A DNA stretch of 64,000 bases from Wenzhouxiangella sp. AB-CW3 (GTDB taxonomy: Bacteria > Pseudomonadota > Gammaproteobacteria > Xanthomonadales > Wenzhouxiangellaceae): positions 1,999,225 to 2,063,224 of the forward strand of contig NZ_CP061368.1 of assembly GCF_014725735.1 (NCBI RefSeq), given 5' to 3'. Of this stretch, positions 1-64,000 are shown in pieces (the stretch's first letter is position 1; every line of letters starts with the position of its first letter). The notes beneath the pieces were generated by a model. The model had not been told where the DNA came from and did no database searches. It saw only the letters and a list, made by a program, of their open reading frames with translations. Made by a program: the position numbers and the translations under genes.

Positions 1-10
1 AGATAGCCGA

Positions 11-901
11 ATGTTTGCCGCTATCGTCTTCGCGCTTCGTGTCGCCGGCGCCACCGCGCTGCTGAGTCTCAACACAATTGTTCATGTCGGACCATTGCTA
101 CTGGTGGCACTGGCCAAACTGGTCGTGCCCGGAAGACGCGTGCGTCGCGGGTTGGATCGGATGCTGATGGCCATTGCCGGCAGCTGGATCGGCGTGAATT
201 CCTGGATGATCGATCACCTGACCACGACCCGCATCGAGGTCAGTGGCCTGCCCGAGCCCGATCCGGAGGGCCAGATGCTGGTGATCTGCAATCACCAGAG
301 CTGGGTCGACATTCCGATTCTGCAAAAGCTGTTCAATCGCCGCTTGCCATTGCTGCGCTTCTTTCTCAAAAGGCAGCTGATCTGGGTCCCCCTGCTTGGC
401 TTGGCCTGGTGGGCGCTGGACTTTCCTTTCATGAAGCGCCACAGCCGCGAGCAGATCAGGCGCCGACCGGAACTGGCTCGCGACGATGTACTGGCGACCC
501 GCGCGGCCTGCGCCCGTTTCCGCGATCTGCCAGTAGCCATCGTCAACTTCGTTGAAGGCACCCGGTTCAGGCCTGCACGCCATGCCGCCCAGTCCTCACC
601 CTATCGGCACCTGCTCAAACCCCGCGCAGGCGGTGTGGCGTTTACCTTTGATGCCATGGGTGATGCGCTGGAACGCATTGTCGATGTCACGATCGTCTAT
701 CCGCACGGCCGGCCGCGCCTGGTCGACCTGTTTGCCAATCGTGTCAGGGAAGTCCGGGTCGCCATACAAAGCTACCCCGTGCCCGACTGGCTGCAAAGTG
801 GCGACTACCTGGGCGATCCCGAGTTTCGCGACCGCGTACGCGACTGGATCAACACGCTCTGGCAGGAAAAGGACCAGCTTTACAGGCAATTGGCGCGTTG
901 A
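11..901 (+). CDS. yihG: YihG-type 1-acylglycerol-3-phosphate acyltransferase
   Basis: A 296-residue membrane-associated acyltransferase of the PlsC/LPLAT superfamily that should acylate lysophosphatidic acid at the inner membrane during phospholipid synthesis. The HX4D catalytic motif is visible as NHQSWVD (His95, Asp100), and the glycerophosphate-binding motif as FVEGTR around residue 182. A hydrophobic segment covers about residues 5-38. FLKRQLIWVPLLGLAWWALD and the C-terminal NTLWQEKDQL closely follow E. coli YihG as I remember it, and the length matches (about 300). Only ten bases precede the ATG, so its promoter and ribosome site lie outside the window. The reading frame is still open at the left edge, so a slightly earlier start cannot be excluded. 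Confidence 0.88.
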   Translation: MFAAIVFALRVAGATALLSLNTIVHVGPLLLVALAKLVVPGRRVRRGLDRMLMAIAGSWIGVNSWMIDHLTTTRIEVSGLPEPDPEGQMLVICNHQSWVDIPILQKLFNRRLPLLRFFLKRQLIWVPLLGLAWWALDFPFMKRHSREQIRRRPELARDDVLATRAACARFRDLPVAIVNFVEGTRFRPARHAAQSSPYRHLLKPRAGGVAFTFDAMGDALERIVDVTIVYPHGRPRLVDLFANRVREVRVAIQSYPVPDWLQSGDYLGDPEFRDRVRDWINTLWQEKDQLYRQLAR

Positions 902-955
902 GAGGGACATTGCAAGGCTGCGGGGTTATGGGCATGCTATCTTTGGCCAATAGCT

Positions 956-1059
956 AACCTGATTATTCGTATTTCACAGTCATACCCTGTTTTTTGCTTG
1001 GGCAAAGCGCAGTTGAAACCAAGGCCTAAAGTTGGCTGAAACATCTGCACAATCAGGTT
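956..1059. repeat. Nine-base inverted repeat flanking the kinase leader
   Basis: AACCTGATT at 956-964 is repeated as its exact reverse complement AATCAGGTT at 1051-1059, in the 173-base gap between the acyltransferase and the kinase. A ten-base palindrome, GTTGATCAAC, overlaps the second arm at 1057-1066, just before the GAGGTG ribosome site of the kinase. It may be an operator or may be chance; I see no clear -35/-10 pair in this gap. Confidence 0.25.
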
Positions 1060-1074
1060 GATCAACGAGGTGAC

Positions 1075-2790
1075 ATGGAAAGACTTGGCCGCTATCGGAT
1101 TACCCGTGAACTGGGTCGTGGATCGATGTCCATCGTCTACGAAGCCTTTGATCCTCATATTGATCGCCACCTGGCCATCAAGGTGCTGCGCGAACGTTAT
1201 GCCCGCGATGTAAAAAGCCGCCAGCGCTTTCTCCGCGAGGCACGGTCGGCCGGCGGCCTGAGTCATCCGGGCATTGTGACCGTCTTCGATGTAGGCCAGG
1301 CCGATGGCCTGCCCTACATGGTCATGGAAAGACTGCAGGGTCAGAGCCTGGATTCCTATCTTGAAGAAGTGCCGGCACTTGATGCACGACGTGTCATTGA
1401 AATCGGCATTCAGCTGGCCGGCGCTCTCCACTATGCCCATGAGCGAGGCATCGTGCATCGCGATGTCAAACCCTCCAACATCTTCATTGACCCCGAATCC
1501 GGGCTGGTCAAACTGGTGGATTTCGGTATCGCCGCCATTGATCGTCGACTGCGTGAAGGTCAGGCGGGCCAGGATGCGTCCATTGTCGGAACGCCGCGCT
1601 ACATGCCGCCGGAGCAGTTGCAGGGAGAACGCCCCGACCAACGCTCCGACCTCTACAGTCTGGGCGTGGTGCTGTACCGCGCGCTTTCCGGCCATCTGCC
1701 GTTCCAGGGCGAGCCTCTGGCCGCCCTGATCCGCCAGATCGTCAATGATGCCCCGCCACGCTTGAGCGCTCATGATCCCCACACTCCGGTGGAGCTGGTC
1801 GAGCTCGTGACTCGCCTGCTGGCCAAGGAACCGGAGGCCCGCCATGCCGACGGGGCCCTGATCCGGGAAGAACTGCAGGAAATTCGCTCTGACCTTGACC
1901 GGGGACTTCTGAAGCAGGCTCGCGGCGCAGCGCCCGCGTGGCGCTGGCCACTTGCCCTGAGCCTTTGCCTGGCGCTGGTTCTGGGCGCCGGACTCACCTG
2001 GGTCTGGCACAGTCAGCGCGCCACGATGACCGAAACCACGCTGGGATTCGGTGATGGCCTGGCCTCGGTCATTGCTCGGGAAACCGCGGAAGCCCTGTTG
2101 CTGGAGGATGCCACCGCCCTGGGCAATCTGGTCGACGACTTTGCCGCCAATGACCGCATTACGCACCTGCACATCGTCGACCGCCATGGTCAGGTTCAAG
2201 CCAGCACCAATCCGTTTCTGCAAGGTGAGGAGCCGCCGATTCTGTCAGGCACGGCAGTAGAGCGCGACGGTGGTCATGTCAGACTGGTCATGATGGACGA
2301 TGGTCATCTGGAATTTCAGGCGCCGATCCGTTTCCAGGGTCGGCGAATCGGGCAGGCCCAGCTTGGCGTGGACGGCAGTCAGCTCCAGACCACGGCGTGG
2401 ACCACGATGTGGATGCTGGCTATCGTCTTTCTGGCCACTGTGCTGGTCAGCGCCATTGGTTTTGCCTGGATCGCCCGCTCGCAACGCCGGTCGATACAAC
2501 GTCTGGCCTGGGGGCTGCAGCGAATCGCTCGCGGTCAGTACGACTTCCGGCTCGACGATACGCGGCTGGATGCACTGTCCACGCTGTTTCGACGATTCAA
2601 CGACATGGCCGTCCGGCTGGATGAGCGGCATGGCCATGAGAAATCCCGCATGCCCGCGCCACTGCTACCGAGCGGCGAAGACACGCTGGAAGGCGAAATC
2701 GACGATACCCGGGAGATGGATGCGGCAGACCGGCCAGTTTCCCTGCGCAGCATTAGTGGCGGGAAGGATGACGACTCGAGTACGTCATAG
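1075..2790 (+). CDS. Membrane-anchored Ser/Thr protein kinase with C-terminal HAMP domain
   Basis: A 571-residue bacterial Hanks-type kinase. All catalytic elements are present: the glycine-rich loop GRGSMS near residue 15, Lys36 in AIKVL, HRDVKPSN (Asp130, Asn135), DFG at 149-151, and the GTPRYMPPE activation segment. After the kinase domain (about 7-270) comes a membrane segment at 291-312, then a periplasmic part of about 130 residues containing a Cache/PAS-like stretch (HIVDRHGQVQAS). A second membrane segment follows at 445-467 and a HAMP-like domain at about 468-518. So a cytoplasmic kinase is followed by an extracytoplasmic sensor and a HAMP with no recognisable output module after it, which is unusual. 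A good GAGGTG ribosome site precedes the ATG. The stop overlaps the convergent lipoprotein gene by six bases. Substrates are unknown. Confidence 0.88.
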   Translation: MERLGRYRITRELGRGSMSIVYEAFDPHIDRHLAIKVLRERYARDVKSRQRFLREARSAGGLSHPGIVTVFDVGQADGLPYMVMERLQGQSLDSYLEEVPALDARRVIEIGIQLAGALHYAHERGIVHRDVKPSNIFIDPESGLVKLVDFGIAAIDRRLREGQAGQDASIVGTPRYMPPEQLQGERPDQRSDLYSLGVVLYRALSGHLPFQGEPLAALIRQIVNDAPPRLSAHDPHTPVELVELVTRLLAKEPEARHADGALIREELQEIRSDLDRGLLKQARGAAPAWRWPLALSLCLALVLGAGLTWVWHSQRATMTETTLGFGDGLASVIARETAEALLLEDATALGNLVDDFAANDRITHLHIVDRHGQVQASTNPFLQGEEPPILSGTAVERDGGHVRLVMMDDGHLEFQAPIRFQGRRIGQAQLGVDGSQLQTTAWTTMWMLAIVFLATVLVSAIGFAWIARSQRRSIQRLAWGLQRIARGQYDFRLDDTRLDALSTLFRRFNDMAVRLDERHGHEKSRMPAPLLPSGEDTLEGEIDDTREMDAADRPVSLRSISGGKDDDSSTS

Positions 2791-3543
2791 CGCCTCCAGC
2801 CGTCGGAGCACTTCGCGAGCACGCTCCAGGTAGACCTCGGCCGGCCTGAAACCCGGATCCAATTCCAGCACGCGCTCCCAGTCGGCTACGGCAGCTTCCA
2901 CATCCTGTTCGCGCCAGGCACGCAGCGCACGGTCATGGTAGTGCTCGACCTCATTGGCGCGGGCCTCGGACAGTGATTCAGACACTGCTGCCTCCGGAAC
3001 CGCTTCAGGCTCGTCATGCGCCTCGGGCACGATTTCCGGTGTGACCTCGCTCTCATGATCGATCAGCGCCGCCTCAATCGGAACATCTTCAGCCGACTCG
3101 GTGTCTGCGGGCACTTTCAACAGTTGGCCGGGCTGCAACAGTCGCGGGCGCTCGATACTGTTCAGGCGGGCCAGGGAATAGAACAACATGCCATTGCCTG
3201 CATGACGTGCGGCCAGCTCCGAAAGCGTGTCGCCGGGCTCGACCAGAATTTCGCGGTGTGTTTCACCCAGCAAGGACTCCGGTGCTTCCCGGATCTGGCG
3301 CAGCAACAGCCGGGCAAGTCCATGGTCACCCCGTTCCGACAAGAGCTCGGTCAGCAATTCTTCAGCCATTTCGGGGTCTCCGTCCTGCAGCAGCACCAAT
3401 GCCTGGTCCAATTGATCCAGCTGTTCTGGCTCCTCGGCAGTGGCAGGCTCCGGTTCGGGCTCCGGCTCCCAGCGCCGCTGTTCGAACAACTGACAAGCGG
3501 CCAGCATCATGATGCTCATCACCATCAGCAGCATTCGAACCAT
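2785..3543 (-). CDS. LysM-domain lipoprotein with TPR-like C-terminus
   Basis: A predicted outer-membrane or periplasmic lipoprotein of about 252 residues. I start it at the ATG at 3543 because a short hydrophobic signal with lipobox LAAC follows directly; further ATG codons at 3546 and 3534 are possible. The longer open frame up to 3690 would bury the signal and run into the purB leader. An acidic Pro/Glu-rich linker follows the lipid anchor. A LysM domain (EPGDTLSELAARHAG to LLQPGQLLKVP) should bind peptidoglycan. The C-terminus (RAWREQDVEAAVADWERVL) looks like one TPR unit, often used for protein contacts. It converges on the kinase gene with a six-base 3' overlap. Its exact role is unknown; cell-envelope maintenance is a guess from the domains. 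Confidence 0.72.
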   Translation of the reverse strand: MVRMLLMVMSIMMLAACQLFEQRRWEPEPEPEPATAEEPEQLDQLDQALVLLQDGDPEMAEELLTELLSERGDHGLARLLLRQIREAPESLLGETHREILVEPGDTLSELAARHAGNGMLFYSLARLNSIERPRLLQPGQLLKVPADTESAEDVPIEAALIDHESEVTPEIVPEAHDEPEAVPEAAVSESLSEARANEVEHYHDRALRAWREQDVEAAVADWERVLELDPGFRPAEVYLERAREVLRRLEAL

Positions 3544-3630
3544 CATGTCGGAAGCGCATCCCGGGCCAGTATAGAGGCTACAGTGTATCAACCCCTTTCG
3601 ATTGGCAGGCCATGCCATCGGCCCCTGCGT

Positions 3631-3636
3631 TAAAAT
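3631..3636 (+). promoter_or_regulatory. Candidate -10 box for purB
   Basis: TAAAAT lies 37 bases before the chosen purB ATG, in the divergent gap shared with the lipoprotein gene. No convincing -35 hexamer sits 16-18 bases upstream; TTGGCA at 3602-3607 is too far (23 bases). No PurR-like operator is visible. Confidence 0.35.
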
Positions 3637-3673
3637 GGCGCGCTGTTTACCGGCCCTTCGCGACAAGACTGCC

Positions 3674-5062
3674 ATGACTTCCAATGCCATGAATGCCCTG
3701 ACTGCACTCTCACCTCTCGACGGGCGTTATGCCGGCCGTCTGACCGGACTGCGCGACCTGTGCTCCGAGGCCGGGCTGATCCGCCACCGAGTCGTGGTCG
3801 AGCTGGCCTGGTTCAAGGCGCTGGCCGGCCATCCCGATTTCACTGCCCTGCCCGCACTGAGCCCGGATGACCAGCAATTTCTGGACCGGGTGGGCGAAGA
3901 ATTCGGTCCGGACGATGCCGAGGCGGTCAAGAAGATCGAAGCCGGCACCAATCACGACGTCAAGGCGGTCGAGTACTGGCTCAAGCAGCGTCTGGACGAA
4001 CGGCCCTCGCTGGCACCATTTTCCGAGTTCATCCACTTCGCCTGCACCTCGGAAGACATCAACAATCTGTCCTGGGCGTTGATCATACGCCGGGCCGTGG
4101 TCGAACAGCTCGATCCACTGCTGGCCCGCCTCGACGACCGTCTGCAGGCCATGGCCACCGAGCATGCCGCACTGCCCATGCTCTCGCGCACCCATGGTCA
4201 GACTGCCTCGCCGACCACGCTGGGCAAGGAAATCGCCAACGTGGTGTTTCGTCTCCGGCGCCAGCGGCGGCAGCTAGACCAGATCGAAATCACCGGCAAG
4301 ATCAACGGTGCGGTCGGCAACTTCAATGCCCACCTGGCCGCTTGCCCGGAACTGGACTGGCCGGACCTGTCGCGTCAGGTGGTCGAAGACCTCGGCCTGA
4401 TCTGGAACCCCTACACCACCCAGATTGAACCGCACGACATGATCGCCGAGGTTGCGCATGCACTCATGCGCATCAACACAATCCTGCTGGATTTCGCGCG
4501 CGATGCCTGGGGATACGTGTCACTGGGCTACTTCCGCCAGAAGCTGGTCGAGGGCGAAGTCGGTTCGTCGACCATGCCACACAAGGTCAACCCCATCGAT
4601 TTCGAAAATGGCGAGGGCAATCTGGGCCTGGCCAATGCCCTGCTGGATCACCTCGGCGGCAAGCTGCCCATCTCGCGATTCCAACGCGACCTGACCGATT
4701 CCACCGTTCAGCGTTCACTGGGTTCGGCCTTCGGCTACTGCTCGCTGGCCTGGCAGTCCATCCTGCGCGGGCTGGATCGGATCGCCCCGGCACCCGAGCG
4801 CCTGGCCGAGGATCTGGATGAGGCCTGGGAAGTGCTGGCCGAGGCCGTACAAACCGTGATGCGCCTGCATGGCATTCCCGAGCCCTATGAAAAACTCAAG
4901 GCGTTGACGCGCGGCCAGGGCATCGACAGGGAGCGCATCCGCGAGTTCATCGCCGGACTCGACCTGCCGGAGGCCGATCGCGAACGCCTGCTGGCACTCA
5001 CTCCAGCCGACTACACCGGCAATGCCGCCGACATGGCGCGGGCCATCACCCGGCATTCATGA
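3674..5062 (+). CDS. purB: Adenylosuccinate lyase
   Basis: PurB (462 residues from this start) catalyses two fumarate-releasing steps of purine synthesis: SAICAR to AICAR, and adenylosuccinate to AMP. The N-terminus LTALSPLDGRYAGR is the standard start of the family, so I use the ATG at 3674; the ATG at 3689 is also possible, and the longer frame from 3602 adds an unrelated leader. Recognisable segments are TSEDINN, SRTHGQTASPTTLGKE, and the fumarase/aspartase signature GSSTMPHKVNPIDFEN, whose flexible loop carries the catalytic serine. The length matches E. coli PurB (456). The stop codon overlaps the start of roxA by four bases (ATGA), indicating translational coupling. Confidence 0.95.
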   Translation: MTSNAMNALTALSPLDGRYAGRLTGLRDLCSEAGLIRHRVVVELAWFKALAGHPDFTALPALSPDDQQFLDRVGEEFGPDDAEAVKKIEAGTNHDVKAVEYWLKQRLDERPSLAPFSEFIHFACTSEDINNLSWALIIRRAVVEQLDPLLARLDDRLQAMATEHAALPMLSRTHGQTASPTTLGKEIANVVFRLRRQRRQLDQIEITGKINGAVGNFNAHLAACPELDWPDLSRQVVEDLGLIWNPYTTQIEPHDMIAEVAHALMRINTILLDFARDAWGYVSLGYFRQKLVEGEVGSSTMPHKVNPIDFENGEGNLGLANALLDHLGGKLPISRFQRDLTDSTVQRSLGSAFGYCSLAWQSILRGLDRIAPAPERLAEDLDEAWEVLAEAVQTVMRLHGIPEPYEKLKALTRGQGIDRERIREFIAGLDLPEADRERLLALTPADYTGNAADMARAITRHS

Positions 5063-6165
5063 ATCCGGTCGAACGACTGGATCCGTTCGACGCCGATCGC
5101 TTCCTCGAAGAGTTCTGGCAGCGTCGTCCCTGCCTGATCGGCAACTGGATACAGGCCGCACCGCTGCCACTTGACGATCTGCTCGATGCCGCCGACTCTC
5201 TGAGCCTGCCGGCCCGGCTGATCCGAGGGCGTCAGGATCTGGCCGACTGGACCTTGCTGCATGGTCCGCTGGAGGCCGACGACCTGCCCGATACCCCCTC
5301 GGACTGGACCGTACTCGTCCAGGAGATGGACAAGGCCCGACCCGAGGTCGAGTCCGTACTGGATCGATTCCGAGAATTCCTGCCCGACTGGCTGCTCGAC
5401 GATGTCATGATTTCACAGGCCGCGCCGGGCGGCTCGGTGGGCGCCCATGCCGATGCGTATGACGTTTTCCTGGTTCAGGTAGGCGGCACCCGCCTCTGGC
5501 AGCTCGCCGAAAACTTCGACACCACACTAGATAATCGCTTCGAACTCGCGCTGCTGGCTCGATGGCAGCCCGAGACCGAGGTGCGTGCAGAACCCGGCGA
5601 CACACTTTATCTACCCGCCAGCATCGCCCATCATGGCGTGGCACAGAACACTTGTCAGACCTGGTCGGTCGGACTACGCACCCCAAGCGGACCGGAAATG
5701 CTTTTTCTGCTGGGGGAATTACTGACCGCACAGTCCCGGAATCCGGCGCGACTGTCGGTGCAGCAACCCGAGCGCGACAATCCGGCCCGCATCGGGTCCG
5801 GGCTGGTCACGGAAGCCAGGCGTTTGCTGGAACACACCCTGTCGATGCCGGATGCTGAGTTAGAGGCGCTGCTGGGTCGAATTCTTACCCAGTGGCGACT
5901 GTGGCCGCGCGACGAGGAGCCGGAGCTGGAAACGATTGTGCAGCACCTGGGCCGAAACCGCTCGCTGAAGCTTCATGGATCGGCGCGCCTGGCTATCCAT
6001 GGCCGTCATGGCGAAGCGCATCTCACAATCAATGGCGAGCCCATCCGGTGCCCGTCTCCCCTGGCCCGGGAACTTGCTCAAACACGCCTCGTAGGGTCTG
6101 CGTGGCTCGAGTGCCGTGACGGCCTGGAACAACTTTGCGATCTGGGCGCAATCGATATCCCCTGA
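5059..6165 (+). CDS. roxA: JmjC-type ribosomal protein L16 arginine hydroxylase
   Basis: A 368-residue 2-oxoglutarate/Fe(II) oxygenase of the RoxA/YcfD family, which in E. coli hydroxylates an arginine of ribosomal protein L16. The cupin fold carries the iron triad: His130 and Asp132 in GAHADAYDVF, and His191 in LPASIAHHG. The N-terminus (FLEEFWQRRPCLIGN) and the winged-helix-like C-terminal part fit the family, whose usual length is about 370. It is coupled to purB by an ATGA overlap. In E. coli ycfD lies close to purB as well, which supports the assignment. No sign of damage. Confidence 0.88.
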   Translation: MNPVERLDPFDADRFLEEFWQRRPCLIGNWIQAAPLPLDDLLDAADSLSLPARLIRGRQDLADWTLLHGPLEADDLPDTPSDWTVLVQEMDKARPEVESVLDRFREFLPDWLLDDVMISQAAPGGSVGAHADAYDVFLVQVGGTRLWQLAENFDTTLDNRFELALLARWQPETEVRAEPGDTLYLPASIAHHGVAQNTCQTWSVGLRTPSGPEMLFLLGELLTAQSRNPARLSVQQPERDNPARIGSGLVTEARRLLEHTLSMPDAELEALLGRILTQWRLWPRDEEPELETIVQHLGRNRSLKLHGSARLAIHGRHGEAHLTINGEPIRCPSPLARELAQTRLVGSAWLECRDGLEQLCDLGAIDIP

Positions 6166-6202
6166 TCGGCCCGGTTGGCAACACAGCACGCATCGGGGCC
6201 GT

Positions 6203-6208
6203 TATAAT
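6203..6208 (+). promoter_or_regulatory. Candidate -10 box for sucA
   Basis: A perfect TATAAT lies 45 bases before the sucA ATG in the 87-base gap after roxA. There is no good -35 at 16-18 bases; TTGGCA at 6175-6180 is 22 bases away. This suggests that sucA has its own promoter, perhaps activator dependent. Confidence 0.45.
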
Positions 6209-6252
6209 CACGAGTCGTTATCTGGCCATCCGATTTCCCTGGCACCAGCCCA

Positions 6253-9057
6253 ATGACCGACGACTTGCAGGAGCAATACCGGGCCTCCCATCTGTCCGGC
6301 GGCAATGCCGCCTATGTGGAGGAATTCTACGAAGCATGGCTCGACGATCCCACGTCCGTTCCAGAACACTGGCAGAAGATCTTCAGGACATTCAGCGACA
6401 GCGCTGAAGACACGCGACATCGGGCCATAACCGAGTACTTCCGTGAACTGGCCGCCAACGGACATTATCGCGGCGGCGCCAGCGTTGCCGAAGACTTCAA
6501 GCAGGCCGGCGTACTCAGGCTGATCAACGCCTACCGCGTCAGAGGCCACCAGCGCGCCAGGCTCGACCCGCTCGACATCAGCCATCGCCCCGACGTGCCC
6601 GACCTCGAGCTGGGCTTTCACAGCCTGTCGGAAGCCGATCTGAACACCAGCTTCCACACCGGCTCGCTGGCCGGCCCCGACCACCGCCCGCTGTCGGAAA
6701 TCATCGATATCTGCCAGCGCACCTACTGCGGCAGCATCGGTGTCGAGTACATGCACATCACCGACACCAACCAGCGGCGCTGGCTGCAGCAGCGGCTCGA
6801 AGGCGCTCATGGCAACTACACGCCGGATGCCGAAGAACGCAAGCGTCTGCTCGACAAGCTGTCGGCCGCCGAGGGCCTGGAAAAGTACCTGCACTCGAAG
6901 TACGTTGGCCAGAAGCGGTTTTCGCTGGAAGGCGGCGAGAGCATGATCCCGCTGTTCGACACTCTGATTCGCCATACCGGCAGCCAGGGTGTCAGGGAAA
7001 TGGTCATCGGCATGGCCCACCGCGGCCGCCTCAATGTTCTGGTCAACATTCTTGGCAAAAGCCCGCGCGAGCTCTTTGCCGAGTTCGAAGGCGCGCTGGC
7101 CAAGGACGATCCCAACCGCAGTGGCGATGTGAAATACCACATGGGCTTCAGTTCCGATGTGCCGACCCCGGGCGGCCCCATGCACCTGGCGCTGGCGTTC
7201 AACCCGTCGCACCTGGAGATCGTCAACCCGGTCGTGGCCGGCTCGGCCCGCGCGCGTCAAACCCGCCTGGGTGACGAGCAACGTGAACAGGTTCTGCCCG
7301 TGCTGGTCCATGGCGATGCCGCCATTGCCGGCCAGGGCGTGGTCATGGAACTGCTCAACATGTCGCAGGCGCGTGGTTTTGCCGTCGGCGGCACCTTTCA
7401 TGTCGTGGTCAACAACCAGATCGGCTTCACCACCTCGCACCCGCTTGATGCCCGCTCGACCTTCTACTGCACCGAAGTCGCCAAGATGGTCCAGGCGCCC
7501 ATCCTGCACGTCAATGGCGACGATCCCGAGGCCGTGCTGTTTGCCACCCGCCTGCTGGCCGACTTCCGTCGCGAGTTCAAGAAGGATGTCGTGCTCGACC
7601 TGGTGTGTTATCGGCGCCACGGTCACAACGAGGCCGACGAACCGGCCGCCACCCAGCCACGCATGTACCAGGTCATCCGCAAACTGGACCCGGTGCGCAA
7701 GCAGTATGCCGACCAGCTCATCAAGGACGGGCTGGCCGAGAAGAAGGTCATCGATCAGGCTGCCGCCACCTACCGTGACAAGCTCGATGCCGGCGAACCG
7801 GTGGTTGAATTGCTCGACGAGCCCGTCGAGACCGTGGACTGGTCGCCCTATCTTGAAGGCGACTGGCAGGAAGCGGTCGAAACCGGCGTTGACCGCAACC
7901 GAATCAGGGAGCTTTCGGAGCGCCTTACCACGTTGCCGGAAGGCTTCAGCCTGCACAAGCAGGTCGAGCGCATCGTCGAAACCCGCCGCAAGATGGCCGC
8001 CGGCGAGACACCCATGGACTGGGGCTTTGCCGAAACCATGGCTTACGCCACCCTGGTCGAATCCGGCCATGGACTGCGCCTGGTCGGCCAGGATTCGGGA
8101 CGCGGCACCTTCTTCCATCGACACGCTGTGCTGCACAATCAGGAAGACGGCAGTTCGCACCTGCCGTTGTCCACCCTGTCGGACAACAAGCGCCGCGTCA
8201 CCGTCATCGATTCTCTGCTCTCGGAAGAGGCCGTGCTCGGCTTCGAGTACGGATATGCCACCGCCGACCCCGGAACACTGGTCATCTGGGAAGCGCAGTT
8301 CGGTGACTTCGTCAACGGCGCGCAGGTCGTCATCGATCAGTTCATCTCGTCGGGCGAGACCAAGTGGGGCCGCTTGTGCGGCCTGGCCATGTTCCTGCCG
8401 CACGGCTACGAGGGCCAGGGCCCGGAGCATTCGTCTGCCCGCCTGGAGCGTTTCATGCAGCTGTGCTCGGGCAACAACATCCAGGTCTGCGTGCCCACCC
8501 TGCCCTCGCAGATGTTCCACATGATCCGGCGGCAAATGTTGCGCCAGTTCCGCAAGCCGCTGATCGTGATGACGCCCAAGTCGCTGCTCAGGCACAAGTC
8601 GTCGACCTCCAGCCTCGAAGATCTTGAGAACGGTCAGTTCCAGCTGGTCATCGACGACCCGGCCGGGCTGGATGCCGACAAGGTCAAGCGGATTGTCTTC
8701 TGCTCCGGCAAGGTCTACTTCGACCTGGCCAAGCAGCGTGACGAAGACGAGATCGACGATATCGTTCTGGTTCGCGTGGAACAGCTCTACCCCTTCCCGC
8801 GCGAGGAAGTGCAGAAGATCATCGCCCGCTACGGCAAGGCCGGAGAAGTGGTCTGGTGCCAGGAAGAGCCGCTCAACCAGGGCGCCTGGTTCCAGATTCG
8901 TCACCACCTTCAGGCCTGCATTGCCGAGGGCCAGGAACTGTTCTATGCCGGCCGTGCCGGTTCGGCCTCCCCGGCAGTCGGCTATTACCAGGTACACATT
9001 GAACAACAAAAACGTCTGGTCGGCGATGCGCTGACCCATGGCAAAGGATCGGAGTGA
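6253..9057 (+). CDS. sucA: 2-oxoglutarate dehydrogenase E1 component
   Basis: The thiamine diphosphate-dependent E1 subunit (934 residues, E. coli 933) decarboxylates 2-oxoglutarate and passes the succinyl group to the lipoyl arm of SucB in the TCA cycle. The N-terminus carries the E1o sequence [20 protein letters not shown]. Other family segments are [17 protein letters not shown], the ThDP/Mg site [13 protein letters not shown] with NNQIGFTTS, and the C-terminal transketolase-like part [14 protein letters not shown] and [20 protein letters not shown]. It is followed by sucB after seven bases, so the two are one transcript. No sdh genes are upstream in this window. Confidence 0.97.
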
Positions 9058-9064
9058 AAAACCC

Positions 9065-10264
9065 ATGAGTGTTGAAGTAAAAGTCCCCAACCTGCCCGAA
9101 TCGGTATCCGATGCCACGGTCGCCAAGTGGCACAAGAAGCCCGGAGACAGCATCGCGCGCGATGAAAACCTGGTCGACCTGGAAACCGACAAGGTCGTAC
9201 TGGAAGTTCCGGCGCCCGCCGACGGCGTCCTCAAGGACATCAGTGCCGAAGAAGGCGCCACCGTTGCCGAGGGCGAGCTGCTCGGCCTGATGGAAGAAGG
9301 CGAAGCGCCGGCCGCTGACGAGGAGAAAGACGATGAGCCGGCCAGCGACGATACCGGCGACAAGGGCAAGAAGGAAGAGTCGGCCGACAAGGCACCGTCC
9401 AGCAAGGGCCGTGACCGCTCGGCCGAAAAGGACCTGCCCCCCTCGGCCCGCCGGCTGGTGGCCGAGAACGACCTGGATGCCGGCAGCATCGAGGGCTCCG
9501 GCCGCGGTGGCCGGGTGACCAAGGGCGATGTCATGAAACACATGGCCGGCGGCGCCACCGGCCCTCGCCCGGAAGAGCGCGTCAAGATGTCGCGGCTGCG
9601 CTCGCGCATCGCCGAGCGCATGAAGGAAGCCCAGAACACGGCCGCCATCCTGACCTCGTTCAACGAAGTCAACCTCAAGGCGGTCATGGACATGCGCGCC
9701 CGCTACAAGGAAGATTTCCAGCAGCAGCATGGCGTCAAGCTCGGCTTCATGTCGTTTTTCGTCAAGGCCTGCTGCGAGGCGCTGCAGAAGCATCCGGTGG
9801 TCAACGCCTCGGTTGACGGCGAGGAGATCGTCTATCACGGCTACCAGGACATCGGCATTGCCGTGTCCACCGACCGCGGCCTGCTGGTGCCCATCCTGCG
9901 AGATGCTCATCGGATGAGCCTGGCCGAGATCGAACAGGGCATTGCCGACTACGCCGACAAGGCGCGCAAGGGCGCGATCCAGCTCGAGGACCTGCAGGGC
10001 GGCACTTTCACCATCACCAATGGCGGCGTATTCGGCTCGCTGCTGTCCACGCCGCTTCTGAACATGCCGCAAAGCGCCATCCTGGGCATGCACACCATCA
10101 AGGAACGGCCGATTGCCGAAAACGGCGAGATCGTCATCCGGCCGATGATGTACATCGCCCTGTCCTACGACCACCGCATCATCGACGGCAAGGACGCCGT
10201 GCAGTTCCTGGTCGCGGTCAAGGAAGCGCTCGAAGACCCCGCCCGCATGCTGCTGGGCCTTTAA
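9065..10264 (+). CDS. sucB: Dihydrolipoyl succinyltransferase (E2 of 2-oxoglutarate dehydrogenase)
   Basis: SucB (399 residues) forms the core of the complex and transfers the succinyl group to CoA. The order is an N-terminal lipoyl domain with the lipoylated Lys43 in [10 protein letters not shown], a very charged Asp/Glu/Lys/Ser linker (about 78-122), an E3-binding domain ([16 protein letters not shown] to GRVTKGDVM), and the catalytic domain ending with [16 protein letters not shown], which holds the active-site His and Asp. The ATG at 9065 is chosen because the family N-terminus [13 protein letters not shown] follows it; an earlier frame start at 9038 lies inside sucA. A large hairpin repeat separates it from lpdA. 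Confidence 0.96.
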
Positions 10265-10275
10265 AAATATGAGCA

Positions 10276-10422
10276 AACCGCAGATGAACGCAGATAAACG
10301 CTGATAGAAAACAGCACCCGCTTTCGGAAACGACTAGAAAGTAAAGATAGATACACCGGCTTATTCCTGTCAGTGACTCAAGGTACTTTCTGATCTGCGT
10401 TTATCTGCGTTCATCCGCGGTT
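10276..10422. repeat. Long inverted repeat of CGCAGAT heptamers with 10-base period
   Basis: The 218-base sucB-lpdA gap contains two arms of about 33 bases (10276-10308 and about 10390-10422) that are reverse complements with about three mismatches. Each arm is a tandem of the heptamer CGCAGAT every ten bases: starts 10279, 10289 and 10299 on the plus strand, and ATCTGCG/ATCCGCG at 10393, 10403 and 10413 on the other arm. The loop is about 80 bases. The same heptamer family recurs at 31042-31128. It probably forms a transcript hairpin or is a REP-like mobile intergenic element. I see no ORF in the gap. Confidence 0.8.
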
Positions 10423-10482
10423 ACCAAATTCGATCTGCATGTTTGTGCAGTTCAAAAACGACAAGATTCAAGGTAAAGACAC

Positions 10483-11910
10483 ATGGCTGACAAGGAATTT
10501 GATCTGATCGTGATTGGTGGCGGCCCGGGTGGGTACGTGGCTGCCATTCGTGCCGCACAGCTGGAGATGAAGGTGCTGCTGGTCGACGACCGTCAGAACG
10601 CCGACGGCAAGCCGGCGCCGGGCGGCACCTGCCTCAATATCGGCTGCATCCCGTCCAAGGCGCTACTGGATTCCTCCAAGCACTACGCCCATGTGCGTGA
10701 CGACTATGCCGACCACGGCATCCAGGTCGACCAGGTCGGCATCGACGTGTCGCAGATGCTCAAGCGCAAGGACCAGGTGGTCAAGCAGCTCACCGGCGGC
10801 GTCAGTCAGTTGCTCAAGGCCAACAAGATCGAGTTCGTCAACGGCCGTGGCAAATTGCTGGCCGACCGCGAAGTCGAGCTTTCCCCGCACGACGGCGATA
10901 CCTACACGGCCAAGGGCAAGCACGTCATCCTGGCCGCCGGCTCGGTGTCGTTTTCCATTCCCAACGTGGAGATCGACAACGAAGCCATCGTCGACAATAT
11001 CGGCGCACTCGAATTCCCCGAAGTCCCGGAACGCCTGGGTGTGATCGGGGCCGGCGTGATCGGTCTGGAACTGGGTAGCGTCTGGTCGCGTCTGGGCAGC
11101 GAGGTGATGCTGTTCGAAGCCCTCGACGAACTGCTGCCGGCACTGGACAAGGACGTTTCCCGCGCGGCCGCGCGCGAGTTCAAGAAGCAGAAACTCGATA
11201 TCCGCCTGGGCACGAAGGTGTCCGGCGCCGAGGTCAAGGACGGCAAGGTCACGGTGACCTACGAGGACTCCGACGGAGAGCACAGCGAGACCTTCGACAA
11301 GCTGCTGGTGGCCGTGGGCCGCAAGGCAGCCAGCGAAGGACTGCTGGCCGATGATTCCGGCATCAAGCTGACCGATCGCGGCCAGGTCGAGGTCGACGAC
11401 CATTGCCGGACCTCGGTCGATGGCGTCTGGGCCATCGGTGACCTGGTGCGCGGCCCGATGCTGGCCCACAAGGCCTCCGAGGAAGGCATAGCCGTGGCCG
11501 AGACCATTGCCGGCGGGCATGGTCACTTCGGCCTGGATACTGTCCCCTGGGTCATCTACACCGATCCCGAGATTGCCTGGGTGGGCAAGACCGAGAAGCA
11601 GCTCAAGGAAGAAGGCGTCGAGTACCGCGCCGGCAACTTCCCGTTTGCCGCTACCGGCCGAGGTCTGGCCATGGGCCATGCACCGGGCACCGTCAAGGTA
11701 ATTGCCGATGCCGAGACCGACCGCTTGCTGGGCGTGCAGATCGTCGGCCCCAATGCCTCGGAACTGATCGCCGAATGCGTGGTGACCATGGAATTCGCCG
11801 GCGCCTCTGAGGACCTGGCCCGCATCATCCACGCCCACCCGACCCTGTCGGAAGCCGTGCACGAAGCCGCCCTGGCCGTGGACAAGCGCGCGATTCACAA
11901 GGCCAACTGA
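10483..11910 (+). CDS. lpdA: Dihydrolipoyl dehydrogenase (E3)
   Basis: This FAD flavoprotein (475 residues) reoxidises the lipoyl groups of 2-oxo acid dehydrogenase complexes with NAD+. The N-terminal FAD-binding site is IGGGPGGYVAAIRAAQ and the redox-active disulfide is in GGTCLNIGCIPSKALL. The NAD-binding Rossmann motif is GAGVIGLELGSVW. The C-terminal HAHPTLSEAVHEAAL supplies the catalytic His-Glu pair. It follows sucA-sucB, so it most likely serves this complex and perhaps also pyruvate dehydrogenase and the glycine cleavage system, whose P protein is encoded at 16.5 kb. The ATG is preceded by AAGGTAAAG, a usable ribosome site. Confidence 0.97.
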   Translation: MADKEFDLIVIGGGPGGYVAAIRAAQLEMKVLLVDDRQNADGKPAPGGTCLNIGCIPSKALLDSSKHYAHVRDDYADHGIQVDQVGIDVSQMLKRKDQVVKQLTGGVSQLLKANKIEFVNGRGKLLADREVELSPHDGDTYTAKGKHVILAAGSVSFSIPNVEIDNEAIVDNIGALEFPEVPERLGVIGAGVIGLELGSVWSRLGSEVMLFEALDELLPALDKDVSRAAAREFKKQKLDIRLGTKVSGAEVKDGKVTVTYEDSDGEHSETFDKLLVAVGRKAASEGLLADDSGIKLTDRGQVEVDDHCRTSVDGVWAIGDLVRGPMLAHKASEEGIAVAETIAGGHGHFGLDTVPWVIYTDPEIAWVGKTEKQLKEEGVEYRAGNFPFAATGRGLAMGHAPGTVKVIADAETDRLLGVQIVGPNASELIAECVVTMEFAGASEDLARIIHAHPTLSEAVHEAALAVDKRAIHKAN

Positions 11911-11922
11911 GCTTCGCTCAGT
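11906..11922 (+). terminator. Hairpin at the lpdA stop codon
   Basis: ACTGAGC-TTC-GCTCAGT is a perfect seven-base-pair stem with a three-base loop that includes the lpdA TGA. No T-run follows, so it is a weak terminator or an mRNA 3'-end-stabilising hairpin at best. It directly abuts the larger repeat that starts at 11924. Confidence 0.4.
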
Positions 11923-11923
11923 G

Positions 11924-12014
11924 AGTTGCAAGTTGTCGGTTGCAAGTTGCAAGCTCCCGTTACGCCGCGATGTGGCCAACGGTACTTGCAACTGACAACA
12001 TACAACTTGCAACT
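11924..12014. repeat. Inverted repeat of AGTTGCA heptamers with 7-base period
   Basis: Two 30-base arms (11924-11953 and 11985-12014) match as reverse complements at 26 of 30 positions, around a 31-base loop. Each arm is a tandem of a seven-base unit: AGTTGCA, AGTTGTC, GGTTGCA, AGTTGCA in arm 1. It fills most of the lpdA-acuI gap. The architecture resembles the sucB-lpdA repeat, but the unit and the period differ (7 versus 10 bases). No ORF is present. Confidence 0.8.
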
Positions 12015-12063
12015 TGACCCCCTGGAGTCATCGGCAGCATTGCACTAAAGGATCAAGCAAGGC

Positions 12064-13068
12064 ATGACCAAACCCATCCCCGACAAATTCAAGGCCTTCC
12101 GCATCTTCGACGACGAGGATGGTTACCGTGCGCAGCTGGTCGAGCAGTCCATCGACGAGCAGTCGGAAGGTGATGTCGTCATCCGGGTGGCTTACTCCAG
12201 CGTCAATTACAAGGATGCGCTGGCCGGCACCGGCAAGGGCAAGATCCTGCGGCGCTTTCCGCTCAATGGCGGCATCGATGCGGCCGGCACCGTGGTGCAG
12301 TCGCAATCCGATCGTTTCATCGAAGGCGACGAGGTGCTGATCACCGGCTGCGGCCTGTCGGAAACCCGCGACGGCGGATACAGCGAATACATGCGTGCTC
12401 CCTCGGAGTGGCTGGTGCCGCTGCCCGAGGGCCTGACCCTCGAAGAATCCATGATCCTGGGCACGGCTGGCTTCACCGCCGCGCTTGCCCTGTGGCGTAT
12501 GGAAGCCAATGGGCAGCAGCCCGACATGGGGCCGATCGCGATCACCGGCGCTTCCGGCGGCGTGGGTTCGATTGCCGTCGACATGTTCTCGCGCGCCGGC
12601 TACGAGGTCAGTGCCATTTCCGGCAAGGTCGAGGAGTTCGACTGGCTGCACGAACTCGGTGCCGCCCAGTGCATCTCCCGCCACGACCTGTACTGGCCGG
12701 AATCGCCGCTGGCCTCGGCGCAGTTTGCCGGCGCCTTCGACAATGTCGGTGGCGACATGCTCTCGGGCCTGACCCGTGTCATCCAGCCCTGGGGCAATAT
12801 CGCCTCCTGCGGCATGGCCGGCGGCATTGGCGTGAACACCACGGTCATGCCCTTCATCATTCGCGGCATCACGCTGCTGGGCATCAATTCCGCCGGTTGC
12901 CCCTACGAGATCCGGGAACAGCTATGGCAAAAGCTGGCCGGCGACTGGAAACCACGACACCTGCCGTCCATCATGACCAACCGGACCGATCTGGACGGGT
13001 TGGGCGGAACTTTCGACAGGCTGCTGGCCGGTGGCGGCCAGGGGCGAACCATCGTCGAGATGGCCTGA
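12064..13068 (+). CDS. YhdH/AcuI-type quinone oxidoreductase family (acryloyl-CoA reductase-like)
   Basis: A 334-residue zinc-free medium-chain dehydrogenase/reductase. The N-terminal catalytic fold contains SSVNYKDALAGTGKGKI, and the NADPH-binding Rossmann motif is TGASGGVGSIAVDM. The sequence FDNVGGDMLSGL and the length fit the YhdH/YhfP group. In Rhodobacter and E. coli this group includes AcuI, which reduces acryloyl-CoA to propanoyl-CoA. The true substrate here cannot be read from sequence. It follows the sucAB-lpdA genes on the same strand, but the large hairpin repeat lies between, so co-transcription is uncertain. Confidence 0.8.
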   Translation: MTKPIPDKFKAFRIFDDEDGYRAQLVEQSIDEQSEGDVVIRVAYSSVNYKDALAGTGKGKILRRFPLNGGIDAAGTVVQSQSDRFIEGDEVLITGCGLSETRDGGYSEYMRAPSEWLVPLPEGLTLEESMILGTAGFTAALALWRMEANGQQPDMGPIAITGASGGVGSIAVDMFSRAGYEVSAISGKVEEFDWLHELGAAQCISRHDLYWPESPLASAQFAGAFDNVGGDMLSGLTRVIQPWGNIASCGMAGGIGVNTTVMPFIIRGITLLGINSAGCPYEIREQLWQKLAGDWKPRHLPSIMTNRTDLDGLGGTFDRLLAGGGQGRTIVEMA

Positions 13069-13098
13069 TGCCCCGGACGCGATCGGCGGCATTTCGGG

Positions 13099-13104
13099 TA
13101 TGAT
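13099..13104 (+). promoter_or_regulatory. Candidate -10 box for pilH
   Basis: TATGAT lies 39 bases before the pilH ATG in the 74-base gap after the reductase gene. No clear -35 is visible. Confidence 0.35.
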
Positions 13105-13142
13105 GGCATCTACCTTACAGACCGACAAAGCAAGGGAACAAA

Positions 13143-13508
13143 ATGGCCAAGATTCTTATCGTTGACGATTCGGAGACGCACCTGTACTCGCTGCAGAAGA
13201 TTGTCGAAGGCGCTGGACACGAGGTGGTTACCGCGTCGAGCGGCGAGGAAGGGGTGGAGAAGTCGAAATCGCACACACCCGACCTGATTCTCATGGATAT
13301 CGTGATGCCCGGCCTCAATGGGCTGCAGGCCACGCGCAAGATCACCAAGGATCAGGACACCGCCCACATCCCGGTGATCTTCGTCACCACCAAGGACCAG
13401 GAAACCGACCGGGTCTGGGGCATGCGCCAGGGTGCGGCTGCCTACATCACCAAGCCGGTGGACAAGAAGGAACTGCTCAAGGCCGTCGACCAGGCTCTGA
13501 GTGCCTGA
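13143..13508 (+). CDS. pilH: PilH-type single-domain response regulator
   Basis: A 121-residue CheY-like receiver without output domain. Phosphorylation residues are in ILIVDDSE and LILMDIVMPGLNGLQATR, and the conserved Thr and Lys are in FVTTKDQ and ITKPVD. The run TKDQETDRVWGMRQGA is highly characteristic of PilH, which in Pseudomonas works with PilG and ChpA to control type IV pilus twitching. Here no pilG, pilI, pilJ or chpA genes are adjacent, so it stands as an orphan in front of a peroxiredoxin gene. The next gene begins two bases after its stop. Confidence 0.83.
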   Translation: MAKILIVDDSETHLYSLQKIVEGAGHEVVTASSGEEGVEKSKSHTPDLILMDIVMPGLNGLQATRKITKDQDTAHIPVIFVTTKDQETDRVWGMRQGAAAYITKPVDKKELLKAVDQALSA

Positions 13509-13509
13509 C

Positions 13510-13992
13510 ATGGGCATTGCCGCGGGCGAACGGATTCCCGAGGCGGGCCTGATGGTGATGACGCCTAAAGGCCCTGCGCAGCGGACATCCACCGACCTGC
13601 TGGGCACCGGCCGCGTGGTGCTGTTTGCCGTTCCGGGACCGTTCACGCCAACCTGCTCGGCCCGACATCTGCCCGGGTTCAGCGAGCAGGTCGGACGCTT
13701 TCTCGATGCCGGCATCGACCGCATCGTCTGCATGGCCGTTCAGGATGTTTTCGTCATGGATGCCTGGGCCAGGGCAGCCGGCGCCGATGACCGTATTGTC
13801 ATGGCAGCCGATGGCAATGGCGATTTCACCCGCACCCTGGGCCTGGAGCTGGATGCGCGGGCTTTCGGGCTGGGGTTTCGTTCCCAGCGGTTTGCCATGC
13901 TGGCCGAAGACGGCGTGGTGCGCCATCTACTGGTCGATAAGCCGGGTGAGTTTCGCGTCTCCAGCGCCGAGCACCTGCTCGGCAAGCTCTGA
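13510..13992 (+). CDS. Prx5-type peroxiredoxin
   Basis: A 160-residue thiol peroxidase expected to reduce hydrogen peroxide or organic hydroperoxides in the cytoplasm, probably using glutathione or a redoxin. The peroxidatic cysteine is Cys49 in PGPFTPTCSARHLPGF, the Prx5 subfamily signature. A later Cys in RIVCMAVQDVFVMDAW is in the usual second-cysteine region. I start at the ATG at 13510; a GTG at 13501 overlapping the pilH stop is an alternative. Close spacing to pilH suggests co-transcription, and a functional link between the two is speculative. Confidence 0.85.
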   Translation: MGIAAGERIPEAGLMVMTPKGPAQRTSTDLLGTGRVVLFAVPGPFTPTCSARHLPGFSEQVGRFLDAGIDRIVCMAVQDVFVMDAWARAAGADDRIVMAADGNGDFTRTLGLELDARAFGLGFRSQRFAMLAEDGVVRHLLVDKPGEFRVSSAEHLLGKL

Positions 13993-14005
13993 AACCCTTC
14001 TGGAA

Positions 14006-14242
14006 TCAGCCGCCGGGTGCGACCGGGTACTGAACCGGGTTAACACCCTGGGGCTCGATCCAGCCCAGGTGAAAGCCGATCCACAGCATGATCACCAGAC
14101 CCAGCGACAGGCCGACACGCCAGCTCAGCCGGCGCACCGTGCGTTCACCCTCGCCTGTATCGCGTATCAGAAAATAGAAGCTTGAGGCCAGGGTGTAGAG
14201 AATGACCGCGAACGCGCCAAGAATCAGTGTCTTGCTCAACAA
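14006..14242 (-). CDS. DUF2909-type twin-transmembrane protein
   Basis: A 78-residue protein with two hydrophobic helices (about residues 4-26 and 42-62) separated by a charged hairpin (RDTGEGERTVRRLSW). Small twin-TM proteins of this type sit next to SURF1 in cytochrome c oxidase clusters of many Gammaproteobacteria. Here it is divergent from SURF1 rather than in line. No ATG is available; the frame begins at TTG 14242 (a second TTG at 14239), which I accept because the hydrophobic helix starts immediately after. The molecular role is unknown; a part in oxidase assembly is inferred only from neighbourhood. Confidence 0.68.
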   Translation of the reverse strand: MLSKTLILGAFAVILYTLASSFYFLIRDTGEGERTVRRLSWRVGLSLGLVIMLWIGFHLGWIEPQGVNPVQYPVAPGG

Positions 14243-14290
14243 TGTGCCGTTCCGATGTGATCGTGACTGCCATTATAAGGGGCAAGCGTC

Positions 14291-14983
14291 ATGATCCGGC
14301 ATGCGCTGCCTCATGTTGCAGCGGCGCTGGTCATCGGCGCCGCCGTGTACCTGACCATGTGGCAGCTCGACCGGGCCGAATGGAAAAGTGAGCTGCTGGC
14401 CGACTGGGAAAGCGCCACGGCCAGCGACCTGGCGGCTGATGAGCCACCCGGGCGTTATGCCTTGGTCGAGGCCAGCGGAGACTTCGATCAAGAACGCCAT
14501 GTTCTACTGGACAACCAGGTTCGCAACATGCAGCCCGGTGTCCATGTATTCACGCCGTTCCAGCCGCACGGCACGGACAAGACCTGGATGGTCAATCGCG
14601 GCTGGCAACCCTTGCCGCGAAGAGACGAGTTGCCGTCCTTCCCGACGCCGGGCGACAGCGTGACCATCGCCGGCCGCCTCTCCGAATTGCCCAGGGTCGG
14701 ACTGGAAATCGGCCGGGCCTCCGAGCTCGACCCCGACCATTGGCCCAACCTGATGACCTACTTCGACCTGGAACGCATCCGTGATGCCTTGGGCGAAAAT
14801 GTTGCTGATCGCATCGTGCTGCTCGAACCGGATCATCCCGCTCACCTGAGCGGCGATGAATGGGAGCCGGTCACGTTCGGGCCCGAGCGCCACCGCGCCT
14901 ATGCATTTCAGTGGGCCAGCATTGGCATTGTCGTGTTCTTCATCTGGCTGATACTGACCATCAGGAGTTTGCGCCGATCATGA
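14291..14983 (+). CDS. SURF1-family cytochrome oxidase assembly protein
   Basis: A 230-residue inner-membrane protein that assists heme a insertion into the catalytic subunit of cytochrome c oxidase. It has the two-helix layout of the family: an N-terminal membrane segment with WQLDRAEWKSELL right after it, a periplasmic domain, and a C-terminal membrane helix preceded by AYAFQWASI. Typical inner sequences are VLLDNQVRNMQPGVHVFTPF and WMVNRGWQPLPR. The stop overlaps the next ATG (ATGA). TATAA-like bases near 14274 could be its -10, in the gap with the divergent DUF2909 gene. Confidence 0.88.
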   Translation: MIRHALPHVAAALVIGAAVYLTMWQLDRAEWKSELLADWESATASDLAADEPPGRYALVEASGDFDQERHVLLDNQVRNMQPGVHVFTPFQPHGTDKTWMVNRGWQPLPRRDELPSFPTPGDSVTIAGRLSELPRVGLEIGRASELDPDHWPNLMTYFDLERIRDALGENVADRIVLLEPDHPAHLSGDEWEPVTFGPERHRAYAFQWASIGIVVFFIWLILTIRSLRRS

Positions 14984-15582
14984 GCCGCACCACCATCATT
15001 GCCGTATTCGCGGTGTTTTTCACCCCGGTCATCGTCGCCGTACTCATGCACAGCGAGTGGTTTGAATGGCGCCCCAGTGAAACCCGAAATTACGGCGAGT
15101 TGCTCGAACCGCCCCACGCGCTGCCCGCCTTTGAGATCCAGCGAGCCGACGATGCCGCGCTGAGTCGCAATGACCTGCTCGAGCGCTGGCAGCTGATCCA
15201 CGTGGCCGCGGGACCATGTTCCGAAGCCTGCGTGGAAACGCTCTACTGGCTGCGCCAGGTTCGCCGCGCCCAGGACCGCCACCAGCCCGACATCGATATC
15301 ACCCTGGTCTCGAATACCGAAGTAGCAGACGATGTACGCGCCGACATCGAGGAACTGGCCGCCGGCATCCGGATTCTGGACGGCACGGCCGGTGCGAGCT
15401 TCAAATCCCTGCTGCCATCGGACCCGTCCGGGCCAATCAGCTACATTCTCGACCCCCAGGCCAATATAATATTGCGCTATCCCGACGGTTCGGATTTCAA
15501 CGGCATGCGCCGTGACCTGCGACGACTGTTGACCTGGACCCGAACCGACCAGCCACCATCTCAACAAGCACCGGAGTTATGA
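14980..15582 (+). CDS. Membrane-anchored CxxxC protein of the oxidase assembly cluster
   Basis: A 200-residue protein with one N-terminal membrane helix (about residues 5-22) and a soluble, probably periplasmic thioredoxin-like domain. The motif [16 protein letters not shown] contains a CxxxC pair like the copper site of Sco proteins, although the overall similarity to Sco is low. The usual hypothetical protein between SURF1 and CtaA in gammaproteobacterial cox clusters looks like this. I use the ATG at 14980, which overlaps the SURF1 stop; the open frame reaches 14860, but that part is inside SURF1. It overlaps cyoE by four bases. Copper delivery or redox help for the oxidase is a reasonable inference. 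Confidence 0.75.
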
Positions 15583-16475
15583 CCGCCACGGCCCTGCAGA
15601 CGTCCCGGCAGTTCCTCGCCCTGTGCAAGCTGCGCATCGTCGCCCTGATCGTGTTCACGGCCGTGGTCGGCATGGCACTGGCCACGCCCGGCATGATCCC
15701 GCTCGCGGCACTGGTGGCCGGGTCGCTGGGCATTGGCCTGGCCGCCGCCAGCGCAGCGGCCATCAATCATCTGCTCGATGAACGGGCCGATCGCATCATG
15801 GCGCGCACGCGTCACCGCCCGCTTCCCGGCAAGCATCTCAGCAGAAGCCAGGTCATCGGCTTTGCCATCGCCCTGGCCGTCGTAGCCATGGCGCTTCTGC
15901 TGGCCTTCGTCAATCTCTTGACGGCCATTCTGACCTTTGCCGGACTGATCGGCTACGCCATCATCTACACCGCCTGGCTGAAGCGTGCCACGCCGCAGAA
16001 TATCGTCATCGGTGGCGCTGCCGGAGCCATCCCACCCGTGCTGGGCTGGACCGCGGTTACCGGAGAGATCCACGGCCATGCGCTGATTCTGTTCCTGATC
16101 GTTTTTGTCTGGACGCCGCCCCACTTCTGGGCCCTGGCCATCCATCGCCGCGATGACTATGCCGCCGCCAACGTGCCCATGCTGCCGGTCACCCACGGCG
16201 TGGCCTTCACTCGCTGGCAGATCCTGTTCTATACCATCATCCTGGTGCTGGTCACCCTGCTGCCCTGGCTGACCGGCATGAGCGGCCTGGCCTACCTGGC
16301 CGGCGCCGTGGTACTCAACATCGGCTTTCTCGGCTATGCCATCGCCTTGATGAGAACAGACGACGAACAGCTTTCCATGCAGATGTTTCGCTACTCAGTG
16401 GTCTATCTTATGGCGCTGTTTGCCTTTCTTCTGCTCGACCATTACCTATTCGATCCCGCAAGAGTGATCCAATGA
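15579..16475 (+). CDS. cyoE: Protoheme IX farnesyltransferase (heme O synthase)
   Basis: A 298-residue polytopic UbiA-family prenyltransferase that adds a farnesyl group to heme B, giving heme O for terminal oxidases. The first aspartate-rich motif is [21 protein letters not shown]. The second conserved loop is [19 protein letters not shown]. About eight or nine hydrophobic helices are visible. Translational overlaps (ATGA) link it to the gene before and to gcvP after. Heme A synthase (ctaA/cox15), normally beside it in cox clusters, is not in this window, so whether the product stays heme O or goes on to heme A cannot be told here. Confidence 0.94.
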
Positions 16476-19384
16476 CCGATAACCGCAATCCGGCCCCGAC
16501 GCCACTGCACACGCTCGAGTCCCACGATGACTTCGTCGACCGCCACATCGGCCCGCGCGATGAAGACATTCGCGCCATGCTGGACACCATCGAGGCGGAG
16601 TCCCTCGAATCGCTGATGCAGCAGACCATGCCCGGCAGCATCCGGCACGATGGCGGGCTGGCCCTGCCGCCCAGCGACAACGAGGAGCGCGTGCTCGATC
16701 AGATACGCTCCATTGCAGCCCGCAACACCGTCACCCACAGCATGATCGGCCTGGGCTATCACCCCACCATCGTGCCCCCGGTCATTCTGCGCAACGTGTT
16801 CGAGAACCCGGGTTGGTATACCGCCTACACGCCCTACCAGGCCGAGATTTCCCAGGGGCGCCTCGAGGCGCTGCTGAACTTCCAGCAGATGGTCATGGAT
16901 CTGACCGGCATGGAACTGGCCAATGCTTCCCTGCTCGACGAAGCCACGGCCGCCGCTGAGGCCATGGCCATGCTCAAGCGAGTCAACCGCAAGAACAAGA
17001 GCAATGTGTTCCTGGTCGATGCCAACTGCCTGCCGCAAACCATCGACGTGGTCCGGAATCGTGGCCACCACCTCGACCTGGACGTGCGCGTGTGCCATGA
17101 CCTGGCCGCCGAACTGGCCGAAACCGACTGTTTCGGCGTTCTGATCCAGTACCCGGGCAGTGATGGTGCCGTACAGGCGCTGGATGAGCTGGTTTCCAGC
17201 GCGCATGAGCGCGGTGCGCTGGCTGCCGTGGCTGCCGATCTCATGGCCCTGGTCATGCTGAAAAGCCCGGGCGAGTCCGGTGCCGACTGCGTGGTCGGTT
17301 CGGCACAGCGCTTCGGTGTTCCCATGGGTTATGGCGGCCCCCACGCAGCCTTCTTCGCCACCCGCGAAGACTACCGTCGCAGTGTGCCCGGCCGCATCAT
17401 CGGCGTATCGCGCGACCGCCACGACAACCCGGCCCTGCGCATGGCCCTGCAGACCCGCGAGCAGCATATCCGCCGCGAAAAGGCGATGAGCAATATCTGC
17501 ACCGCGCAGGCCCTGCTGGCCGTCATGGCCGGTTTCTACGCCGTCTGGCACGGCGCCGACGGGCTGCGCAAGATTGCCGGTCGTATCCATCGTCACGCCT
17601 GCATCCTCGCCCACGGCATTCGCAAGGCCGGCTTCGAACTGGAACACGATGCGTTCTTTGACACCTTGCAGGTGCGAGTCGACGGTTCGCGTCGCGACGA
17701 AATCCTTCGTCAGGCACGCGAACAGGGCATCAACCTGCGCACTGAACGCGAAGGACTGATCGGTCTGTCCGTCAATGAACAGACCCGCAAGCATCACGTC
17801 GACAGTCTGCTGGCCCTGTTCGACCAGGCATCGAACGACGTACTCGCCATCGACGCTGAGCTGGGCAATGATTACCTGGCCATACCTGCCGATGTGCGTC
17901 GCAGCAGCTCTTTCCTGGAGCACGAGGTGTTCGGGCGCTACCACTCCGAGACCGAGATGCTGCGCTACCTCAAGCGCCTGGAGAACAAGGACCTGAGCCT
18001 GGCTCACGCCATGATCCCACTGGGCTCTTGCACCATGAAGCTCAATGCCACGGCCGAAATGATTCCGGTAACCTGGCCCGAGTTCTCCGATCTGCATCCC
18101 TTCTGCCCGTCCGACCAGGCCGGGGGCTATCACCAGCTCATCGATGAACTGGCTGGCTGGCTGGCCGAGATCACCGGTTTCGCCGCCGTTTCGTTGCAAC
18201 CCAATGCAGGTTCCCAAGGCGAATACGCCGGGCTGCTGGCCATCAAGGGCTGGCATGAAGCGCGAGGCGAGAGTCAGCGCACAGTCTGCCTGATTCCGTC
18301 CTCGGCCCATGGCACTAATCCGGCCAGCGCCCAGATGACCGGCATGGACATTGTCGTGGTCAAGTGCGACAAGCAGGGCAATATCGATCTGGAAGACCTG
18401 GATGCCAGGATCGAGAAACATCGCGAGAAGCTCGCGGCCCTGATGATCACCTACCCCTCCACGCACGGCGTGTTCGAGGAAGACGTGGTCACCATCTGTC
18501 AGCGCGTGCGCGACGCCGGCGGACAGGTCTACCTGGACGGCGCCAACCTCAATGCCCTGGTGGGCTGGTCGCGCATTGCCGACTATGCCGACGTGTGTCA
18601 CCTCAACCTGCACAAGACCTTCTGCATTCCGCACGGCGGAGGCGGGCCGGGCATCGGCCCGGTGGGCGTGCGTGAACACCTGGTGCCCTTCCTGCCCGGG
18701 CACCCCACCGGCCTGATCGAAGCCGAGCACGGCAGCAACCCGGCCATTGCCGCCGCGCCCTTCGGCAGCGCCGGCATCCTGCCCATCTCCTGGGTGTACA
18801 TCCGCCTGATGGGCGCCGAAGGGCTCAAGCGCGCCACCGAGGTAGCCGTGCTCAACGCCAACTACATCGCCCGCCGACTGGCATCGCACTACGACATTCT
18901 CTACACCGGTCGCAACGGACGCATCGCCCACGAATGCATCGTTGACCTGCGCCCCTTCAAGGAGTCGGCTGGTATCACCGAGGAGGACGTGGCCAAGCGA
19001 CTGATCGACTATGGCTTTCATGCCCCGACCATGTCCTGGCCGGTACCCGGCACGCTGATGATCGAACCGACCGAGAGCGAGTCAAAAGCCGAGCTGGACC
19101 GCTTCATTCAGGCCATGATCGCCATTCGCGGCGAGATCGAGCGCGTGGCCAGCGGCGAATGGGACGCCGAGAACAACCCGCTGAAGAATGCACCGCACAC
19201 AGCGCTTGAACTGGCCGCCGAGGACTGGCCCCACGCCTACACACGCACCCAGGCCGGCTGGCCGGTTGCGGGACTGAAGCTGGACAAATTCTTCGCGCCG
19301 GTGGGCCGGGTCGACAATGTCTACGGCGACCGCAACCTGGTCTGCTCCTGCCCGCCCCTGGAAGACTGGCTGGAGGCCAGCTGA
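16472..19384 (+). CDS. gcvP: Glycine dehydrogenase (decarboxylating), P protein
   Basis: The PLP-dependent P protein of the glycine cleavage system (970 residues, the long fused form found in Proteobacteria). It decarboxylates glycine and passes the aminomethyl group to the lipoyl arm of GcvH. The N-terminus [17 protein letters not shown] and the PLP-lysine segment [18 protein letters not shown] are clear. [22 protein letters not shown] and [15 protein letters not shown] are also standard. The start overlaps the cyoE stop (ATGA), an unexpected partner, since gcvT and gcvH are not nearby. No glycine riboswitch is visible because there is no leader. Confidence 0.96.
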
Positions 19385-19406
19385 GCCTGCGGGCCCGGTC
19401 AACGCC

Positions 19407-22400
19407 ATGCGACAGCAATCGGCTCAATTCAGCATGACCCGACCGCTAGTCGCACTGGCGATCCTGGGCCTGTTGATCGTCGGCTGGCTGGGGCCGGCAT
19501 GGAGCGCAAGCGAAGACGACGTATGGGTTCGAGTTCACCACGAAACCGGCCATCCGGCCGCGCAGCGCGGCGCCGCGACAGCCGACCTGGACGATTACGG
19601 TGCGTTTCAGTGGGGCAGGCTCAGCGTCGACCAGGCCAGGGCCATGGAGCAGGCTGGTGGCCGTCTGACGCGGATCGAGAACCCCTTCGAGCTGAACCTC
19701 GGCGGCGAGCGCATCGACCTGCTGGATGAAACCGGACCCGGCCGCCGTGTGCCGCCGCACCAGGCGGCTGCGGAAGGCGATTTTCACCTGATCCAGTTCA
19801 GAGGGCCTGTGCGCAGTCAGTGGCTACAGGATCTACGTGGCACTGGCGTAACGGTGATCCAACCCATCCATCCATTCAGCTACTACGTTTGGGCTGATGC
19901 CGACCAGATCAGTGCCGCCTCACGCCTGCCCGATGTCCGCGCCTCGACCCCCGTCCGGCCTGCCTGGCGCATGCAGACCCTGGCAGGAACTCCCGATCAG
20001 CGTTCTCAGCAACCAATGCCGTACATGGCGTTGATCAGCCGTCACGCCCGTCGTGACACCCTTGAGAGAATGCGCTCGAAAGGCGCCGTGATTCATTCGG
20101 TGACCCGAGAGTCCGCCCACTTTGACGTGGTCCATCTGGTTGTTTCCGGCCAAAACTACCCCGACCTGGCCCGCATCCCCGGCATTTACGTCATCCAGCC
20201 GGTCCCCCGGGATCCCGGCCCGCGCGGCGAGATGAGCAACCAGTCCATCGTTGGCGGGTTCGATGGCGATAGCATCATCCCGGGCTATGCCGACTGGCTG
20301 GCCGTCACCGGCTACGACGGCGAAGGCATCACGGTCAGCGTGGTCGACAACGGCATCGACGAGGACCATCCGGACCTGATCGACAACATCCTGGACTGCC
20401 TGGGCCCGGGGGGCAGTTGTACCGGTGCAGCCGGCAGTCATGGCACCCATGTGGCCGGTGCGATTGCCGGTACCGGTCTGTCAGGCGAGATGGACCACAA
20501 CGATTTCCTGCGTGGACAGGGTGCGGCGCCGTCCGCCAGCCTGGTCAACCAGGACTACCGACCCTTCCTCGGCACTGAGGAAGATGGCATGGTGGCCGAT
20601 GGCATGCTGACCATCATGGCCGATGCCGCGCTCAGTGGCGCCATGATCAGCAACAACTCCTGGGGCCCGAGCGGCAGTCCGCAGGGCTATAACATTCCCT
20701 CGCGCCATATTGACCTGATCAGCCGTGATGCCCTGCCTGATGATCCCGACCAGCACCCGATTCTGGCTGTCTGGTCCATCATGAATGGATGGGGTGACAG
20801 CCCGGGTGCCTGCGCGCCAAGCTCGCTCGGCGCGCCGGACGAGGCCAAGAATCTGTTCGCCGTGGGTTCGACCAATCTGCAGAATGGCGACGGAGAGCAG
20901 CAGGCGATGGCGGAAATATTCAGCATCTCAGCCAACTCAGGACACGGACCGGCCTGCGACGGCCGCCGTGTACCCGATATTGTTGCTCCTGGATGTTCGA
21001 CTGACAGCACAGACCTTTTTGGCGCACACAGCATGAAATGCGGCACTTCCATGGCCTCGCCCCTGGTCTCCGGCGCCGTTGCCGTTTGGGCCCAGCGCCA
21101 TATCGACGAGACCGGCAGCCCACCCTCCGCGGCCCTGACCCGGGCGGTATTCTCCGCCGCGGCCCGGGACCTGGCCGGCGGCACCAACGCCGATGGCGGC
21201 ACACTGGGCCACCGCCCCGACCGCTTCCAGGGATTCGGCCGCATCGACCTGGACGCCGTCATGAATCCAACCGGTGGCTCCGTTTTCCTGCTGGACCAGG
21301 AGGTGGTGTTCGACGACACGGGCCAGGACTGGGCACTCAACATCCAGGCGGCCGACCCCGACGAGCCGATCAAAGTCATGCTGACCTGGACCGACGCGCC
21401 CGGCCATGGAAACGGAGGCACCACGCCGGCCTGGGTCAATATTCTCGACCTGGTCGTCGAGGCTGGTGATGACAATACCTACCTGGGCAATGTCACCGGG
21501 CCTGACGGCTGGTCAGCACCCGGTGGCCAGCCGGACGACCGCAACAACAGTGAAGGGATCTGGCTGCGTCCCGACCAGCACCAGGGTCAGATTCAGCTCA
21601 ATGTTCTGGCTACCAGCCTGGCTGGCGACGCCCTGAATCCTTATGACCCCGGCGACCCCAGCCAGGATTTCGCCATTGCCTGCTACAACTGCATCGAAGG
21701 CGATCCCGGCTTCAACCTGGCGCTGGAACCGACCTCGTTGCAGGCCTGCCTGAGCGATCAGGACGGCATTTTCGATATCGATGTACTGGCCAGCCCCGTC
21801 GGCCCCTACACCGAAACGGTAGAGCTGAATCAGCAGGGTCTGCCGGCCGATATCGACAGCAGTTTCGATCCGTCCAGCATCGATGTGCCCGGCAGCTCGA
21901 CCTGGACGCTGTCGACCGATGAACACAGCGCGCCGGCTCATACACTGGTCACCGTCGAAGCCGAGGACGGCGAGGGCCTGAAGCGTAGCTCCACCCTGTA
22001 TCTGCGCCTGGATGCGCCGTTGACCGAACTGCCCGACCCGGTCGCCCCGGCCGACAACAGCACTGACCAGTCGCTGACACCCGAAATCGCCTGGACTGCG
22101 GTCAGCGGGGAGCAAGCCCAGAACTACCAACTGCAGGTGGCCGCAACGTCCGACTTCAGCCAGCCGCTTGTCGATGAGCTGGTGTTCGGCACCTCTTTCG
22201 TGCCTGACGAGCCACTTCCAGGGCTAAGCGACCACTACTGGCGGGTGCGGGCCATCAACCTGTGCGGGCCTGGCAACTGGTCCCCGGTCAGACAGTTCAC
22301 CACGCGTCCGGCACCGCTGATTGCCGTGTCACCCGAAGTACTGACATTCGTGGTACCAGTCGACGGCCAGGCGCAGCAGTCGCTGCTCATCGACAACAGC

Positions 22401-23123
22401 GGGACCGGTGACCTGCAGTTCGATATTGCCACCAACAGGCCCGGACAGGCCGCAAGTGGCGCCCAGGCCCTCATCAGCTTCGATGACCCTGCGAACTGGC
22501 AGTTGATCAATGATCCCGAAGCGGTCGCCGGCTCGGTCGAATTCACTCAGAACGCGGCCCTGGAGATCCTGCTGATCGGCGGTGATGACGGGGTCGGTGG
22601 CAATACCGACCTGCAAATTGACATCCCGGCCGATGGCACTCTGCAGTTCGACTGGGGCTACCAATCGCTGGATCCCGGCAACTTCGATTCCGCCAGCTAC
22701 CTGATCAACCAGGACGAAACCGAACTGGCCGACAATGACAGCCAGGTGTCTTTCCACCAGGCCCAGGCCTCGGTCAGTGTCGGGGCCGGCGACCGGTTCA
22801 CCCTCCGCGTCAACACCGTCGATGGCCTGTTCGGACCGGGTGAGCTTGGCGTTACCGGAGTGCAACTGGAAGTCGAAGCCTGCAACGATTCGGCACCCGG
22901 CGCCGACTGGCTCGATGTCGCGCCGAGCGACGGCTTGATTTCAGGCGGCGACAGCGCCCCGGTCGAGGTCACGGTCGACAGCAGCGGACTGTCCGATGGG
23001 CTGCACCATGCCGTGCTGTGCGTGGCCAGCAACGCCGATAATGACGAGTTGCTTGCCATTCCGGTGCAACTGGAAGTCGGTTCTCCACCCATCTTCCACG
23101 ACCGCTTCGAAGCTGACGACTGA
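19407..23123 (+). CDS. Exported subtilisin-like (S8) serine protease with IFHDRFE tail
   Basis: A secreted protease of about 1238 residues. A signal peptide (hydrophobic core LVALAILGLLIVGWLG, likely cut after AWSA) follows either the ATG at 19407 or the one at 19434. Catalytic residues in 19407 numbering are Asp314 (VSVVDNGIDEDHPD), His345 (GSHGTHVAG) and Ser548 (CGTSMASPLVSG); Asn416/417 in SNNSWG supplies the oxyanion hole. After the protease come beta-rich modules, including a fibronectin III-like part (near LTPEIAWTAVSGEQAQNYQLQV) and Ig-like repeats. The very end, PPIFHDRFEADD, resembles the IFxDxFE tails I recall on secreted proteins of Xanthomonadales relatives. It lies 22 bases after gcvP and converges on gyrA. 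Substrate unknown; nutrient acquisition is likely. Confidence 0.87.
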   Translation: MRQQSAQFSMTRPLVALAILGLLIVGWLGPAWSASEDDVWVRVHHETGHPAAQRGAATADLDDYGAFQWGRLSVDQARAMEQAGGRLTRIENPFELNLGGERIDLLDETGPGRRVPPHQAAAEGDFHLIQFRGPVRSQWLQDLRGTGVTVIQPIHPFSYYVWADADQISAASRLPDVRASTPVRPAWRMQTLAGTPDQRSQQPMPYMALISRHARRDTLERMRSKGAVIHSVTRESAHFDVVHLVVSGQNYPDLARIPGIYVIQPVPRDPGPRGEMSNQSIVGGFDGDSIIPGYADWLAVTGYDGEGITVSVVDNGIDEDHPDLIDNILDCLGPGGSCTGAAGSHGTHVAGAIAGTGLSGEMDHNDFLRGQGAAPSASLVNQDYRPFLGTEEDGMVADGMLTIMADAALSGAMISNNSWGPSGSPQGYNIPSRHIDLISRDALPDDPDQHPILAVWSIMNGWGDSPGACAPSSLGAPDEAKNLFAVGSTNLQNGDGEQQAMAEIFSISANSGHGPACDGRRVPDIVAPGCSTDSTDLFGAHSMKCGTSMASPLVSGAVAVWAQRHIDETGSPPSAALTRAVFSAAARDLAGGTNADGGTLGHRPDRFQGFGRIDLDAVMNPTGGSVFLLDQEVVFDDTGQDWALNIQAADPDEPIKVMLTWTDAPGHGNGGTTPAWVNILDLVVEAGDDNTYLGNVTGPDGWSAPGGQPDDRNNSEGIWLRPDQHQGQIQLNVLATSLAGDALNPYDPGDPSQDFAIACYNCIEGDPGFNLALEPTSLQACLSDQDGIFDIDVLASPVGPYTETVELNQQGLPADIDSSFDPSSIDVPGSSTWTLSTDEHSAPAHTLVTVEAEDGEGLKRSSTLYLRLDAPLTELPDPVAPADNSTDQSLTPEIAWTAVSGEQAQNYQLQVAATSDFSQPLVDELVFGTSFVPDEPLPGLSDHYWRVRAINLCGPGNWSPVRQFTTRPAPLIAVSPEVLTFVVPVDGQAQQSLLIDNSGTGDLQFDIATNRPGQAASGAQALISFDDPANWQLINDPEAVAGSVEFTQNAALEILLIGGDDGVGGNTDLQIDIPADGTLQFDWGYQSLDPGNFDSASYLINQDETELADNDSQVSFHQAQASVSVGAGDRFTLRVNTVDGLFGPGELGVTGVQLEVEACNDSAPGADWLDVAPSDGLISGGDSAPVEVTVDSSGLSDGLHHAVLCVASNADNDELLAIPVQLEVGSPPIFHDRFEADD

Positions 23124-23136
23124 ATCGGCCCCTCGA

Positions 23137-25695
23137 CTACTCTTCGGTCTCGGCGGCGGCTTCCTCGTCTTCGGCTGCGGCCACCCGTGCCAGGCCGATC
23201 AACTGTTCGTTCTTGCCCAGCCGCATCAGGGTCACGCCCTGGGTATTGCGGCCCAGTCGCGAAATCTCGTCGACCGAGGTCCGCACCAGGGTGCCGGCAT
23301 TGGAGGTGAGCATCACGTCGTCTTCTTCACTCACGCCCAGCGCCGCGACCAGCGGACCATTTCGGCCACTGGTCTGAATACCGATCACGCCCTGCCCACC
23401 ACGGCGGTAGACCGGGAATTCCTCGAGATCGGTGCGCTTGCCATAGCCGTTGGCCGTGGCCAGCAGCACGTCTCCATCGTCGGCAACCAGCATGGAGACC
23501 ACTTCCTGATCGTCCTTGAGACGAATCCCAACGACACCACGAGTCTGTCGACCCATGGGTCGCACATCGGACTCGTTGAAGCGGATGGTCTTGCCGGCCG
23601 ATGAAAACAGGAGAATGTCGCGCTCACCGTCGGTAAAGGCCACATCGACCAACTCGTCGCCCTCCTCCAGCAACACCGCCCAGATACCATTGGAACGGAT
23701 ATTGGCAAAGTCCGACAGCGGGGTCTTCTTGACCCGCCCGGCCCGGGTGGCGAAAAACACGAACCAGTCGTCGGAAAACTCCCGGGTCGGCAGCACGGCG
23801 TTAATGCGTTCGCCCTCTTCGAGCGGCAGCAGGTTGACCATGGGCCTGCCCCGGCTGTTGTGCCCGGCCTGGGGCAGTTGGTACACCTTGGTCTTGTACA
23901 CCTTGCCGGCCGAGGTAAACACCAGCAGCGTGTCATGGGTATTGGTCACCCAGAAACGTTCGACGAAATCCTCGTTCTTGGTGCGCGCAGCCGATCGCCC
24001 CCGGCCACCACGCTTCTGCGACTGGTAGCGGTCCAGCGGCTGATACTTGGCATAGCCGGCATGTGACAGCGTGACCACCACGTCTTCCGGGGTGATCAGG
24101 TCTTCCATGGTCAGGTCGAGATGATCACGCACGATCTCGGTGCGGCGCGGATCGGCGTACTGCTCCTGCAGCGCCTCCAGTTCCTCGCGAATCACGCCCA
24201 TCAGCGCGTCAGGCTCGGACAGGATGCGCATCAGCTCGCGAATGGTCTCGAGGATCTCCTCGTATTCTTCAGAGAGCTTGTCCTGTTCCAGGCCAGTGAG
24301 CTTCTGCAATCGCAGATCCAGAATGGCCTGGGCCTGCTGGGGCGAGAGCTGGTAGCCGCGCTCGTCCAGTCCGTACTCCGGCAACAGGTCTTCCGGGCGC
24401 GACATATCGGCGCCGGCACGCCCAAGCAGAGCGGCCACCAGGCCGGCGTCCCAACGACGGGACTGCAGCGCCTCGCGCGCATCGGCAGGCGTCTTGGAGG
24501 CCTTGATCAGGGCAATGACTTCGTCGAGATTGGCCAGGGCAACGGTCAACCCCTCGAGAATATGGGCACGTTCCCTGGACTTGCGCAGCTCGTAAAGGCT
24601 GCGCCGCGTCACCACCTCGCGGCGATGGGCCAGGAAGGCCGACAGGGCCTGGCGGATATTGAGCAGCTTGGGCTGACCGTCGACCAGTGCGACCATGTTG
24701 ATGCCGAATACGGTCTGCAACTGGGTGAGCTGGAACAGATTGTTGAGCACCACCTCGGCCACTTCGCCGCGCTTGAGCTCGATGACCATGCGCATGCCGT
24801 CCTTGTCGGACTCATCACGCAGTTCGCTGATGCCCTCGAGTCGCTTCTCCTTGACCAGCTCGGCAATCTTTTCCAGCAGCCGCGCCTTGTTGACCATGTA
24901 CGGCAGCTCGTTGACCACGATGCGGACGCGCCCGCTGCTGTCATCGGTCTCGATCTCGGTGCGAGCCCGAAGATAGATGCGCCCGCGGCCCGTCTCGTAG
25001 GCCTGGCGGATACCGCTGGCGCCGTTGATGATGGCGGCGGTGGGGAAATCCGGGCCTGGCATGTATTCCATGATCCCGTCGATGTCGATCTCGGGATCCT
25101 CGATCATCGCCAGCAGGGCACGAATCACCTCATCCAGGTTGTGCGGCGGGATATTGGTGGCCATGCCCACTGCAATGCCGGAAGCACCGTTGACCAGCAG
25201 GTTCGGGACCCGGGTCGGCAGAACCGTGGGTTCCGACTCCGACTCATCGTAGTTGGGAATGAAGTTGACCGTTTCCTTGTCGATGTCGGCCAGCAACTGG
25301 TGCGACAGCCGGGCCATGCGCACCTCGGTATAACGCATGGCGGCGGCCGAATCGCCATCGATGGAACCAAAGTTGCCCTGCCCGTCGACCAGCATGTAGC
25401 GCATGGAAAACGGCTGGGCCATGCGCACGATGGTGTCGTAGACGGCGCTGTCACCGTGCGGGTGGTATTTACCGATCACGTCACCCACCACGCGCGCCGA
25501 CTTCTTGTACGGCTTGTTGTAGTCGTTGCCCAGTACATGCATCGCGAACAGCACACGCCGGTGAACCGGCTTGAGACCATCGCGAACGTCCGGGAGCGCC
25601 CGACCCACGATCACGCTCATGGCGTAATCGAGGTAGGACTGACGCATCTCGTCTTCCAGGTTGACCTGGAGCACTTCACGTGCCATTTCCGCCAT
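23137..25695 (-). CDS. gyrA: DNA gyrase subunit A
   Basis: GyrA (852 residues) is the DNA cleavage and rejoining subunit of gyrase, which introduces negative supercoils with GyrB. The catalytic tyrosine is Tyr122 in [11 protein letters not shown]. The quinolone-resistance region keeps Ser83 and Asp87 (GDSAVYD), the sensitive wild type. The C-terminal wrapping domain contains the GyrA box QKRGGRG, and the acidic tail ends in EEAAAETEE. Length and residue numbering follow E. coli closely. It converges with the protease gene and is divergent from mtnA; in Pseudomonas, as I recall, mtnA and gyrA run in the same direction. Confidence 0.98.
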
Positions 25696-25926
25696 CGGGA
25701 GAGATCCTGTCTGTCAGCGACCGGGCGCCATGCAAGCGCCTGATTTGGTTAGGCTTTCACTCCACCCCAAGGACTGTGTCGCAAGCCCTCGGAAATGAAA
25801 GCAACAAACGTGAAATTTTACCACAGGCCACCATTTCGAGGCAGCCTGCCGGCAAGCCGGAGGATGCGGCCGACATTAACCCGGCAAACTGCGCATTCCG
25901 CCCCCGGCTTGCGTAGAATGCCGGTC
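25696..25926. promoter_or_regulatory. Divergent gyrA-mtnA intergenic region
   Basis: This 231-base gap must hold the promoters of both genes. On the plus strand, TAGAAT at 25914-25919 would place transcription start almost at the mtnA ATG at 25927. On the minus strand, TAAAAT (the complement of ATTTTA, near 25815) is a candidate gyrA -10 about 120 bases before its start. A short inverted repeat, CCGGC-AA-GCCGG, lies near 25850. No ORF of its own is convincing. Confidence 0.35.
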
Positions 25927-26973
25927 ATGACGACACACTCCTCCATGCCTGGGCACGACATTCAGGCCATCATTTTCGAGCGCGGCGTGCTCAGGCTGCT
26001 AGATCAGCGTCTGCTGCCGGCCCGGACCGACTGGCTGACGCTGGACCGTAGCGACGAAGTGGCACGGGCCATTGCCGACCTGGTGGTGCGTGGCGCCCCG
26101 GCCATTGGTATTGCCGCCGCGTATGGCGCGGTCATCGCCGCCGCGCAGGACGGAGACGATCCCGAGGCCTGGGAGCGGCGCCTGGAGCAACTGGAGCAGG
26201 CCCGGCCTACCGCGGTCAACCTGGCCTGGGCACTGGCGCGCATGCGCCGTGCGGCTAAGCGGCACGGTTCGCCCGATCCGACAATGCTGGAAGCCGAGGC
26301 GCGCGGCATTCACGCCGAGGACGTGGCCGCCAACCAGGCCATGGCCGCAGCCGGCAGCGCCTGCATCGACGCGGGCTCGGGCGTGCTCACCCACTGCAAT
26401 ACCGGGGCGCTGGCAACCGGAGGCATTGGCACGGCCCTGGGCGTGGTGGCCGCCGCCTACCGGGCCGGCAAAATCAGGCGAATTTTTGCCGGCGAAACCC
26501 GCCCCTGGCTTCAGGGCGCCCGGCTCACGGCCTGGGAACTGGCCCGGATGGACATGCCGTTCAAAGTCGTTATCGAAGGTGCAGCCGCAGCATTGATGGC
26601 TTCCGGCCAGGTGCAATGGGTGATTACCGGCGCCGACCGCATCGCCGCCAATGGGGATGTCGCCAACAAGATCGGCACCTGTTCGCTGGCCGTCATCGCC
26701 CGCCACTACGGCGTTCGCGTCATGGTGGTCGCCCCCTCCTCCACCGTCGATCCAGACACCCCCTCGGGACAGGACATTGCCATCGAGCAACGCGATCCGG
26801 GAGAGATCTGGCGGGCGGCAGGTCTGGATCACACCCCGCCGGGCTTCGATGCCTGGAACCCGGTATTCGATATCACCCCGGCCACACTGGTCGACTGCAT
26901 CGTCACCGAGGCCGGCGTGCACCATCCGCCCTACCGATTCGCCGCCCGAGACAGTATCATTGGCACCCCCTGA
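25927..26973 (+). CDS. mtnA: Methylthioribose-1-phosphate isomerase
   Basis: MtnA (348 residues) converts 5-methylthioribose 1-phosphate to the ribulose form in the methionine salvage pathway. Family signatures are VRGAPAIGIAAAYG near the N-terminus, LTHCNTGALATGGIGTALGV in the middle, and the catalytic segment VITGADRIAANGDVANKIGT. The start is uncertain among ATG codons at 25918, 25927 and 25945; I choose 25927. The open frame back to 25795 is not supported. The other mtn genes are not adjacent, so salvage may be partial or scattered. The same protein family is related to eIF2B subunits, but the isomerase motifs are clear here. Confidence 0.92.
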   Translation: MTTHSSMPGHDIQAIIFERGVLRLLDQRLLPARTDWLTLDRSDEVARAIADLVVRGAPAIGIAAAYGAVIAAAQDGDDPEAWERRLEQLEQARPTAVNLAWALARMRRAAKRHGSPDPTMLEAEARGIHAEDVAANQAMAAAGSACIDAGSGVLTHCNTGALATGGIGTALGVVAAAYRAGKIRRIFAGETRPWLQGARLTAWELARMDMPFKVVIEGAAAALMASGQVQWVITGADRIAANGDVANKIGTCSLAVIARHYGVRVMVVAPSSTVDPDTPSGQDIAIEQRDPGEIWRAAGLDHTPPGFDAWNPVFDITPATLVDCIVTEAGVHHPPYRFAARDSIIGTP

Positions 26974-26991
26974 ACAAGAGATTTTTGGAAC

Positions 26992-27576
26992 ATGCGCACA
27001 ACCCTGCATATCCTGACTGTTCTTGTCCTGGCCCTGCCCGTGGCGGCAATGGCCGACGAACCTGCATCAACGGAGAATCCCAGCGTGATCCTGCACACCA
27101 ACCATGGCGCCATTACCGTCGAGCTGTTTGAAGACGATGCGCCGATCAGCGTCGAAAACTTTCTGAACTATGCCCGCGACGGACATTACGACGGCACGCT
27201 GTTCCACCGCGTGATCGATAACTTCATGATCCAGGGCGGCGGTTTCGACACCGACTTCGAACAGAAATCCACCGGCGATCCGATCAAGAACGAAGCGGAC
27301 AATGGCCTGAAAAACGAGCGTGGCACCCTGGCCATGGCGCGGACCAACGATCCGCACTCGGCCACCGCGCAGTTCTTCATCAACGTCAGCGACAACGAAT
27401 TCCTCAACCATCGTGGAACCCAGTCGGGCCAGGCCTGGGGTTATGCCGTGTTCGGTCGGGTCGTCGATGGCATGGATGTTGTCGATGCCATTCGCCAGGT
27501 TCCTACCGGCATCCACGGTCATCACCGCGACGTACCTGAAGAGCCGGTCATCCTCGAGCGGGTGGAACTGCCCTGA
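26992..27576 (+). CDS. Exported cyclophilin-type peptidyl-prolyl isomerase
   Basis: A 194-residue cyclophilin that catalyses cis-trans isomerisation of X-Pro bonds. An N-terminal signal peptide ([17 protein letters not shown], likely cut before DEPAS) sends it to the periplasm, as for E. coli PpiA. Catalytic and ligand residues are in [15 protein letters not shown] (the Arg and the Phe/Met/Gln set), [15 protein letters not shown] and [15 protein letters not shown]. It is 18 bases after mtnA. Its stop codon TGA is overlapped by the CTG that apparently starts lpxH; the ppi-lpxH pairing is conserved in E. coli (ppiB-lpxH). Confidence 0.92.
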
Positions 27577-28373
27577 GTTCCGTCGCTCCCATCTACCTGA
27601 TCGCGGATCTGCACCTCGATCCGCAGCGCCCGGAAACCACGCGCCTGCTCGTCGATTTTCTCGATGGGCCGGCGCGCCAGGCCCGGGCGCTTTACATTCT
27701 GGGCGATCTGTTCGAGGCCTGGATCGGGGATGATGGCATTGGTGCGATGGAGCGCGATGTGGCCGCGGCCAGCGCCCGGCTGGCCGAACAGGGGGTCGAG
27801 GTTCGCTTTCTGTGCGGCAACCGCGACTTCCTGGTCGGCGACGATTACTGCCAACTGGCCCGAATGGAGCGCATCGAAGAGCCGTGGCATCTGAACCATG
27901 CCGGAACCGAGGTCTTGCTGATGCATGGCGATATCCTGTGTACCGACGATGTCGCCTATCAGCGCTTCAGGCGCAAGGCGCGCAACCCAGACTGGCAACG
28001 CAAGGTACTGTCCTACCCGCTATGGCTGCGCCGCACCCTGGCGCGGCTGGCGCGCTGGCGCAGCAAGCGGCACACGGGCCAGACCGGTCAGCAGATCATG
28101 GATGTCAACGCCGATGCCGTGAGCGAATGCTTTCGTCATCACTCGGGCGTCCGGCGCATCATCCATGGCCATACTCACCGGCGGGCCATTCACGATATCG
28201 AGGTCGACCAGCGCCACTGCCAGCGCATCGTGCTCGGCGACTGGCACGAGGAAGGCAGTGCGATCCGCATTGATGAAAACGGCATTGCCATGCTCACCAT
28301 CGCCCGCGATCCAGATGGCGAGATCGAGCTCCGCCTGCATGAAACAGCCGCCCCGCTGGCCGGCAACACCTGA
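27573..28373 (+). CDS. lpxH: UDP-2,3-diacylglucosamine diphosphatase, apparent CTG start
   Basis: LpxH (266 residues) hydrolyses UDP-2,3-diacylglucosamine to lipid X and UMP in lipid A synthesis at the inner membrane. It belongs to the calcineurin-like metallophosphatases: DLH (Asp12, His14), [21 protein letters not shown] and the C-terminal HGHTH are all present. The protein must start before IYLIADLH, yet between the upstream in-frame stop (27537) and that segment there is no ATG, GTG or TTG. The CTG at 27573 overlaps the ppi stop as CTGA, in the same manner as the ATGA couplings nearby, and GGTGGA lies about six bases upstream. Later ATGs (27747 and beyond) would delete the first metal sites. 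So a CTG start with coupling is the best reading. Confidence 0.87.
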
Positions 28374-28382
28374 GAGAAAAAT

Positions 28383-29363
28383 CTAAAGCAGCAGGCTGGC
28401 CAGCATCCGGTCCGCGGCCACACCACTGGTCCAGGCGCCCTCGATCCGGCTGCCGCTGCACCAATCCCCTGCCACCACGACCCGGCTTTCGCCGTCGACC
28501 AGGCAGCCTTTCTGCATGGCCCGACGGGCCATGGCATAACGCCAGCGGTGGGCGGTCCTGATACGAGGCGTCTTTCCGAATCCGGCATCGATCGAAATCA
28601 ACGCCTCATACAGGCTGTCGATAACCCGGCCCGGCTCCTCTTCCAGATTGGCCTCCGACCACGAATCACTGGCATGCAGCACCCAGGACTCGCCGCCAGA
28701 CCGTCCCGGCTTGCTGTTGTTGCGCGCCAGCCAGGTCAGCGCCCCCTGGTTGACGAAAGCGGCGTCGAATTCCACCGGCAGCGTCTCGTCCCAGCCCAGC
28801 ATGACCGCCCAACATGGTTGCATCGGTACGGTACTGAGTGTCGGGTAAAGCGCATGCCCTTCCCCCAGCAGCTCGGCACTCTGAGCCGGTGGTGCTGTCA
28901 GCAACAACGCGCGTGCCGTCAGTGATTTCCCAACTTCGGTTTCCAGCTGCCACTGGCGCTCAAAGCGGGCCGAGGTCAGCCGACAGCTGTAACGGCAATC
29001 GAGCCCATCGGCCAGTCGTCTGATCAACCCGTTCATGCCAGGCACGGCCACCAGGCGCCGCTGAGGTGGGTCATCGAGGTCATTCGGTCGCGGACCCAGT
29101 ACACGCAGACGTGGCTGCCATTCGGCCACGAGACCGGCCTGTTCCCAGACGCTGACCCGGCGCCGGAATGCATCGCTGCGGGCCGTGAAATACTGCGCGC
29201 CATGATCAAAGGCCAACCCGTCCTCGCGCCGGGTCGCACTGCGCCCGCCCGGACCACGCGATTTCTCCAGCACACACACCGACAGGCCACGGGCGGCCAG
29301 ACGGCTGGCCGCAGTCAATCCGGACCAGCCTGCCCCGATGACGGCAACGTCAACAACAGACAT
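28383..29363 (-). CDS. FAD-dependent amine oxidase/renalase-like protein
   Basis: A 326-residue flavoprotein. The N-terminal dinucleotide-binding motif is VAVIGAGWSGLTAASRLAARG, followed by the FAD-contacting EKSRGPGGRSATRR and FDHGAQYFTARS. The C-terminal part has VVVAGDWCSGSRIEGAWTSG, the second FAD-binding segment. This pattern fits the bacterial NAD(P)/FAD proteins related to renalase and protoporphyrinogen oxidase. The substrate is not known. It converges with lpxH (nine bases apart) and is followed on its strand by a 112-base gap and no further partner; lysS lies upstream of it in transcription order. Confidence 0.75.
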   Translation of the reverse strand: MSVVDVAVIGAGWSGLTAASRLAARGLSVCVLEKSRGPGGRSATRREDGLAFDHGAQYFTARSDAFRRRVSVWEQAGLVAEWQPRLRVLGPRPNDLDDPPQRRLVAVPGMNGLIRRLADGLDCRYSCRLTSARFERQWQLETEVGKSLTARALLLTAPPAQSAELLGEGHALYPTLSTVPMQPCWAVMLGWDETLPVEFDAAFVNQGALTWLARNNSKPGRSGGESWVLHASDSWSEANLEEEPGRVIDSLYEALISIDAGFGKTPRIRTAHRWRYAMARRAMQKGCLVDGESRVVVAGDWCSGSRIEGAWTSGVAADRMLASLLL

Positions 29364-29475
29364 TCATGGCCCCGGTCGCTTGCTCTGGAAACGCGGTCAT
29401 GAGGCCATTGTGCCAGACCTGCCGCCTCGACAGCATGTCTCCTACCGGCCGTAGCCCGCGATCATGGCCGTGGGG

Positions 29476-31017
<1,542 letters not shown>

Positions 31018-31041
31018 TGCATTATCCGTCTTCATTAAACC

Positions 31042-31128
31042 CGCAGATGAACTCAGATCATCGGAGATCAACGCAGATAACAGGCGTCTGGAACCCTATC
31101 CGTGCTCATCTGCGTGCATCCGCGGAAA
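31042..31128. repeat. Second copy of the CGCAGAT 10-base-period repeat (prfB-lysS gap)
   Basis: On the plus strand, heptamers CGCAGAT, CTCAGAT, CGGAGAT and CGCAGAT start at 31042, 31052, 31062 and 31072, exactly ten bases apart. A shorter opposing arm with ATCTGCG and ATCCGCG lies at about 31108-31124; the outer 18 bases of the arms pair with about three mismatches. It belongs to the same family as the repeat at 10276-10422 but is more diverged. It sits in the mRNA leader of lysS, downstream of prfB. Confidence 0.75.
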
Positions 31129-31140
31129 TTGGCCAATGCC

Positions 31141-32239
31141 CTACTCCAACCCGGCCTGGAGCTGGGCGGCGGCAAATTCGTCGAGGTCGCCATCGAGTAC
31201 CTTCTGGGTATCGGACCGCTCCACGCCGGTGCGCAGGTCCTTGATGCGCGACTGGTCCAGCACATAGTTGCGGATCTGGCTACCCCAGCCGATATCGGCC
31301 TTTTCGTCCTCGGCGGCCTGGGCCTTCTCCTGCTGCTTCTGCAGCTCGAACTCGTAGAGCTTGGCCCGCAGCTGCTTCATGGCCCGATCCTTGTTCTTGT
31401 GCTGTGAGCGGTCGGTCTGGCACTGCACCACGATTCCCGTGGGCTCGTGCGTGATACGCACGGCCGACTCGGTGCGGTTGACGTGCTGACCACCCGCGCC
31501 CGAGGCCCGGTAGACATCGATGCGCAGATCCGAGGGATCGACTTCCACTTCGATGCTGTCATCGATTTCGGGCGAAACGAACACGCTGGCAAACGAGGTA
31601 TGGCGCCGGTTGCCCGAGTCGAACGGCGACTTGCGCACCAGTCGATGCACGCCCGTTTCGGTACGGCACCAGCCGAAGGCGTGGTCGCCTTCAACGCGCA
31701 CCGTTGCGCTCTTGATGCCGGCCACGTCACCGGCCGACACCTCAATCAGTTCCGCTTTCCAGTTGCGACGCTCGGCCCAGCGCAAATACATGCGCAACAG
31801 CATCTCGGCCCAGTCCTGGGCCTCGGTACCGCCGGAGCCGGCCTGAATGTCGATGAAACACGGACGATCATCCATGTCGCCGGAGAACATGCGCTGAAAC
31901 TCCAGTTCCTCGACCTGCTTCTGCAGCGATTCGAGATCACCGCCGACACTGGCCAGGGTCTCCTCGTCATCTTCGGATAGGGCCAGCTCCAGCAACTCGC
32001 CCGCATCGGCCACGCCTTCGATCACCGCCCGCTGTGCGGTCACCAGACGGTCCAGGTCGGAGCGCTCCTTGTTCAGTGCCTGGGCATGATCCGGATCGTT
32101 CCAGACGTCCGGGTCTTCCAGCTCACGGGTGACTTCTTCGAGACGTTCTACCTTGCCATCGTAGTCAAAGATACCCCCTCAGCGCCCGCACACGGCGCTC
32201 CAGGTCGTCCAGAAGATTCTTCAGCGAGGTCTGTTCCAT
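31141..32239 (-). CDS. prfB: Peptide chain release factor 2 with programmed +1 frameshift
   Basis: RF2 (365 residues after frameshifting) reads UGA and UAA stop codons. The first 24 codons start at ATG 32239 and end at CTT before an in-frame TGA at 32167-32165; after a +1 shift the frame continues as CTT-GAC to 31141. The long frame contains the specificity tripeptide SPF (about residues 204-206, in [12 protein letters not shown]) and the catalytic GGQ (about 249-251, in GAGGQHVNR), the same numbering as E. coli to within one residue. A low RF2 level favours the shift, so the gene regulates itself. It sits upstream of lysS, as in E. coli. Confidence 0.96.
32164..32179 (-). promoter_or_regulatory. 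RF2 programmed frameshift signal
   Basis: On the minus strand the sequence reads AGG GGG TAT CTT TGA C. An internal Shine-Dalgarno-like AGGGGG lies three bases before the slippery CTT, and the TGAC context makes a poor stop. This matches the E. coli prfB signal as I know it, base for base. Confidence 0.95.
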
Positions 32240-32271
32240 CGGGCAAGGCTCCGGTCAGTTCAAAGCGGCCT

Positions 32272-32277
32272 ATTGTA
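32272..32277 (-). promoter_or_regulatory. Candidate -10 box for prfB
   Basis: TACAAT on the minus strand lies 33 bases before the prfB ATG. The -35 region 17 bases further is poor. The 80-base gap to cheB holds no gene. Confidence 0.4.
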
Positions 32278-32319
32278 ACGGCCCTGAAAGCGCAATGAAC
32301 ACCCATCATCACAAACGAA

Positions 32320-33453
32320 TCAATGAGCCGCCGAGACCGAGCGCATGATTTCTCCTGCCATCTTGTCCAGTGACAACACCTTGGCCACCCCGCCCAAGCC
32401 GATGGCCGAGCGCGGCATGCCGAACACGATGCAACTGTCTTCGTCCTGGGCCACGGTGTGCGCGCCGGCACGGGACATGGCCAGCAAACCGCGGGCGCCG
32501 TCATCGCCCATGCCGGTGAGAATGAAGCCCGCCGCGTTGCGACCGGCCTGCTCGGCCACGGAGTGAAACAGAACATCGACCGAGGGCTTGTGACGATTGA
32601 CGGGAGCGGCATCGGTCAGGCGAACATGGTACTGGGCACCGCGGCGAATCAACTCCATGTGACGGCCGCCGGGCGCAATCAGGGCGCGCCCGGTAAACAC
32701 CCGGTCGTTGTCACGTGCCTCGCGCACCTCAATGCGACACATGCTGTTGAGCCTCTCGGCAAACATGGCGGTGAACTTCTCCGGCATGTGCTGAACGATC
32801 ACGATTCCCGGCGTAACCGCAGGCAGCGCCGTGAGCACACGCTCCAGGGCCTGTGTGCCGCCGGTCGACGTACCAATCGCCACCACCTGCTGGGTCGTCT
32901 CACTCATCGCGGTTGCCACCGGTGCAACCGCCGGTTCCCGGGTCGAGCCGGCAGGCTCACGCCCGCGGGCAACCGGCTCCGGCCGCCGGGCAACCGACTG
33001 CCCCAGGTTTCTCAGCCGTGCCTGGGCCGCACCCTTGACCGCGGAAACCACATCGTTGGCACCACTGTTGAGAAAATCACTCAGACCCGCCGTGGGCTTG
33101 GTAATGATGCTCACCGCCCCGGCGCTCAGGGCCTGCATGGTGGTTTCGGCACCCTTGACCGTCAGGGTCGAGCAGATCACTACGGGGGTGGGTCGCGCCT
33201 TCATCAGCTTGCGCAGAAACGTCAGCCCGTCCATGCGCGGCATCTCGATATCGAGCACGATGACATCAGGCCATTGCTGTTTCATCTTGCGCATGGCAAA
33301 AATGGGGTCATGCGCGGTGGCGATAACCTCGATGCCCGGATCGGCCGACAGCACGTCACTCAGCACGCGCCGTACCAGTGCCGAATCGTCCACGATCAAT
33401 GCCTTGACGGGTCGACTCACCCCCCCCCGCCTGGTAGCGCCTTGAAGACTCAT
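32320..33453 (-). CDS. cheB: Chemotaxis protein-glutamate methylesterase
   Basis: CheB (377 residues) removes methyl groups from chemoreceptor glutamates when phosphorylated, and can deamidate glutamines. The N-terminal receiver has Asp68 in [14 protein letters not shown] linker rich in Arg-Glu-Pro (about 151-185) leads to the esterase domain. Its catalytic triad is Ser196 ([10 protein letters not shown]), His222 (VQHMPEKF) and Asp318 (GMGDDGARG). The ATG overlaps the cheD stop (ATGA) and has GAGGA upstream. Codons 9-12 contain a run of nine G on the coding strand, just before an in-frame GTG that could serve as a secondary start. Confidence 0.95.
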
Positions 33454-33980
33454 CTGGTTTCCTCTTGAAATGTATTATGACTGTGACGACCGTACTGAAC
33501 CCAGACATCGCCACTGGCCAGCTCGAAATAGATCTTGCGGTAGCGCACCCCACCCACATCCGCCGCCTTGACCTGAAACCCGTTCTCGTTGAGCATCCGT
33601 CGCCCTTCGTCGGCGTTGACTTGGGCGACGTTGATGGGATTGCCATGAACCTTGATGTTCTCGAACATGTTGCCGCCGCCAAACAGCTTGACCTCGAAAT
33701 CATCGGGGCGGCAACCGTTCTTCCTGATGGTCTTGAGAAAGAACTCGATGGCATCGGTCGCGTAGTAGCCCGGTGCGTAATGAGCACTGCGGGTGTATTG
33801 ACTGCGATCGGTCAGGAGATAGTGACACATGCCACCCAGCTTTCGCTGCGGATGCCACAAGGTGATCGCCACACAGGATCCGAGCAGAGTCGTGATGACG
33901 GTTCGCCCATCTCCAAAATGCAGTTCGCCGGGCGCCAGGTTCACCACCGTGATCTGCGGATCGGAAAGCAGTGACTTCAT
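33450..33980 (-). CDS. cheD: Chemoreceptor glutamine deamidase
   Basis: CheD (176 residues) deamidates receptor glutamines to methylatable glutamates. The catalytic Cys36 and His53 are in [19 protein letters not shown] and GMCHYLL, with the usual 17-residue spacing, and Thr30 fills the conserved third position. The C-terminal half, with [16 protein letters not shown], is typical. It sits between cheR (two bases upstream) and cheB (four-base overlap), so the three adaptation enzymes are made together. Confidence 0.93.
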
Positions 33981-33982
33981 GC

Positions 33983-34792
33983 TCAGTCCTCTTTCCGGTA
34001 GATGGAGGGCCTGACCAGCCGGATGTTGTCGACCACGCCATTAAGGCTTTCGGCATGACCGACGAACAGCCACCCGCCCGGCACCAGACGGGACAGTACA
34101 TTCCGGACTACGCGCCGCTTGACCTCGGGATCAAAATAAATCAGGACATTGCGCAACAACACAAGGTCAAAACGTCCGAGACTGGACTGGTCATTCATCA
34201 GGTTTCCAGTCTGGAAGCGCACTTTCTGGCGAATTGTGCGGTCGATCATGAACTGGCCCGCCTTTGCGCCCACGCCCTTGAGGCAGCATGCCTTGAGGTA
34301 ACGCTGCGGGATCTTTTCCGCTCGTTCCATCGGGTAAACACCCATGCGGGCCTTCTCGACCACACGGGTACTGATGTCGGTACCCAGGATTTCCCAGTCG
34401 CAGCGGCCGTCCAGGGTCATGATCATGGCCAGGGTATAGGCCTCCTCGCCGCTGGAGCAGGCCGCGCTCCACATCCGAACCCGGCGATTCTGCCACTGCG
34501 GAAGAATCTCTTGCCGCAGAAAGTCAAAGTGATTGTTTTCCCGGAAGAAATAGGTTTCGTTGGTGGTCAGCAGGTCGATGGCCAACTGACGCTCGACACG
34601 CCCCGCGGAGTTGGGCGTGGCATCGCTGATCCACTGAAAGTACTCACGGAAACTGTGGTGCCCCAGCTCCCGGAGTCGCTTGCTGAGACGACCGGCTACC
34701 AGCGCCCGCTTGGCCGGCGACAGATTGATACCGGCCGTTTCGTACATGAGCTTTCTGAACAGCTCGAACTCGGAATCGGTCAGGGCCGGCAC
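33983..34792 (-). CDS. cheR: Chemotaxis protein methyltransferase
   Basis: CheR (about 269 residues) methylates receptor glutamates with S-adenosylmethionine. The N-terminal helical domain is ALTDSEFELFRKLMYETAG, the SAM-binding region MWSAACSSGEEAYTLAMIM, and the C-terminal part LIYFDPEVKRRVVRNVL. The start is uncertain. There is no ATG in the right place; I choose GTG 34792, directly before the conserved LTDSEF. The frame is open up to TTG 34879, with GTG 34864 and TTG 34852 in between, and none has an excellent ribosome site. The beta-subdomain that binds receptor tail pentapeptides in enteric CheR should be checked, since the three nearby receptors carry such tails. Confidence 0.9.
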   Translation of the reverse strand: MPALTDSEFELFRKLMYETAGINLSPAKRALVAGRLSKRLRELGHHSFREYFQWISDATPNSAGRVERQLAIDLLTTNETYFFRENNHFDFLRQEILPQWQNRRVRMWSAACSSGEEAYTLAMIMTLDGRCDWEILGTDISTRVVEKARMGVYPMERAEKIPQRYLKACCLKGVGAKAGQFMIDRTIRQKVRFQTGNLMNDQSSLGRFDLVLLRNVLIYFDPEVKRRVVRNVLSRLVPGGWLFVGHAESLNGVVDNIRLVRPSIYRKED

Positions 34793-34960
34793 ACCGCCCG
34801 GAGGTGGCCGGGATGTCCCGCTGGAAGACCTTGATAAGGTTCTCGATGACAAGATCGACGACACTCCATGAAACGACAAGACACCATGCCCTGCAATTCA
34901 GACTATATAGCCCCGGTCCATCGAGACAACAATCAGACCGGCGATCCTGAGGCTCCCTGG

Positions 34961-36955
34961 TCAAAAGCGAACAAATTCATCCTCCTCCTGCTGCTCACGC
35001 TCGCCATGGCTGGTTCGACTGAGCTGACGGACAGAATCGGTACGCTCCTGATGCCTGGATGCGTTTTCAGCACGATCGGTGAGCATATTGCGATCATGCT
35101 CACCATCGGGTGAACCGATCCCCGACATAAGCTCACTACGCAGCTGGAAATAGGCCACCAGTTGCTGTAGCTGCTCGGCCTGGCCACTCATCTCCTCGGA
35201 GGTCGAGGCCAACTCTTCGGAAGAAGAGGCCGACTGCTGCGTGGTCGAATTCAACTGCTCCATGGAATCGTTGATCTGCCTGGCCCCGGAGGCCTGCTCC
35301 TCGGAAGCAGCCGAGATTTCCTCGACCAGGTCGGCCGTTTTCTGGATCGACGGCACCATCTGTTCAAGCAACTGCCCGGCCTGCTCGGCCAGGCTCACAC
35401 TGCCCTGGGCCACCTCGCCGATTTCCTGTGCCGCCACCTGGCTGCGCTCGGCCAGCTTACGCACTTCGGCGGCCACCACCGCGAAACCCTTGCCATGTTC
35501 GCCGGCGCGCGCCGCCTCGATGGCCGCATTGAGCGCCAGCAGATTGGTCTGGTAGGCAATCTCGTCGATGATCGAGATCTTCTCGGCAATCTCCTTCATC
35601 GCGCCGACCGTCTTGCCGACAGCCTCACCACCTTCACCGGCCTCCCGTGCCGCCTTGGCCGACATCTCGTTGGTCACGCGGGAGTTCTCCTTGTTCTGCT
35701 CGATGGAAGCGGCCATCTGCTCGACCGCGGAAGTGGTTTCCTCGACACTGGCCGCCTGCTCGCTGGAGCCCTGACTCAGGCTCTGTGCCGTGGCCGACAC
35801 CTCCTCGGAAGCCGATGACATGGAAGTCGCCACGCCCTTGATGTCGCCAATCACCTCGTACAGTCTGGCGGTCATGCGCTGAAGCGCATCGAGCAACTGA
35901 CCCATCTCGTCCTTGCGATCAACCTCGATCTCTGCGGTCAGGTCGCCCTCGGCAAGTTGGTCGGCAAGCGCCTGGGCCCGCTGTACCGGATGAACAATAC
36001 TTCGGGTGATTATCCAGGCCATGAGTATTCCCAGGCCCAGTGCAATCAAACTTACAATGATCTGCATGGCAATGCCGCGCTGGTTGCGCGTAGCCACCTG
36101 CGAGCCGAGTTCATCCTGTGTGGCGACGATACCGGCGGCAAGCTCTTCGAGCTGCTGTGTCACTCGTTCTCCAGCCGGATCGAGTCGTTGCTCCCTCAGT
36201 TGATTGCGATCGAGCATCGTGGTCACCAGTTCCTCGAATGATTCGAGAAACTCCTCGTGGGCCTCGACCAGCTCCTCGACCATGGCCATTCGCATGGGGT
36301 TTTCAAGGGTATCCAGCAACCCTACCAGTGCGCCACTGAAGTTTCGAAACTCACTGCGCACACGATCCGCATCCCCCATGGCATAGGAGTCGAGAAAACG
36401 GCCGGTATAGATCTGTGCCAGCAGCAGGTGACGCATGGCCACGGCAGCCTCGTAGGCACCATCCATATCTCCGTCAGCCCGCGAGCTGACCAGCACCTGG
36501 CTGAGCTGCTGTTCCATGAATTCCGCGTCGGGATCTATGTAGTCAAAGACCAGGTCGTCCCTGCGCTCCATCAGTCCCCGGATTTCTTCGAATACCGAAT
36601 CAAACTCCTCGAGAGCGGATTCAATCTGGTCAAAATAGATCCGCTGAGCCTCGGTCGCATTGGCTCGCATATCCTCCAGCGCTGAGCGCAGGTCCGACAT
36701 GGCTTCACGCTGAGCCTCGAGATCGGTTTCCGAACTGCTGTGGTTATACTCCAGCGCCATCAGGCGCATGCGAAGGAGATCGGCATTGGCGGAAGTCGCA
36801 TCGTTTCCGCTGATGGCCAGTTCACGATAATCGCCGAAATCATTCGTGGCCCCGGTCAGTGCCCAGAAAGACATGATGGTTGCACTGACCAGCAACAGCA
36901 GGATCAGGCCAAACCCGATGCCCAGCTTCCACGCCATTCTCAGATCCTTGAGCAT
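34961..36955 (-). CDS. Methyl-accepting chemotaxis protein, large helical sensor
   Basis: A 664-residue receptor. Membrane segments are at about 10-32 and 297-320, enclosing a mostly helical periplasmic domain of about 260 residues, the size of HBM-type sensors (McpS-like). A HAMP domain follows ([17 protein letters not shown]), then the signalling hairpin with the conserved tip [21 protein letters not shown]. The protein ends in EFVRF, a likely CheR/CheB tether. Its signalling domain is nearly identical at DNA level to that of the next receptor gene (37.0-38.8 kb). No ligand can be assigned. Confidence 0.93.
35213..35739. repeat. Near-identical DNA segment shared by two MCP genes (copy 1)
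   Basis: This part of the first receptor matches 37248-37774 of the second at a constant offset of 2035 bases. The match includes uninterrupted runs of 150 bases (35213-35362) and 109 bases (35631-35739), with third-position changes between. The sensor-coding parts outside show no such similarity. Confidence 0.85.
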
Positions 36956-37040
36956 GTTCTCTCTCCTTCCCTCATGCTGTCCGGTTCACCCGCAAGCGAC
37001 CACCGGTTTCGTTGTTCAACTGCGGCTGATGTTCGTGCCA

Positions 37041-38786
37041 TCAGAAACGCACAAAGTCTGCCGTGGCGGGCTCAGCCTTTCCTGCCTGAACCGGCCGGCG
37101 CCGCGCACTGTTCTCAAAGCCACTCCTTGATTCTGGCCTGTTTCGGCCCTGACCCGAAGCGACCCGCCCTTCGCGCAGACGAAAATAGGCGACCAGCTGC
37201 TGAAGTTGCTGAGCCTGGCTACTCATCTCCTCGGAGGTCGAGGCCAGCTCTTCGGAAGAAGAGGCCGACTGCTGCGTGGTCGAATTCAACTGCTCCATGG
37301 AATCGTTGATCTGCCTGGCCCCGGAGGCCTGCTCCTCGGAAGCAGCCGAGATTTCCTCGACCAGGTCGGCCGTTTTCTGGATCGACGGCACCATCTGCTC
37401 AAGCAACTGCCCGGCCTGCTCGGCCAGGCTCACACTGCCCTGGGCAACTTCACCGATCTCCTGAGCCGCCACCTGGCTGCGCTCGGCCAGCTTGCGCACT
37501 TCGGCGGCCACCACCGCGAAACCCTTGCCATGTTCGCCGGCGCGTGCCGCCTCGATGGCCGCATTAAGCGCCAGCAGATTGGTCTGGTAGGCGATCTCGT
37601 CGATGATCGAGATCTTCTCGGCAATCTCCTTCATCGCGCCAACCGTCTTGCCGACGGCCTCGCCGCCTTCACCGGCCTCCCGTGCCGCCTTGGCCGACAT
37701 CTCGTTGGTCACGCGGGAGTTCTCCTTGTTCTGCTCGATGGAAGCGGCCATCTGCTCGACCGCGGAAGTGGTTTGCTCGACACTGGCCGCCTGCTCGCTG
37801 GAACCCTGACTCAGGGTCTGGGCAGTTGCCGACACCTGCTCCGACGCCGACGCCAGCGAATCGGAACCAGCCCGAACATCACCGATGATCTGCCCCAGCT
37901 TCTGCTGCATTTCGCGCATGGCACCCAGCAGCTGGCCACCTTCATCGTTGCTGGTGACTTCTATCTCGCTGGTCAGATCACCTTCGGCCAGCCGTTGGGC
38001 AGCCTCTCGGGCCCGGTTAAGCGAGCCTCCCAGGCGCCAGTAGACCATCAACAGGGAACCGGCCACCATCATCACCATCAGTAGCAAAGCCACCAGCACG
38101 CCAATAAATGCCCTTTGCTGAGCGGCCTCGGCCGTATCAATGGCGCCCTGGGTGCGCTGGTCGACCAGCAGATAGAACTCGTCGAGCGGCTCCATGATGC
38201 GGGCTGCCTGACGGAAATACTCGTCGCTGAACATCATTTCACGGGCCCGACCCAGATCGCCCCCGGCATCCTCGCCAATACTCCGCGTCGATTGATTGCG
38301 GACCAGGTCCATGGCCTCGGCCTCCGTACGGGCCAGGGCACTGGATCGCTCCAGCGAGCGGTCGAGCTGGGCGAACTCCTCCTCGGTAAAGCCGGCCTCG
38401 CGAAACATATCCAGCAATGCGACCTGCTGGTCCGAGTCGGGCCGCGGCACGTCACCTGCGGCAACGAAATCCCAGTAGATGCGATGATAGTCTTCGGGCC
38501 GTGGCTGCTCTCCGGCACGAATGGCAATGATGTCGTTGTAAATCTGCTCGAAACGAGGCTCGCCGGTGACCACGAAGGCGCGCGCAAACCGGGTCAGGTT
38601 GACCGAACTTTCACGCATTTCGTTGGCCATCGCGATGGATTCCTGGCGGTTGACCTCCGCCTCTCTCAGGTCATTGGCTGCACCGCGATAGTTGGTCACC
38701 GCAGTCAATGCAAGGAGCGCCAGCACCAGGTTGATGCTGCCCAGCACGATGAAAATGGTCCGAATCTTGAGGTTGGAAAACCACAT
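37041..38786 (-). CDS. Methyl-accepting chemotaxis protein
   Basis: A 581-residue receptor. Membrane helices are at about 10-30 and 226-249, with a periplasmic helical domain of about 195 residues that includes [20 protein letters not shown], a pattern I associate with four-helix-bundle type sensors. HAMP ([14 protein letters not shown]) and a signalling domain follow, with the tip [21 protein letters not shown]. It ends in DFVRF. The signalling DNA is almost the same as in the neighbouring MCP at 34961-36955, indicating duplication or gene conversion. It lies between cheW and that MCP on one strand, with short gaps (33 and 85 bases). Confidence 0.93.
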
Positions 38787-38819
38787 GTCCTGGTCTTTCT
38801 CCCGCCCCGGGGGGCACTG

Positions 38820-39401
38820 TCATTGGCCGGATCCGGTGTCCTCCTGATCCGCAGGTGAATGTTCTTCGGCGACCTGTTCCGTGGCTTCGCTGACCTGGGC
38901 CAGCTCATCCATGGACAGGACGCGTTCTTCTGCCAGCAGGATCACGAATTGATCGTCGACCTTGCCCATGCCGCGCACGAAGTCCGGGCCGATGCGTGCC
39001 CCGAACTCCGGGGCCCGGCGAATCTGTTCCGGCGGAATCTCGACCACTTCGGAGACACTGTCGACCATGACCCCCAGGTCCTGCTTCAACTGGCCGCGCG
39101 AGATCTCGATGACCACGACACAAGTGCGCTTGGTGACCTCGGATTCGGGCAGTCCGAATCGGCGTGCCAGATTGATGACCGGCACGACCTCCCCGCGCAG
39201 GCTGATCACCCCCTGGACAAACTCCGGCATCATGGGCATGCGCGTGGGGCGGCTGTACTCCAGAATCTCGCGCACATGCAGAATCCCGAAGCCGTACAAC
39301 TCGTTGTCGAGTCGAAAGGTCAGAAACTGTCGATCCTGCTCGGCCTGTGCCTGGCGGGCCGTGGGATCGGTAGGCTGTGCGCTCGAACTGCTGTGCGTCA
39401 T
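38820..39401 (-). CDS. cheW: CheW-type coupling protein (second chemotaxis cluster)
   Basis: A 193-residue CheW that links receptors to CheA. The single CheW domain starts at about residue 25 (FLTFRLDNELYGFGILHVREIL) and contains MPEFVQGVISLRGEVVPVINLARRFGL, the family hallmark. A C-terminal acidic tail of about 30 residues is longer than in E. coli CheW. It is surrounded by receptor genes (gap of nine bases to the upstream MCP), so it may favour these receptors. A second CheW is encoded at 43353-43853 in the main operon. Confidence 0.92.
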   Translation of the reverse strand: MTHSSSSAQPTDPTARQAQAEQDRQFLTFRLDNELYGFGILHVREILEYSRPTRMPMMPEFVQGVISLRGEVVPVINLARRFGLPESEVTKRTCVVVIEISRGQLKQDLGVMVDSVSEVVEIPPEQIRRAPEFGARIGPDFVRGMGKVDDQFVILLAEERVLSMDELAQVSEATEQVAEEHSPADQEDTGSGQ

Positions 39402-39410
39402 GGTGATCCT

Positions 39411-41069
39411 CTAGAATCGAACAAAATCGGACTCGTCGCTGTCGCTGCGAATCGCTGCCTTTCGTGGTGCAACCGGGTCATTGCCGTGTTCCTCGCTGGG
39501 CCGCCTGCCACGACGCGAAGAAAGTCCGCGTGAGTCACTAGCCGGCAACTCGCCACCGCCGACGAACCCGGCTTCGCTGACTCGGAAGAAAGTCATGAGC
39601 TGCTGCAACTGTTCTGCCTGACCACTCATCTCCTCGGAGGTCGAAGCCAGTTCCTCGGATGAGGAAGCGGCCTGCTCGGTGGTGGAGTTGAGTTGCCCCA
39701 TGGCGTCGTTGATCTGGCGTGCGCCGGCCGCCTGTTCGGTGGAGGCTGCGCTTATTTCCTTGACCAGATCGGAGGTTTTCTGGATCGAGGGCACCATGCG
39801 CTCTAGCAGCTCGCCGGCCTGCTCGGCCAGGCCCACACTGCCCTGGGCCACCTCACCAATCTCCTGAGCCGCCACCTGGCTGCGCTCGGCCAGTTTGCGC
39901 ACTTCGGCGGCGACCACCGCGAATCCCTTGCCATGCTCGCCGGCACGCGCCGCCTCGATGGCCGCGTTGAGCGCCAGCAGGTTGGTCTGGTAGGCAATCT
40001 CGTCAATGATCGAGATCTTCTCGGCGATGGACTTCATCGCATCGACCGTCTTGCCCACGGCCTCGCCGCCCTCGGCGGCTTCGCGCGCCGCCTTGTCGGC
40101 CATATCATTGGTAATGCGGGCATTTTCGTTGTTCTGCTCGATCGAGGCCGACATCTGCTCCACCGAAGAAGTGGTCTGTTCGACCCCGGCGGCCTGCTCA
40201 CTGGCTCCCTGGCTCAGGCTCTGGGCAGTGGACGAGACTTCTTCCGAAGCCGAGGCCAGAGCGCTGGAGGCGCCATTGACCTCACCAACCACCTGGGTCA
40301 GGCGTGCAATCATGTCCTGCATGGCTTCAAGCAGCCGACCGATCTCATCGCGCGACCCGACCTCGATCTTCTGAGTCAGATCGCCTTCGGCCAGCCCACG
40401 GGCAATCTGCAAGGCCCGGTCCAGCGGGCCGGTAATGCCACGCAGAAGCAGTATGCTGAATATCCCCGACAACAACAGGCCGATCAGGATAATGCCGACC
40501 GTCAGGTTTCGCTGCCGTGCATATGCGGCCGTGGCGGCGCCATACTCTTCTCCGGCAACCTGAACCTGGAGATCCACCAAGGCGGCAATAGCCTCTCCGA
40601 CCGGCTCGTAGAGCGGCCGGATCTGAGACTGGATCATCATTTCGGCATATTCGATCTCACCCTCGCGCAACTCGATCACCACTTCCCGCAGGGCATCGAC
40701 GAATGCACCACGCACTTCGGCAAATTCGCCGGCCAGGATCTCTTCTTCCGGTGTCAGGTAGGTCTGCAGGTAGTCCGACCAGATCTCGTCGATGCGGCTT
40801 ATGTTGCCCTCAACACGATTGGCTTGCCGACGCACGTACTCTTCACTGGGTGTCACCACCGACGACACCAGGGCGTAGCGATTCTGATTGAGCAAGTGAC
40901 GAATTTCGGTCAACTGGTTGATGACGACGGTGCGATCCTCATAGACCGTCTCCAGGCCGGCAACCGTACGGTTCATGCCGCTCAACCCGGTCACGCCGAT
41001 CACGACCAGCAGCACCGCCATGCTGCCGACCAGAATCGCAAGTTTGATCTTTACCGAAAGATTCTTCAA
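39411..41069 (-). CDS. Methyl-accepting chemotaxis protein, TTG start
   Basis: A 552-residue receptor starting at TTG 41069. The start is chosen because [20 protein letters not shown] is a standard MCP N-terminus and GAGGA lies seven bases before it; the longer frame to 41210 would add 47 residues of unrelated, promoter-containing sequence. Membrane helices are near 8-30 and about 195-217, followed by HAMP ([14 protein letters not shown]) and the signalling domain with the tip [21 protein letters not shown]. It ends in DFVRF. Its signalling domain is clearly related to those of the two other MCPs but more diverged. A FliA-type promoter lies about 100 bases upstream. Confidence 0.92.
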
Positions 41070-41172
41070 TGTTGCGTCCTCAACTGGTCCTGGATCAATT
41101 GTTGATGTGCCTATGGCCATGGCATGCAAACGCCGTGCCCGCGCTGTCGTACACGCATGGCCTGTACCGTTT

Positions 41173-41199
41173 GTAGCGGCCTGCCCGGCCATTGCTTTA
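41173..41199 (-). promoter_or_regulatory. FliA (sigma-28) type promoter for the MCP/cheR-D-B cluster
   Basis: On the minus strand TAAAGCAA (41199-41192), an 11-base spacer, and GCCGCTAC (41180-41173). The sigma-28 consensus is TAAAGTTT-N11-GCCGATAA, so the spacing is exact and the key TAAAG and GCCG are kept. It lies about 100 bases before the TTG start of the receptor gene, the first gene of the cluster. Confidence 0.6.
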
Positions 41200-41228
41200 G
41201 CCGACAGCAAACTTTTTCACCCTCCTTC

Positions 41229-41256
41229 TAAAGTTGCCCTCCTTCGCGGCCGCTGA
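41229..41256 (+). promoter_or_regulatory. Possible FliA-type promoter for the GGDEF/EAL gene
   Basis: TAAAGTTG at 41229-41236 is followed by GCCGCTGA at 41249-41256, with a spacer of 12 instead of 11 bases. It is about 85 bases before the TTG start of the downstream gene. It is weaker than the divergent site at 41173-41199. The 272-base gap holds both promoters and no ORF that I trust. Confidence 0.4.
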
Positions 41257-41341
41257 ATGGGAACGAGGATGATTGCGGCCGCCTGTTGCCAGGCACGGCC
41301 GCAGCCGTGGTGACCATTCCATAAGGAGGCACAGGGGCGTC

Positions 41342-43174
41342 TTGATTGAGCAGCAAACAGCTTCAGGGCACGATGATGGCACGGCCTTGTCCGGCCCGGT
41401 CGTTCTGCTGGTTTCGCCAAGCGATGAGCTCGCTGTTCAGATCGAGCAGGGCCTGCAGGGGTTCAGCGGCGTAGCCGGCCTGAAGCACTTCACCGAGGCG
41501 ATGGCCGCGCTGCGCCACTACGAAGCCAACGGCCCGGACATGGCAGGCCGGCCTCCCATCTGCCTGTTCGATGATGACACCCCCGACCTGACGCTCCCGG
41601 CCTTCGCCGAGAACCTGCGGGCCCTGCCCGGTGGCAGCGGCACCGCCCTGCTGGCACTGGTTGATAGCGATGCCGTCGACAAGGTGCAGCCGGAGCTGGT
41701 CACCGACGTGCTGACCACCCCGCCGGGCATGGCCGAGCTGCACATGCGCCTGCAGGCAGCCATGCGTCTGCAGCGCCTGGGTCGAACCCGATCCGTGCTG
41801 GCACGGCGCGTCGATCTGATTCGTACCGAGCAGCGCATCGCCAGCGCACGGCTGAAGTACCGGGCCAGCCACGACGAGCTGACCGGGCTGTTCAACCGAC
41901 ATTTTCTCGAGCAGCGACTGGCCGAAGTCTGCACCAGCGAGGACCGCACGGCCGCGCTGCTCTACATCGATATCGGCCGCTTCAAGGTCGTCAACACCTA
42001 CGAGGGCTACCAGGCCGGCGATCGCCTCCTGAATCGTATTGCCCGCACCATACGTGGTGAGGCCGGGGACGAGGATATCGTCGCCCGGCCAGGTTCGGAC
42101 GAGTTTGCCGTCCTGCTCTATGGCTGCAGCGAGGACGACGCCATCGAGGTTGGAGAGCGACTGCGACGCATGCTCACCGAGGCACGCTTCCGCGACAGCG
42201 CGCATGTCTATCCGCTGACCGCCAGCATCGGCATAGCCATGCTTCCCGACGGTGAAATGACTGCCACCCAGGCCCTGACCCGGGCCTACCAGGCCTGCTT
42301 TGTCGCCAAGAGCGACCAGGGCAACCGGGTTCACGTCTACAACGAGCGCGACGGCGCCCTGGTCAATGAACGCCGCGCCCTGCACTGGGTGCCGATGATT
42401 CGCGATGCGCTCAGCCAGAGCCGCTTTCGCCTGGTCTTTCAGCCCGTACTCGACATTCACGACCACAGCATTCGCCAGTACGAAGTGCTGTTGCGCATGC
42501 TGGCCGAGGATGGCTCCCTGATGCCGCCGGCGGAGTTCATCACCGTGGCTGAACAGACCGGCCTGATTCACGATATCGACCGCTGGGTGGTGTCCGAGGC
42601 CCTGCATGTCCTGGCTGGCTCGCAGGAACGCATTACCCTCAACGTCAACCTCTCTGGTCGCGCCTTTGACGATGCCACCCTGGTGCCCTTCATCCGCAAG
42701 GGGCTGGAGAAAGCAGGCAGCGATCCCAACCGCATCACATTCGAAATTACCGAGACCGCGGCCATCGGCAACCTCGAGCGAACCCGGGAGATGGTGCAGC
42801 AGTTGCGCGAGCTGGGCTGTCGCTTCGCCCTGGACGACTTCGGCTCGGGTTTCAACAGTTACGCGCATCTCAAGCAGTTTCCGGTCGATACAGTCAAGAT
42901 CGACGGCAGTTTCATCACCAATCTCACCACGGACCATATTGACCAGAACCTGGTCCGGTCCATGGCCGACATCGCCCGCAGGCTGGGCAAGAAAACGGTG
43001 GCGGAGTTCGTGGAGAATGCCGAAACCCTGGCCATGCTGGCCGACCTCGGTGTCGACTACGCCCAGGGCTTCTTTATCGGCCGCCCCGATCCGACGGTGC
43101 CAACCATCCGCTCCTGGTCGGCTAACGATGACAAGGCCGAAAACCGGGGCTCGCCGGTTGATCAACCGGCCTGA
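41342..43174 (+). CDS. Pseudo-receiver/GGDEF/EAL cyclic-di-GMP protein
   Basis: A protein of about 610 residues. The N-terminal part (about 18-140) looks like a receiver domain with an FDDDTPD stretch but no clear phosphoacceptor set, as the switch Lys is missing. The GGDEF domain has the signature GSDEF (251-255) instead of GGDEF. The EAL domain has EVLLR (Glu381) instead of EALLR, but keeps NVNLSGRAF, EITET, DDFGSG (from Asp498), VKIDGSF and AEFVE, so it could be an active phosphodiesterase. Start: TTG 41342, with AAGGAGG 12 bases before it; TTG 41273 is the frame limit. It sits between two chemotaxis clusters, divergent from the MCPs, which suggests motility control. Confidence 0.87.
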   Translation: MIEQQTASGHDDGTALSGPVVLLVSPSDELAVQIEQGLQGFSGVAGLKHFTEAMAALRHYEANGPDMAGRPPICLFDDDTPDLTLPAFAENLRALPGGSGTALLALVDSDAVDKVQPELVTDVLTTPPGMAELHMRLQAAMRLQRLGRTRSVLARRVDLIRTEQRIASARLKYRASHDELTGLFNRHFLEQRLAEVCTSEDRTAALLYIDIGRFKVVNTYEGYQAGDRLLNRIARTIRGEAGDEDIVARPGSDEFAVLLYGCSEDDAIEVGERLRRMLTEARFRDSAHVYPLTASIGIAMLPDGEMTATQALTRAYQACFVAKSDQGNRVHVYNERDGALVNERRALHWVPMIRDALSQSRFRLVFQPVLDIHDHSIRQYEVLLRMLAEDGSLMPPAEFITVAEQTGLIHDIDRWVVSEALHVLAGSQERITLNVNLSGRAFDDATLVPFIRKGLEKAGSDPNRITFEITETAAIGNLERTREMVQQLRELGCRFALDDFGSGFNSYAHLKQFPVDTVKIDGSFITNLTTDHIDQNLVRSMADIARRLGKKTVAEFVENAETLAMLADLGVDYAQGFFIGRPDPTVPTIRSWSANDDKAENRGSPVDQPA

Positions 43175-43177
43175 ATA

Positions 43178-43378
43178 TCAGACATACTCGTCAATCAGTG
43201 GCCCGTCGTCATCATCGTCACGGGGCGGCGGGCGCTCGGACTTCCTGTCTTCCTCTGCCTCTTCATCGCGGCGACGCCGTCGCTCTTCCGGCGGTTGCCG
43301 GCGCGGATCGGGGCGACGCACCGGGTGTACCGGGTGCGTCGGGCCCAGTGGGTCAACCGGCTGCAGCTGCCTGTTCAT
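43178..43378 (-). CDS. Small Pro/Arg-rich then acidic hypothetical protein
   Basis: A 66-residue frame starting at ATG 43378, inside the last codons of the upstream cheW (26-base overlap). The composition is low-complexity: proline-rich, then an Arg/Glu-rich central part (PPEERRRRRDEEAEEDRK), a penta-Asp stretch, and the end GPLIDEYV. No domain is recognised. In Pseudomonas a different small gene (DUF2802) follows cheW. Its place as the last gene of the operon and its coupled start speak for a real gene, but composition alone cannot prove translation. Confidence 0.5.
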   Translation of the reverse strand: MNRQLQPVDPLGPTHPVHPVRRPDPRRQPPEERRRRRDEEAEEDRKSERPPPRDDDDDGPLIDEYV

Positions 43379-43853
43379 ACCGCAGTTCCTTGAGCCCCAC
43401 CAGGCTCTCGATATCCAGCAGAATCAGCATGCCCGCCGGGGTCTGAATCACCCCCTGGACGTGACGTGAATCTTCTCCGGTGTCGTTGCCGCGCATGGCC
43501 TCGATACGATCCGGATCGAGCACCATGACCTCGGATACCTCGTCGACCAGCAGGCCGACCGACTGATCCTGGACATCGAGAATGATGATCCAGTCAGTCT
43601 CCCGGGCCGGCCGCGGCACCAGTCCGAGACGCTGTCGGGCATCGACCACGGTGACGATGCTTCCGCGCAGATTGATCAGCCCCAACACGAACGCGGGTGC
43701 ACCGGGTACCGGAGTGATGCGAGCGCCGCACAGGATCTCCTGCACCTGGAGCACATTCAGGCCATATTGCTGGCCATCCAGACCAAACTGCAGCCATTCG
43801 TCCCAGTCGGCCCGAACCATGTCGTCAGCTTGAGTTTTTGCCTTGGCATTCAT
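43353..43853 (-). CDS. cheW: CheW coupling protein (main operon)
   Basis: A 166-residue CheW. The domain begins at about residue 17 (DEWLQFGLDGQQYGLNVLQVQEIL) and includes APAFVLGLINLRGSIVTVVDARQRLGL, the region that contacts receptors and CheA. It follows the ParP-like gene after 23 bases and, as in Pseudomonas, is near the end of the flagellar/chemotaxis operon. Its last codons contain the start of the small gene at 43178-43378. Confidence 0.94.
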   Translation of the reverse strand: MNAKAKTQADDMVRADWDEWLQFGLDGQQYGLNVLQVQEILCGARITPVPGAPAFVLGLINLRGSIVTVVDARQRLGLVPRPARETDWIIILDVQDQSVGLLVDEVSEVMVLDPDRIEAMRGNDTGEDSRHVQGVIQTPAGMLILLDIESLVGLKELRYEQAAAAG

Positions 43854-43876
43854 TGTTCCGATACTCCTTGGTCCGT

Positions 43877-44455
43877 TTACCTGACCAGCCGACGAATCTC
43901 GTCGAGATCCAGCAGCGCCATGCGCCGACTGGCGACAGTACCAGCCAGCCAGATTCGCTTGCCGGCGGTGCTGCGCCAGCTGACATCGTCCAGGTCAAGC
44001 TCTTCCTCAATGCCCTCGCTTTCGGCCACCAGCGCCCAGTCGCCATCGTCCAGCACGACCAGATGATGTGAATCATTGGCCAGGCGCAGACCGGGATCGG
44101 CCTGTCCGGGTGGCAACACCAGGGTACGGGTATCGACCACGATCAAGGGACCGGAGTCGGTTTCGGCCACGCGCCGCCAGTGCGGCGCCAGCGGCGGCGT
44201 CATGATCTCGGGAAGGGCCATCTCGCAACTGATTCTTCCGGCCGGAATGGCCAGGGTCAGACCTGCGGCAACAAAACGATAGTAGAGATCCGACGTCAAC
44301 TCCTCAGCCGCCATCTCCGGCGCGGGCGCCAACAGTGGTTCAGAAGATGCCTCCACACCATTGCGCTTTGCCGGCCGGTCGCCCCCGAGCAATTGCTCCA
44401 GGTACTCCTGCAGCGCCCGGCTGGCGCCGGTCAATCCGGAATGTGTATTCATCAT
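43877..44455 (-). CDS. CheW-like ParP-type array localisation protein
   Basis: A 192-residue protein with an N-terminal part of about 60 residues (EYLEQLLGGDRPAKR) and a diverged CheW-like domain (from about LYYRFVAAGLTLAIPAGRIS to WLAGTVASRRMALLDLDEI). The place directly after the ParA-like ATPase and before cheW is that of ParP (Vibrio) and of PA1463 (Pseudomonas). ParP joins CheA and receptors through its CheW-like AIF domain and, with ParC, keeps the chemotaxis array at the pole. The N-terminal region is short compared with Vibrio ParP. It overlaps the ATPase stop by four bases. Confidence 0.7.
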   Translation of the reverse strand: MMNTHSGLTGASRALQEYLEQLLGGDRPAKRNGVEASSEPLLAPAPEMAAEELTSDLYYRFVAAGLTLAIPAGRISCEMALPEIMTPPLAPHWRRVAETDSGPLIVVDTRTLVLPPGQADPGLRLANDSHHLVVLDDGDWALVAESEGIEEELDLDDVSWRSTAGKRIWLAGTVASRRMALLDLDEIRRLVR

Positions 44456-45255
44456 GCGCTTGCCTCCTCGGCAGCCGGTTCGTCGGCCCGCTCTTGCTCC
44501 AGCGCCAGCAGATCGTCCAGCAGCACCTTGAATGCCTTTGCACCTCGGCTGCCGCGATCCAGACAGGGTAGCGGTCGACCCTGCCGGCTGGCTTCCCGGA
44601 ACTGGGTATCCACCGGAATCACCTGCTCCCAGAGCACGTCCTCATAGTCCTCGCGCAACTGCCTGAGCACCCGAATGGATGCACGAGTGCGACGGTCGAA
44701 TATGGTCGGCACAACCAGGTGCGGCAGCATCTCCCCCCGCGAGTGGTTGATCATCTCCAGGGTACGACTCATTCGTTTCAGGCCCTTGAGGGCCAGGTAT
44801 TCGGTCTGGGTCGGGACGATCACCTTCGAGGCGGCGGCCAGAGCATTGACCATCAGAACGCCCAGGGTGGGAGGGCAGTCGAGGATCACCCGGTCGTAAC
44901 TCCCGGCCACGGCTTGCAGTGCCTGCGACACGACAAGTCCCTGCCCCTGGCGACTGCCCAACTGCCGGTCCAGGGTGGCCATGGCCGGTTCGGCAGGGAG
45001 TAGATCCAGACCTTCTTCCTGGGTTTCCAGAATCAACCGGCGCGCATCGGCCGCACCGTCTTCACCAAACAGGTCGTACACGCTACCCGGAAGGTTCTCG
45101 GGATCCAGTCCGAAGTAGCTGGTCAGCGAGGCATGCGGATCGAGATCGACAAGCAAAGTGCGCTGCTTTCGGAGAATCAGCCATCCGGCCAGCGAAACCG
45201 CGGTCGTGGTCTTGCCCACTCCACCTTTCTGATTGGCCACTGCCCAGGTATTCAT
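44452..45255 (-). CDS. parC: ParA/MinD-family ATPase, ParC-type chemotaxis positioning protein
   Basis: A 267-residue deviant Walker-A ATPase. NQKGGVGKTTTAVSLAG is the Walker A motif, LLVDLDPHASLTSYFG the A' region, and ILDCPPTLGVL the Walker B. Chromosomal ParA (Soj) would be expected with parB; here the neighbours are motD and the CheW-like parP gene, so this is the ParC type that sets polar localisation of chemotaxis arrays, as described in Vibrio and Pseudomonas. Both ends overlap neighbours by four bases, so it is coupled to motD and parP. Confidence 0.85.
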   Translation of the reverse strand: MNTWAVANQKGGVGKTTTAVSLAGWLILRKQRTLLVDLDPHASLTSYFGLDPENLPGSVYDLFGEDGAADARRLILETQEEGLDLLPAEPAMATLDRQLGSRQGQGLVVSQALQAVAGSYDRVILDCPPTLGVLMVNALAAASKVIVPTQTEYLALKGLKRMSRTLEMINHSRGEMLPHLVVPTIFDRRTRASIRVLRQLREDYEDVLWEQVIPVDTQFREASRQGRPLPCLDRGSRGAKAFKVLLDDLLALEQERADEPAAEEASA

Positions 45256-46169
45256 GGTGCTACCTCCTCGTGATCTGCCGCCTCGGACTCGGCTTCCGCT
45301 TCGGTGCCCCTGCCGGCGAATTCCTCGGGCACTGCGTCACTGGCCAGGATGATGACGACGACCCGGCGATTGCGATTGCGCCCTTCAACCGTTTCGTTGT
45401 CGGCCACGGGCCGATACTCGCCCAGACCCAGGGCCGCGAGCCGGTTGGGCTCGATGCCGTGCCGTTGGAACAGCCGCACGACGCTGGTGGCTCGTGACGC
45501 CGACAGCTCCCAGTTCGACGGGAAACGCTGGGTGGCGATGGGCACATCGTCAGTATGCCCCTCAACCCGGATGGCATTGGGGAAAGGTGCCAGAATCTCG
45601 GCCAGTTGCCGGAGTATCGGCCTGGCCGCTTCGGAAATATCGGCTACACCAGTAGGAAACAGAATATCGGTCATCACTTCGACTTCGAGCCAGAACGGTG
45701 TTTCGCGCACCCGAACCTGCTCAAGCTCGATCAGCTCGCCCAGTGCTTCGCGCACTTCATCGGCCATGATCTGCAGCCCGGCCTCCAGCTCGCGGGCACG
45801 GACATCCAGGTCGTCGCCGGTGTCCGGAATCAATCCCGCATCTTCCAGCGCTTCACGACCTGGCATGCGTTCCCGGGGCATCTCGGTCTGAACCCGCGGA
45901 TCCGGCAAGCTGCGCGGCGTGATATCAAGACGCCCCTGGTCGATGGCCGGAGGGCTGGGGTCACCCACCTGTATCGGCTCGACGCTGCGTGGCGGACCAC
46001 GGAAGGCCGCAGTCAACGACTCGGCCAGCACGCGATACTTGCCCTCGTTGACCGAAGAGACCGCGTACATGACCACGAAGAAAGCCAGCAGCAGGGTGAT
46101 CAGATCGCCATAGGGAATGGCCCAGGCTTCATGGTTGGCATGTTCTTCCTGTCGCTTCTTGCGTGCCAT
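45252..46169 (-). CDS. motD: Flagellar stator protein MotB/MotD
   Basis: A 305-residue stator subunit with one N-terminal membrane helix. The proton-binding aspartate is Asp22 in AIPYGDLITLLLAFFVVMYA. After a plug/linker region comes the OmpA-like peptidoglycan-binding domain with VEGHTDDVPI and NWELSASRATSVVRLFQ. The C-terminal tail is acidic. Together with the upstream motC product it forms the torque-generating ion channel. The position after motA/motC, following cheA, is that of Pseudomonas motCD, hence the symbol. Confidence 0.9.
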   Translation of the reverse strand: MARKKRQEEHANHEAWAIPYGDLITLLLAFFVVMYAVSSVNEGKYRVLAESLTAAFRGPPRSVEPIQVGDPSPPAIDQGRLDITPRSLPDPRVQTEMPRERMPGREALEDAGLIPDTGDDLDVRARELEAGLQIMADEVREALGELIELEQVRVRETPFWLEVEVMTDILFPTGVADISEAARPILRQLAEILAPFPNAIRVEGHTDDVPIATQRFPSNWELSASRATSVVRLFQRHGIEPNRLAALGLGEYRPVADNETVEGRNRNRRVVVIILASDAVPEEFAGRGTEAEAESEAADHEEVAP

Positions 46170-46178
46170 GGCCAGCCC

Positions 46179-46919
46179 CTAGTTCAGGAAACCCTGAAGC
46201 TTGGTTTCGATATTGCGCGGGTTTTCGCCCTGGGCGATCGAGACGATGCCCTCGACAATCATTTCGCGCACCTTGCTCTGGGTCTGTACCACACCCTTGA
46301 GTTTTCCTCCCATCGGCAGGAAAAACAGGTTGGCCGAGGCAATCCCGTAGATGGTGGCAACAAAGGCAACGGCGATGCCTCGGCCGAGGTACTCGGGATC
46401 GGCCAGGTTCTGCATCACCGCGATCAGCCCCATGACCGCGCCGATGATTCCCATGGTGGGCGCGTAAATGCCCATGGACTCGAACACCTTGGCCGCAGCC
46501 AGGTCCAGTTCCTCGCGGGTGGAGATCTCGACCTCCATGATGTTCTGTATGGCATCGGGCTCACTGCCGTCGACCAGCAGTTGCAGGGCCTTGGCAATGA
46601 ATGGATCGGACTCCATCTCGACATTGGACTCCAGCCCAAGGAGTCCCTGCTTGCGGGCGACCTGGCTCCACTCGATGATCTTCTCGATGACCGCTTCGCT
46701 ACCCAGATCAGGTGGGAAGAACACCCAGCGCACGATATTCATGGCCCGCATCATCACGGCCATGGGCGTCTGCAGCAGCGTGGCCGCCACGGTGCCCACG
46801 ATCACGATGACAAAGGCAGCACCGGACCAAAGTGCGGCAATGCCACTGCCCTTGAGCACCGTGCCGCCGAAAATGGCGATCAGGGCCAGAATGAAACCGA
46901 TGATGCTGAGAAGGTCCAT
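46179..46919 (-). CDS. motC: Flagellar stator protein MotA/MotC
   Basis: A 246-residue MotA-family protein with four membrane helices: residues about 3-20, 28-50, 150-170 and 180-200. The cytoplasmic loop carries the charged residues that act on FliG (VIEKIIEWSQVARKQGLLGLE). The conserved prolines near the channel are in YAPTMGIIGAVMGLIAVMQN. The C-terminus is the short amphipathic tail NIETKLQGFLN. It lies nine bases after cheA and nine before motD, so the stator pair and CheA are one transcript. In Pseudomonas cheB lies between cheA and motC; here it does not. Confidence 0.9.
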   Translation of the reverse strand: MDLLSIIGFILALIAIFGGTVLKGSGIAALWSGAAFVIVIVGTVAATLLQTPMAVMMRAMNIVRWVFFPPDLGSEAVIEKIIEWSQVARKQGLLGLESNVEMESDPFIAKALQLLVDGSEPDAIQNIMEVEISTREELDLAAAKVFESMGIYAPTMGIIGAVMGLIAVMQNLADPEYLGRGIAVAFVATIYGIASANLFFLPMGGKLKGVVQTQSKVREMIVEGIVSIAQGENPRNIETKLQGFLN

Positions 46920-46928
46920 CGCCAGTTC

Positions 46929-48953
46929 CTAGCGCAGCCTGCCGACCCGTTTCATCAACCCGTTGACGTCCATGATCAATGCGATATAGCCATCGCCAGT
47001 GATGGTGGCTCCGGCAAAGCCGGTCAGACCCTGCAGCAGGGTACCGAGCGGCTTGATGACCACTTCTTCCTGGCCAAGCACATCGTCGGTCACGAAACCG
47101 ACTGCGTCGCTGCCCACCTGGATCACCACCACATAGCCGCTATTGTCATCCTGACCTTCATCGCCCAACTGCATCAGGCGATCGAGGAAGACCAGCGGCA
47201 ATGGCTTGTCACGCACCATGACCACGTCACGACCCTCGACCTGGCGCACGGCATCGGGTTCAAGAAAGAATACCTCGACCACGTGAGACAGCGGAAAGGC
47301 GTAGCGGCGACGTCCAAGCTGCACCATCAGCGCCGGCAGGATGGCCAGGGTAAGCGGCACACGCACCCGAAAGGTCGTCCCCTGGTCCGGCTCCGACTGA
47401 ATGTCGATGGTCCCGTTGAGCTCTCCGATACGGGTCTTGACCACATCCATGCCCACGCCACGACCGGAGACTTCCGACACCTCGTCACGCGAAGACAGCC
47501 CGGGCAGCAGCATCAGATCGAAACACTCGTGACGTTCCAGCTTGGCGGCCACTTCATTCGACACCAGCCCCTTGGCCACTGCCTTGCGTCGCAGCGCATC
47601 AGCATCGATGCCGGCGCCGTCGTCGCGTATGGTAATGACGATGTGATCGCCTTCCTGGGCTGCCGCCAGTTCGACGTGGCCGGCTCGCGGTTTTCCCTTG
47701 GCCTCGCGCTCGCCAGGGGACTCGATACCATGATCCATGGCATTGCGGACCAGGTGCACCAGGGGGTCGGCCAGTGCCTCGACCAGGTTCTTGTCCAGGT
47801 CAGTGTCCTCGCCCTGCATGGTCAGCTCGATTTCCTTGTTCAGATTGCGAGCCAGGTCTCGGGTCAGACGCGGAAAACGTGAGAACACCTTGCCAATGGG
47901 CTGCATGCGGGTCTGCATCACGCCCATCTGCAGATCCGCCGTCACCAGGTCGAGGTTGCCCACGGCATTCTGCAACTCCTCGTTCTTCAGCTGCGCTCCG
48001 AGGTTGGTAAGGCGGTTGCGCACCAGCACCAGTTCGCCCACCAGATTCATGACCGTATCAAGGCGCGACACATCGACCCTGACGGTCGATTCGGCCACGG
48101 TCGTCGGTGTCTGAACCCGGGGCGCGGCCTTTTGCGCCTCGTTGTTCTGTTCCGGTTGAACAGGATCCGGCGCCGGGGTTTCCTGCTGCCCACTGCCAGC
48201 CTGCTGCAGCTCATCGAGCAGGGCCTCGAACTCTGCCTCGGTAATCTCGTCCTCGCTGTCGCTCTCGGTCCGAGACATCTCCGGGGCGGCGGCCTTGTCC
48301 TCGACACGAGCGTCTGATTCGGTAGCACTCACTTCTTCGCCCTGCCCCTGCATCTGGTCGAGCAGGGCCTCGAACTCGTCCTCGGTGATCTCGTCGGATT
48401 CCTCGTTCTTGCCCGCCACGTCCAGCTCGCTCGACTCACCCGTGCCCGAATCACCTTCCAGTGCTTCGGCCAGCATGTTCTCGAACTCGTCGTCGGTCAC
48501 ATCACCGCCACCCCCCTCGGTGCCGGCGGATTGCGCAGGCGCCTGCTTGGGCCCGGCGCCACCCGTCTGGCGCACGAAACCACGCAACTGATCGAGCAGT
48601 GCCGGCGGCGCCGGTTGCGGTTCACTTCCGGCCCGCAGGGCCTCGAGCATGGCGGTGACCACGTCCAGCGCGTGCAGGATGGCATCCATGATGTCGGCAT
48701 CAAGCTCGCCTTCCTTGCGACGCAGGGCATCAAAGACCTCTTCGGCACAATGACAGCAGTCCACCAGCGGGGCGATATCGAGAAATCCCGCCCCGCCCTT
48801 GATGGTGTGAAAAGCTCGAAAAATGCTGTCCAGCAGCTCACGGTCATCAGGCTGGCGCTCCAGCCGAACCAGCTGTTCACCAAGCTGATTGACGATCTCA
48901 CCGGCCTCATTGAGATAGTCCTCGCGTATGCTGTCATCGACCTGGTAGTTCAT
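46929..48953 (-). CDS. cheA: Chemotaxis histidine kinase CheA
   Basis: CheA (674 residues) phosphorylates CheY and CheB in response to receptors. The P1 domain carries the phosphorylated His49 (RAFHTIKGGAGFL). A long acidic linker (about 130-288) has no obvious P2 fold but three copies of a short motif: VTDDEFENML at 152, ITEDEFEALL at 189 and ITEAEFEALL at 237. The dimerisation domain (about 290-350) follows (RLDTVMNLVGELVLVRNRL). The ATPase domain has NAMDHGIES, DDGAGID and GRGVGMDVVK. The C-terminal P5 is a CheW-like regulatory domain. It is placed between cheZ and motC. Confidence 0.96.
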   Translation of the reverse strand: MNYQVDDSIREDYLNEAGEIVNQLGEQLVRLERQPDDRELLDSIFRAFHTIKGGAGFLDIAPLVDCCHCAEEVFDALRRKEGELDADIMDAILHALDVVTAMLEALRAGSEPQPAPPALLDQLRGFVRQTGGAGPKQAPAQSAGTEGGGGDVTDDEFENMLAEALEGDSGTGESSELDVAGKNEESDEITEDEFEALLDQMQGQGEEVSATESDARVEDKAAAPEMSRTESDSEDEITEAEFEALLDELQQAGSGQQETPAPDPVQPEQNNEAQKAAPRVQTPTTVAESTVRVDVSRLDTVMNLVGELVLVRNRLTNLGAQLKNEELQNAVGNLDLVTADLQMGVMQTRMQPIGKVFSRFPRLTRDLARNLNKEIELTMQGEDTDLDKNLVEALADPLVHLVRNAMDHGIESPGEREAKGKPRAGHVELAAAQEGDHIVITIRDDGAGIDADALRRKAVAKGLVSNEVAAKLERHECFDLMLLPGLSSRDEVSEVSGRGVGMDVVKTRIGELNGTIDIQSEPDQGTTFRVRVPLTLAILPALMVQLGRRRYAFPLSHVVEVFFLEPDAVRQVEGRDVVMVRDKPLPLVFLDRLMQLGDEGQDDNSGYVVVIQVGSDAVGFVTDDVLGQEEVVIKPLGTLLQGLTGFAGATITGDGYIALIMDVNGLMKRVGRLR

Positions 48954-48962
48954 GCTTGCCTC

Positions 48963-49712
48963 CTAGAAGCCGAGACTGGACAGCAGGTCATCGACCTCGT
49001 CCTGGTTCTTTAATTCCTCGGCTTTCTTCTTGCGCTTCGGCGCTGACGCTTCAGCCGCCTGCCCGGCTTCGCTGACCTTGTCGGAAACCTGGCCGGACAG
49101 CCGGATCATGTCGATCAGGGTGGTTTCCACCTCCTGCACCAGTCGAACCACCTTGCGAATGGTCTGCCCGGACAGGTCCTGGAAATTCTGGGCCAGAAGC
49201 ACTTCCGAGAGATTGCCGCGAAGCTGGCCGCTATCGGCGCGGGTCTGCTCGAAGAAGGCCTGGGTGGTTCTGATCAGTTCATTGAACTCGGCGGCTGACA
49301 TTTCACGACGCCTGAATCGACGCCACTGACCATCGAGTGACTCGCAGCTTTCAGCCAGAGACTCGGTCAGGGGCAGGCTCTCCTCGACCAGGTCCATGGT
49401 CTTGTGTGCCGACTCCTCGGTCATGGCCACCACCTGGTCGAGTCGGTGACGGGCATCGGGGAACTCTTCCTTGGCCAGGGCCTCGACGCGCGGATCGACC
49501 TGAAAGTTGGTCAGCGCCTCATGCAACTGCCGGGTCAACCGTCCGATATCCTGAAACAGGGAGCGTTCACGCAATGCCGTCAGTTCGTCGAGGTTGGCAT
49601 AGAAAGTGGCCTCGTCGCCGGCACGGGCAGCGCTTGCCAGCGTCTCGATGGTCTCGAGATAGTCCTGTGGCTTGCCCGCCTCGGCTATTCGAACCGAATC
49701 TGCGTCATTCAT
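48963..49712 (-). CDS. cheZ: CheY-phosphate phosphatase CheZ
   Basis: CheZ (249 residues) dephosphorylates CheY-P and so resets the motor signal. The phosphatase helix contains [20 protein letters not shown], with the catalytic Gln and Asp of the family. A flexible lysine-rich linker leads to the CheY-binding C-terminal helix, which ends [14 protein letters not shown] like the enteric protein. The ATG overlaps the cheY stop by four bases. No abnormality seen. Confidence 0.94.
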
Positions 49713-50101
49713 GAGCCTGCCTCCAGACGTTCGAAGACCTTCTCGAGCTTGTCCTTGAGGGTCTCGGCAGTAAACGGCTTGACCACGTAGCCATTGACTC
49801 CGGCCTCGGCGGCAGCGACGATCTGGTCGCGCTTGGCCTCGGCGGTCACCATCAACACCGGAATACTCTTGAGGTCATCGTCGGCGCGCATGGTCTTGAG
49901 CAGTTCCAGGCCCGTCACGCCGGGCATGTTCCAGTCGGTCACGACGAAATCGATCGGCGTGGACCTCAGCACCTGCAGGGCCGATTTACCATCGTCGGCT
50001 TCCTTGATATTGCTGAAGCCCAGCTCCCGGAGCTGATTGCGGATGATGCGACGCATTGTCGAAAAATCATCCACCACCAGTAGCTGCATGTTCTTGTCCA
50101 A
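49709..50101 (-). CDS. cheY: Chemotaxis response regulator CheY, TTG start
   Basis: CheY (130 residues) is phosphorylated by CheA and binds the flagellar switch protein FliM. The acidic pocket is VVDDFS, the phosphorylated Asp56 is in [11 protein letters not shown], the switch Thr in LMVTAEAKR, and the Lys in [11 protein letters not shown]. The frame begins with TTG at 50101, for which AAGGAG is at the ideal distance (about six bases); the first ATG at 50089 would place that ribosome site 18 bases away. It follows fliA after a 56-base gap in which I see no clear promoter. Confidence 0.95.
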
Positions 50102-50157
50102 GTTCGTCTCCTTGCAAAATGGGTTCTGCTATCCGTTCATGCTGCCATGCACGAGCT

Positions 50158-50880
50158 TCACGAGCGCAGATCGGCCAGATCCGCGCGCAACCTGGCCAGC
50201 GACTGGCCATGCAGTTGGCATATGCGCGATTCGCTCACGCCCATGACTTCTCCGATCTCGCGCAGATTCAATTCGTCGCTGTAATACAAACTCATGACCA
50301 GCTTCTCTCTGTCCGGCAGTGTCTCGATGGCATGGGCCAGCGCCTTCTCGATATCCTGCGCCTCCAGGCCCTCTTCAGGGCTTTTCTCATCGCCCGGCAG
50401 CGGGCTTTCCTCGCTGTCGACCGGCGACAACTCGTCCATGCTGAACATGCGACAGGTCGCCGCTTCGGCCGCAATACGATGGTATTCGTCGAGACCCAGG
50501 CCCATCTCCTCGGCAATTTCGGTGTCTCTGACTCGCCGACCCAATCGGGCCTCGAGTTGACGAATGGTTTCCACCATGTCGCGAACCTTGCGGTGTACCG
50601 AACGCGGAACCCAGTCGGTTCGCCGCAACTCGTCGAGCATCGCGCCCCTGATCCGGATACCGGCATAGGTTTCGAAACTCGCGCCGCGATCACCGGTGTA
50701 TTTTCCTGCCGCCTCGATCAGGCCGATCATCCCGGCCTGCATCAGGTCGTTGACCTCCACACTGGCCGGCAGCCGGCCGACCAGGTGGTAGGCTATGCGC
50801 CGCACCAGGTGGGCATAGCGCTCGACCAGGTCATCCTGGTCCAGCCTCTGAACCTCGAGGTATTCCCTCGGGCTGTTCAT
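50158..50880 (-). CDS. fliA: Flagellar sigma factor FliA (sigma-28)
   Basis: FliA (240 residues from ATG 50880) directs transcription of late flagellar and chemotaxis genes. Region 2 is YAHLVRRIAYHLVGRLP to NDLMQAGMIGLIEAA and GIRIRGAMLDELRRTDWVPR. Region 4 is the helix-turn-helix at SLYYSDELNLREIGEVMGVSESRICQLH. The start overlaps the fleN stop (ATGA); the open frame extends to 50970, but the family N-terminus begins at MNSPREYLEV. FliA-type promoter sequences are found in this window at 41173-41199 and perhaps 41229-41256. Confidence 0.96.
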   Translation of the reverse strand: MNSPREYLEVQRLDQDDLVERYAHLVRRIAYHLVGRLPASVEVNDLMQAGMIGLIEAAGKYTGDRGASFETYAGIRIRGAMLDELRRTDWVPRSVHRKVRDMVETIRQLEARLGRRVRDTEIAEEMGLGLDEYHRIAAEAATCRMFSMDELSPVDSEESPLPGDEKSPEEGLEAQDIEKALAHAIETLPDREKLVMSLYYSDELNLREIGEVMGVSESRICQLHGQSLARLRADLADLRS

Positions 50881-51761
50881 GAGGCCACCCCGCGGGATGA
50901 CTCGGTACCGACAAGTGCTCGCTCGAAAAAGAACTCCAGATGGCCGCGCGCACCGGTCGGCACATCCCATGTATCGGCATGTTCGGACAGTTTCTTGAAT
51001 GCCGAAGCAGCCCGGCTGGAGGGAAATGCGGTCATCACCGGCTCCTGCTGCTGCAGGGCCCGGCGCAGGAACTCGTCGTGCGGCACACAGCCGGCATAGT
51101 GCAGCGTGAGGTCCAGGTAGCGGTCACTGACGCGCGCGATCTTTCTGTACAGCGCCCGCCCCTCGGCCTCGGAGCGGACCATGTTGGCCACTACGCGGGC
51201 ACGCTGTACCCCGTAATCGCGTGAAAGCACCTTGATCAGTGCGTAGGCATCGGTAATGGAAGCAGGCTCGTCGCAGACCACCACGAGCACCTCGTGGGCG
51301 GCGCGGGCAAACATGGTCACGGAGGTGTTGATACCAGCAGCCGTGTCGACCACCAGCATATCCAGGTCCTCGCCCAGCTCGGAAAAGGCGTGTATCACCC
51401 CCCCACACTCGGTCGCCGACAACGACGCCATGTGCTGCACGCCCGATGCCGCCGGAATGATGCGTACGCCCGGCGGCCCCGGCAAAACGATATCCCCGAG
51501 CTCACATTCGCCGCTGAGTACATGGGAAAGGTTCTGTCGCGGGTTCAGCCCCAGCAACACATCAATGTTGGCCAGGCCAAGATCTGCATCCAGCAACCAG
51601 ACCTTTTTGCCGCTCAGCGCCCGGGCAGTTGCCAGGTTAACCGAGACGTTGGTCTTGCCGACTCCGCCCTTTCCGGATGCAACGGCCACCACCTGCACAG
51701 GGCGCTGACGGCGGAGATTCCGCAGGCCAGCAGCCTGCCCCCCTTCTTCAAGCATGGGCAT
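50877..51761 (-). CDS. fleN: Flagellar number regulator FleN/FlhG (MinD-like ATPase)
   Basis: FleN (294 residues) is a MinD-like ATPase that limits the number of flagella by acting on FlhF and, in Pseudomonas, on FleQ. Walker A is ASGKGGVGKTNVSVNLATA and the central part LLDADLGLANIDVLLGL is strongly conserved. The N-terminal FlhF-activating motif, usually DQAxxLR, appears as GQAAGLR. The C-terminal amphipathic membrane region is near RGHLEFFFERALVG. I start at ATG 51761, overlapping the end of flhF by 14 bases; ATG 51755 is also possible. Confidence 0.93.
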   Translation of the reverse strand: MPMLEEGGQAAGLRNLRRQRPVQVVAVASGKGGVGKTNVSVNLATARALSGKKVWLLDADLGLANIDVLLGLNPRQNLSHVLSGECELGDIVLPGPPGVRIIPAASGVQHMASLSATECGGVIHAFSELGEDLDMLVVDTAAGINTSVTMFARAAHEVLVVVCDEPASITDAYALIKVLSRDYGVQRARVVANMVRSEAEGRALYRKIARVSDRYLDLTLHYAGCVPHDEFLRRALQQQEPVMTAFPSSRAASAFKKLSEHADTWDVPTGARGHLEFFFERALVGTESSRGVAS

Positions 51762-53082
51762 GACGAATCTCTCCGAACTGCTGGGCCAGGTAGTCTTCAT
51801 TCATGGGTTTCCTGCCCGATTCCTTCATCAGCTCAATGGCCCGGCGAACCAGGTTGCGGGTGCTGGCACGCCGCAGGTTCTCCGGCACCTGCTGTCCATC
51901 GGCAGTATAAGCCAACGGCAACTTGTGCCGTTCCAGTACCGACAGCAGTCCACCCAGACTGCCGGCCTCGTCGAGCTTGGTGACAATACCTCCCGCCAGG
52001 GGCAACTGCCGGAATGCTGCCACCGCCTCTTCCAGCGACTGAATCTGGGCATTGGCAGCCAGCACGAGGTAGGGATTGATCCGCCGTCCCGAGCTGTCGA
52101 GCGATTCCAGTACCCGCTCGAAGCGCTGGTCGCGCTGACCAATGCCCGCGGTGTCGACCAATACCAGATCGGCGTGCTCCAGTCGCTGCACCCGTTCGTG
52201 CAACTGCTCGGCACTGGTGGCCACGTACACCGGAATATTGAGCATGCGCCCGTAGGTAAACAACTGCTCCTGCGCACCGATACGATAATCATCGGCACTG
52301 ATCAGGGCCACGTTCTCCGGACCATGACGCTGGGCATGGCGAGCCGCCAGCTTGGCGATGGTGGTAGTCTTGCCCACGCCAGTGGGCCCGACCAGGGCAA
52401 CCACGCCGCTACCTTTGAGTGGATCCGTGCCCACGGTCTTCAAGCGTCGCGTCAGTTCACCCAGCGATGCGTGCAGTATGCGCATCAGATCGGAGTCTTC
52501 CGGCCCCACCCTGGACACCAGGTCCTGGGCCAGATCCGGCGCCAGGCCGATGCGGACCAGATCGCGCAGCGCAGCCGCCCGCGCCGGGCTGCTGCGCGCC
52601 AGATCGTTCCAGGCCAGGCTGGAGAGCTGTGACTCCAGCATCTGCCTCAGCGCGGCGATCTCGGCTTTCATGTGTCCGAAAGCGGCTTCGTCGGCATAGC
52701 CATTCGCTTCCAGTATCGCCGGCTTCGGGGTGGATCGTGGCACGCGACGCGTTCGCGTCGGGGCGGGTTTGGCCATGGGCCGGACAACGGTATCCGACGC
52801 GGTGTCAGTGGAACGAGTGCGCGATACGCCGGCCGCACCCTCCTCGTCAACGTCGGATTCACTATCGCTGCTCGAGGCTGCCTGGCCCTGCGCGTATCCG
52901 CCCGTCTCGCCGCGGTCGCTTGCGAAGTCGATCAGGGTTTCGTCATAGTCCACCGCGGCAATGAGTTCCAGGCCATCGGGCAGGGTCCGGGTCGACAGGA
53001 TGACCGCATCGGGCCCCTGCTCCTCTCGCACCTGCCTGAGGGCCTGCCTCATGTCCGATGCCACATATCGCTTGATCTTCAT
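51748..53082 (-). CDS. flhF: Flagellar positioning GTPase FlhF
   Basis: FlhF (444 residues) is an SRP-type GTPase that places the flagellum at the cell pole and helps assemble FliF. The layout is the basic B domain (MKIKRYVASDMRQALRQVRE), a long low-conservation linker (about 50-130), the N domain, and the G domain, with P-loop GPTGVGKTTT at about 232-241, DDYRIGAQEQL, VLVDTAGIGQRD and TKLDEAGSLGG. It is coupled to fleN by overlap, and the pair sets number and position of polar flagella. Confidence 0.95.
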   Translation of the reverse strand: MKIKRYVASDMRQALRQVREEQGPDAVILSTRTLPDGLELIAAVDYDETLIDFASDRGETGGYAQGQAASSSDSESDVDEEGAAGVSRTRSTDTASDTVVRPMAKPAPTRTRRVPRSTPKPAILEANGYADEAAFGHMKAEIAALRQMLESQLSSLAWNDLARSSPARAAALRDLVRIGLAPDLAQDLVSRVGPEDSDLMRILHASLGELTRRLKTVGTDPLKGSGVVALVGPTGVGKTTTIAKLAARHAQRHGPENVALISADDYRIGAQEQLFTYGRMLNIPVYVATSAEQLHERVQRLEHADLVLVDTAGIGQRDQRFERVLESLDSSGRRINPYLVLAANAQIQSLEEAVAAFRQLPLAGGIVTKLDEAGSLGGLLSVLERHKLPLAYTADGQQVPENLRRASTRNLVRRAIELMKESGRKPMNEDYLAQQFGEIRHAHA

Positions 53083-53124
53083 CGCCGTCTACCTCGTATT
53101 TTCCCGGTTGCCGGCATCCCGGCT

Positions 53125-55206
53125 TCAGCGTGATACCGATCCGACCAGCCGTAGTTCCCGGTCCTCCGGGATTTCGCTGTGGGACAGTACGTGCAGTCCC
53201 GACACCGCCTGGCGGGCAAACCGCGCCAGCATGTTGCGGATGGTGGGTGGAACCAGCAGCACTGCCGGTTCACCTCGTGTTTCCTGCTGGCGGGCGCTGG
53301 CATGCAATTCCTCGCGCAGCTTTTCGGCCAGGCCCGGTTCCAGCATGCCGGCATCGCCCTTTTGCACCATGTCGTGCAATAGTTGTTCCAGCTCGGGCGC
53401 CAGAGTAATGACGGGCAGCTGTCCGTTACCTCCGGCCTCCTGTGTGATCTGTCGTCCCAGTGCAATGCGCACCTCGGTCAGCAGTGCATCCGGGTCCTGG
53501 GTGCGGGTGCCATGCTCAAGCAGAGCCTCGCAGATGCTGCGCAGATTGCGCACCGGCACACCTTCGACCAGGAGCTGCTGCAACACCCTCACCACCACAG
53601 ACAGCGGCAGGGTCTTGGGCGTCAGATCTTCGACCAGTTTCGGCGCACTCTTGGCCAGTACGTCAAGCATCTGCTGGGCTTCCTGGTGGCCAAGCAGTTC
53701 ATGGGCATGTTTCTTCAGCAAATGGCTCATGTGAGTGGCGACCACGGTGGCCGCGTCGGCAACGGTGTAGCCCATGGTCTGGGCATGTTCACGACTACCT
53801 CGCTCGATCCAGACTGCCGGCATGCCGAAAGCCGGGTCGCGCGTCTCGATACCCTGGACACGGCCGCTGGTTCCCCCTGGATCGATGGCCAGGTCACGGT
53901 CCGGGTGGACCTCGGCCTCGGCCACCGGCACACCGAATATCGTGATCCGGTAGCGGGTCGGCGCCAGGTCCAGGTTGTCGCGGATGTGCACCGGAGGAAT
54001 CAGAAAGCCCAGGCTCTGGGAGAGCTTCTTGCGCACACCCTTGATCCGGTTCATCAACTCGCCGCCCTGGCGGCTGTCGACCAGTGGTACCAGACGGTAG
54101 CCGACCTCCAGGCCGACCGGATCAACCTGGGTGACATCTTCCCAGCCCAGCTCCTTCGGCTTGTCCTCCTGGCTGGATTGCTCGGCCCGGTCGCTTTCCT
54201 GCACGGCCTCGGTCTCCTGTTCGATCTGGCGCTTGTACTGCAGCCAGGCCGCGCCGCCAGCCAGGGTGGCCAGCAGAAGAAACGCCATGCTGGGCATGCC
54301 CGGCACCAGCCCCAGCAGGCCGAGAACGCTGGCCGTCAACGCCAGCACCTTGGGCTGACCGAAGACCTGCGAGATCATTTCGCTGCCCATGTCCTGAGAC
54401 CGCGACATCCGGGTCACGATGATGGCCACCGACGTTGACAGCAGCAGGGCCGGGATCTGTGCCACCAGGCCATCGCCCACCGTCAGCAAGGTGTAAGTCT
54501 CGACGGCCGAACCGAACGCCATGCCATGCTGCATGGTGCCGATCAGCAGCCCACCGACCACGTTGATCAGCAAGATGATGATGCCGGCCACGGCATCGCC
54601 CCGGACGAACTTGCTGGCACCGTCCATGGAGCCGTAGAAGTCGGTTTCCTGACGGATTTCTTCGCGCCGTTCACGCGCTTCGTACTGATCGATGATGCCG
54701 GCGTTGAGGTCGGCGTCGATCGCCATCTGCTTGCCCGGAATCGAATCCAGGGTAAAGCGGGCCGTGACCTCCGAAACCCGCGTCGCGCCCTTGGTGACGA
54801 CCACGAAGTTGATCACCACCAGAATGGCAAAGACGATCAGGCCGACGGCGTAATTGCCCCCCACGACAAAGTCGCCAAAAGACTCGATCACGCGACCGGC
54901 AGCGTCGGTGCCGGTATGACCGTTGAGCAGAATGACCCGGGTCGAGGCGATATTGAGCGCCAGGCGCAGGAGCGTGCCGACCAGCAGGATGGTGGGAAAC
55001 ACGCCCAGATCCAGCGGACGCAGCACGTAGATTACTGCCAGGATGATCACCAGCGACAGGGTGATATTGAAAGTGAACAACAGATCCAGCACCGGTGCCG
55101 GCAGCGGCAGCACCACCATGGCCAGCACCATCAACACCAGGATCGGCGCACCGATGCCAATGGCGTTGACGCGCTTCAGCAGTAATGGAAAACTGGTGCT
55201 GTTCAT
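53125..55206 (-). CDS. flhA: Flagellar export gate protein FlhA
   Basis: FlhA (693 residues) is the largest membrane component of the flagellar type III export gate. The N-terminal half has eight hydrophobic helices and the FHIPEP-family cytoplasmic loop (VSEVTARFTLDSIPGKQMAIDADLNAG, shown here only as its middle, SEVTARFTLDSIPGKQ). The C-terminal half is the soluble domain that docks chaperones. The length matches E. coli FlhA (692). It is preceded by an 80-base gap with a sigma-54-like promoter, as for the flhA transcript of Pseudomonas. Confidence 0.97.
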   Translation of the reverse strand: MNSTSFPLLLKRVNAIGIGAPILVLMVLAMVVLPLPAPVLDLLFTFNITLSLVIILAVIYVLRPLDLGVFPTILLVGTLLRLALNIASTRVILLNGHTGTDAAGRVIESFGDFVVGGNYAVGLIVFAILVVINFVVVTKGATRVSEVTARFTLDSIPGKQMAIDADLNAGIIDQYEARERREEIRQETDFYGSMDGASKFVRGDAVAGIIILLINVVGGLLIGTMQHGMAFGSAVETYTLLTVGDGLVAQIPALLLSTSVAIIVTRMSRSQDMGSEMISQVFGQPKVLALTASVLGLLGLVPGMPSMAFLLLATLAGGAAWLQYKRQIEQETEAVQESDRAEQSSQEDKPKELGWEDVTQVDPVGLEVGYRLVPLVDSRQGGELMNRIKGVRKKLSQSLGFLIPPVHIRDNLDLAPTRYRITIFGVPVAEAEVHPDRDLAIDPGGTSGRVQGIETRDPAFGMPAVWIERGSREHAQTMGYTVADAATVVATHMSHLLKKHAHELLGHQEAQQMLDVLAKSAPKLVEDLTPKTLPLSVVVRVLQQLLVEGVPVRNLRSICEALLEHGTRTQDPDALLTEVRIALGRQITQEAGGNGQLPVITLAPELEQLLHDMVQKGDAGMLEPGLAEKLREELHASARQQETRGEPAVLLVPPTIRNMLARFARQAVSGLHVLSHSEIPEDRELRLVGSVSR

Positions 55207-55247
55207 GCTCCGGCAGACTCCGCAGAAAGACCTTCAATGCTCAATCT

Positions 55248-55262
55248 GCAAAATGCGGACCA
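55248..55262 (-). promoter_or_regulatory. Sigma-54-like promoter before flhA
   Basis: On the minus strand TGGTCCG-CATT-TTGC, against the consensus TGGCACG-N4-TTGC. The invariant GG (-24) and GC (-12) are present at the right spacing, with two mismatches in the upstream box. It lies 42 bases before the flhA ATG, in the flhB-flhA gap. Confidence 0.5.
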
Positions 55263-55286
55263 CCCCCCTGGCCTGCCACCATAAAA

Positions 55287-56411
55287 TCAGTCCTCGTTCG
55301 CCTCGTCCACATCGGGGTTGGGGGGCTTGAGCCGCTCGCCACGTCGGGCCGGGTTCCGAATCTGGTAGACCCAGGCCATGACCTCCGCGACCGCCACGTA
55401 CAGCTCTGCGGGAATGGACTGGCCGATTTCGGCGCTGCGGAACAACGCGCGTGCCAGCGGCGGCGCTTCCAGCAGGGGAACCCCGGCCTCCTGTGCGATG
55501 CGGCGAATCGCCGCGGCCATGTGATCGGCGCCCTTGGCCACGACCACCGGTGCGGCCATGTTGTCCGAGTCGTACTTCAACGCCACGGCAAAATGGGTCG
55601 GGTTGGTGACGACCACGTCGGCCTTTGGCACGGCTTCGGCCATGCGGCGGCTTGAGATTTCCTGTTGCAGGCTGCGCTGCTTGCTCTTGACCTCGGGCTG
55701 ACCTTCAGTTTCCTTCTGTTCGTCGCGCACTTCCTTGCGGGTCATGCGCAACTGCTTGTTATGGGTGTGCAACTGAAAGGGCACATCAATGGCTGCAATC
55801 AGGATCAGCGTGGCGCTGAGGCTGATCAGGGCAAAACCGGCAATGCCCACCGCGGTCGCCATGGCCGGCAGCGTCGGCATGCTGCCCAGCGTCAAAAACC
55901 GGTCGGAAGACAGGTAAACCACCAGGATGGCGGCCGAACCCACCAGCAGGAACTTGCCCATGGCCTTGAACAGTTCCATCAGTCCGCGCGGACCGAACAC
56001 CCGCTTGAGTCCCTTGATCGGATTGAGGCGCTCGGGCTTGGGCACCAGCGCTTTCTGGCTGAAGTTCCAGCCCCCGATCAGCGCCGGCGCCATCAGGGCA
56101 ACAATCACCAGAATCAGCAGCTTCGGCGCCACCGTCAGCAGACCGTCGGCAATCTGCGCGGCCAGGTACTCGAGTATGAACTGATCATCATACAGCCTGC
56201 CACGCTCGACACTGAAACCCCGCTCTAGCACACCCGAGAGCCGTTCGGCATAGCGTCCGCCGGTCAGATACAGGGTGGTCGCGCCAACCAGCATAACCAG
56301 CGTCATGGTCAATTCCCGGGAGCGGGGAACCTGGCCTTTCTCGCGCGCATCCTTGAGCCGTTTCGGCGTTGGCTGTTCGGTTTTCTCCTGACTGTTGTCG
56401 TTCTCGGCCAT
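55287..56411 (-). CDS. flhB: Flagellar export switch protein FlhB
   Basis: FlhB (374 residues) is the substrate-specificity switch of the export apparatus. Four membrane helices are seen in the first 215 residues. The self-cleavage site NPTH is at 270-273 (ADVVVTNPTHFAVALKY), after a charged linker rich in Lys/Glu/Gln. The N-terminal KTEQPTPKRLKDAREKGQV is standard. It follows fliR after three bases. Cleavage between Asn and Pro, in cooperation with FliK, changes export from hook to filament proteins. Confidence 0.96.
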   Translation of the reverse strand: MAENDNSQEKTEQPTPKRLKDAREKGQVPRSRELTMTLVMLVGATTLYLTGGRYAERLSGVLERGFSVERGRLYDDQFILEYLAAQIADGLLTVAPKLLILVIVALMAPALIGGWNFSQKALVPKPERLNPIKGLKRVFGPRGLMELFKAMGKFLLVGSAAILVVYLSSDRFLTLGSMPTLPAMATAVGIAGFALISLSATLILIAAIDVPFQLHTHNKQLRMTRKEVRDEQKETEGQPEVKSKQRSLQQEISSRRMAEAVPKADVVVTNPTHFAVALKYDSDNMAAPVVVAKGADHMAAAIRRIAQEAGVPLLEAPPLARALFRSAEIGQSIPAELYVAVAEVMAWVYQIRNPARRGERLKPPNPDVDEANED

Positions 56412-56414
56412 GAC

Positions 56415-57188
56415 TTACCCCCACATCATCCGGATGGCCTGCATGGCTTCCTCGATCAATCGAGCCAGCGTGCCCTGCAGCATGGGCAGCGTTGCCATCA
56501 GCATGACGAAGCCAGTCAGCATGGTGATGGGAAAGCCGACGGCGAACAGGTTCAGGCTGGGCGCTGCGCGACTGATCACGCCGATCGAGAGGTTGACCAC
56601 CAGCACCGCCGTCGCTGCCGGCAGGGCAATGTTGACCGCACCGGCAAACATGTTGCTGCCCCAGGAGACCAGTATCCAGAAGCTGTCGGCACTCAAGCCG
56701 ATGGGCCCCACCGGCAAATGAGTAAAACTGTCGATCAGCATGGAAATAACCAGCAGATGACCATTGAAGGCCAGAAACAGCAGGGTGGCAATGATGACGT
56801 GAAACTGACTGAGCACCGGCACCTGCACACCACTCTGGCTATCGACCATGACAGCAAAACCCAAGCCCATGCTCATGGCCACGGTCTGTATCCCGACCAC
56901 CACGGCATCGAACACCAGTTGCAGCAGGAATCCGGCGGCAAAGCCAACCAGCACCTGCTGAACGCCGATCAACATGCCCTCGATCGAGAACAGGGGCACA
57001 TCCGGGGGCGGTGGCAACAACGGCACCACGGCCAGCGACAGAGTGAAGGCCAGCAGCATGCGAATCCGCACCGGAATGAATGCCGCCGAAAACAGTGGCG
57101 CCACCATCAGCATGCCGGCAATGCGAAAAAACGGCCACAGGAACCCACTCAGCCATTCCAGCAGTTGGGATTCGGTGACCTCGAACAT
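56415..57188 (-). CDS. fliR: Flagellar export protein FliR
   Basis: FliR (257 residues) is an integral membrane part of the export gate, assembled with FliP and FliQ. About six hydrophobic helices are present, with the typical segments RIAGMLMVAPLFSAAFIPVR near the N-terminus and AAPSLNLFAVGFPITMLTG in the C-terminal half. Two bases separate it from fliQ and three from flhB, so fliPQR-flhB is a tight block. No irregularity seen. Confidence 0.94.
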   Translation of the reverse strand: MFEVTESQLLEWLSGFLWPFFRIAGMLMVAPLFSAAFIPVRIRMLLAFTLSLAVVPLLPPPPDVPLFSIEGMLIGVQQVLVGFAAGFLLQLVFDAVVVGIQTVAMSMGLGFAVMVDSQSGVQVPVLSQFHVIIATLLFLAFNGHLLVISMLIDSFTHLPVGPIGLSADSFWILVSWGSNMFAGAVNIALPAATAVLVVNLSIGVISRAAPSLNLFAVGFPITMLTGFVMLMATLPMLQGTLARLIEEAMQAIRMMWG

Positions 57189-57190
57189 GG

Positions 57191-57466
57191 CTAGTTCGGA
57201 TCAACCAGATTGGGCGCGTTGGAGATCATGTCATGAGTAAACGAAACAATCAGCTCCAGCATCCAGGGCCCGGCCAGTACCAGGGCCAGAATCAGTACCG
57301 CCAGTTTGGGAATGAACGACAGCGTCATTTCATTGATCTGGGTGGCAGCCTGGAACATGCCGATCATCAAACCGACCGCCAGCGCCGACAACAGCATGGG
57401 CGAGAGCAGCAGCGCCACCACCCAAAGCGCCTGCCGACCGATATCGATCACCATTTCGGGCGTCAT
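57191..57466 (-). CDS. fliQ: Flagellar export protein FliQ
   Basis: FliQ (91 residues) has two membrane helices (about 15-40 and 52-75) joined by a short loop with QAATQINEMTLSFIPK, the hallmark of the FliQ/SctS family. Four copies surround the FliP-FliR core of the export gate. The length equals the usual 89-91 residues. It lies between fliP (22-base gap) and fliR. Confidence 0.95.
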   Translation of the reverse strand: MTPEMVIDIGRQALWVVALLLSPMLLSALAVGLMIGMFQAATQINEMTLSFIPKLAVLILALVLAGPWMLELIVSFTHDMISNAPNLVDPN

Positions 57467-57488
57467 GTCAATTCACTCCTCGCATGCA

Positions 57489-58247
57489 TCACGAGAATGC
57501 CGGCGTCAGGAAGCTTGAAGCCAGTGTGCCGGTCACCAGCCCCCAGCCATCGACCAGCACGAACAGCATCAGCTTGAATGGCAGCGAGACCAGCATCGGC
57601 GAGAGCATCATCATGCCCATGGACATCAGCGTGCTGGCCACGACCAGGTCGATGATCACGAACGGAATGTAGATCATGAAACCGATCTGGAATGCCGTTT
57701 TCAGCTCACTGGTAAGAAACGCCGGCACGAGCACTGAAAACGGCACATCTTCGGGCTCCTCGAAGCCGTTCTCGTATCCGGCCAGGGAGGCGAACATGGC
57801 CAGGTCGCGCTCGCGGACCTGGTAGCGCATGAAGGCGTGGATGGGTTCTCGCCCGCGCTCTATGGCTTCCTCCAGGCTGATGTCTTCCTGCAGGTAGGGC
57901 TGCAGGGCGTGTTCGTTGATTTCCTGCAGCACCGGCGCCATGATGAAGAAGGTCAGAAACAGGGCCAGGCCGATCAGCACCTGGTTCGGTGGCGTGGTGG
58001 CCGTGCCCATGGCCTGGCGCATGATGGCCAGCACCACGATGATGCGGGTAAAGGAAGTAAACATCAGCACGATCGACGGCAACAGGGTCAGTGCCGTCAT
58101 CAGTACCAGCACCTGGATGGTCAGGCTCCAGGTCTGGCCGCCCTCGCCGTCCGGTGTCACCGTGACCACTTCCAGCCCACCAATATCCTGTGCCAGCAGC
58201 GGCAAGGGCATCAGCAGCAGAAGCAACAGTATGGTGCGGCCCATCAC
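57489..58247 (-). CDS. fliP: Flagellar export protein FliP
   Basis: FliP (252 residues) builds most of the export pore. A cleavable signal sequence (ILLLLLLMPLPLLAQ) is followed by four membrane helices. Family segments are LPSIVLMFTSFTRIIVVLAI, PPNQVLIGLALFLTFF, and the C-terminal MGMMMLSPMLVSLPFKLMLF. The start overlaps the end of fliO by four bases. The order fliO-fliP-fliQ-fliR is the canonical one. Confidence 0.96.
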   Translation of the reverse strand: MMGRTILLLLLLMPLPLLAQDIGGLEVVTVTPDGEGGQTWSLTIQVLVLMTALTLLPSIVLMFTSFTRIIVVLAIMRQAMGTATTPPNQVLIGLALFLTFFIMAPVLQEINEHALQPYLQEDISLEEAIERGREPIHAFMRYQVRERDLAMFASLAGYENGFEEPEDVPFSVLVPAFLTSELKTAFQIGFMIYIPFVIIDLVVASTLMSMGMMMLSPMLVSLPFKLMLFVLVDGWGLVTGTLASSFLTPAFS

Positions 58248-58618
58248 TGCTCACCCCGCGCTTCCGACAGGTGCTCGGAAAACGGCTTGTCGATTCCGGC
58301 TTCATCAAGCCGACTGATCCGGCCGGGCACTACGCCCAGCAACATCTTGCGACCATCCACCTCGACCAGCACCAGGCGTTCACGTGCGCCCAGAGAACGC
58401 TGGGCCAATAGTCGAATGGGGCCATCGTTGCCACGGGTACTCAGCCCCGCCAGACCGCTGCGCCGCGCGGCCCAGGCCAGGGCAAACACCAGGCCGAGCA
58501 CCAGCAGCAGTCCCAGCGCGGTGCGGCCCAGGTGTCCGGCTGCATCGACCGCGCCATTCTCCCCGGCCATGACAACCGGTGCGGCGAAAGTCAGAATCAG
58601 GAGCAGCAGGCGGATCAT
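58244..58618 (-). CDS. fliO: Flagellar export assembly protein FliO
   Basis: FliO (124 residues) is a small membrane protein that stabilises FliP during gate assembly. It has an N-terminal signal-like helix (LLLLILTFAAPVVMA), a second membrane helix (ALGLLLVLGLVFALAWAA), and a cytoplasmic domain with the weakly conserved LLAQRSLGARERLVLVEVDG. Similarity in this family is low, so the operon position (overlapping both fliN and fliP by four bases) is the main support. Confidence 0.9.
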   Translation of the reverse strand: MIRLLLLILTFAAPVVMAGENGAVDAAGHLGRTALGLLLVLGLVFALAWAARRSGLAGLSTRGNDGPIRLLAQRSLGARERLVLVEVDGRKMLLGVVPGRISRLDEAGIDKPFSEHLSEARGEQ

Positions 58619-59016
58619 TGCAGGTTCTTGATGCGTTCGGACGGGCTGATCACATCGGTCAGGCGGATACCAAACTTTTCGTTGACCACCACCACTTCGC
58701 CATGCGCAACCAGGGTGCCGTTGACGTAGACATCCAGTGGTTCGCCAGCCATGCGATCAAGCTCGACCACCGACCCCTGATTGAGCTGTAGCAGGTTGCG
58801 AATACTGATGTGCGTTCGCCCCACTTCCATGGCCAGCGTGACCGGCACATCCAGAATGACATCCAGATTGACATCGCCGTCGGCCGGGTCGGCCTCCTGT
58901 TCGATCTGTTCGAACTGGGCCTTCTCCGCCTCTTCCTGGCGACTGTCTTGCTGCTCGGCTGCGTCTTCCGACGGTTCGGGCTTGTCGTTGCTGTTGTCGT
59001 TACTCTTGTCGTTCAT
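58615..59016 (-). CDS. fliN: Flagellar switch protein FliN
   Basis: FliN (133 residues) forms the lower part of the C-ring and binds FliH during export. The SpoA domain covers about residues 50-133: LDVPVTLAMEVGRTHISIRN and LDRMAGEPLDVYVNGTLVAHGE. The first 45 residues are acidic and rich in Asp, Glu, Gln and Asn, with an Asn-Asp-Lys-Ser repeat at the start. It overlaps fliO and follows fliM after five bases. Confidence 0.95.
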   Translation of the reverse strand: MNDKSNDNSNDKPEPSEDAAEQQDSRQEEAEKAQFEQIEQEADPADGDVNLDVILDVPVTLAMEVGRTHISIRNLLQLNQGSVVELDRMAGEPLDVYVNGTLVAHGEVVVVNEKFGIRLTDVISPSERIKNLQ

Positions 59017-59021
59017 GGCAC

Positions 59022-60029
59022 TCAGGCCTCCTCAAGCTTGAAACTGGTGTCGCGGACCTGCTCGACCCGCTCCTGAATCTTGATCGCATAGCGATCGCGG
59101 GAAACACCGACCGTGCCGCGAAAGCAAGGCACGCCCTCGACGATGACCGGTACGGTTTCGGGCAAATCCACCGGAATAACATCGCCCGGGCGCATTCGCA
59201 CCAGGTCACGCACAGTTAATTTCTTGCGGCACAACTCGGCCTTGATGCCGACATCGGCGCCGCGGATCTCGTCGCGCAGCGCCTTCATCCAGCGCTCGTC
59301 TTTTTCCATCCGGTCCGATGCCATGCCCGAATCCAGCGTCTCCCGGATTGGCTCCAGAGAGGAATAGGGGATGGTGACGTGAACTTCGCCACTGATGCCT
59401 TCCAGCTCGACGCTGAAACGCGTCACGACCACGATCTCCGACGGGCTGACGATATTGGCGAACTGTGGATTGATCTCCATGTTGCTGAACTCGAAATCCA
59501 CGTCCAGGGCCGGTTTCCATGCCTCGCTGAGATCCACGAAGATCTGGTTGCGCAGGCGCTCGATGACCCGCGTTTCGACCGGGGTGAACTCGCGCCCCTC
59601 GATACGCACGTGAAATCGTCCATCGCCGCCGAAAAAGGTATCGACCACCGCGAACACGAAGCGGGCATCCAGCACCAGCAGGCTGGTGCCACGCAACGGC
59701 CGCACTCGCATCAGGTTCAGGCTGGTGGGCACATGCAGCTGCCGCATGTACTCCTGGAACTTCATCATCTCCACGCCGGCCACCGAAATCTCGGCCGATC
59801 GCCGCAGCATATTGAACAGACCGATGCGGAAGTAGCGCGCAAAGCGTTCGTTAATCATTTCCAGCGTGGGCATGCGCCCGCGAACGATCCGGTCCTGGCT
59901 GGCGAAATCGAAACTCTGGACCTCACCCTCGACGGCTGCCCCGCCTTCGGTATCTACATCTCCGGAATCGACCCCGTGCAGTAAGGCATCGATTTCGTCC
60001 TGGTCAAGAATATCGCTGCGATTGCTCAT
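59022..60029 (-). CDS. fliM: Flagellar switch protein FliM
   Basis: FliM (335 residues) is the C-ring protein that receives CheY-P and changes the direction of rotation. The CheY-binding peptide is at the N-terminus (ILDQDEIDALLHGV, residues 7-20). The middle domain includes LNLMRVRPLRGTSLLVLDA and FFGGDGRF, and the C-terminal SpoA-type domain GDVIPVDLPETVPVIVEG. Length and arrangement are ordinary. It lies 12 bases after fliL. Confidence 0.97.
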   Translation of the reverse strand: MSNRSDILDQDEIDALLHGVDSGDVDTEGGAAVEGEVQSFDFASQDRIVRGRMPTLEMINERFARYFRIGLFNMLRRSAEISVAGVEMMKFQEYMRQLHVPTSLNLMRVRPLRGTSLLVLDARFVFAVVDTFFGGDGRFHVRIEGREFTPVETRVIERLRNQIFVDLSEAWKPALDVDFEFSNMEINPQFANIVSPSEIVVVTRFSVELEGISGEVHVTIPYSSLEPIRETLDSGMASDRMEKDERWMKALRDEIRGADVGIKAELCRKKLTVRDLVRMRPGDVIPVDLPETVPVIVEGVPCFRGTVGVSRDRYAIKIQERVEQVRDTSFKLEEA

Positions 60030-60041
60030 GGGCTGCTCCGG

Positions 60042-60557
60042 CTACTGCAGTACAAAGCTGGTGAAGTAGACCTGCTCGACGTCATCAGGGGCATCCTGAT
60101 CACGCAGAATCTCGCGTATCTCCTCACGGGCGGCCTCGCGCAGCGCCTCGCGGGCTTCCCGCTCACGTATGGATTCGCGAGTCTGGTCGGAAAACAGCAT
60201 CAGCAGGTTGTTGCGAATGACCGGCTCATGCTCACTCACGGCCTCAATAATCTTCCGATCACGGGCCATGACCTGAACCGTGACCTGCAGAAACCGCACA
60301 GTGCCCGAATCTTTCAGATTGGCAATAAAGGGGGGATCGAACTCGTGGTATATCGGGGGACCGCTCGGACGGACTTCCTCCGTGGCTTCGGCATCGCCGT
60401 TCTCATCGTCGCCCAGAAGGTCGTCACTGAGTACAAAAAAGAGGGTGCCGGCGACAATCGCCGACATGAACAAACCAACCACCATGCTGATCAGCAGGAT
60501 CTTCATGATCCCGCCGGATTCCTTCACCGCGGGGGTTTCATTCTGACTTTCGGCCAT
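60042..60557 (-). CDS. fliL: Flagellar basal body protein FliL
   Basis: FliL (171 residues) is an inner-membrane protein that surrounds the stators and supports torque. One membrane helix (about 18-40, ILLISMVVGLFMSAIVAGTLFF) is followed by an acidic linker and the periplasmic stomatin-like domain (YHEFDPPFIANL to QVMARDRKIIEAV). The C-terminus EQVYFTSFVLQ is the expected end. It is the first gene after the perfect sigma-54 promoter sequence at 60608-60622. Confidence 0.93.
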   Translation of the reverse strand: MAESQNETPAVKESGGIMKILLISMVVGLFMSAIVAGTLFFVLSDDLLGDDENGDAEATEEVRPSGPPIYHEFDPPFIANLKDSGTVRFLQVTVQVMARDRKIIEAVSEHEPVIRNNLLMLFSDQTRESIREREAREALREAAREEIREILRDQDAPDDVEQVYFTSFVLQ

Positions 60558-60607
60558 TCCGGTTTCACTCCCTGGCTGGGTTGAATCACTGCGTCAACCC
60601 TATGGGA

Positions 60608-60622
60608 GCAAAAGCCGTGCCA
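60608..60622 (-). promoter_or_regulatory. Consensus sigma-54 promoter before fliL
   Basis: The minus strand reads TGGCACG-GCTT-TTGC, a perfect match to TGGCACG-N4-TTGC, with C before and T after as in the extended consensus. Transcription should start near 60597, about 40 bases before the fliL ATG. A 14-base perfect palindrome, TGCCAGGCCTGGCA (60618-60631), overlaps the -24 element. Confidence 0.8.
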
Positions 60623-60639
60623 GGCCTGGCAGGCGACTA

Positions 60640-60657
60640 GCGTCGGAAAACCGACGC
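60640..60657 (-). terminator. Hairpin after fliK
   Basis: GCGTCGG-AAAA-CCGACGC is a perfect seven-pair stem with a four-base loop, placed nine bases after the fliK stop and just before the fliL promoter. There is no U-tract, so it is a weak or factor-assisted terminator or a 3' stabiliser. Confidence 0.45.
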
Positions 60658-60666
60658 CGTCAGAAT

Positions 60667-61890
60667 TCAGGCATACAAATCCAGCAGTCCCTGGCCGGCT
60701 GTCGGGCGTGAAGCGGCCTGCTCGGCCTCGTCCGAGGCCTGCAGGCGTTGGCCCGACGGGGAATCTGAGCGTTCCTGCCCATCGCCTTGCTGACCCGCCT
60801 GCCCGGTACCCGAATCGGCCACGGAAGCATCGCTCATGTGCAAGCCCTGCCCTTCCAGCAGCTCGCGCAGGCGCGGCAGCATCTGTTCCAGCGCCTCTCG
60901 CACCTGGGCGTTGGCCGCACTCATCTGGATGCTGGCTTCCTTGCCCTGCACCTTGACACGAATATCGACCTGACCCAGTTCCGGAGGACGCAACTGAAGA
61001 CGCGCCTGTCCTCCTTCGCGTCGACTCATCCAGGCTACCCGTTCGAAAGTCTGCTCGGCTGCCGCGCGAGCCTCGGGGCTTGCCGGGGTCTGCGGAGGCA
61101 GGGCCTGCGACCGCAGGGGGCTGAGCGTACCGTTCAGCAGACCTGCCAGATCGGCGCGAGCGGCTGACGAAGAAGACTCTGCTCCACCCGCCCAGGCTGC
61201 CGGCAAGCGGCTTTCGGGACGGGCCTGAACGGGGTCGCGCAAAAACTGCACCGGTTCGCGTTCGCCCACCATGCGCTCAGGCTCCGCGACAATGCGATCC
61301 AGGCGCAGGTTCTCGGCCCGCGGAATACTGCGCTCGGTCTCGCCCTGAACTCGAGTTGTCGCAGCCGCAAACTGGCTGTTTGAGCCGACCTGTACCGGCC
61401 GTTCGTCGCGACCTGGAGCGTCCGGACGTGATACCGACTCGGCAGAGAGCCGATCCGATACCTGGTTGAGCAGCACGACCAGTCGCTCCCGGGCCGACTC
61501 GTCGCCTTCGGCCTGAGCCACCCGTGCTTGTTCGATCAGTCCGGCCAGCGTCTCCCCGATCGGTCCGGCGTCACGCAGATCGGTGACCAATTGCTCGAAA
61601 TCTTCAGCCAATGCCTCAGGATCAGCCAGCAGCATCTCGATCTGGACGATCCAGTCCATCAATTCCTGGTCGGGCATGCCGCCGGGCAACTGTTCGAAGA
61701 TATCCGGGTCCAGCGCATCGAGCGCGATCGGCATCTGCGTATCGGTGCCCTCCAGCGTCAGACCGGCTTCTCCCAGATCGGCAAAAAGCGCCAGAATCCC
61801 GGCCCAGGCCTCGCCATCGGCCTGCGGAGTAGCCGGTGATGCTGATCCGTTGGCGCCACCACTGCCGACAGCCTGCATGCCTGGAATCAT
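60667..61890 (-). CDS. fliK: Flagellar hook-length control protein FliK
   Basis: FliK (407 residues) measures hook length and triggers the FlhB switch. Conservation is low in the first 290 residues, which are rich in Ala, Gln, Pro and Glu. The C-terminal hook-length domain is recognisable as ARLQLRPPELGQVDIRVKVQ followed by QVREALEQMLPRLRELLEGQG. The start ATG at 61890 is directly after the fliJ stop. The gene is followed by a hairpin and then the fliL promoter, so two transcription units meet here. Confidence 0.88.
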   Translation of the reverse strand: MIPGMQAVGSGGANGSASPATPQADGEAWAGILALFADLGEAGLTLEGTDTQMPIALDALDPDIFEQLPGGMPDQELMDWIVQIEMLLADPEALAEDFEQLVTDLRDAGPIGETLAGLIEQARVAQAEGDESARERLVVLLNQVSDRLSAESVSRPDAPGRDERPVQVGSNSQFAAATTRVQGETERSIPRAENLRLDRIVAEPERMVGEREPVQFLRDPVQARPESRLPAAWAGGAESSSSAARADLAGLLNGTLSPLRSQALPPQTPASPEARAAAEQTFERVAWMSRREGGQARLQLRPPELGQVDIRVKVQGKEASIQMSAANAQVREALEQMLPRLRELLEGQGLHMSDASVADSGTGQAGQQGDGQERSDSPSGQRLQASDEAEQAASRPTAGQGLLDLYA

Positions 61891-61892
61891 GG

Positions 61893-62336
61893 TCAGATGC
61901 TCCGGTAGAGTGAATTGCCAAGCACCAGGTCATCGGTCGCGCGCTGCTCGGCACGATCCTCGTCCCGGGCTTCCTGCCGGCGACGTCGATCGGCCACCTT
62001 GGCAATCGCCTGCGTGCGCGAGCGCTTTTCCTTCCAGACCTGTAGCTGACGCTCGTAGTCATGGCGTGCGGCCTGGACCTGGTTTTCCTGCTGATCCACG
62101 GCCTGCTTGAGCCGATCCAGAAATGTGGCGTAGTTCTTCAACCAGGACGCCTTGACTTCCCCCTGGCGTGCCTGATCGAGCTCGCGATGGTAATTGGCCA
62201 GGTACTCGCGCAGATCGGCCAGCCGAGTCTCCTGGGCATCGAGTCGCTGTTGCAATGCCGCCAGCTGGCTTGAGGCCTCGTTCTGTTCGTTCTCGGCATG
62301 CCCGGCCACACGGTTCAGTCGCTCGGATCTTGTCAC
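61893..62336 (-). CDS. fliJ: Flagellar export chaperone FliJ
   Basis: FliJ (147 residues) is a coiled-coil protein that resembles the gamma subunit of F1-ATPase and turns within the FliI ring. Nearly the whole length is predicted helix with heptad patterns, for example LAALQQRLDAQETRLADLRE and YERQLQVWKEKRSRTQ. It starts with GTG 62336 after AAGGGGA; an ATG slightly upstream is in a frame that stops at once. The family is poorly conserved, and position between fliI and fliK supports the call. Confidence 0.88.
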   Translation of the reverse strand: MTRSERLNRVAGHAENEQNEASSQLAALQQRLDAQETRLADLREYLANYHRELDQARQGEVKASWLKNYATFLDRLKQAVDQQENQVQAARHDYERQLQVWKEKRSRTQAIAKVADRRRRQEARDEDRAEQRATDDLVLGNSLYRSI

Positions 62337-62399
62337 CTTGTCATCCCCTTTTCAGTCATCTGTCGAAATCTCGGCAATCCGCGTCTGCCCTACATACAA

Positions 62400-62414
62400 G
62401 CAAGTCATGTGCCA
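62400..62414 (-). promoter_or_regulatory. Sigma-54-like promoter at the end of fliI
   Basis: The minus strand reads TGGCACA-TGAC-TTGC, one mismatch from TGGCACG-N4-TTGC, at correct spacing. It overlaps the fliI stop codon and lies about 64 bases before the fliJ GTG, in a 68-base gap. It could start a separate fliJ-fliK transcript. Confidence 0.55.
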
Positions 62415-63772
62415 GACTGTCCGGACTCGGCCTCGGATCCCAATAATGCCTCCAGCTGCTCGAAGCTGTTGGCCAGCGGCACCGCCTCTTCACGCGTCTG
62501 ACGCAGGAAATCCAGCAGTTTCGGACGATAAGCGACGGCCTCGTCAATGCGTGGATCATTGCCCTGGCGATAGGCACCCACGGCAATAAGGTCTTCGTTC
62601 TGACGATAAGTGGCATGAATTTGCCGGAACCGGCGAACTTTTGCCTGGTGTGATTCGGAGGTGATATCCATCATCGATCGGCTGATCGAGGCTTCGACAT
62701 CAATGGCCGGATACACCCCGGACTCGGCCATCTGGCGCGACAGCACGATATGGCCATCCAGAATGGCACGCGAGGCGTCGGCAATCGGATCGGCACTGTC
62801 ATCGCCTTCGACCAGTACGGTGTAAAAGGCGGTAATCGAGCCGCCCCCCCGAACACTGTTGCCCGCACGCTCGACCAGTGTCGGCAAGCTGGTGAACACC
62901 GAAGGTGGATAGCCCTTGGTTGCCGGTGGTTCGCCCACGGCCAGGGCCACTTCACGCTTGGCCTGGGCGAACCGGGTCAGCGAATCCATCAGCAGCAGCA
63001 CCTTCAAGCCCTGATCGCGGAAGTGCTCGGCAATGGCCGTGGCCAGCCAGGCGCCGCGCATGCGCATCAGGGGAGCACGATCGGCCGGACTGGCCACAAC
63101 CACCGCCCGCCGCATCCCTTCCTTGCCCAGCGTGGATTCGACGAAGTCGGCCACTTCACGTCCACGTTCCCCGATCAGGCCAACCACGATCACGTCGGCC
63201 TCGGTAAAACGCGTCATCATGCCCAGCAGGGTGGACTTACCCACACCGGAACCGGCAAACAGGCCAAGACGCTGCCCCCGGCCCACGGTGAACAGGCTGT
63301 TGATGGCGCGAACCCCCACATCCAGTGGCTCACGGATCGGGGTTCGCTCCAGCGGATTGATGGTGTCACCCTGCAGACGGGTGCGAGATTCGGCGCGTAG
63401 CGGTCCGCGTCCGTCCAGCGGCTCGCCGGCGCCGTCGATGACCCGTCCCAGCAAGGCCCTGCCCGCCGGTGCATCCAGCACGCCGCCGCCGGGCATGACC
63501 CTGGCGTTCGGCGACAGCCCTCGTATTTCCTCGGTTGGCATCAGGTAGACGCTGTCTTCGGCAAAGCCCACGACCTCGGCTTCGATCCGCCGGTCGTGCT
63601 GATCAACCACCCAGCAGCGCTCGCCCAGGGCCGCTTCCACGCCGACCGCCTCCAGCGTCAGCCCGACGACCCGGCGTAGCCGACCATACGCTTTTACACT
63701 GCCTCCGGCGGCCGCAAGCGACCGTCGCTGTCTGAGACTGTCGGCCCAGCGTTTTGCTCTTGCCGAACTCAT
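62405..63772 (-). CDS. fliI: Flagellum-specific ATPase FliI
   Basis: FliI (455 residues) is the hexameric ATPase that unfolds and feeds export substrates, related to the F1 beta subunit. Walker A is [17 protein letters not shown] (about 170-186), Walker B is [20 protein letters not shown], and the [10 protein letters not shown] segment is typical of the family. The C-terminal domain binds chaperone complexes. Its start overlaps the fliH stop by four bases. Confidence 0.97.
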
Positions 63773-64000
63773 TGATCGTCCTCGTCGCCGGCATCACCGC
63801 CTCGCGCCCGGTCGCTACCCAGCACACGCGTGGCGATCTCGGCAATACGCGATTCCAGCGTGGCATCGACTCTGGCACTGTTCGAGCTGACCCGGCAACT
63901 GCCACGCTCAAGCACCGGGTCCTCGCGGATATCCCAGGCGATCTCGCCTTCGGGATTGGCGAGCACCTCTCGAACCAGCCGGGCATCGTCGGGGTGCAGG
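63769..64000 (-). CDS. fliH: Flagellar assembly protein FliH, C-terminal part (cut by window edge)
   Basis: The last 76 or so codons of fliH; the gene continues beyond the right edge. FliH binds FliI and FliN and regulates the export ATPase. The visible part, [12 protein letters not shown] and [16 protein letters not shown], matches the C-terminal domain that binds FliI, followed by an acidic tail [13 protein letters not shown] at 63966 is internal and not the true start, since the frame continues to the edge without a stop. Confidence 0.88.

Follow-up and report, generated by a model that had tools for sequence, protein, structure and literature searches.

The window analysed here, a stretch of 64,000 nucleotides from Wenzhouxiangella sp. 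AB-CW3, holds a flagellar and chemotaxis cluster on its minus strand, in which genes for CheZ, CheY, MotC, MotD, ParC, ParP and CheW lie near the gene for CheA. The names MotC, MotD, ParC and ParP are presumptive, given by likeness and position. The open reading frames show the neighbourhood FleN–FliA–CheY–CheZ–CheA, and we take the CheA of such a cluster to be class F6. The main features, in window coordinates, are as follows.

46929..48953, minus strand: CheA, 674 aa, P1–linker–P3–P4–P5 without P2 (Pfam and AlphaFold2)
48630..48929, minus strand: P1 (Hpt) domain, aa 9–108 (Pfam)
48084..48566, minus strand: disordered linker, aa about 130–290, ~160 residues (AlphaFold2 pLDDT)
48459..48494, minus strand: motif copy 1, DDEFENML from 48494 (aa 154), helix aa 154–165, DDEFENMLAEAL
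48348..48383, minus strand: motif copy 2, EDEFEALL from 48383 (aa 191), helix aa 191–202, EDEFEALLDQMQ
48198..48239, minus strand: motif copy 3, EAEFEALL from 48239 (aa 239), helix aa 239–252, EAEFEALLDELQQA
47910..48092, minus strand: P3 dimerisation domain (H-kinase_dim), aa 288–348 (Pfam)
48963..49712, minus strand: CheZ (PF04344, 1.8e-62)
48966..49004, minus strand: CheZ C-terminal peptide, QDEVDDLL from 49004 (weak 1kmi match)
49709..50101, minus strand: CheY, the proposed ligand (Response_reg, Pfam)
59022..60029, minus strand: FliM (TIGR01397, 5e-107)
59979..60002, minus strand: FliM N-terminal QDEIDALL (same site in 29 other genomes)
44452..45255, minus strand: ParC, a ParA-like ATPase (AAA_31, Pfam)
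43877..44455, minus strand: ParP, with a weak CheW-like domain (Pfam CheW, E = 0.016, below cut-off)
32320..33453, minus strand: CheB, away from CheA

The CheY of the window is close to the solved CheY chains 3to5 and 1a0o/1f4v, and its ParP shares 18–33 percent identity with 35 ParP candidates found beside ParC in other loci. CheB lies about 13 kb from CheA, beside receptor genes, and the gap between CheA and MotC (46919–46929) is without CheB; in genomes G061, G079, G210 and G212, CheB stands between CheA and MotC.

Pfam identifies Hpt, H-kinase_dim, HATPase_c and CheW domains in CheA. Between P1 and P3, the AlphaFold2 model, calculated with 34 aligned sequences, has pLDDT mostly below 50 for aa 130–290 except at three short predicted helices, 154–165, 191–202 and 239–252, which are the three motif sites. 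The best ten-residue blocks at helices 1, 2 and 3 have pLDDT of 73, 80 and 81, and the helix flanks fall below 50; with a pTM of 0.53, the placement of the domains relative to each other carries little meaning. A threonine precedes each helix and the third helical residue is a glutamate, an arrangement known as a capping box. The spacers between the copies are rich in alanine and proline and disordered, and the linker as a whole is acidic.

The sequence-only reading had placed three acidic, hydrophobic repeats at aa 154, 191 and 239 and likened them to QDEIDALL at the N terminus of FliM and QDEVDDLL at the C terminus of CheZ; all three positions, and both peptides, are as it quoted them. The fuller form of the motif is I[TS][DE][DE]EF[ED]xLLDxLHG, with copy 1 the most degenerate of the three and E241 and F242 of copy 3 invariant in an alignment of 17 sequences (A3). 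Among 200,000 shuffles of the linker (177 aa), a single match to a loose form of the pattern arose in 189 and two or more matches in none; the real linker has three. The coding pattern for EF[DE]xLLD matches the 3.84-Mb genome twice, at CheA copies 2 and 3 (copy 1, EFENMLA, falls outside the pattern), and a reversed control pattern matches it nowhere. In other genomes, the matches lying inside CheA by coordinates are 2 of 2 in G128, 2 of 3 in G164 and 2 of 3 in G174; G230 has no match and G318 one, outside CheA, because the motifs of these two CheAs end in N or Q. Counts for the reversed pattern are 0, 1, 1, 1, 0 and 1 in G000, G128, G164, G174, G230 and G318. The core DNA of copies 2 and 3 (48357–48377 and 48213–48233) is identical at 20 of 21 bases, which may reflect a recent internal duplication or mere shared codon use.

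The motif is genuine, and one class of CheA conserves it. A class-level survey matched 177 of 276 genomes at E ≤ 1e-60, and 100 loci were taken from these, mostly top-ranked with lower-ranked ones as contrast and so not a random sample. The 79 loci whose CheA scored above 440 bits against that of the window, together with the window itself, form a set of 80 related gammaproteobacterial CheAs, 79 of which carry one to four copies; the other has a diverged form. None of the 21 more remote CheAs among the 100 loci, which are second copies or of other kinds, has the motif. Our first regular expression fits 77 of the 80, with no copy in 3, one in 6, two in 37, three in 29 and four in 5; the three zeros are a missed copy (L071), two copies on a separate open frame (L088) and two diverged copies (L101). 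A relaxed expression, applied to the 79 rows without L088, gives none in 1, one in 5, two in 37, three in 31 and four in 5, so that two or three copies are the usual number. Spacings between copies (n = 114) run from 26 to 79 residues, with a median of 43. Within the motif, the E, F, L, L and D columns are conserved at about 0.9 or more amid variable spacers, and the high columns of the 79-row linker alignment are two motif blocks, a block at the tail of P1, some prolines and the start of P3. This combination of a kept motif and a varying copy number in related linkers is the one that the sequence-only reading had suggested looking for.

In two loci from the genus of the window (L005 and L006), two copies are clear and a third is degenerate. 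In L056 and L060 (genomes G230 and G318, of a family with a CheY–CheZ–CheA–CheW cluster), the motifs, ITDDEFEALLNQRD and ITDEEFELLLQMRE, come without the LHGKG tail, and the tail is therefore separable from the helix core. Among the 79 loci, FleN is found near CheA in 71, FliA in 73, CheY in 75 and CheZ in 72; of the loci without a neighbouring CheY, the contig ends in L125 and L057, and none is in view in L046 and L080. A second survey, of named loci (the best 80 of 589, with at least one contig, L137 and L151, common to both surveys), finds the motif in 43 of the 80, including Pseudomonas, Stutzerimonas, Marinobacter, Shewanella, Vibrio, Photobacterium, Alteromonas, Dyella and Acidithiobacillus. 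Each of the eight Pseudomonas CheAs in this survey has three or four copies, the P. aeruginosa protein not being among those seen. A scan of viral_contigs gave no relative.

These linkers lack a recognizable P2 domain. Between Hpt and H-kinase_dim of the window CheA, Pfam detects no P2 or CheY-binding model and the AlphaFold2 model contains no P2 fold; a profile of the 79 motif-bearing linkers finds nothing in the PDB below E = 1.8. The earlier claim that the linker holds no folded P2 thus stands by three routes. Built from the 21 motif-less linkers, the corresponding profile does pick up CheA P2 structures (6s1k, 2lp4, 1ffs, 1fwp and 1a0o), even though Pfam detects a CheY-binding domain in just 2 of the 21. 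No P2 model occurs among the 25 of 28 Pfam families listed for the 79 motif-bearing linkers. SHOCT and GemA matches occur in 64 and 17 of the 79 members; we put this down to the helix motif resembling those families by chance, the window linker scoring 25.9 bits against a SHOCT cut-off of 27, and the best other member, at E = 1.3e-9, may pass the cut-off. When 181 linkers are scored for the motif and for P2, 121 have the motif, 22 have P2, 38 have neither and none has both. The P2 profile used for this count is home-made from 21 of the same 181 linkers and probably under-calls P2 in distant phyla, and class membership is a confounder of the mutual exclusion.

The likeness to FliM and CheZ exceeds chance. 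FliM was detected in 29 of the 30 genomes searched, and all 29 N termini read L[SNT]Q[DE]E[IV]DALL; that of the window is LDQDEIDALL. The CheZ C-terminal peptide gives a weak match (E = 0.09) to the CheZ C terminus of 1kmi, an entry that also holds CheY, and a 25-residue FliM N terminus finds no match in the PDB. Ten-residue profiles were run over the 59,711 peptides of all window open frames of at least 100 aa, false frames included. The FliM profile, built from 5 distinct peptides, ranks FliM 1st, CheZ 2nd, CheA copy 2 3rd, copy 3 7th and copy 1 29th. The CheA profile contains the copies of the window, which therefore take ranks 1–3 by construction, and it places FliM 7th and CheZ 14th. The CheZ profile is weaker, with FliM 2nd and CheA copies 1, 2 and 3 at 210th, 57th and 359th. 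Compared with shuffles of its own linker, the best FliM-like site is significant at p ≤ 0.05 in 77 of the 80 related CheAs (in 66 of them at p ≤ 0.01) and in 1 of the 21 motif-less ones. Such sites also occur in 6 of 38 other CheAs: four of the six Campylobacterota, L209 and Acidithiobacillus L187, which bears the motif. The motif thus has the EIDALL-like pattern of a FliM- or CheZ-type peptide and, by prediction, its short helix.

We consider it rather probable that the CheA linker stands in for P2 as a multivalent dock for CheY built of linear motifs. Each copy would form a short, N-capped amphipathic helix, comprising a hydrophobic residue, a Ser/Thr cap, an acidic pair and E-F-[ED]-x-L-L-D-x-L, held between the Ala/Pro-rich disordered spacers. 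FliM and CheZ peptides bind CheY at its α4–β5–α5 face, and the CheA motifs probably bind the same face, because they resemble the FliM N-terminal and CheZ C-terminal peptides. Each chain would offer several weak sites, each CheA dimer two such chains and each array many dimers, and the linker could thereby raise the local concentration of CheY near P1, doing the job of the folded P2 domain in E. coli. CheY binding, the face used and an effect on phosphotransfer are all what we infer here.

Several observations sit uneasily with a CheY dock. The CheZ profile ranks the CheA copies low. The phenylalanine in place of Ile/Val and the DxLHGKG tail are absent from FliM, and the motif may therefore contact a different surface. 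Phosphorylated CheY is the preferred ligand of FliM-type peptides, but P2 acts on CheY that has yet to receive its phosphoryl group; a P2 substitute should also take unphosphorylated CheY. Finally, ParP is reported to bind this linker region, through the CheA domain LID, in Vibrio, and LID is described between P2 and P3, solely in CheA of species with ParC and ParP (PMC7534058, PMC5706961).

The gene content of the motif-bearing genomes bears on the choice of partner. ParC stands beside CheA in 60 of the 79 surveyed loci, and we searched for ParC in the whole genomes of 16 strains whose CheA locus lacks it or ends early, plus three controls. ParC is encoded elsewhere in 7 of the 16 (219–310 bits); none was found in the other 9, where matches reach just 134–159 bits, the range of other ParA proteins. 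A ParP profile of 36 sequences, run on 17 genomes, scores 112–245 bits in seven of eight genomes with ParC and 31 bits in the eighth, G037, where the gene lies beside ParC. In the nine genomes without ParC, no ParP was detectable, the best scores being at most 35 bits and, in 7 of the 9, belonging to a CheW near CheA; a ParP as divergent as that of G037 is inseparable from CheW by score alone. These nine genomes span seven families with completeness of 91–100 percent, and all keep the motif in some form: four copies in G061, three in G230, two each in G318, G068 and G196, one each in G210 and G079, two on a split frame in G212 and two diverged copies in G082.

Next after CheY docking we place a shared use, in which the helices serve as sites for CheY and also, in species that have ParP, for its AIF domain, so that tethering and signalling compete or split the copies. 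This would fit the usual two or three copies, the frequency of ParC beside CheA and the persistence of the motif where ParC and ParP are undetected. On the other side, copy number still spans 1 to 4 in those genomes, which leaves no copy that seems reserved for ParP, and we think shared use unlikely. We also think it unlikely, if not negligibly so, that the motifs are simply the LID, binding the ParP AIF domain to tether arrays to the pole with CheY uninvolved. The published position and distribution of LID speak for this explanation, as do the 60 of 79 loci with ParC beside CheA and the Vibrio and Photobacterium linkers (L178 and L185), which are made up chiefly of the three copies with their Pro/Ala-rich spacers and a KGPS[IV]EELE segment. 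The motif does lie in the linker before P3, as LID does by description, but it is not confined to species with ParC and ParP: eight of the nine genomes without them keep one to four clear copies and G082 two diverged ones, and ParP binding is therefore an insufficient account.

The KGPS[IV]EELE segment follows copy 3, is common to both linkers and is possibly part of the published LID. Eight Pseudomonas loci (L150, L154, L155, L157, L158, L171, L172 and L175) have ParC (247–265 bits) and ParP-like genes near CheA. This is at odds with a 2025 paper that describes P. aeruginosa as without related ParC/ParP genes (PMC12410967), P. aeruginosa itself being outside the eight.

CheZ and CheB are also dispensable. 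CheZ was undetected in 5 of 12 genomes (G210, G079, G145, G190 and G103), and the first four keep 1, 1, 4 and 1 copies (the CheA of G103 being outside the count), so we reject CheZ as the partner. CheB was undetected in 1 of the 12, G318, whose CheA keeps two motifs, which excludes CheB as an obligatory partner. The sequence-only reading had left it undecided whether the linker collects CheY or CheB; G318 weakens CheB, and with ParC/ParP, CheZ and CheB each dispensable, CheY would be the likeliest remaining partner, CheW and receptors lying beyond this test. In P. aeruginosa, CheY-EYFP is reported to colocalize with CheA-CFP at the array (PMC12410967). Genome G090 (L142), a single contig, has no FliM and no FlhA by profile and keeps CheY, CheZ, a motif-bearing CheA, ParC, ParP, CheW and 24 MCP-domain matches. 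With a split CheB and with FlgE and FliK genes adjoining the cluster, this genome may have lost FliM recently, and we set it aside as evidence.

It is quite improbable that the helices regulate the kinase from within the array, by acting on P4/P5, CheW or receptors: the conserved LHGKG tail, which the FliM likeness leaves unexplained, speaks for this, but the 21 more distant CheAs share P3–P5 yet do not have the motif, and the helix flanks in the AlphaFold2 model stay below 50 pLDDT. That the motifs are partnerless low-complexity drift is hardly credible, since for all the acidity and the Ala/Pro-rich spacers of the linker its E, F, L, L and D columns are conserved while the spacers vary, and the coding pattern is confined to CheA in its own genome.

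Repeated blocks also occur in CheA linkers of other groups, and we regard them as leads. Five of six Campylobacterota linkers (L183, L196, L180, L186 and L200, with L182 the one without) have a block like MSxxEVEAEIERLL, twice in L183 and L196; Campylobacterota CheAs bear a C-terminal receiver domain. The AlphaFold2 model of the Sulfuricurvum CheA (L183; pTM 0.37) has helices at 162–184 and 204–231, at the two copies, with pLDDT of about 72–84, and the rest of its linker is poorly modelled. In Alphaproteobacteria, a block like GEVSxxELEAAFQ, similar in layout to the gammaproteobacterial motif, occurs in L195, L206 and L210 (twice in L195 and L210), and four Betaproteobacteria linkers (L184, L188, L217 and L218) have a [VP]DWxAL[HY] block. 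Likeness to FliM is not significant against shuffles for L183, L182 or the alpha- and betaproteobacterial linkers. Tentatively, P2-less CheAs may in general dock response regulators via short helices that are repeated in a disordered linker and differ between lineages, those of gammaproteobacteria having converged on the EIDALL of FliM; the lack of FliM likeness just noted counts somewhat against this generalization, which we think possible and do not yet favour.

A domain survey reports P2 to be missing from over half of CheA proteins and, in the part available, gives only an extended unstructured region for them (PMC10782961), and how a P2-less CheA finds CheY appears to be an open question. 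A 2025 study of P. putida still gives CheA five domains, one of them labelled P2/CheY-binding (PMC11978298). Our literature searches, including motif strings, turned up no description of the motif, subscription papers being mostly beyond their scope, and the accessible portion of PMC2829493 contains nothing on this subject. The FliM/CheZ-like repeated helical tag in many gammaproteobacterial CheAs suggests how they may catch CheY. If so, a repeated motif that mimics the CheY tag of the motor would account for the way in which Pseudomonas, Vibrio, Shewanella and many others recruit CheY, and kinase, phosphatase and motor would be predicted to compete for one CheY surface.

The folded P2 domain of E. 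coli CheA holds CheY. The motif linker occupies the same place between P1 and P3 and is proposed to do the same job, but has no fold and no sequence relation to P2 that we found, and the two never co-occur. With the CheA LID it shares, by description, the same region of CheA, and differs in persisting where ParC and ParP are undetected. The closest parallel is FliM, with EIDALL as the CheY-P site of both FliM and FliY (PMC9126983). L[SNT]Q[DE]E[IV]DALL in FliM and I[TS][DE][DE]EF[ED]ALL in CheA are both N-capped short helices; the CheA version differs in its location in a kinase linker, its one to four repeats, its near-invariant Phe in place of Ile/Val and its conserved DxLHGKG tail. The CheZ peptide has Val in place of this Phe, and the CheA motif is internal and repeated. 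CheZ and CheA nevertheless share the hydrophobic spacing of [QE]DExDxLLxxL, including a leucine seven residues after the first hydrophobic residue.
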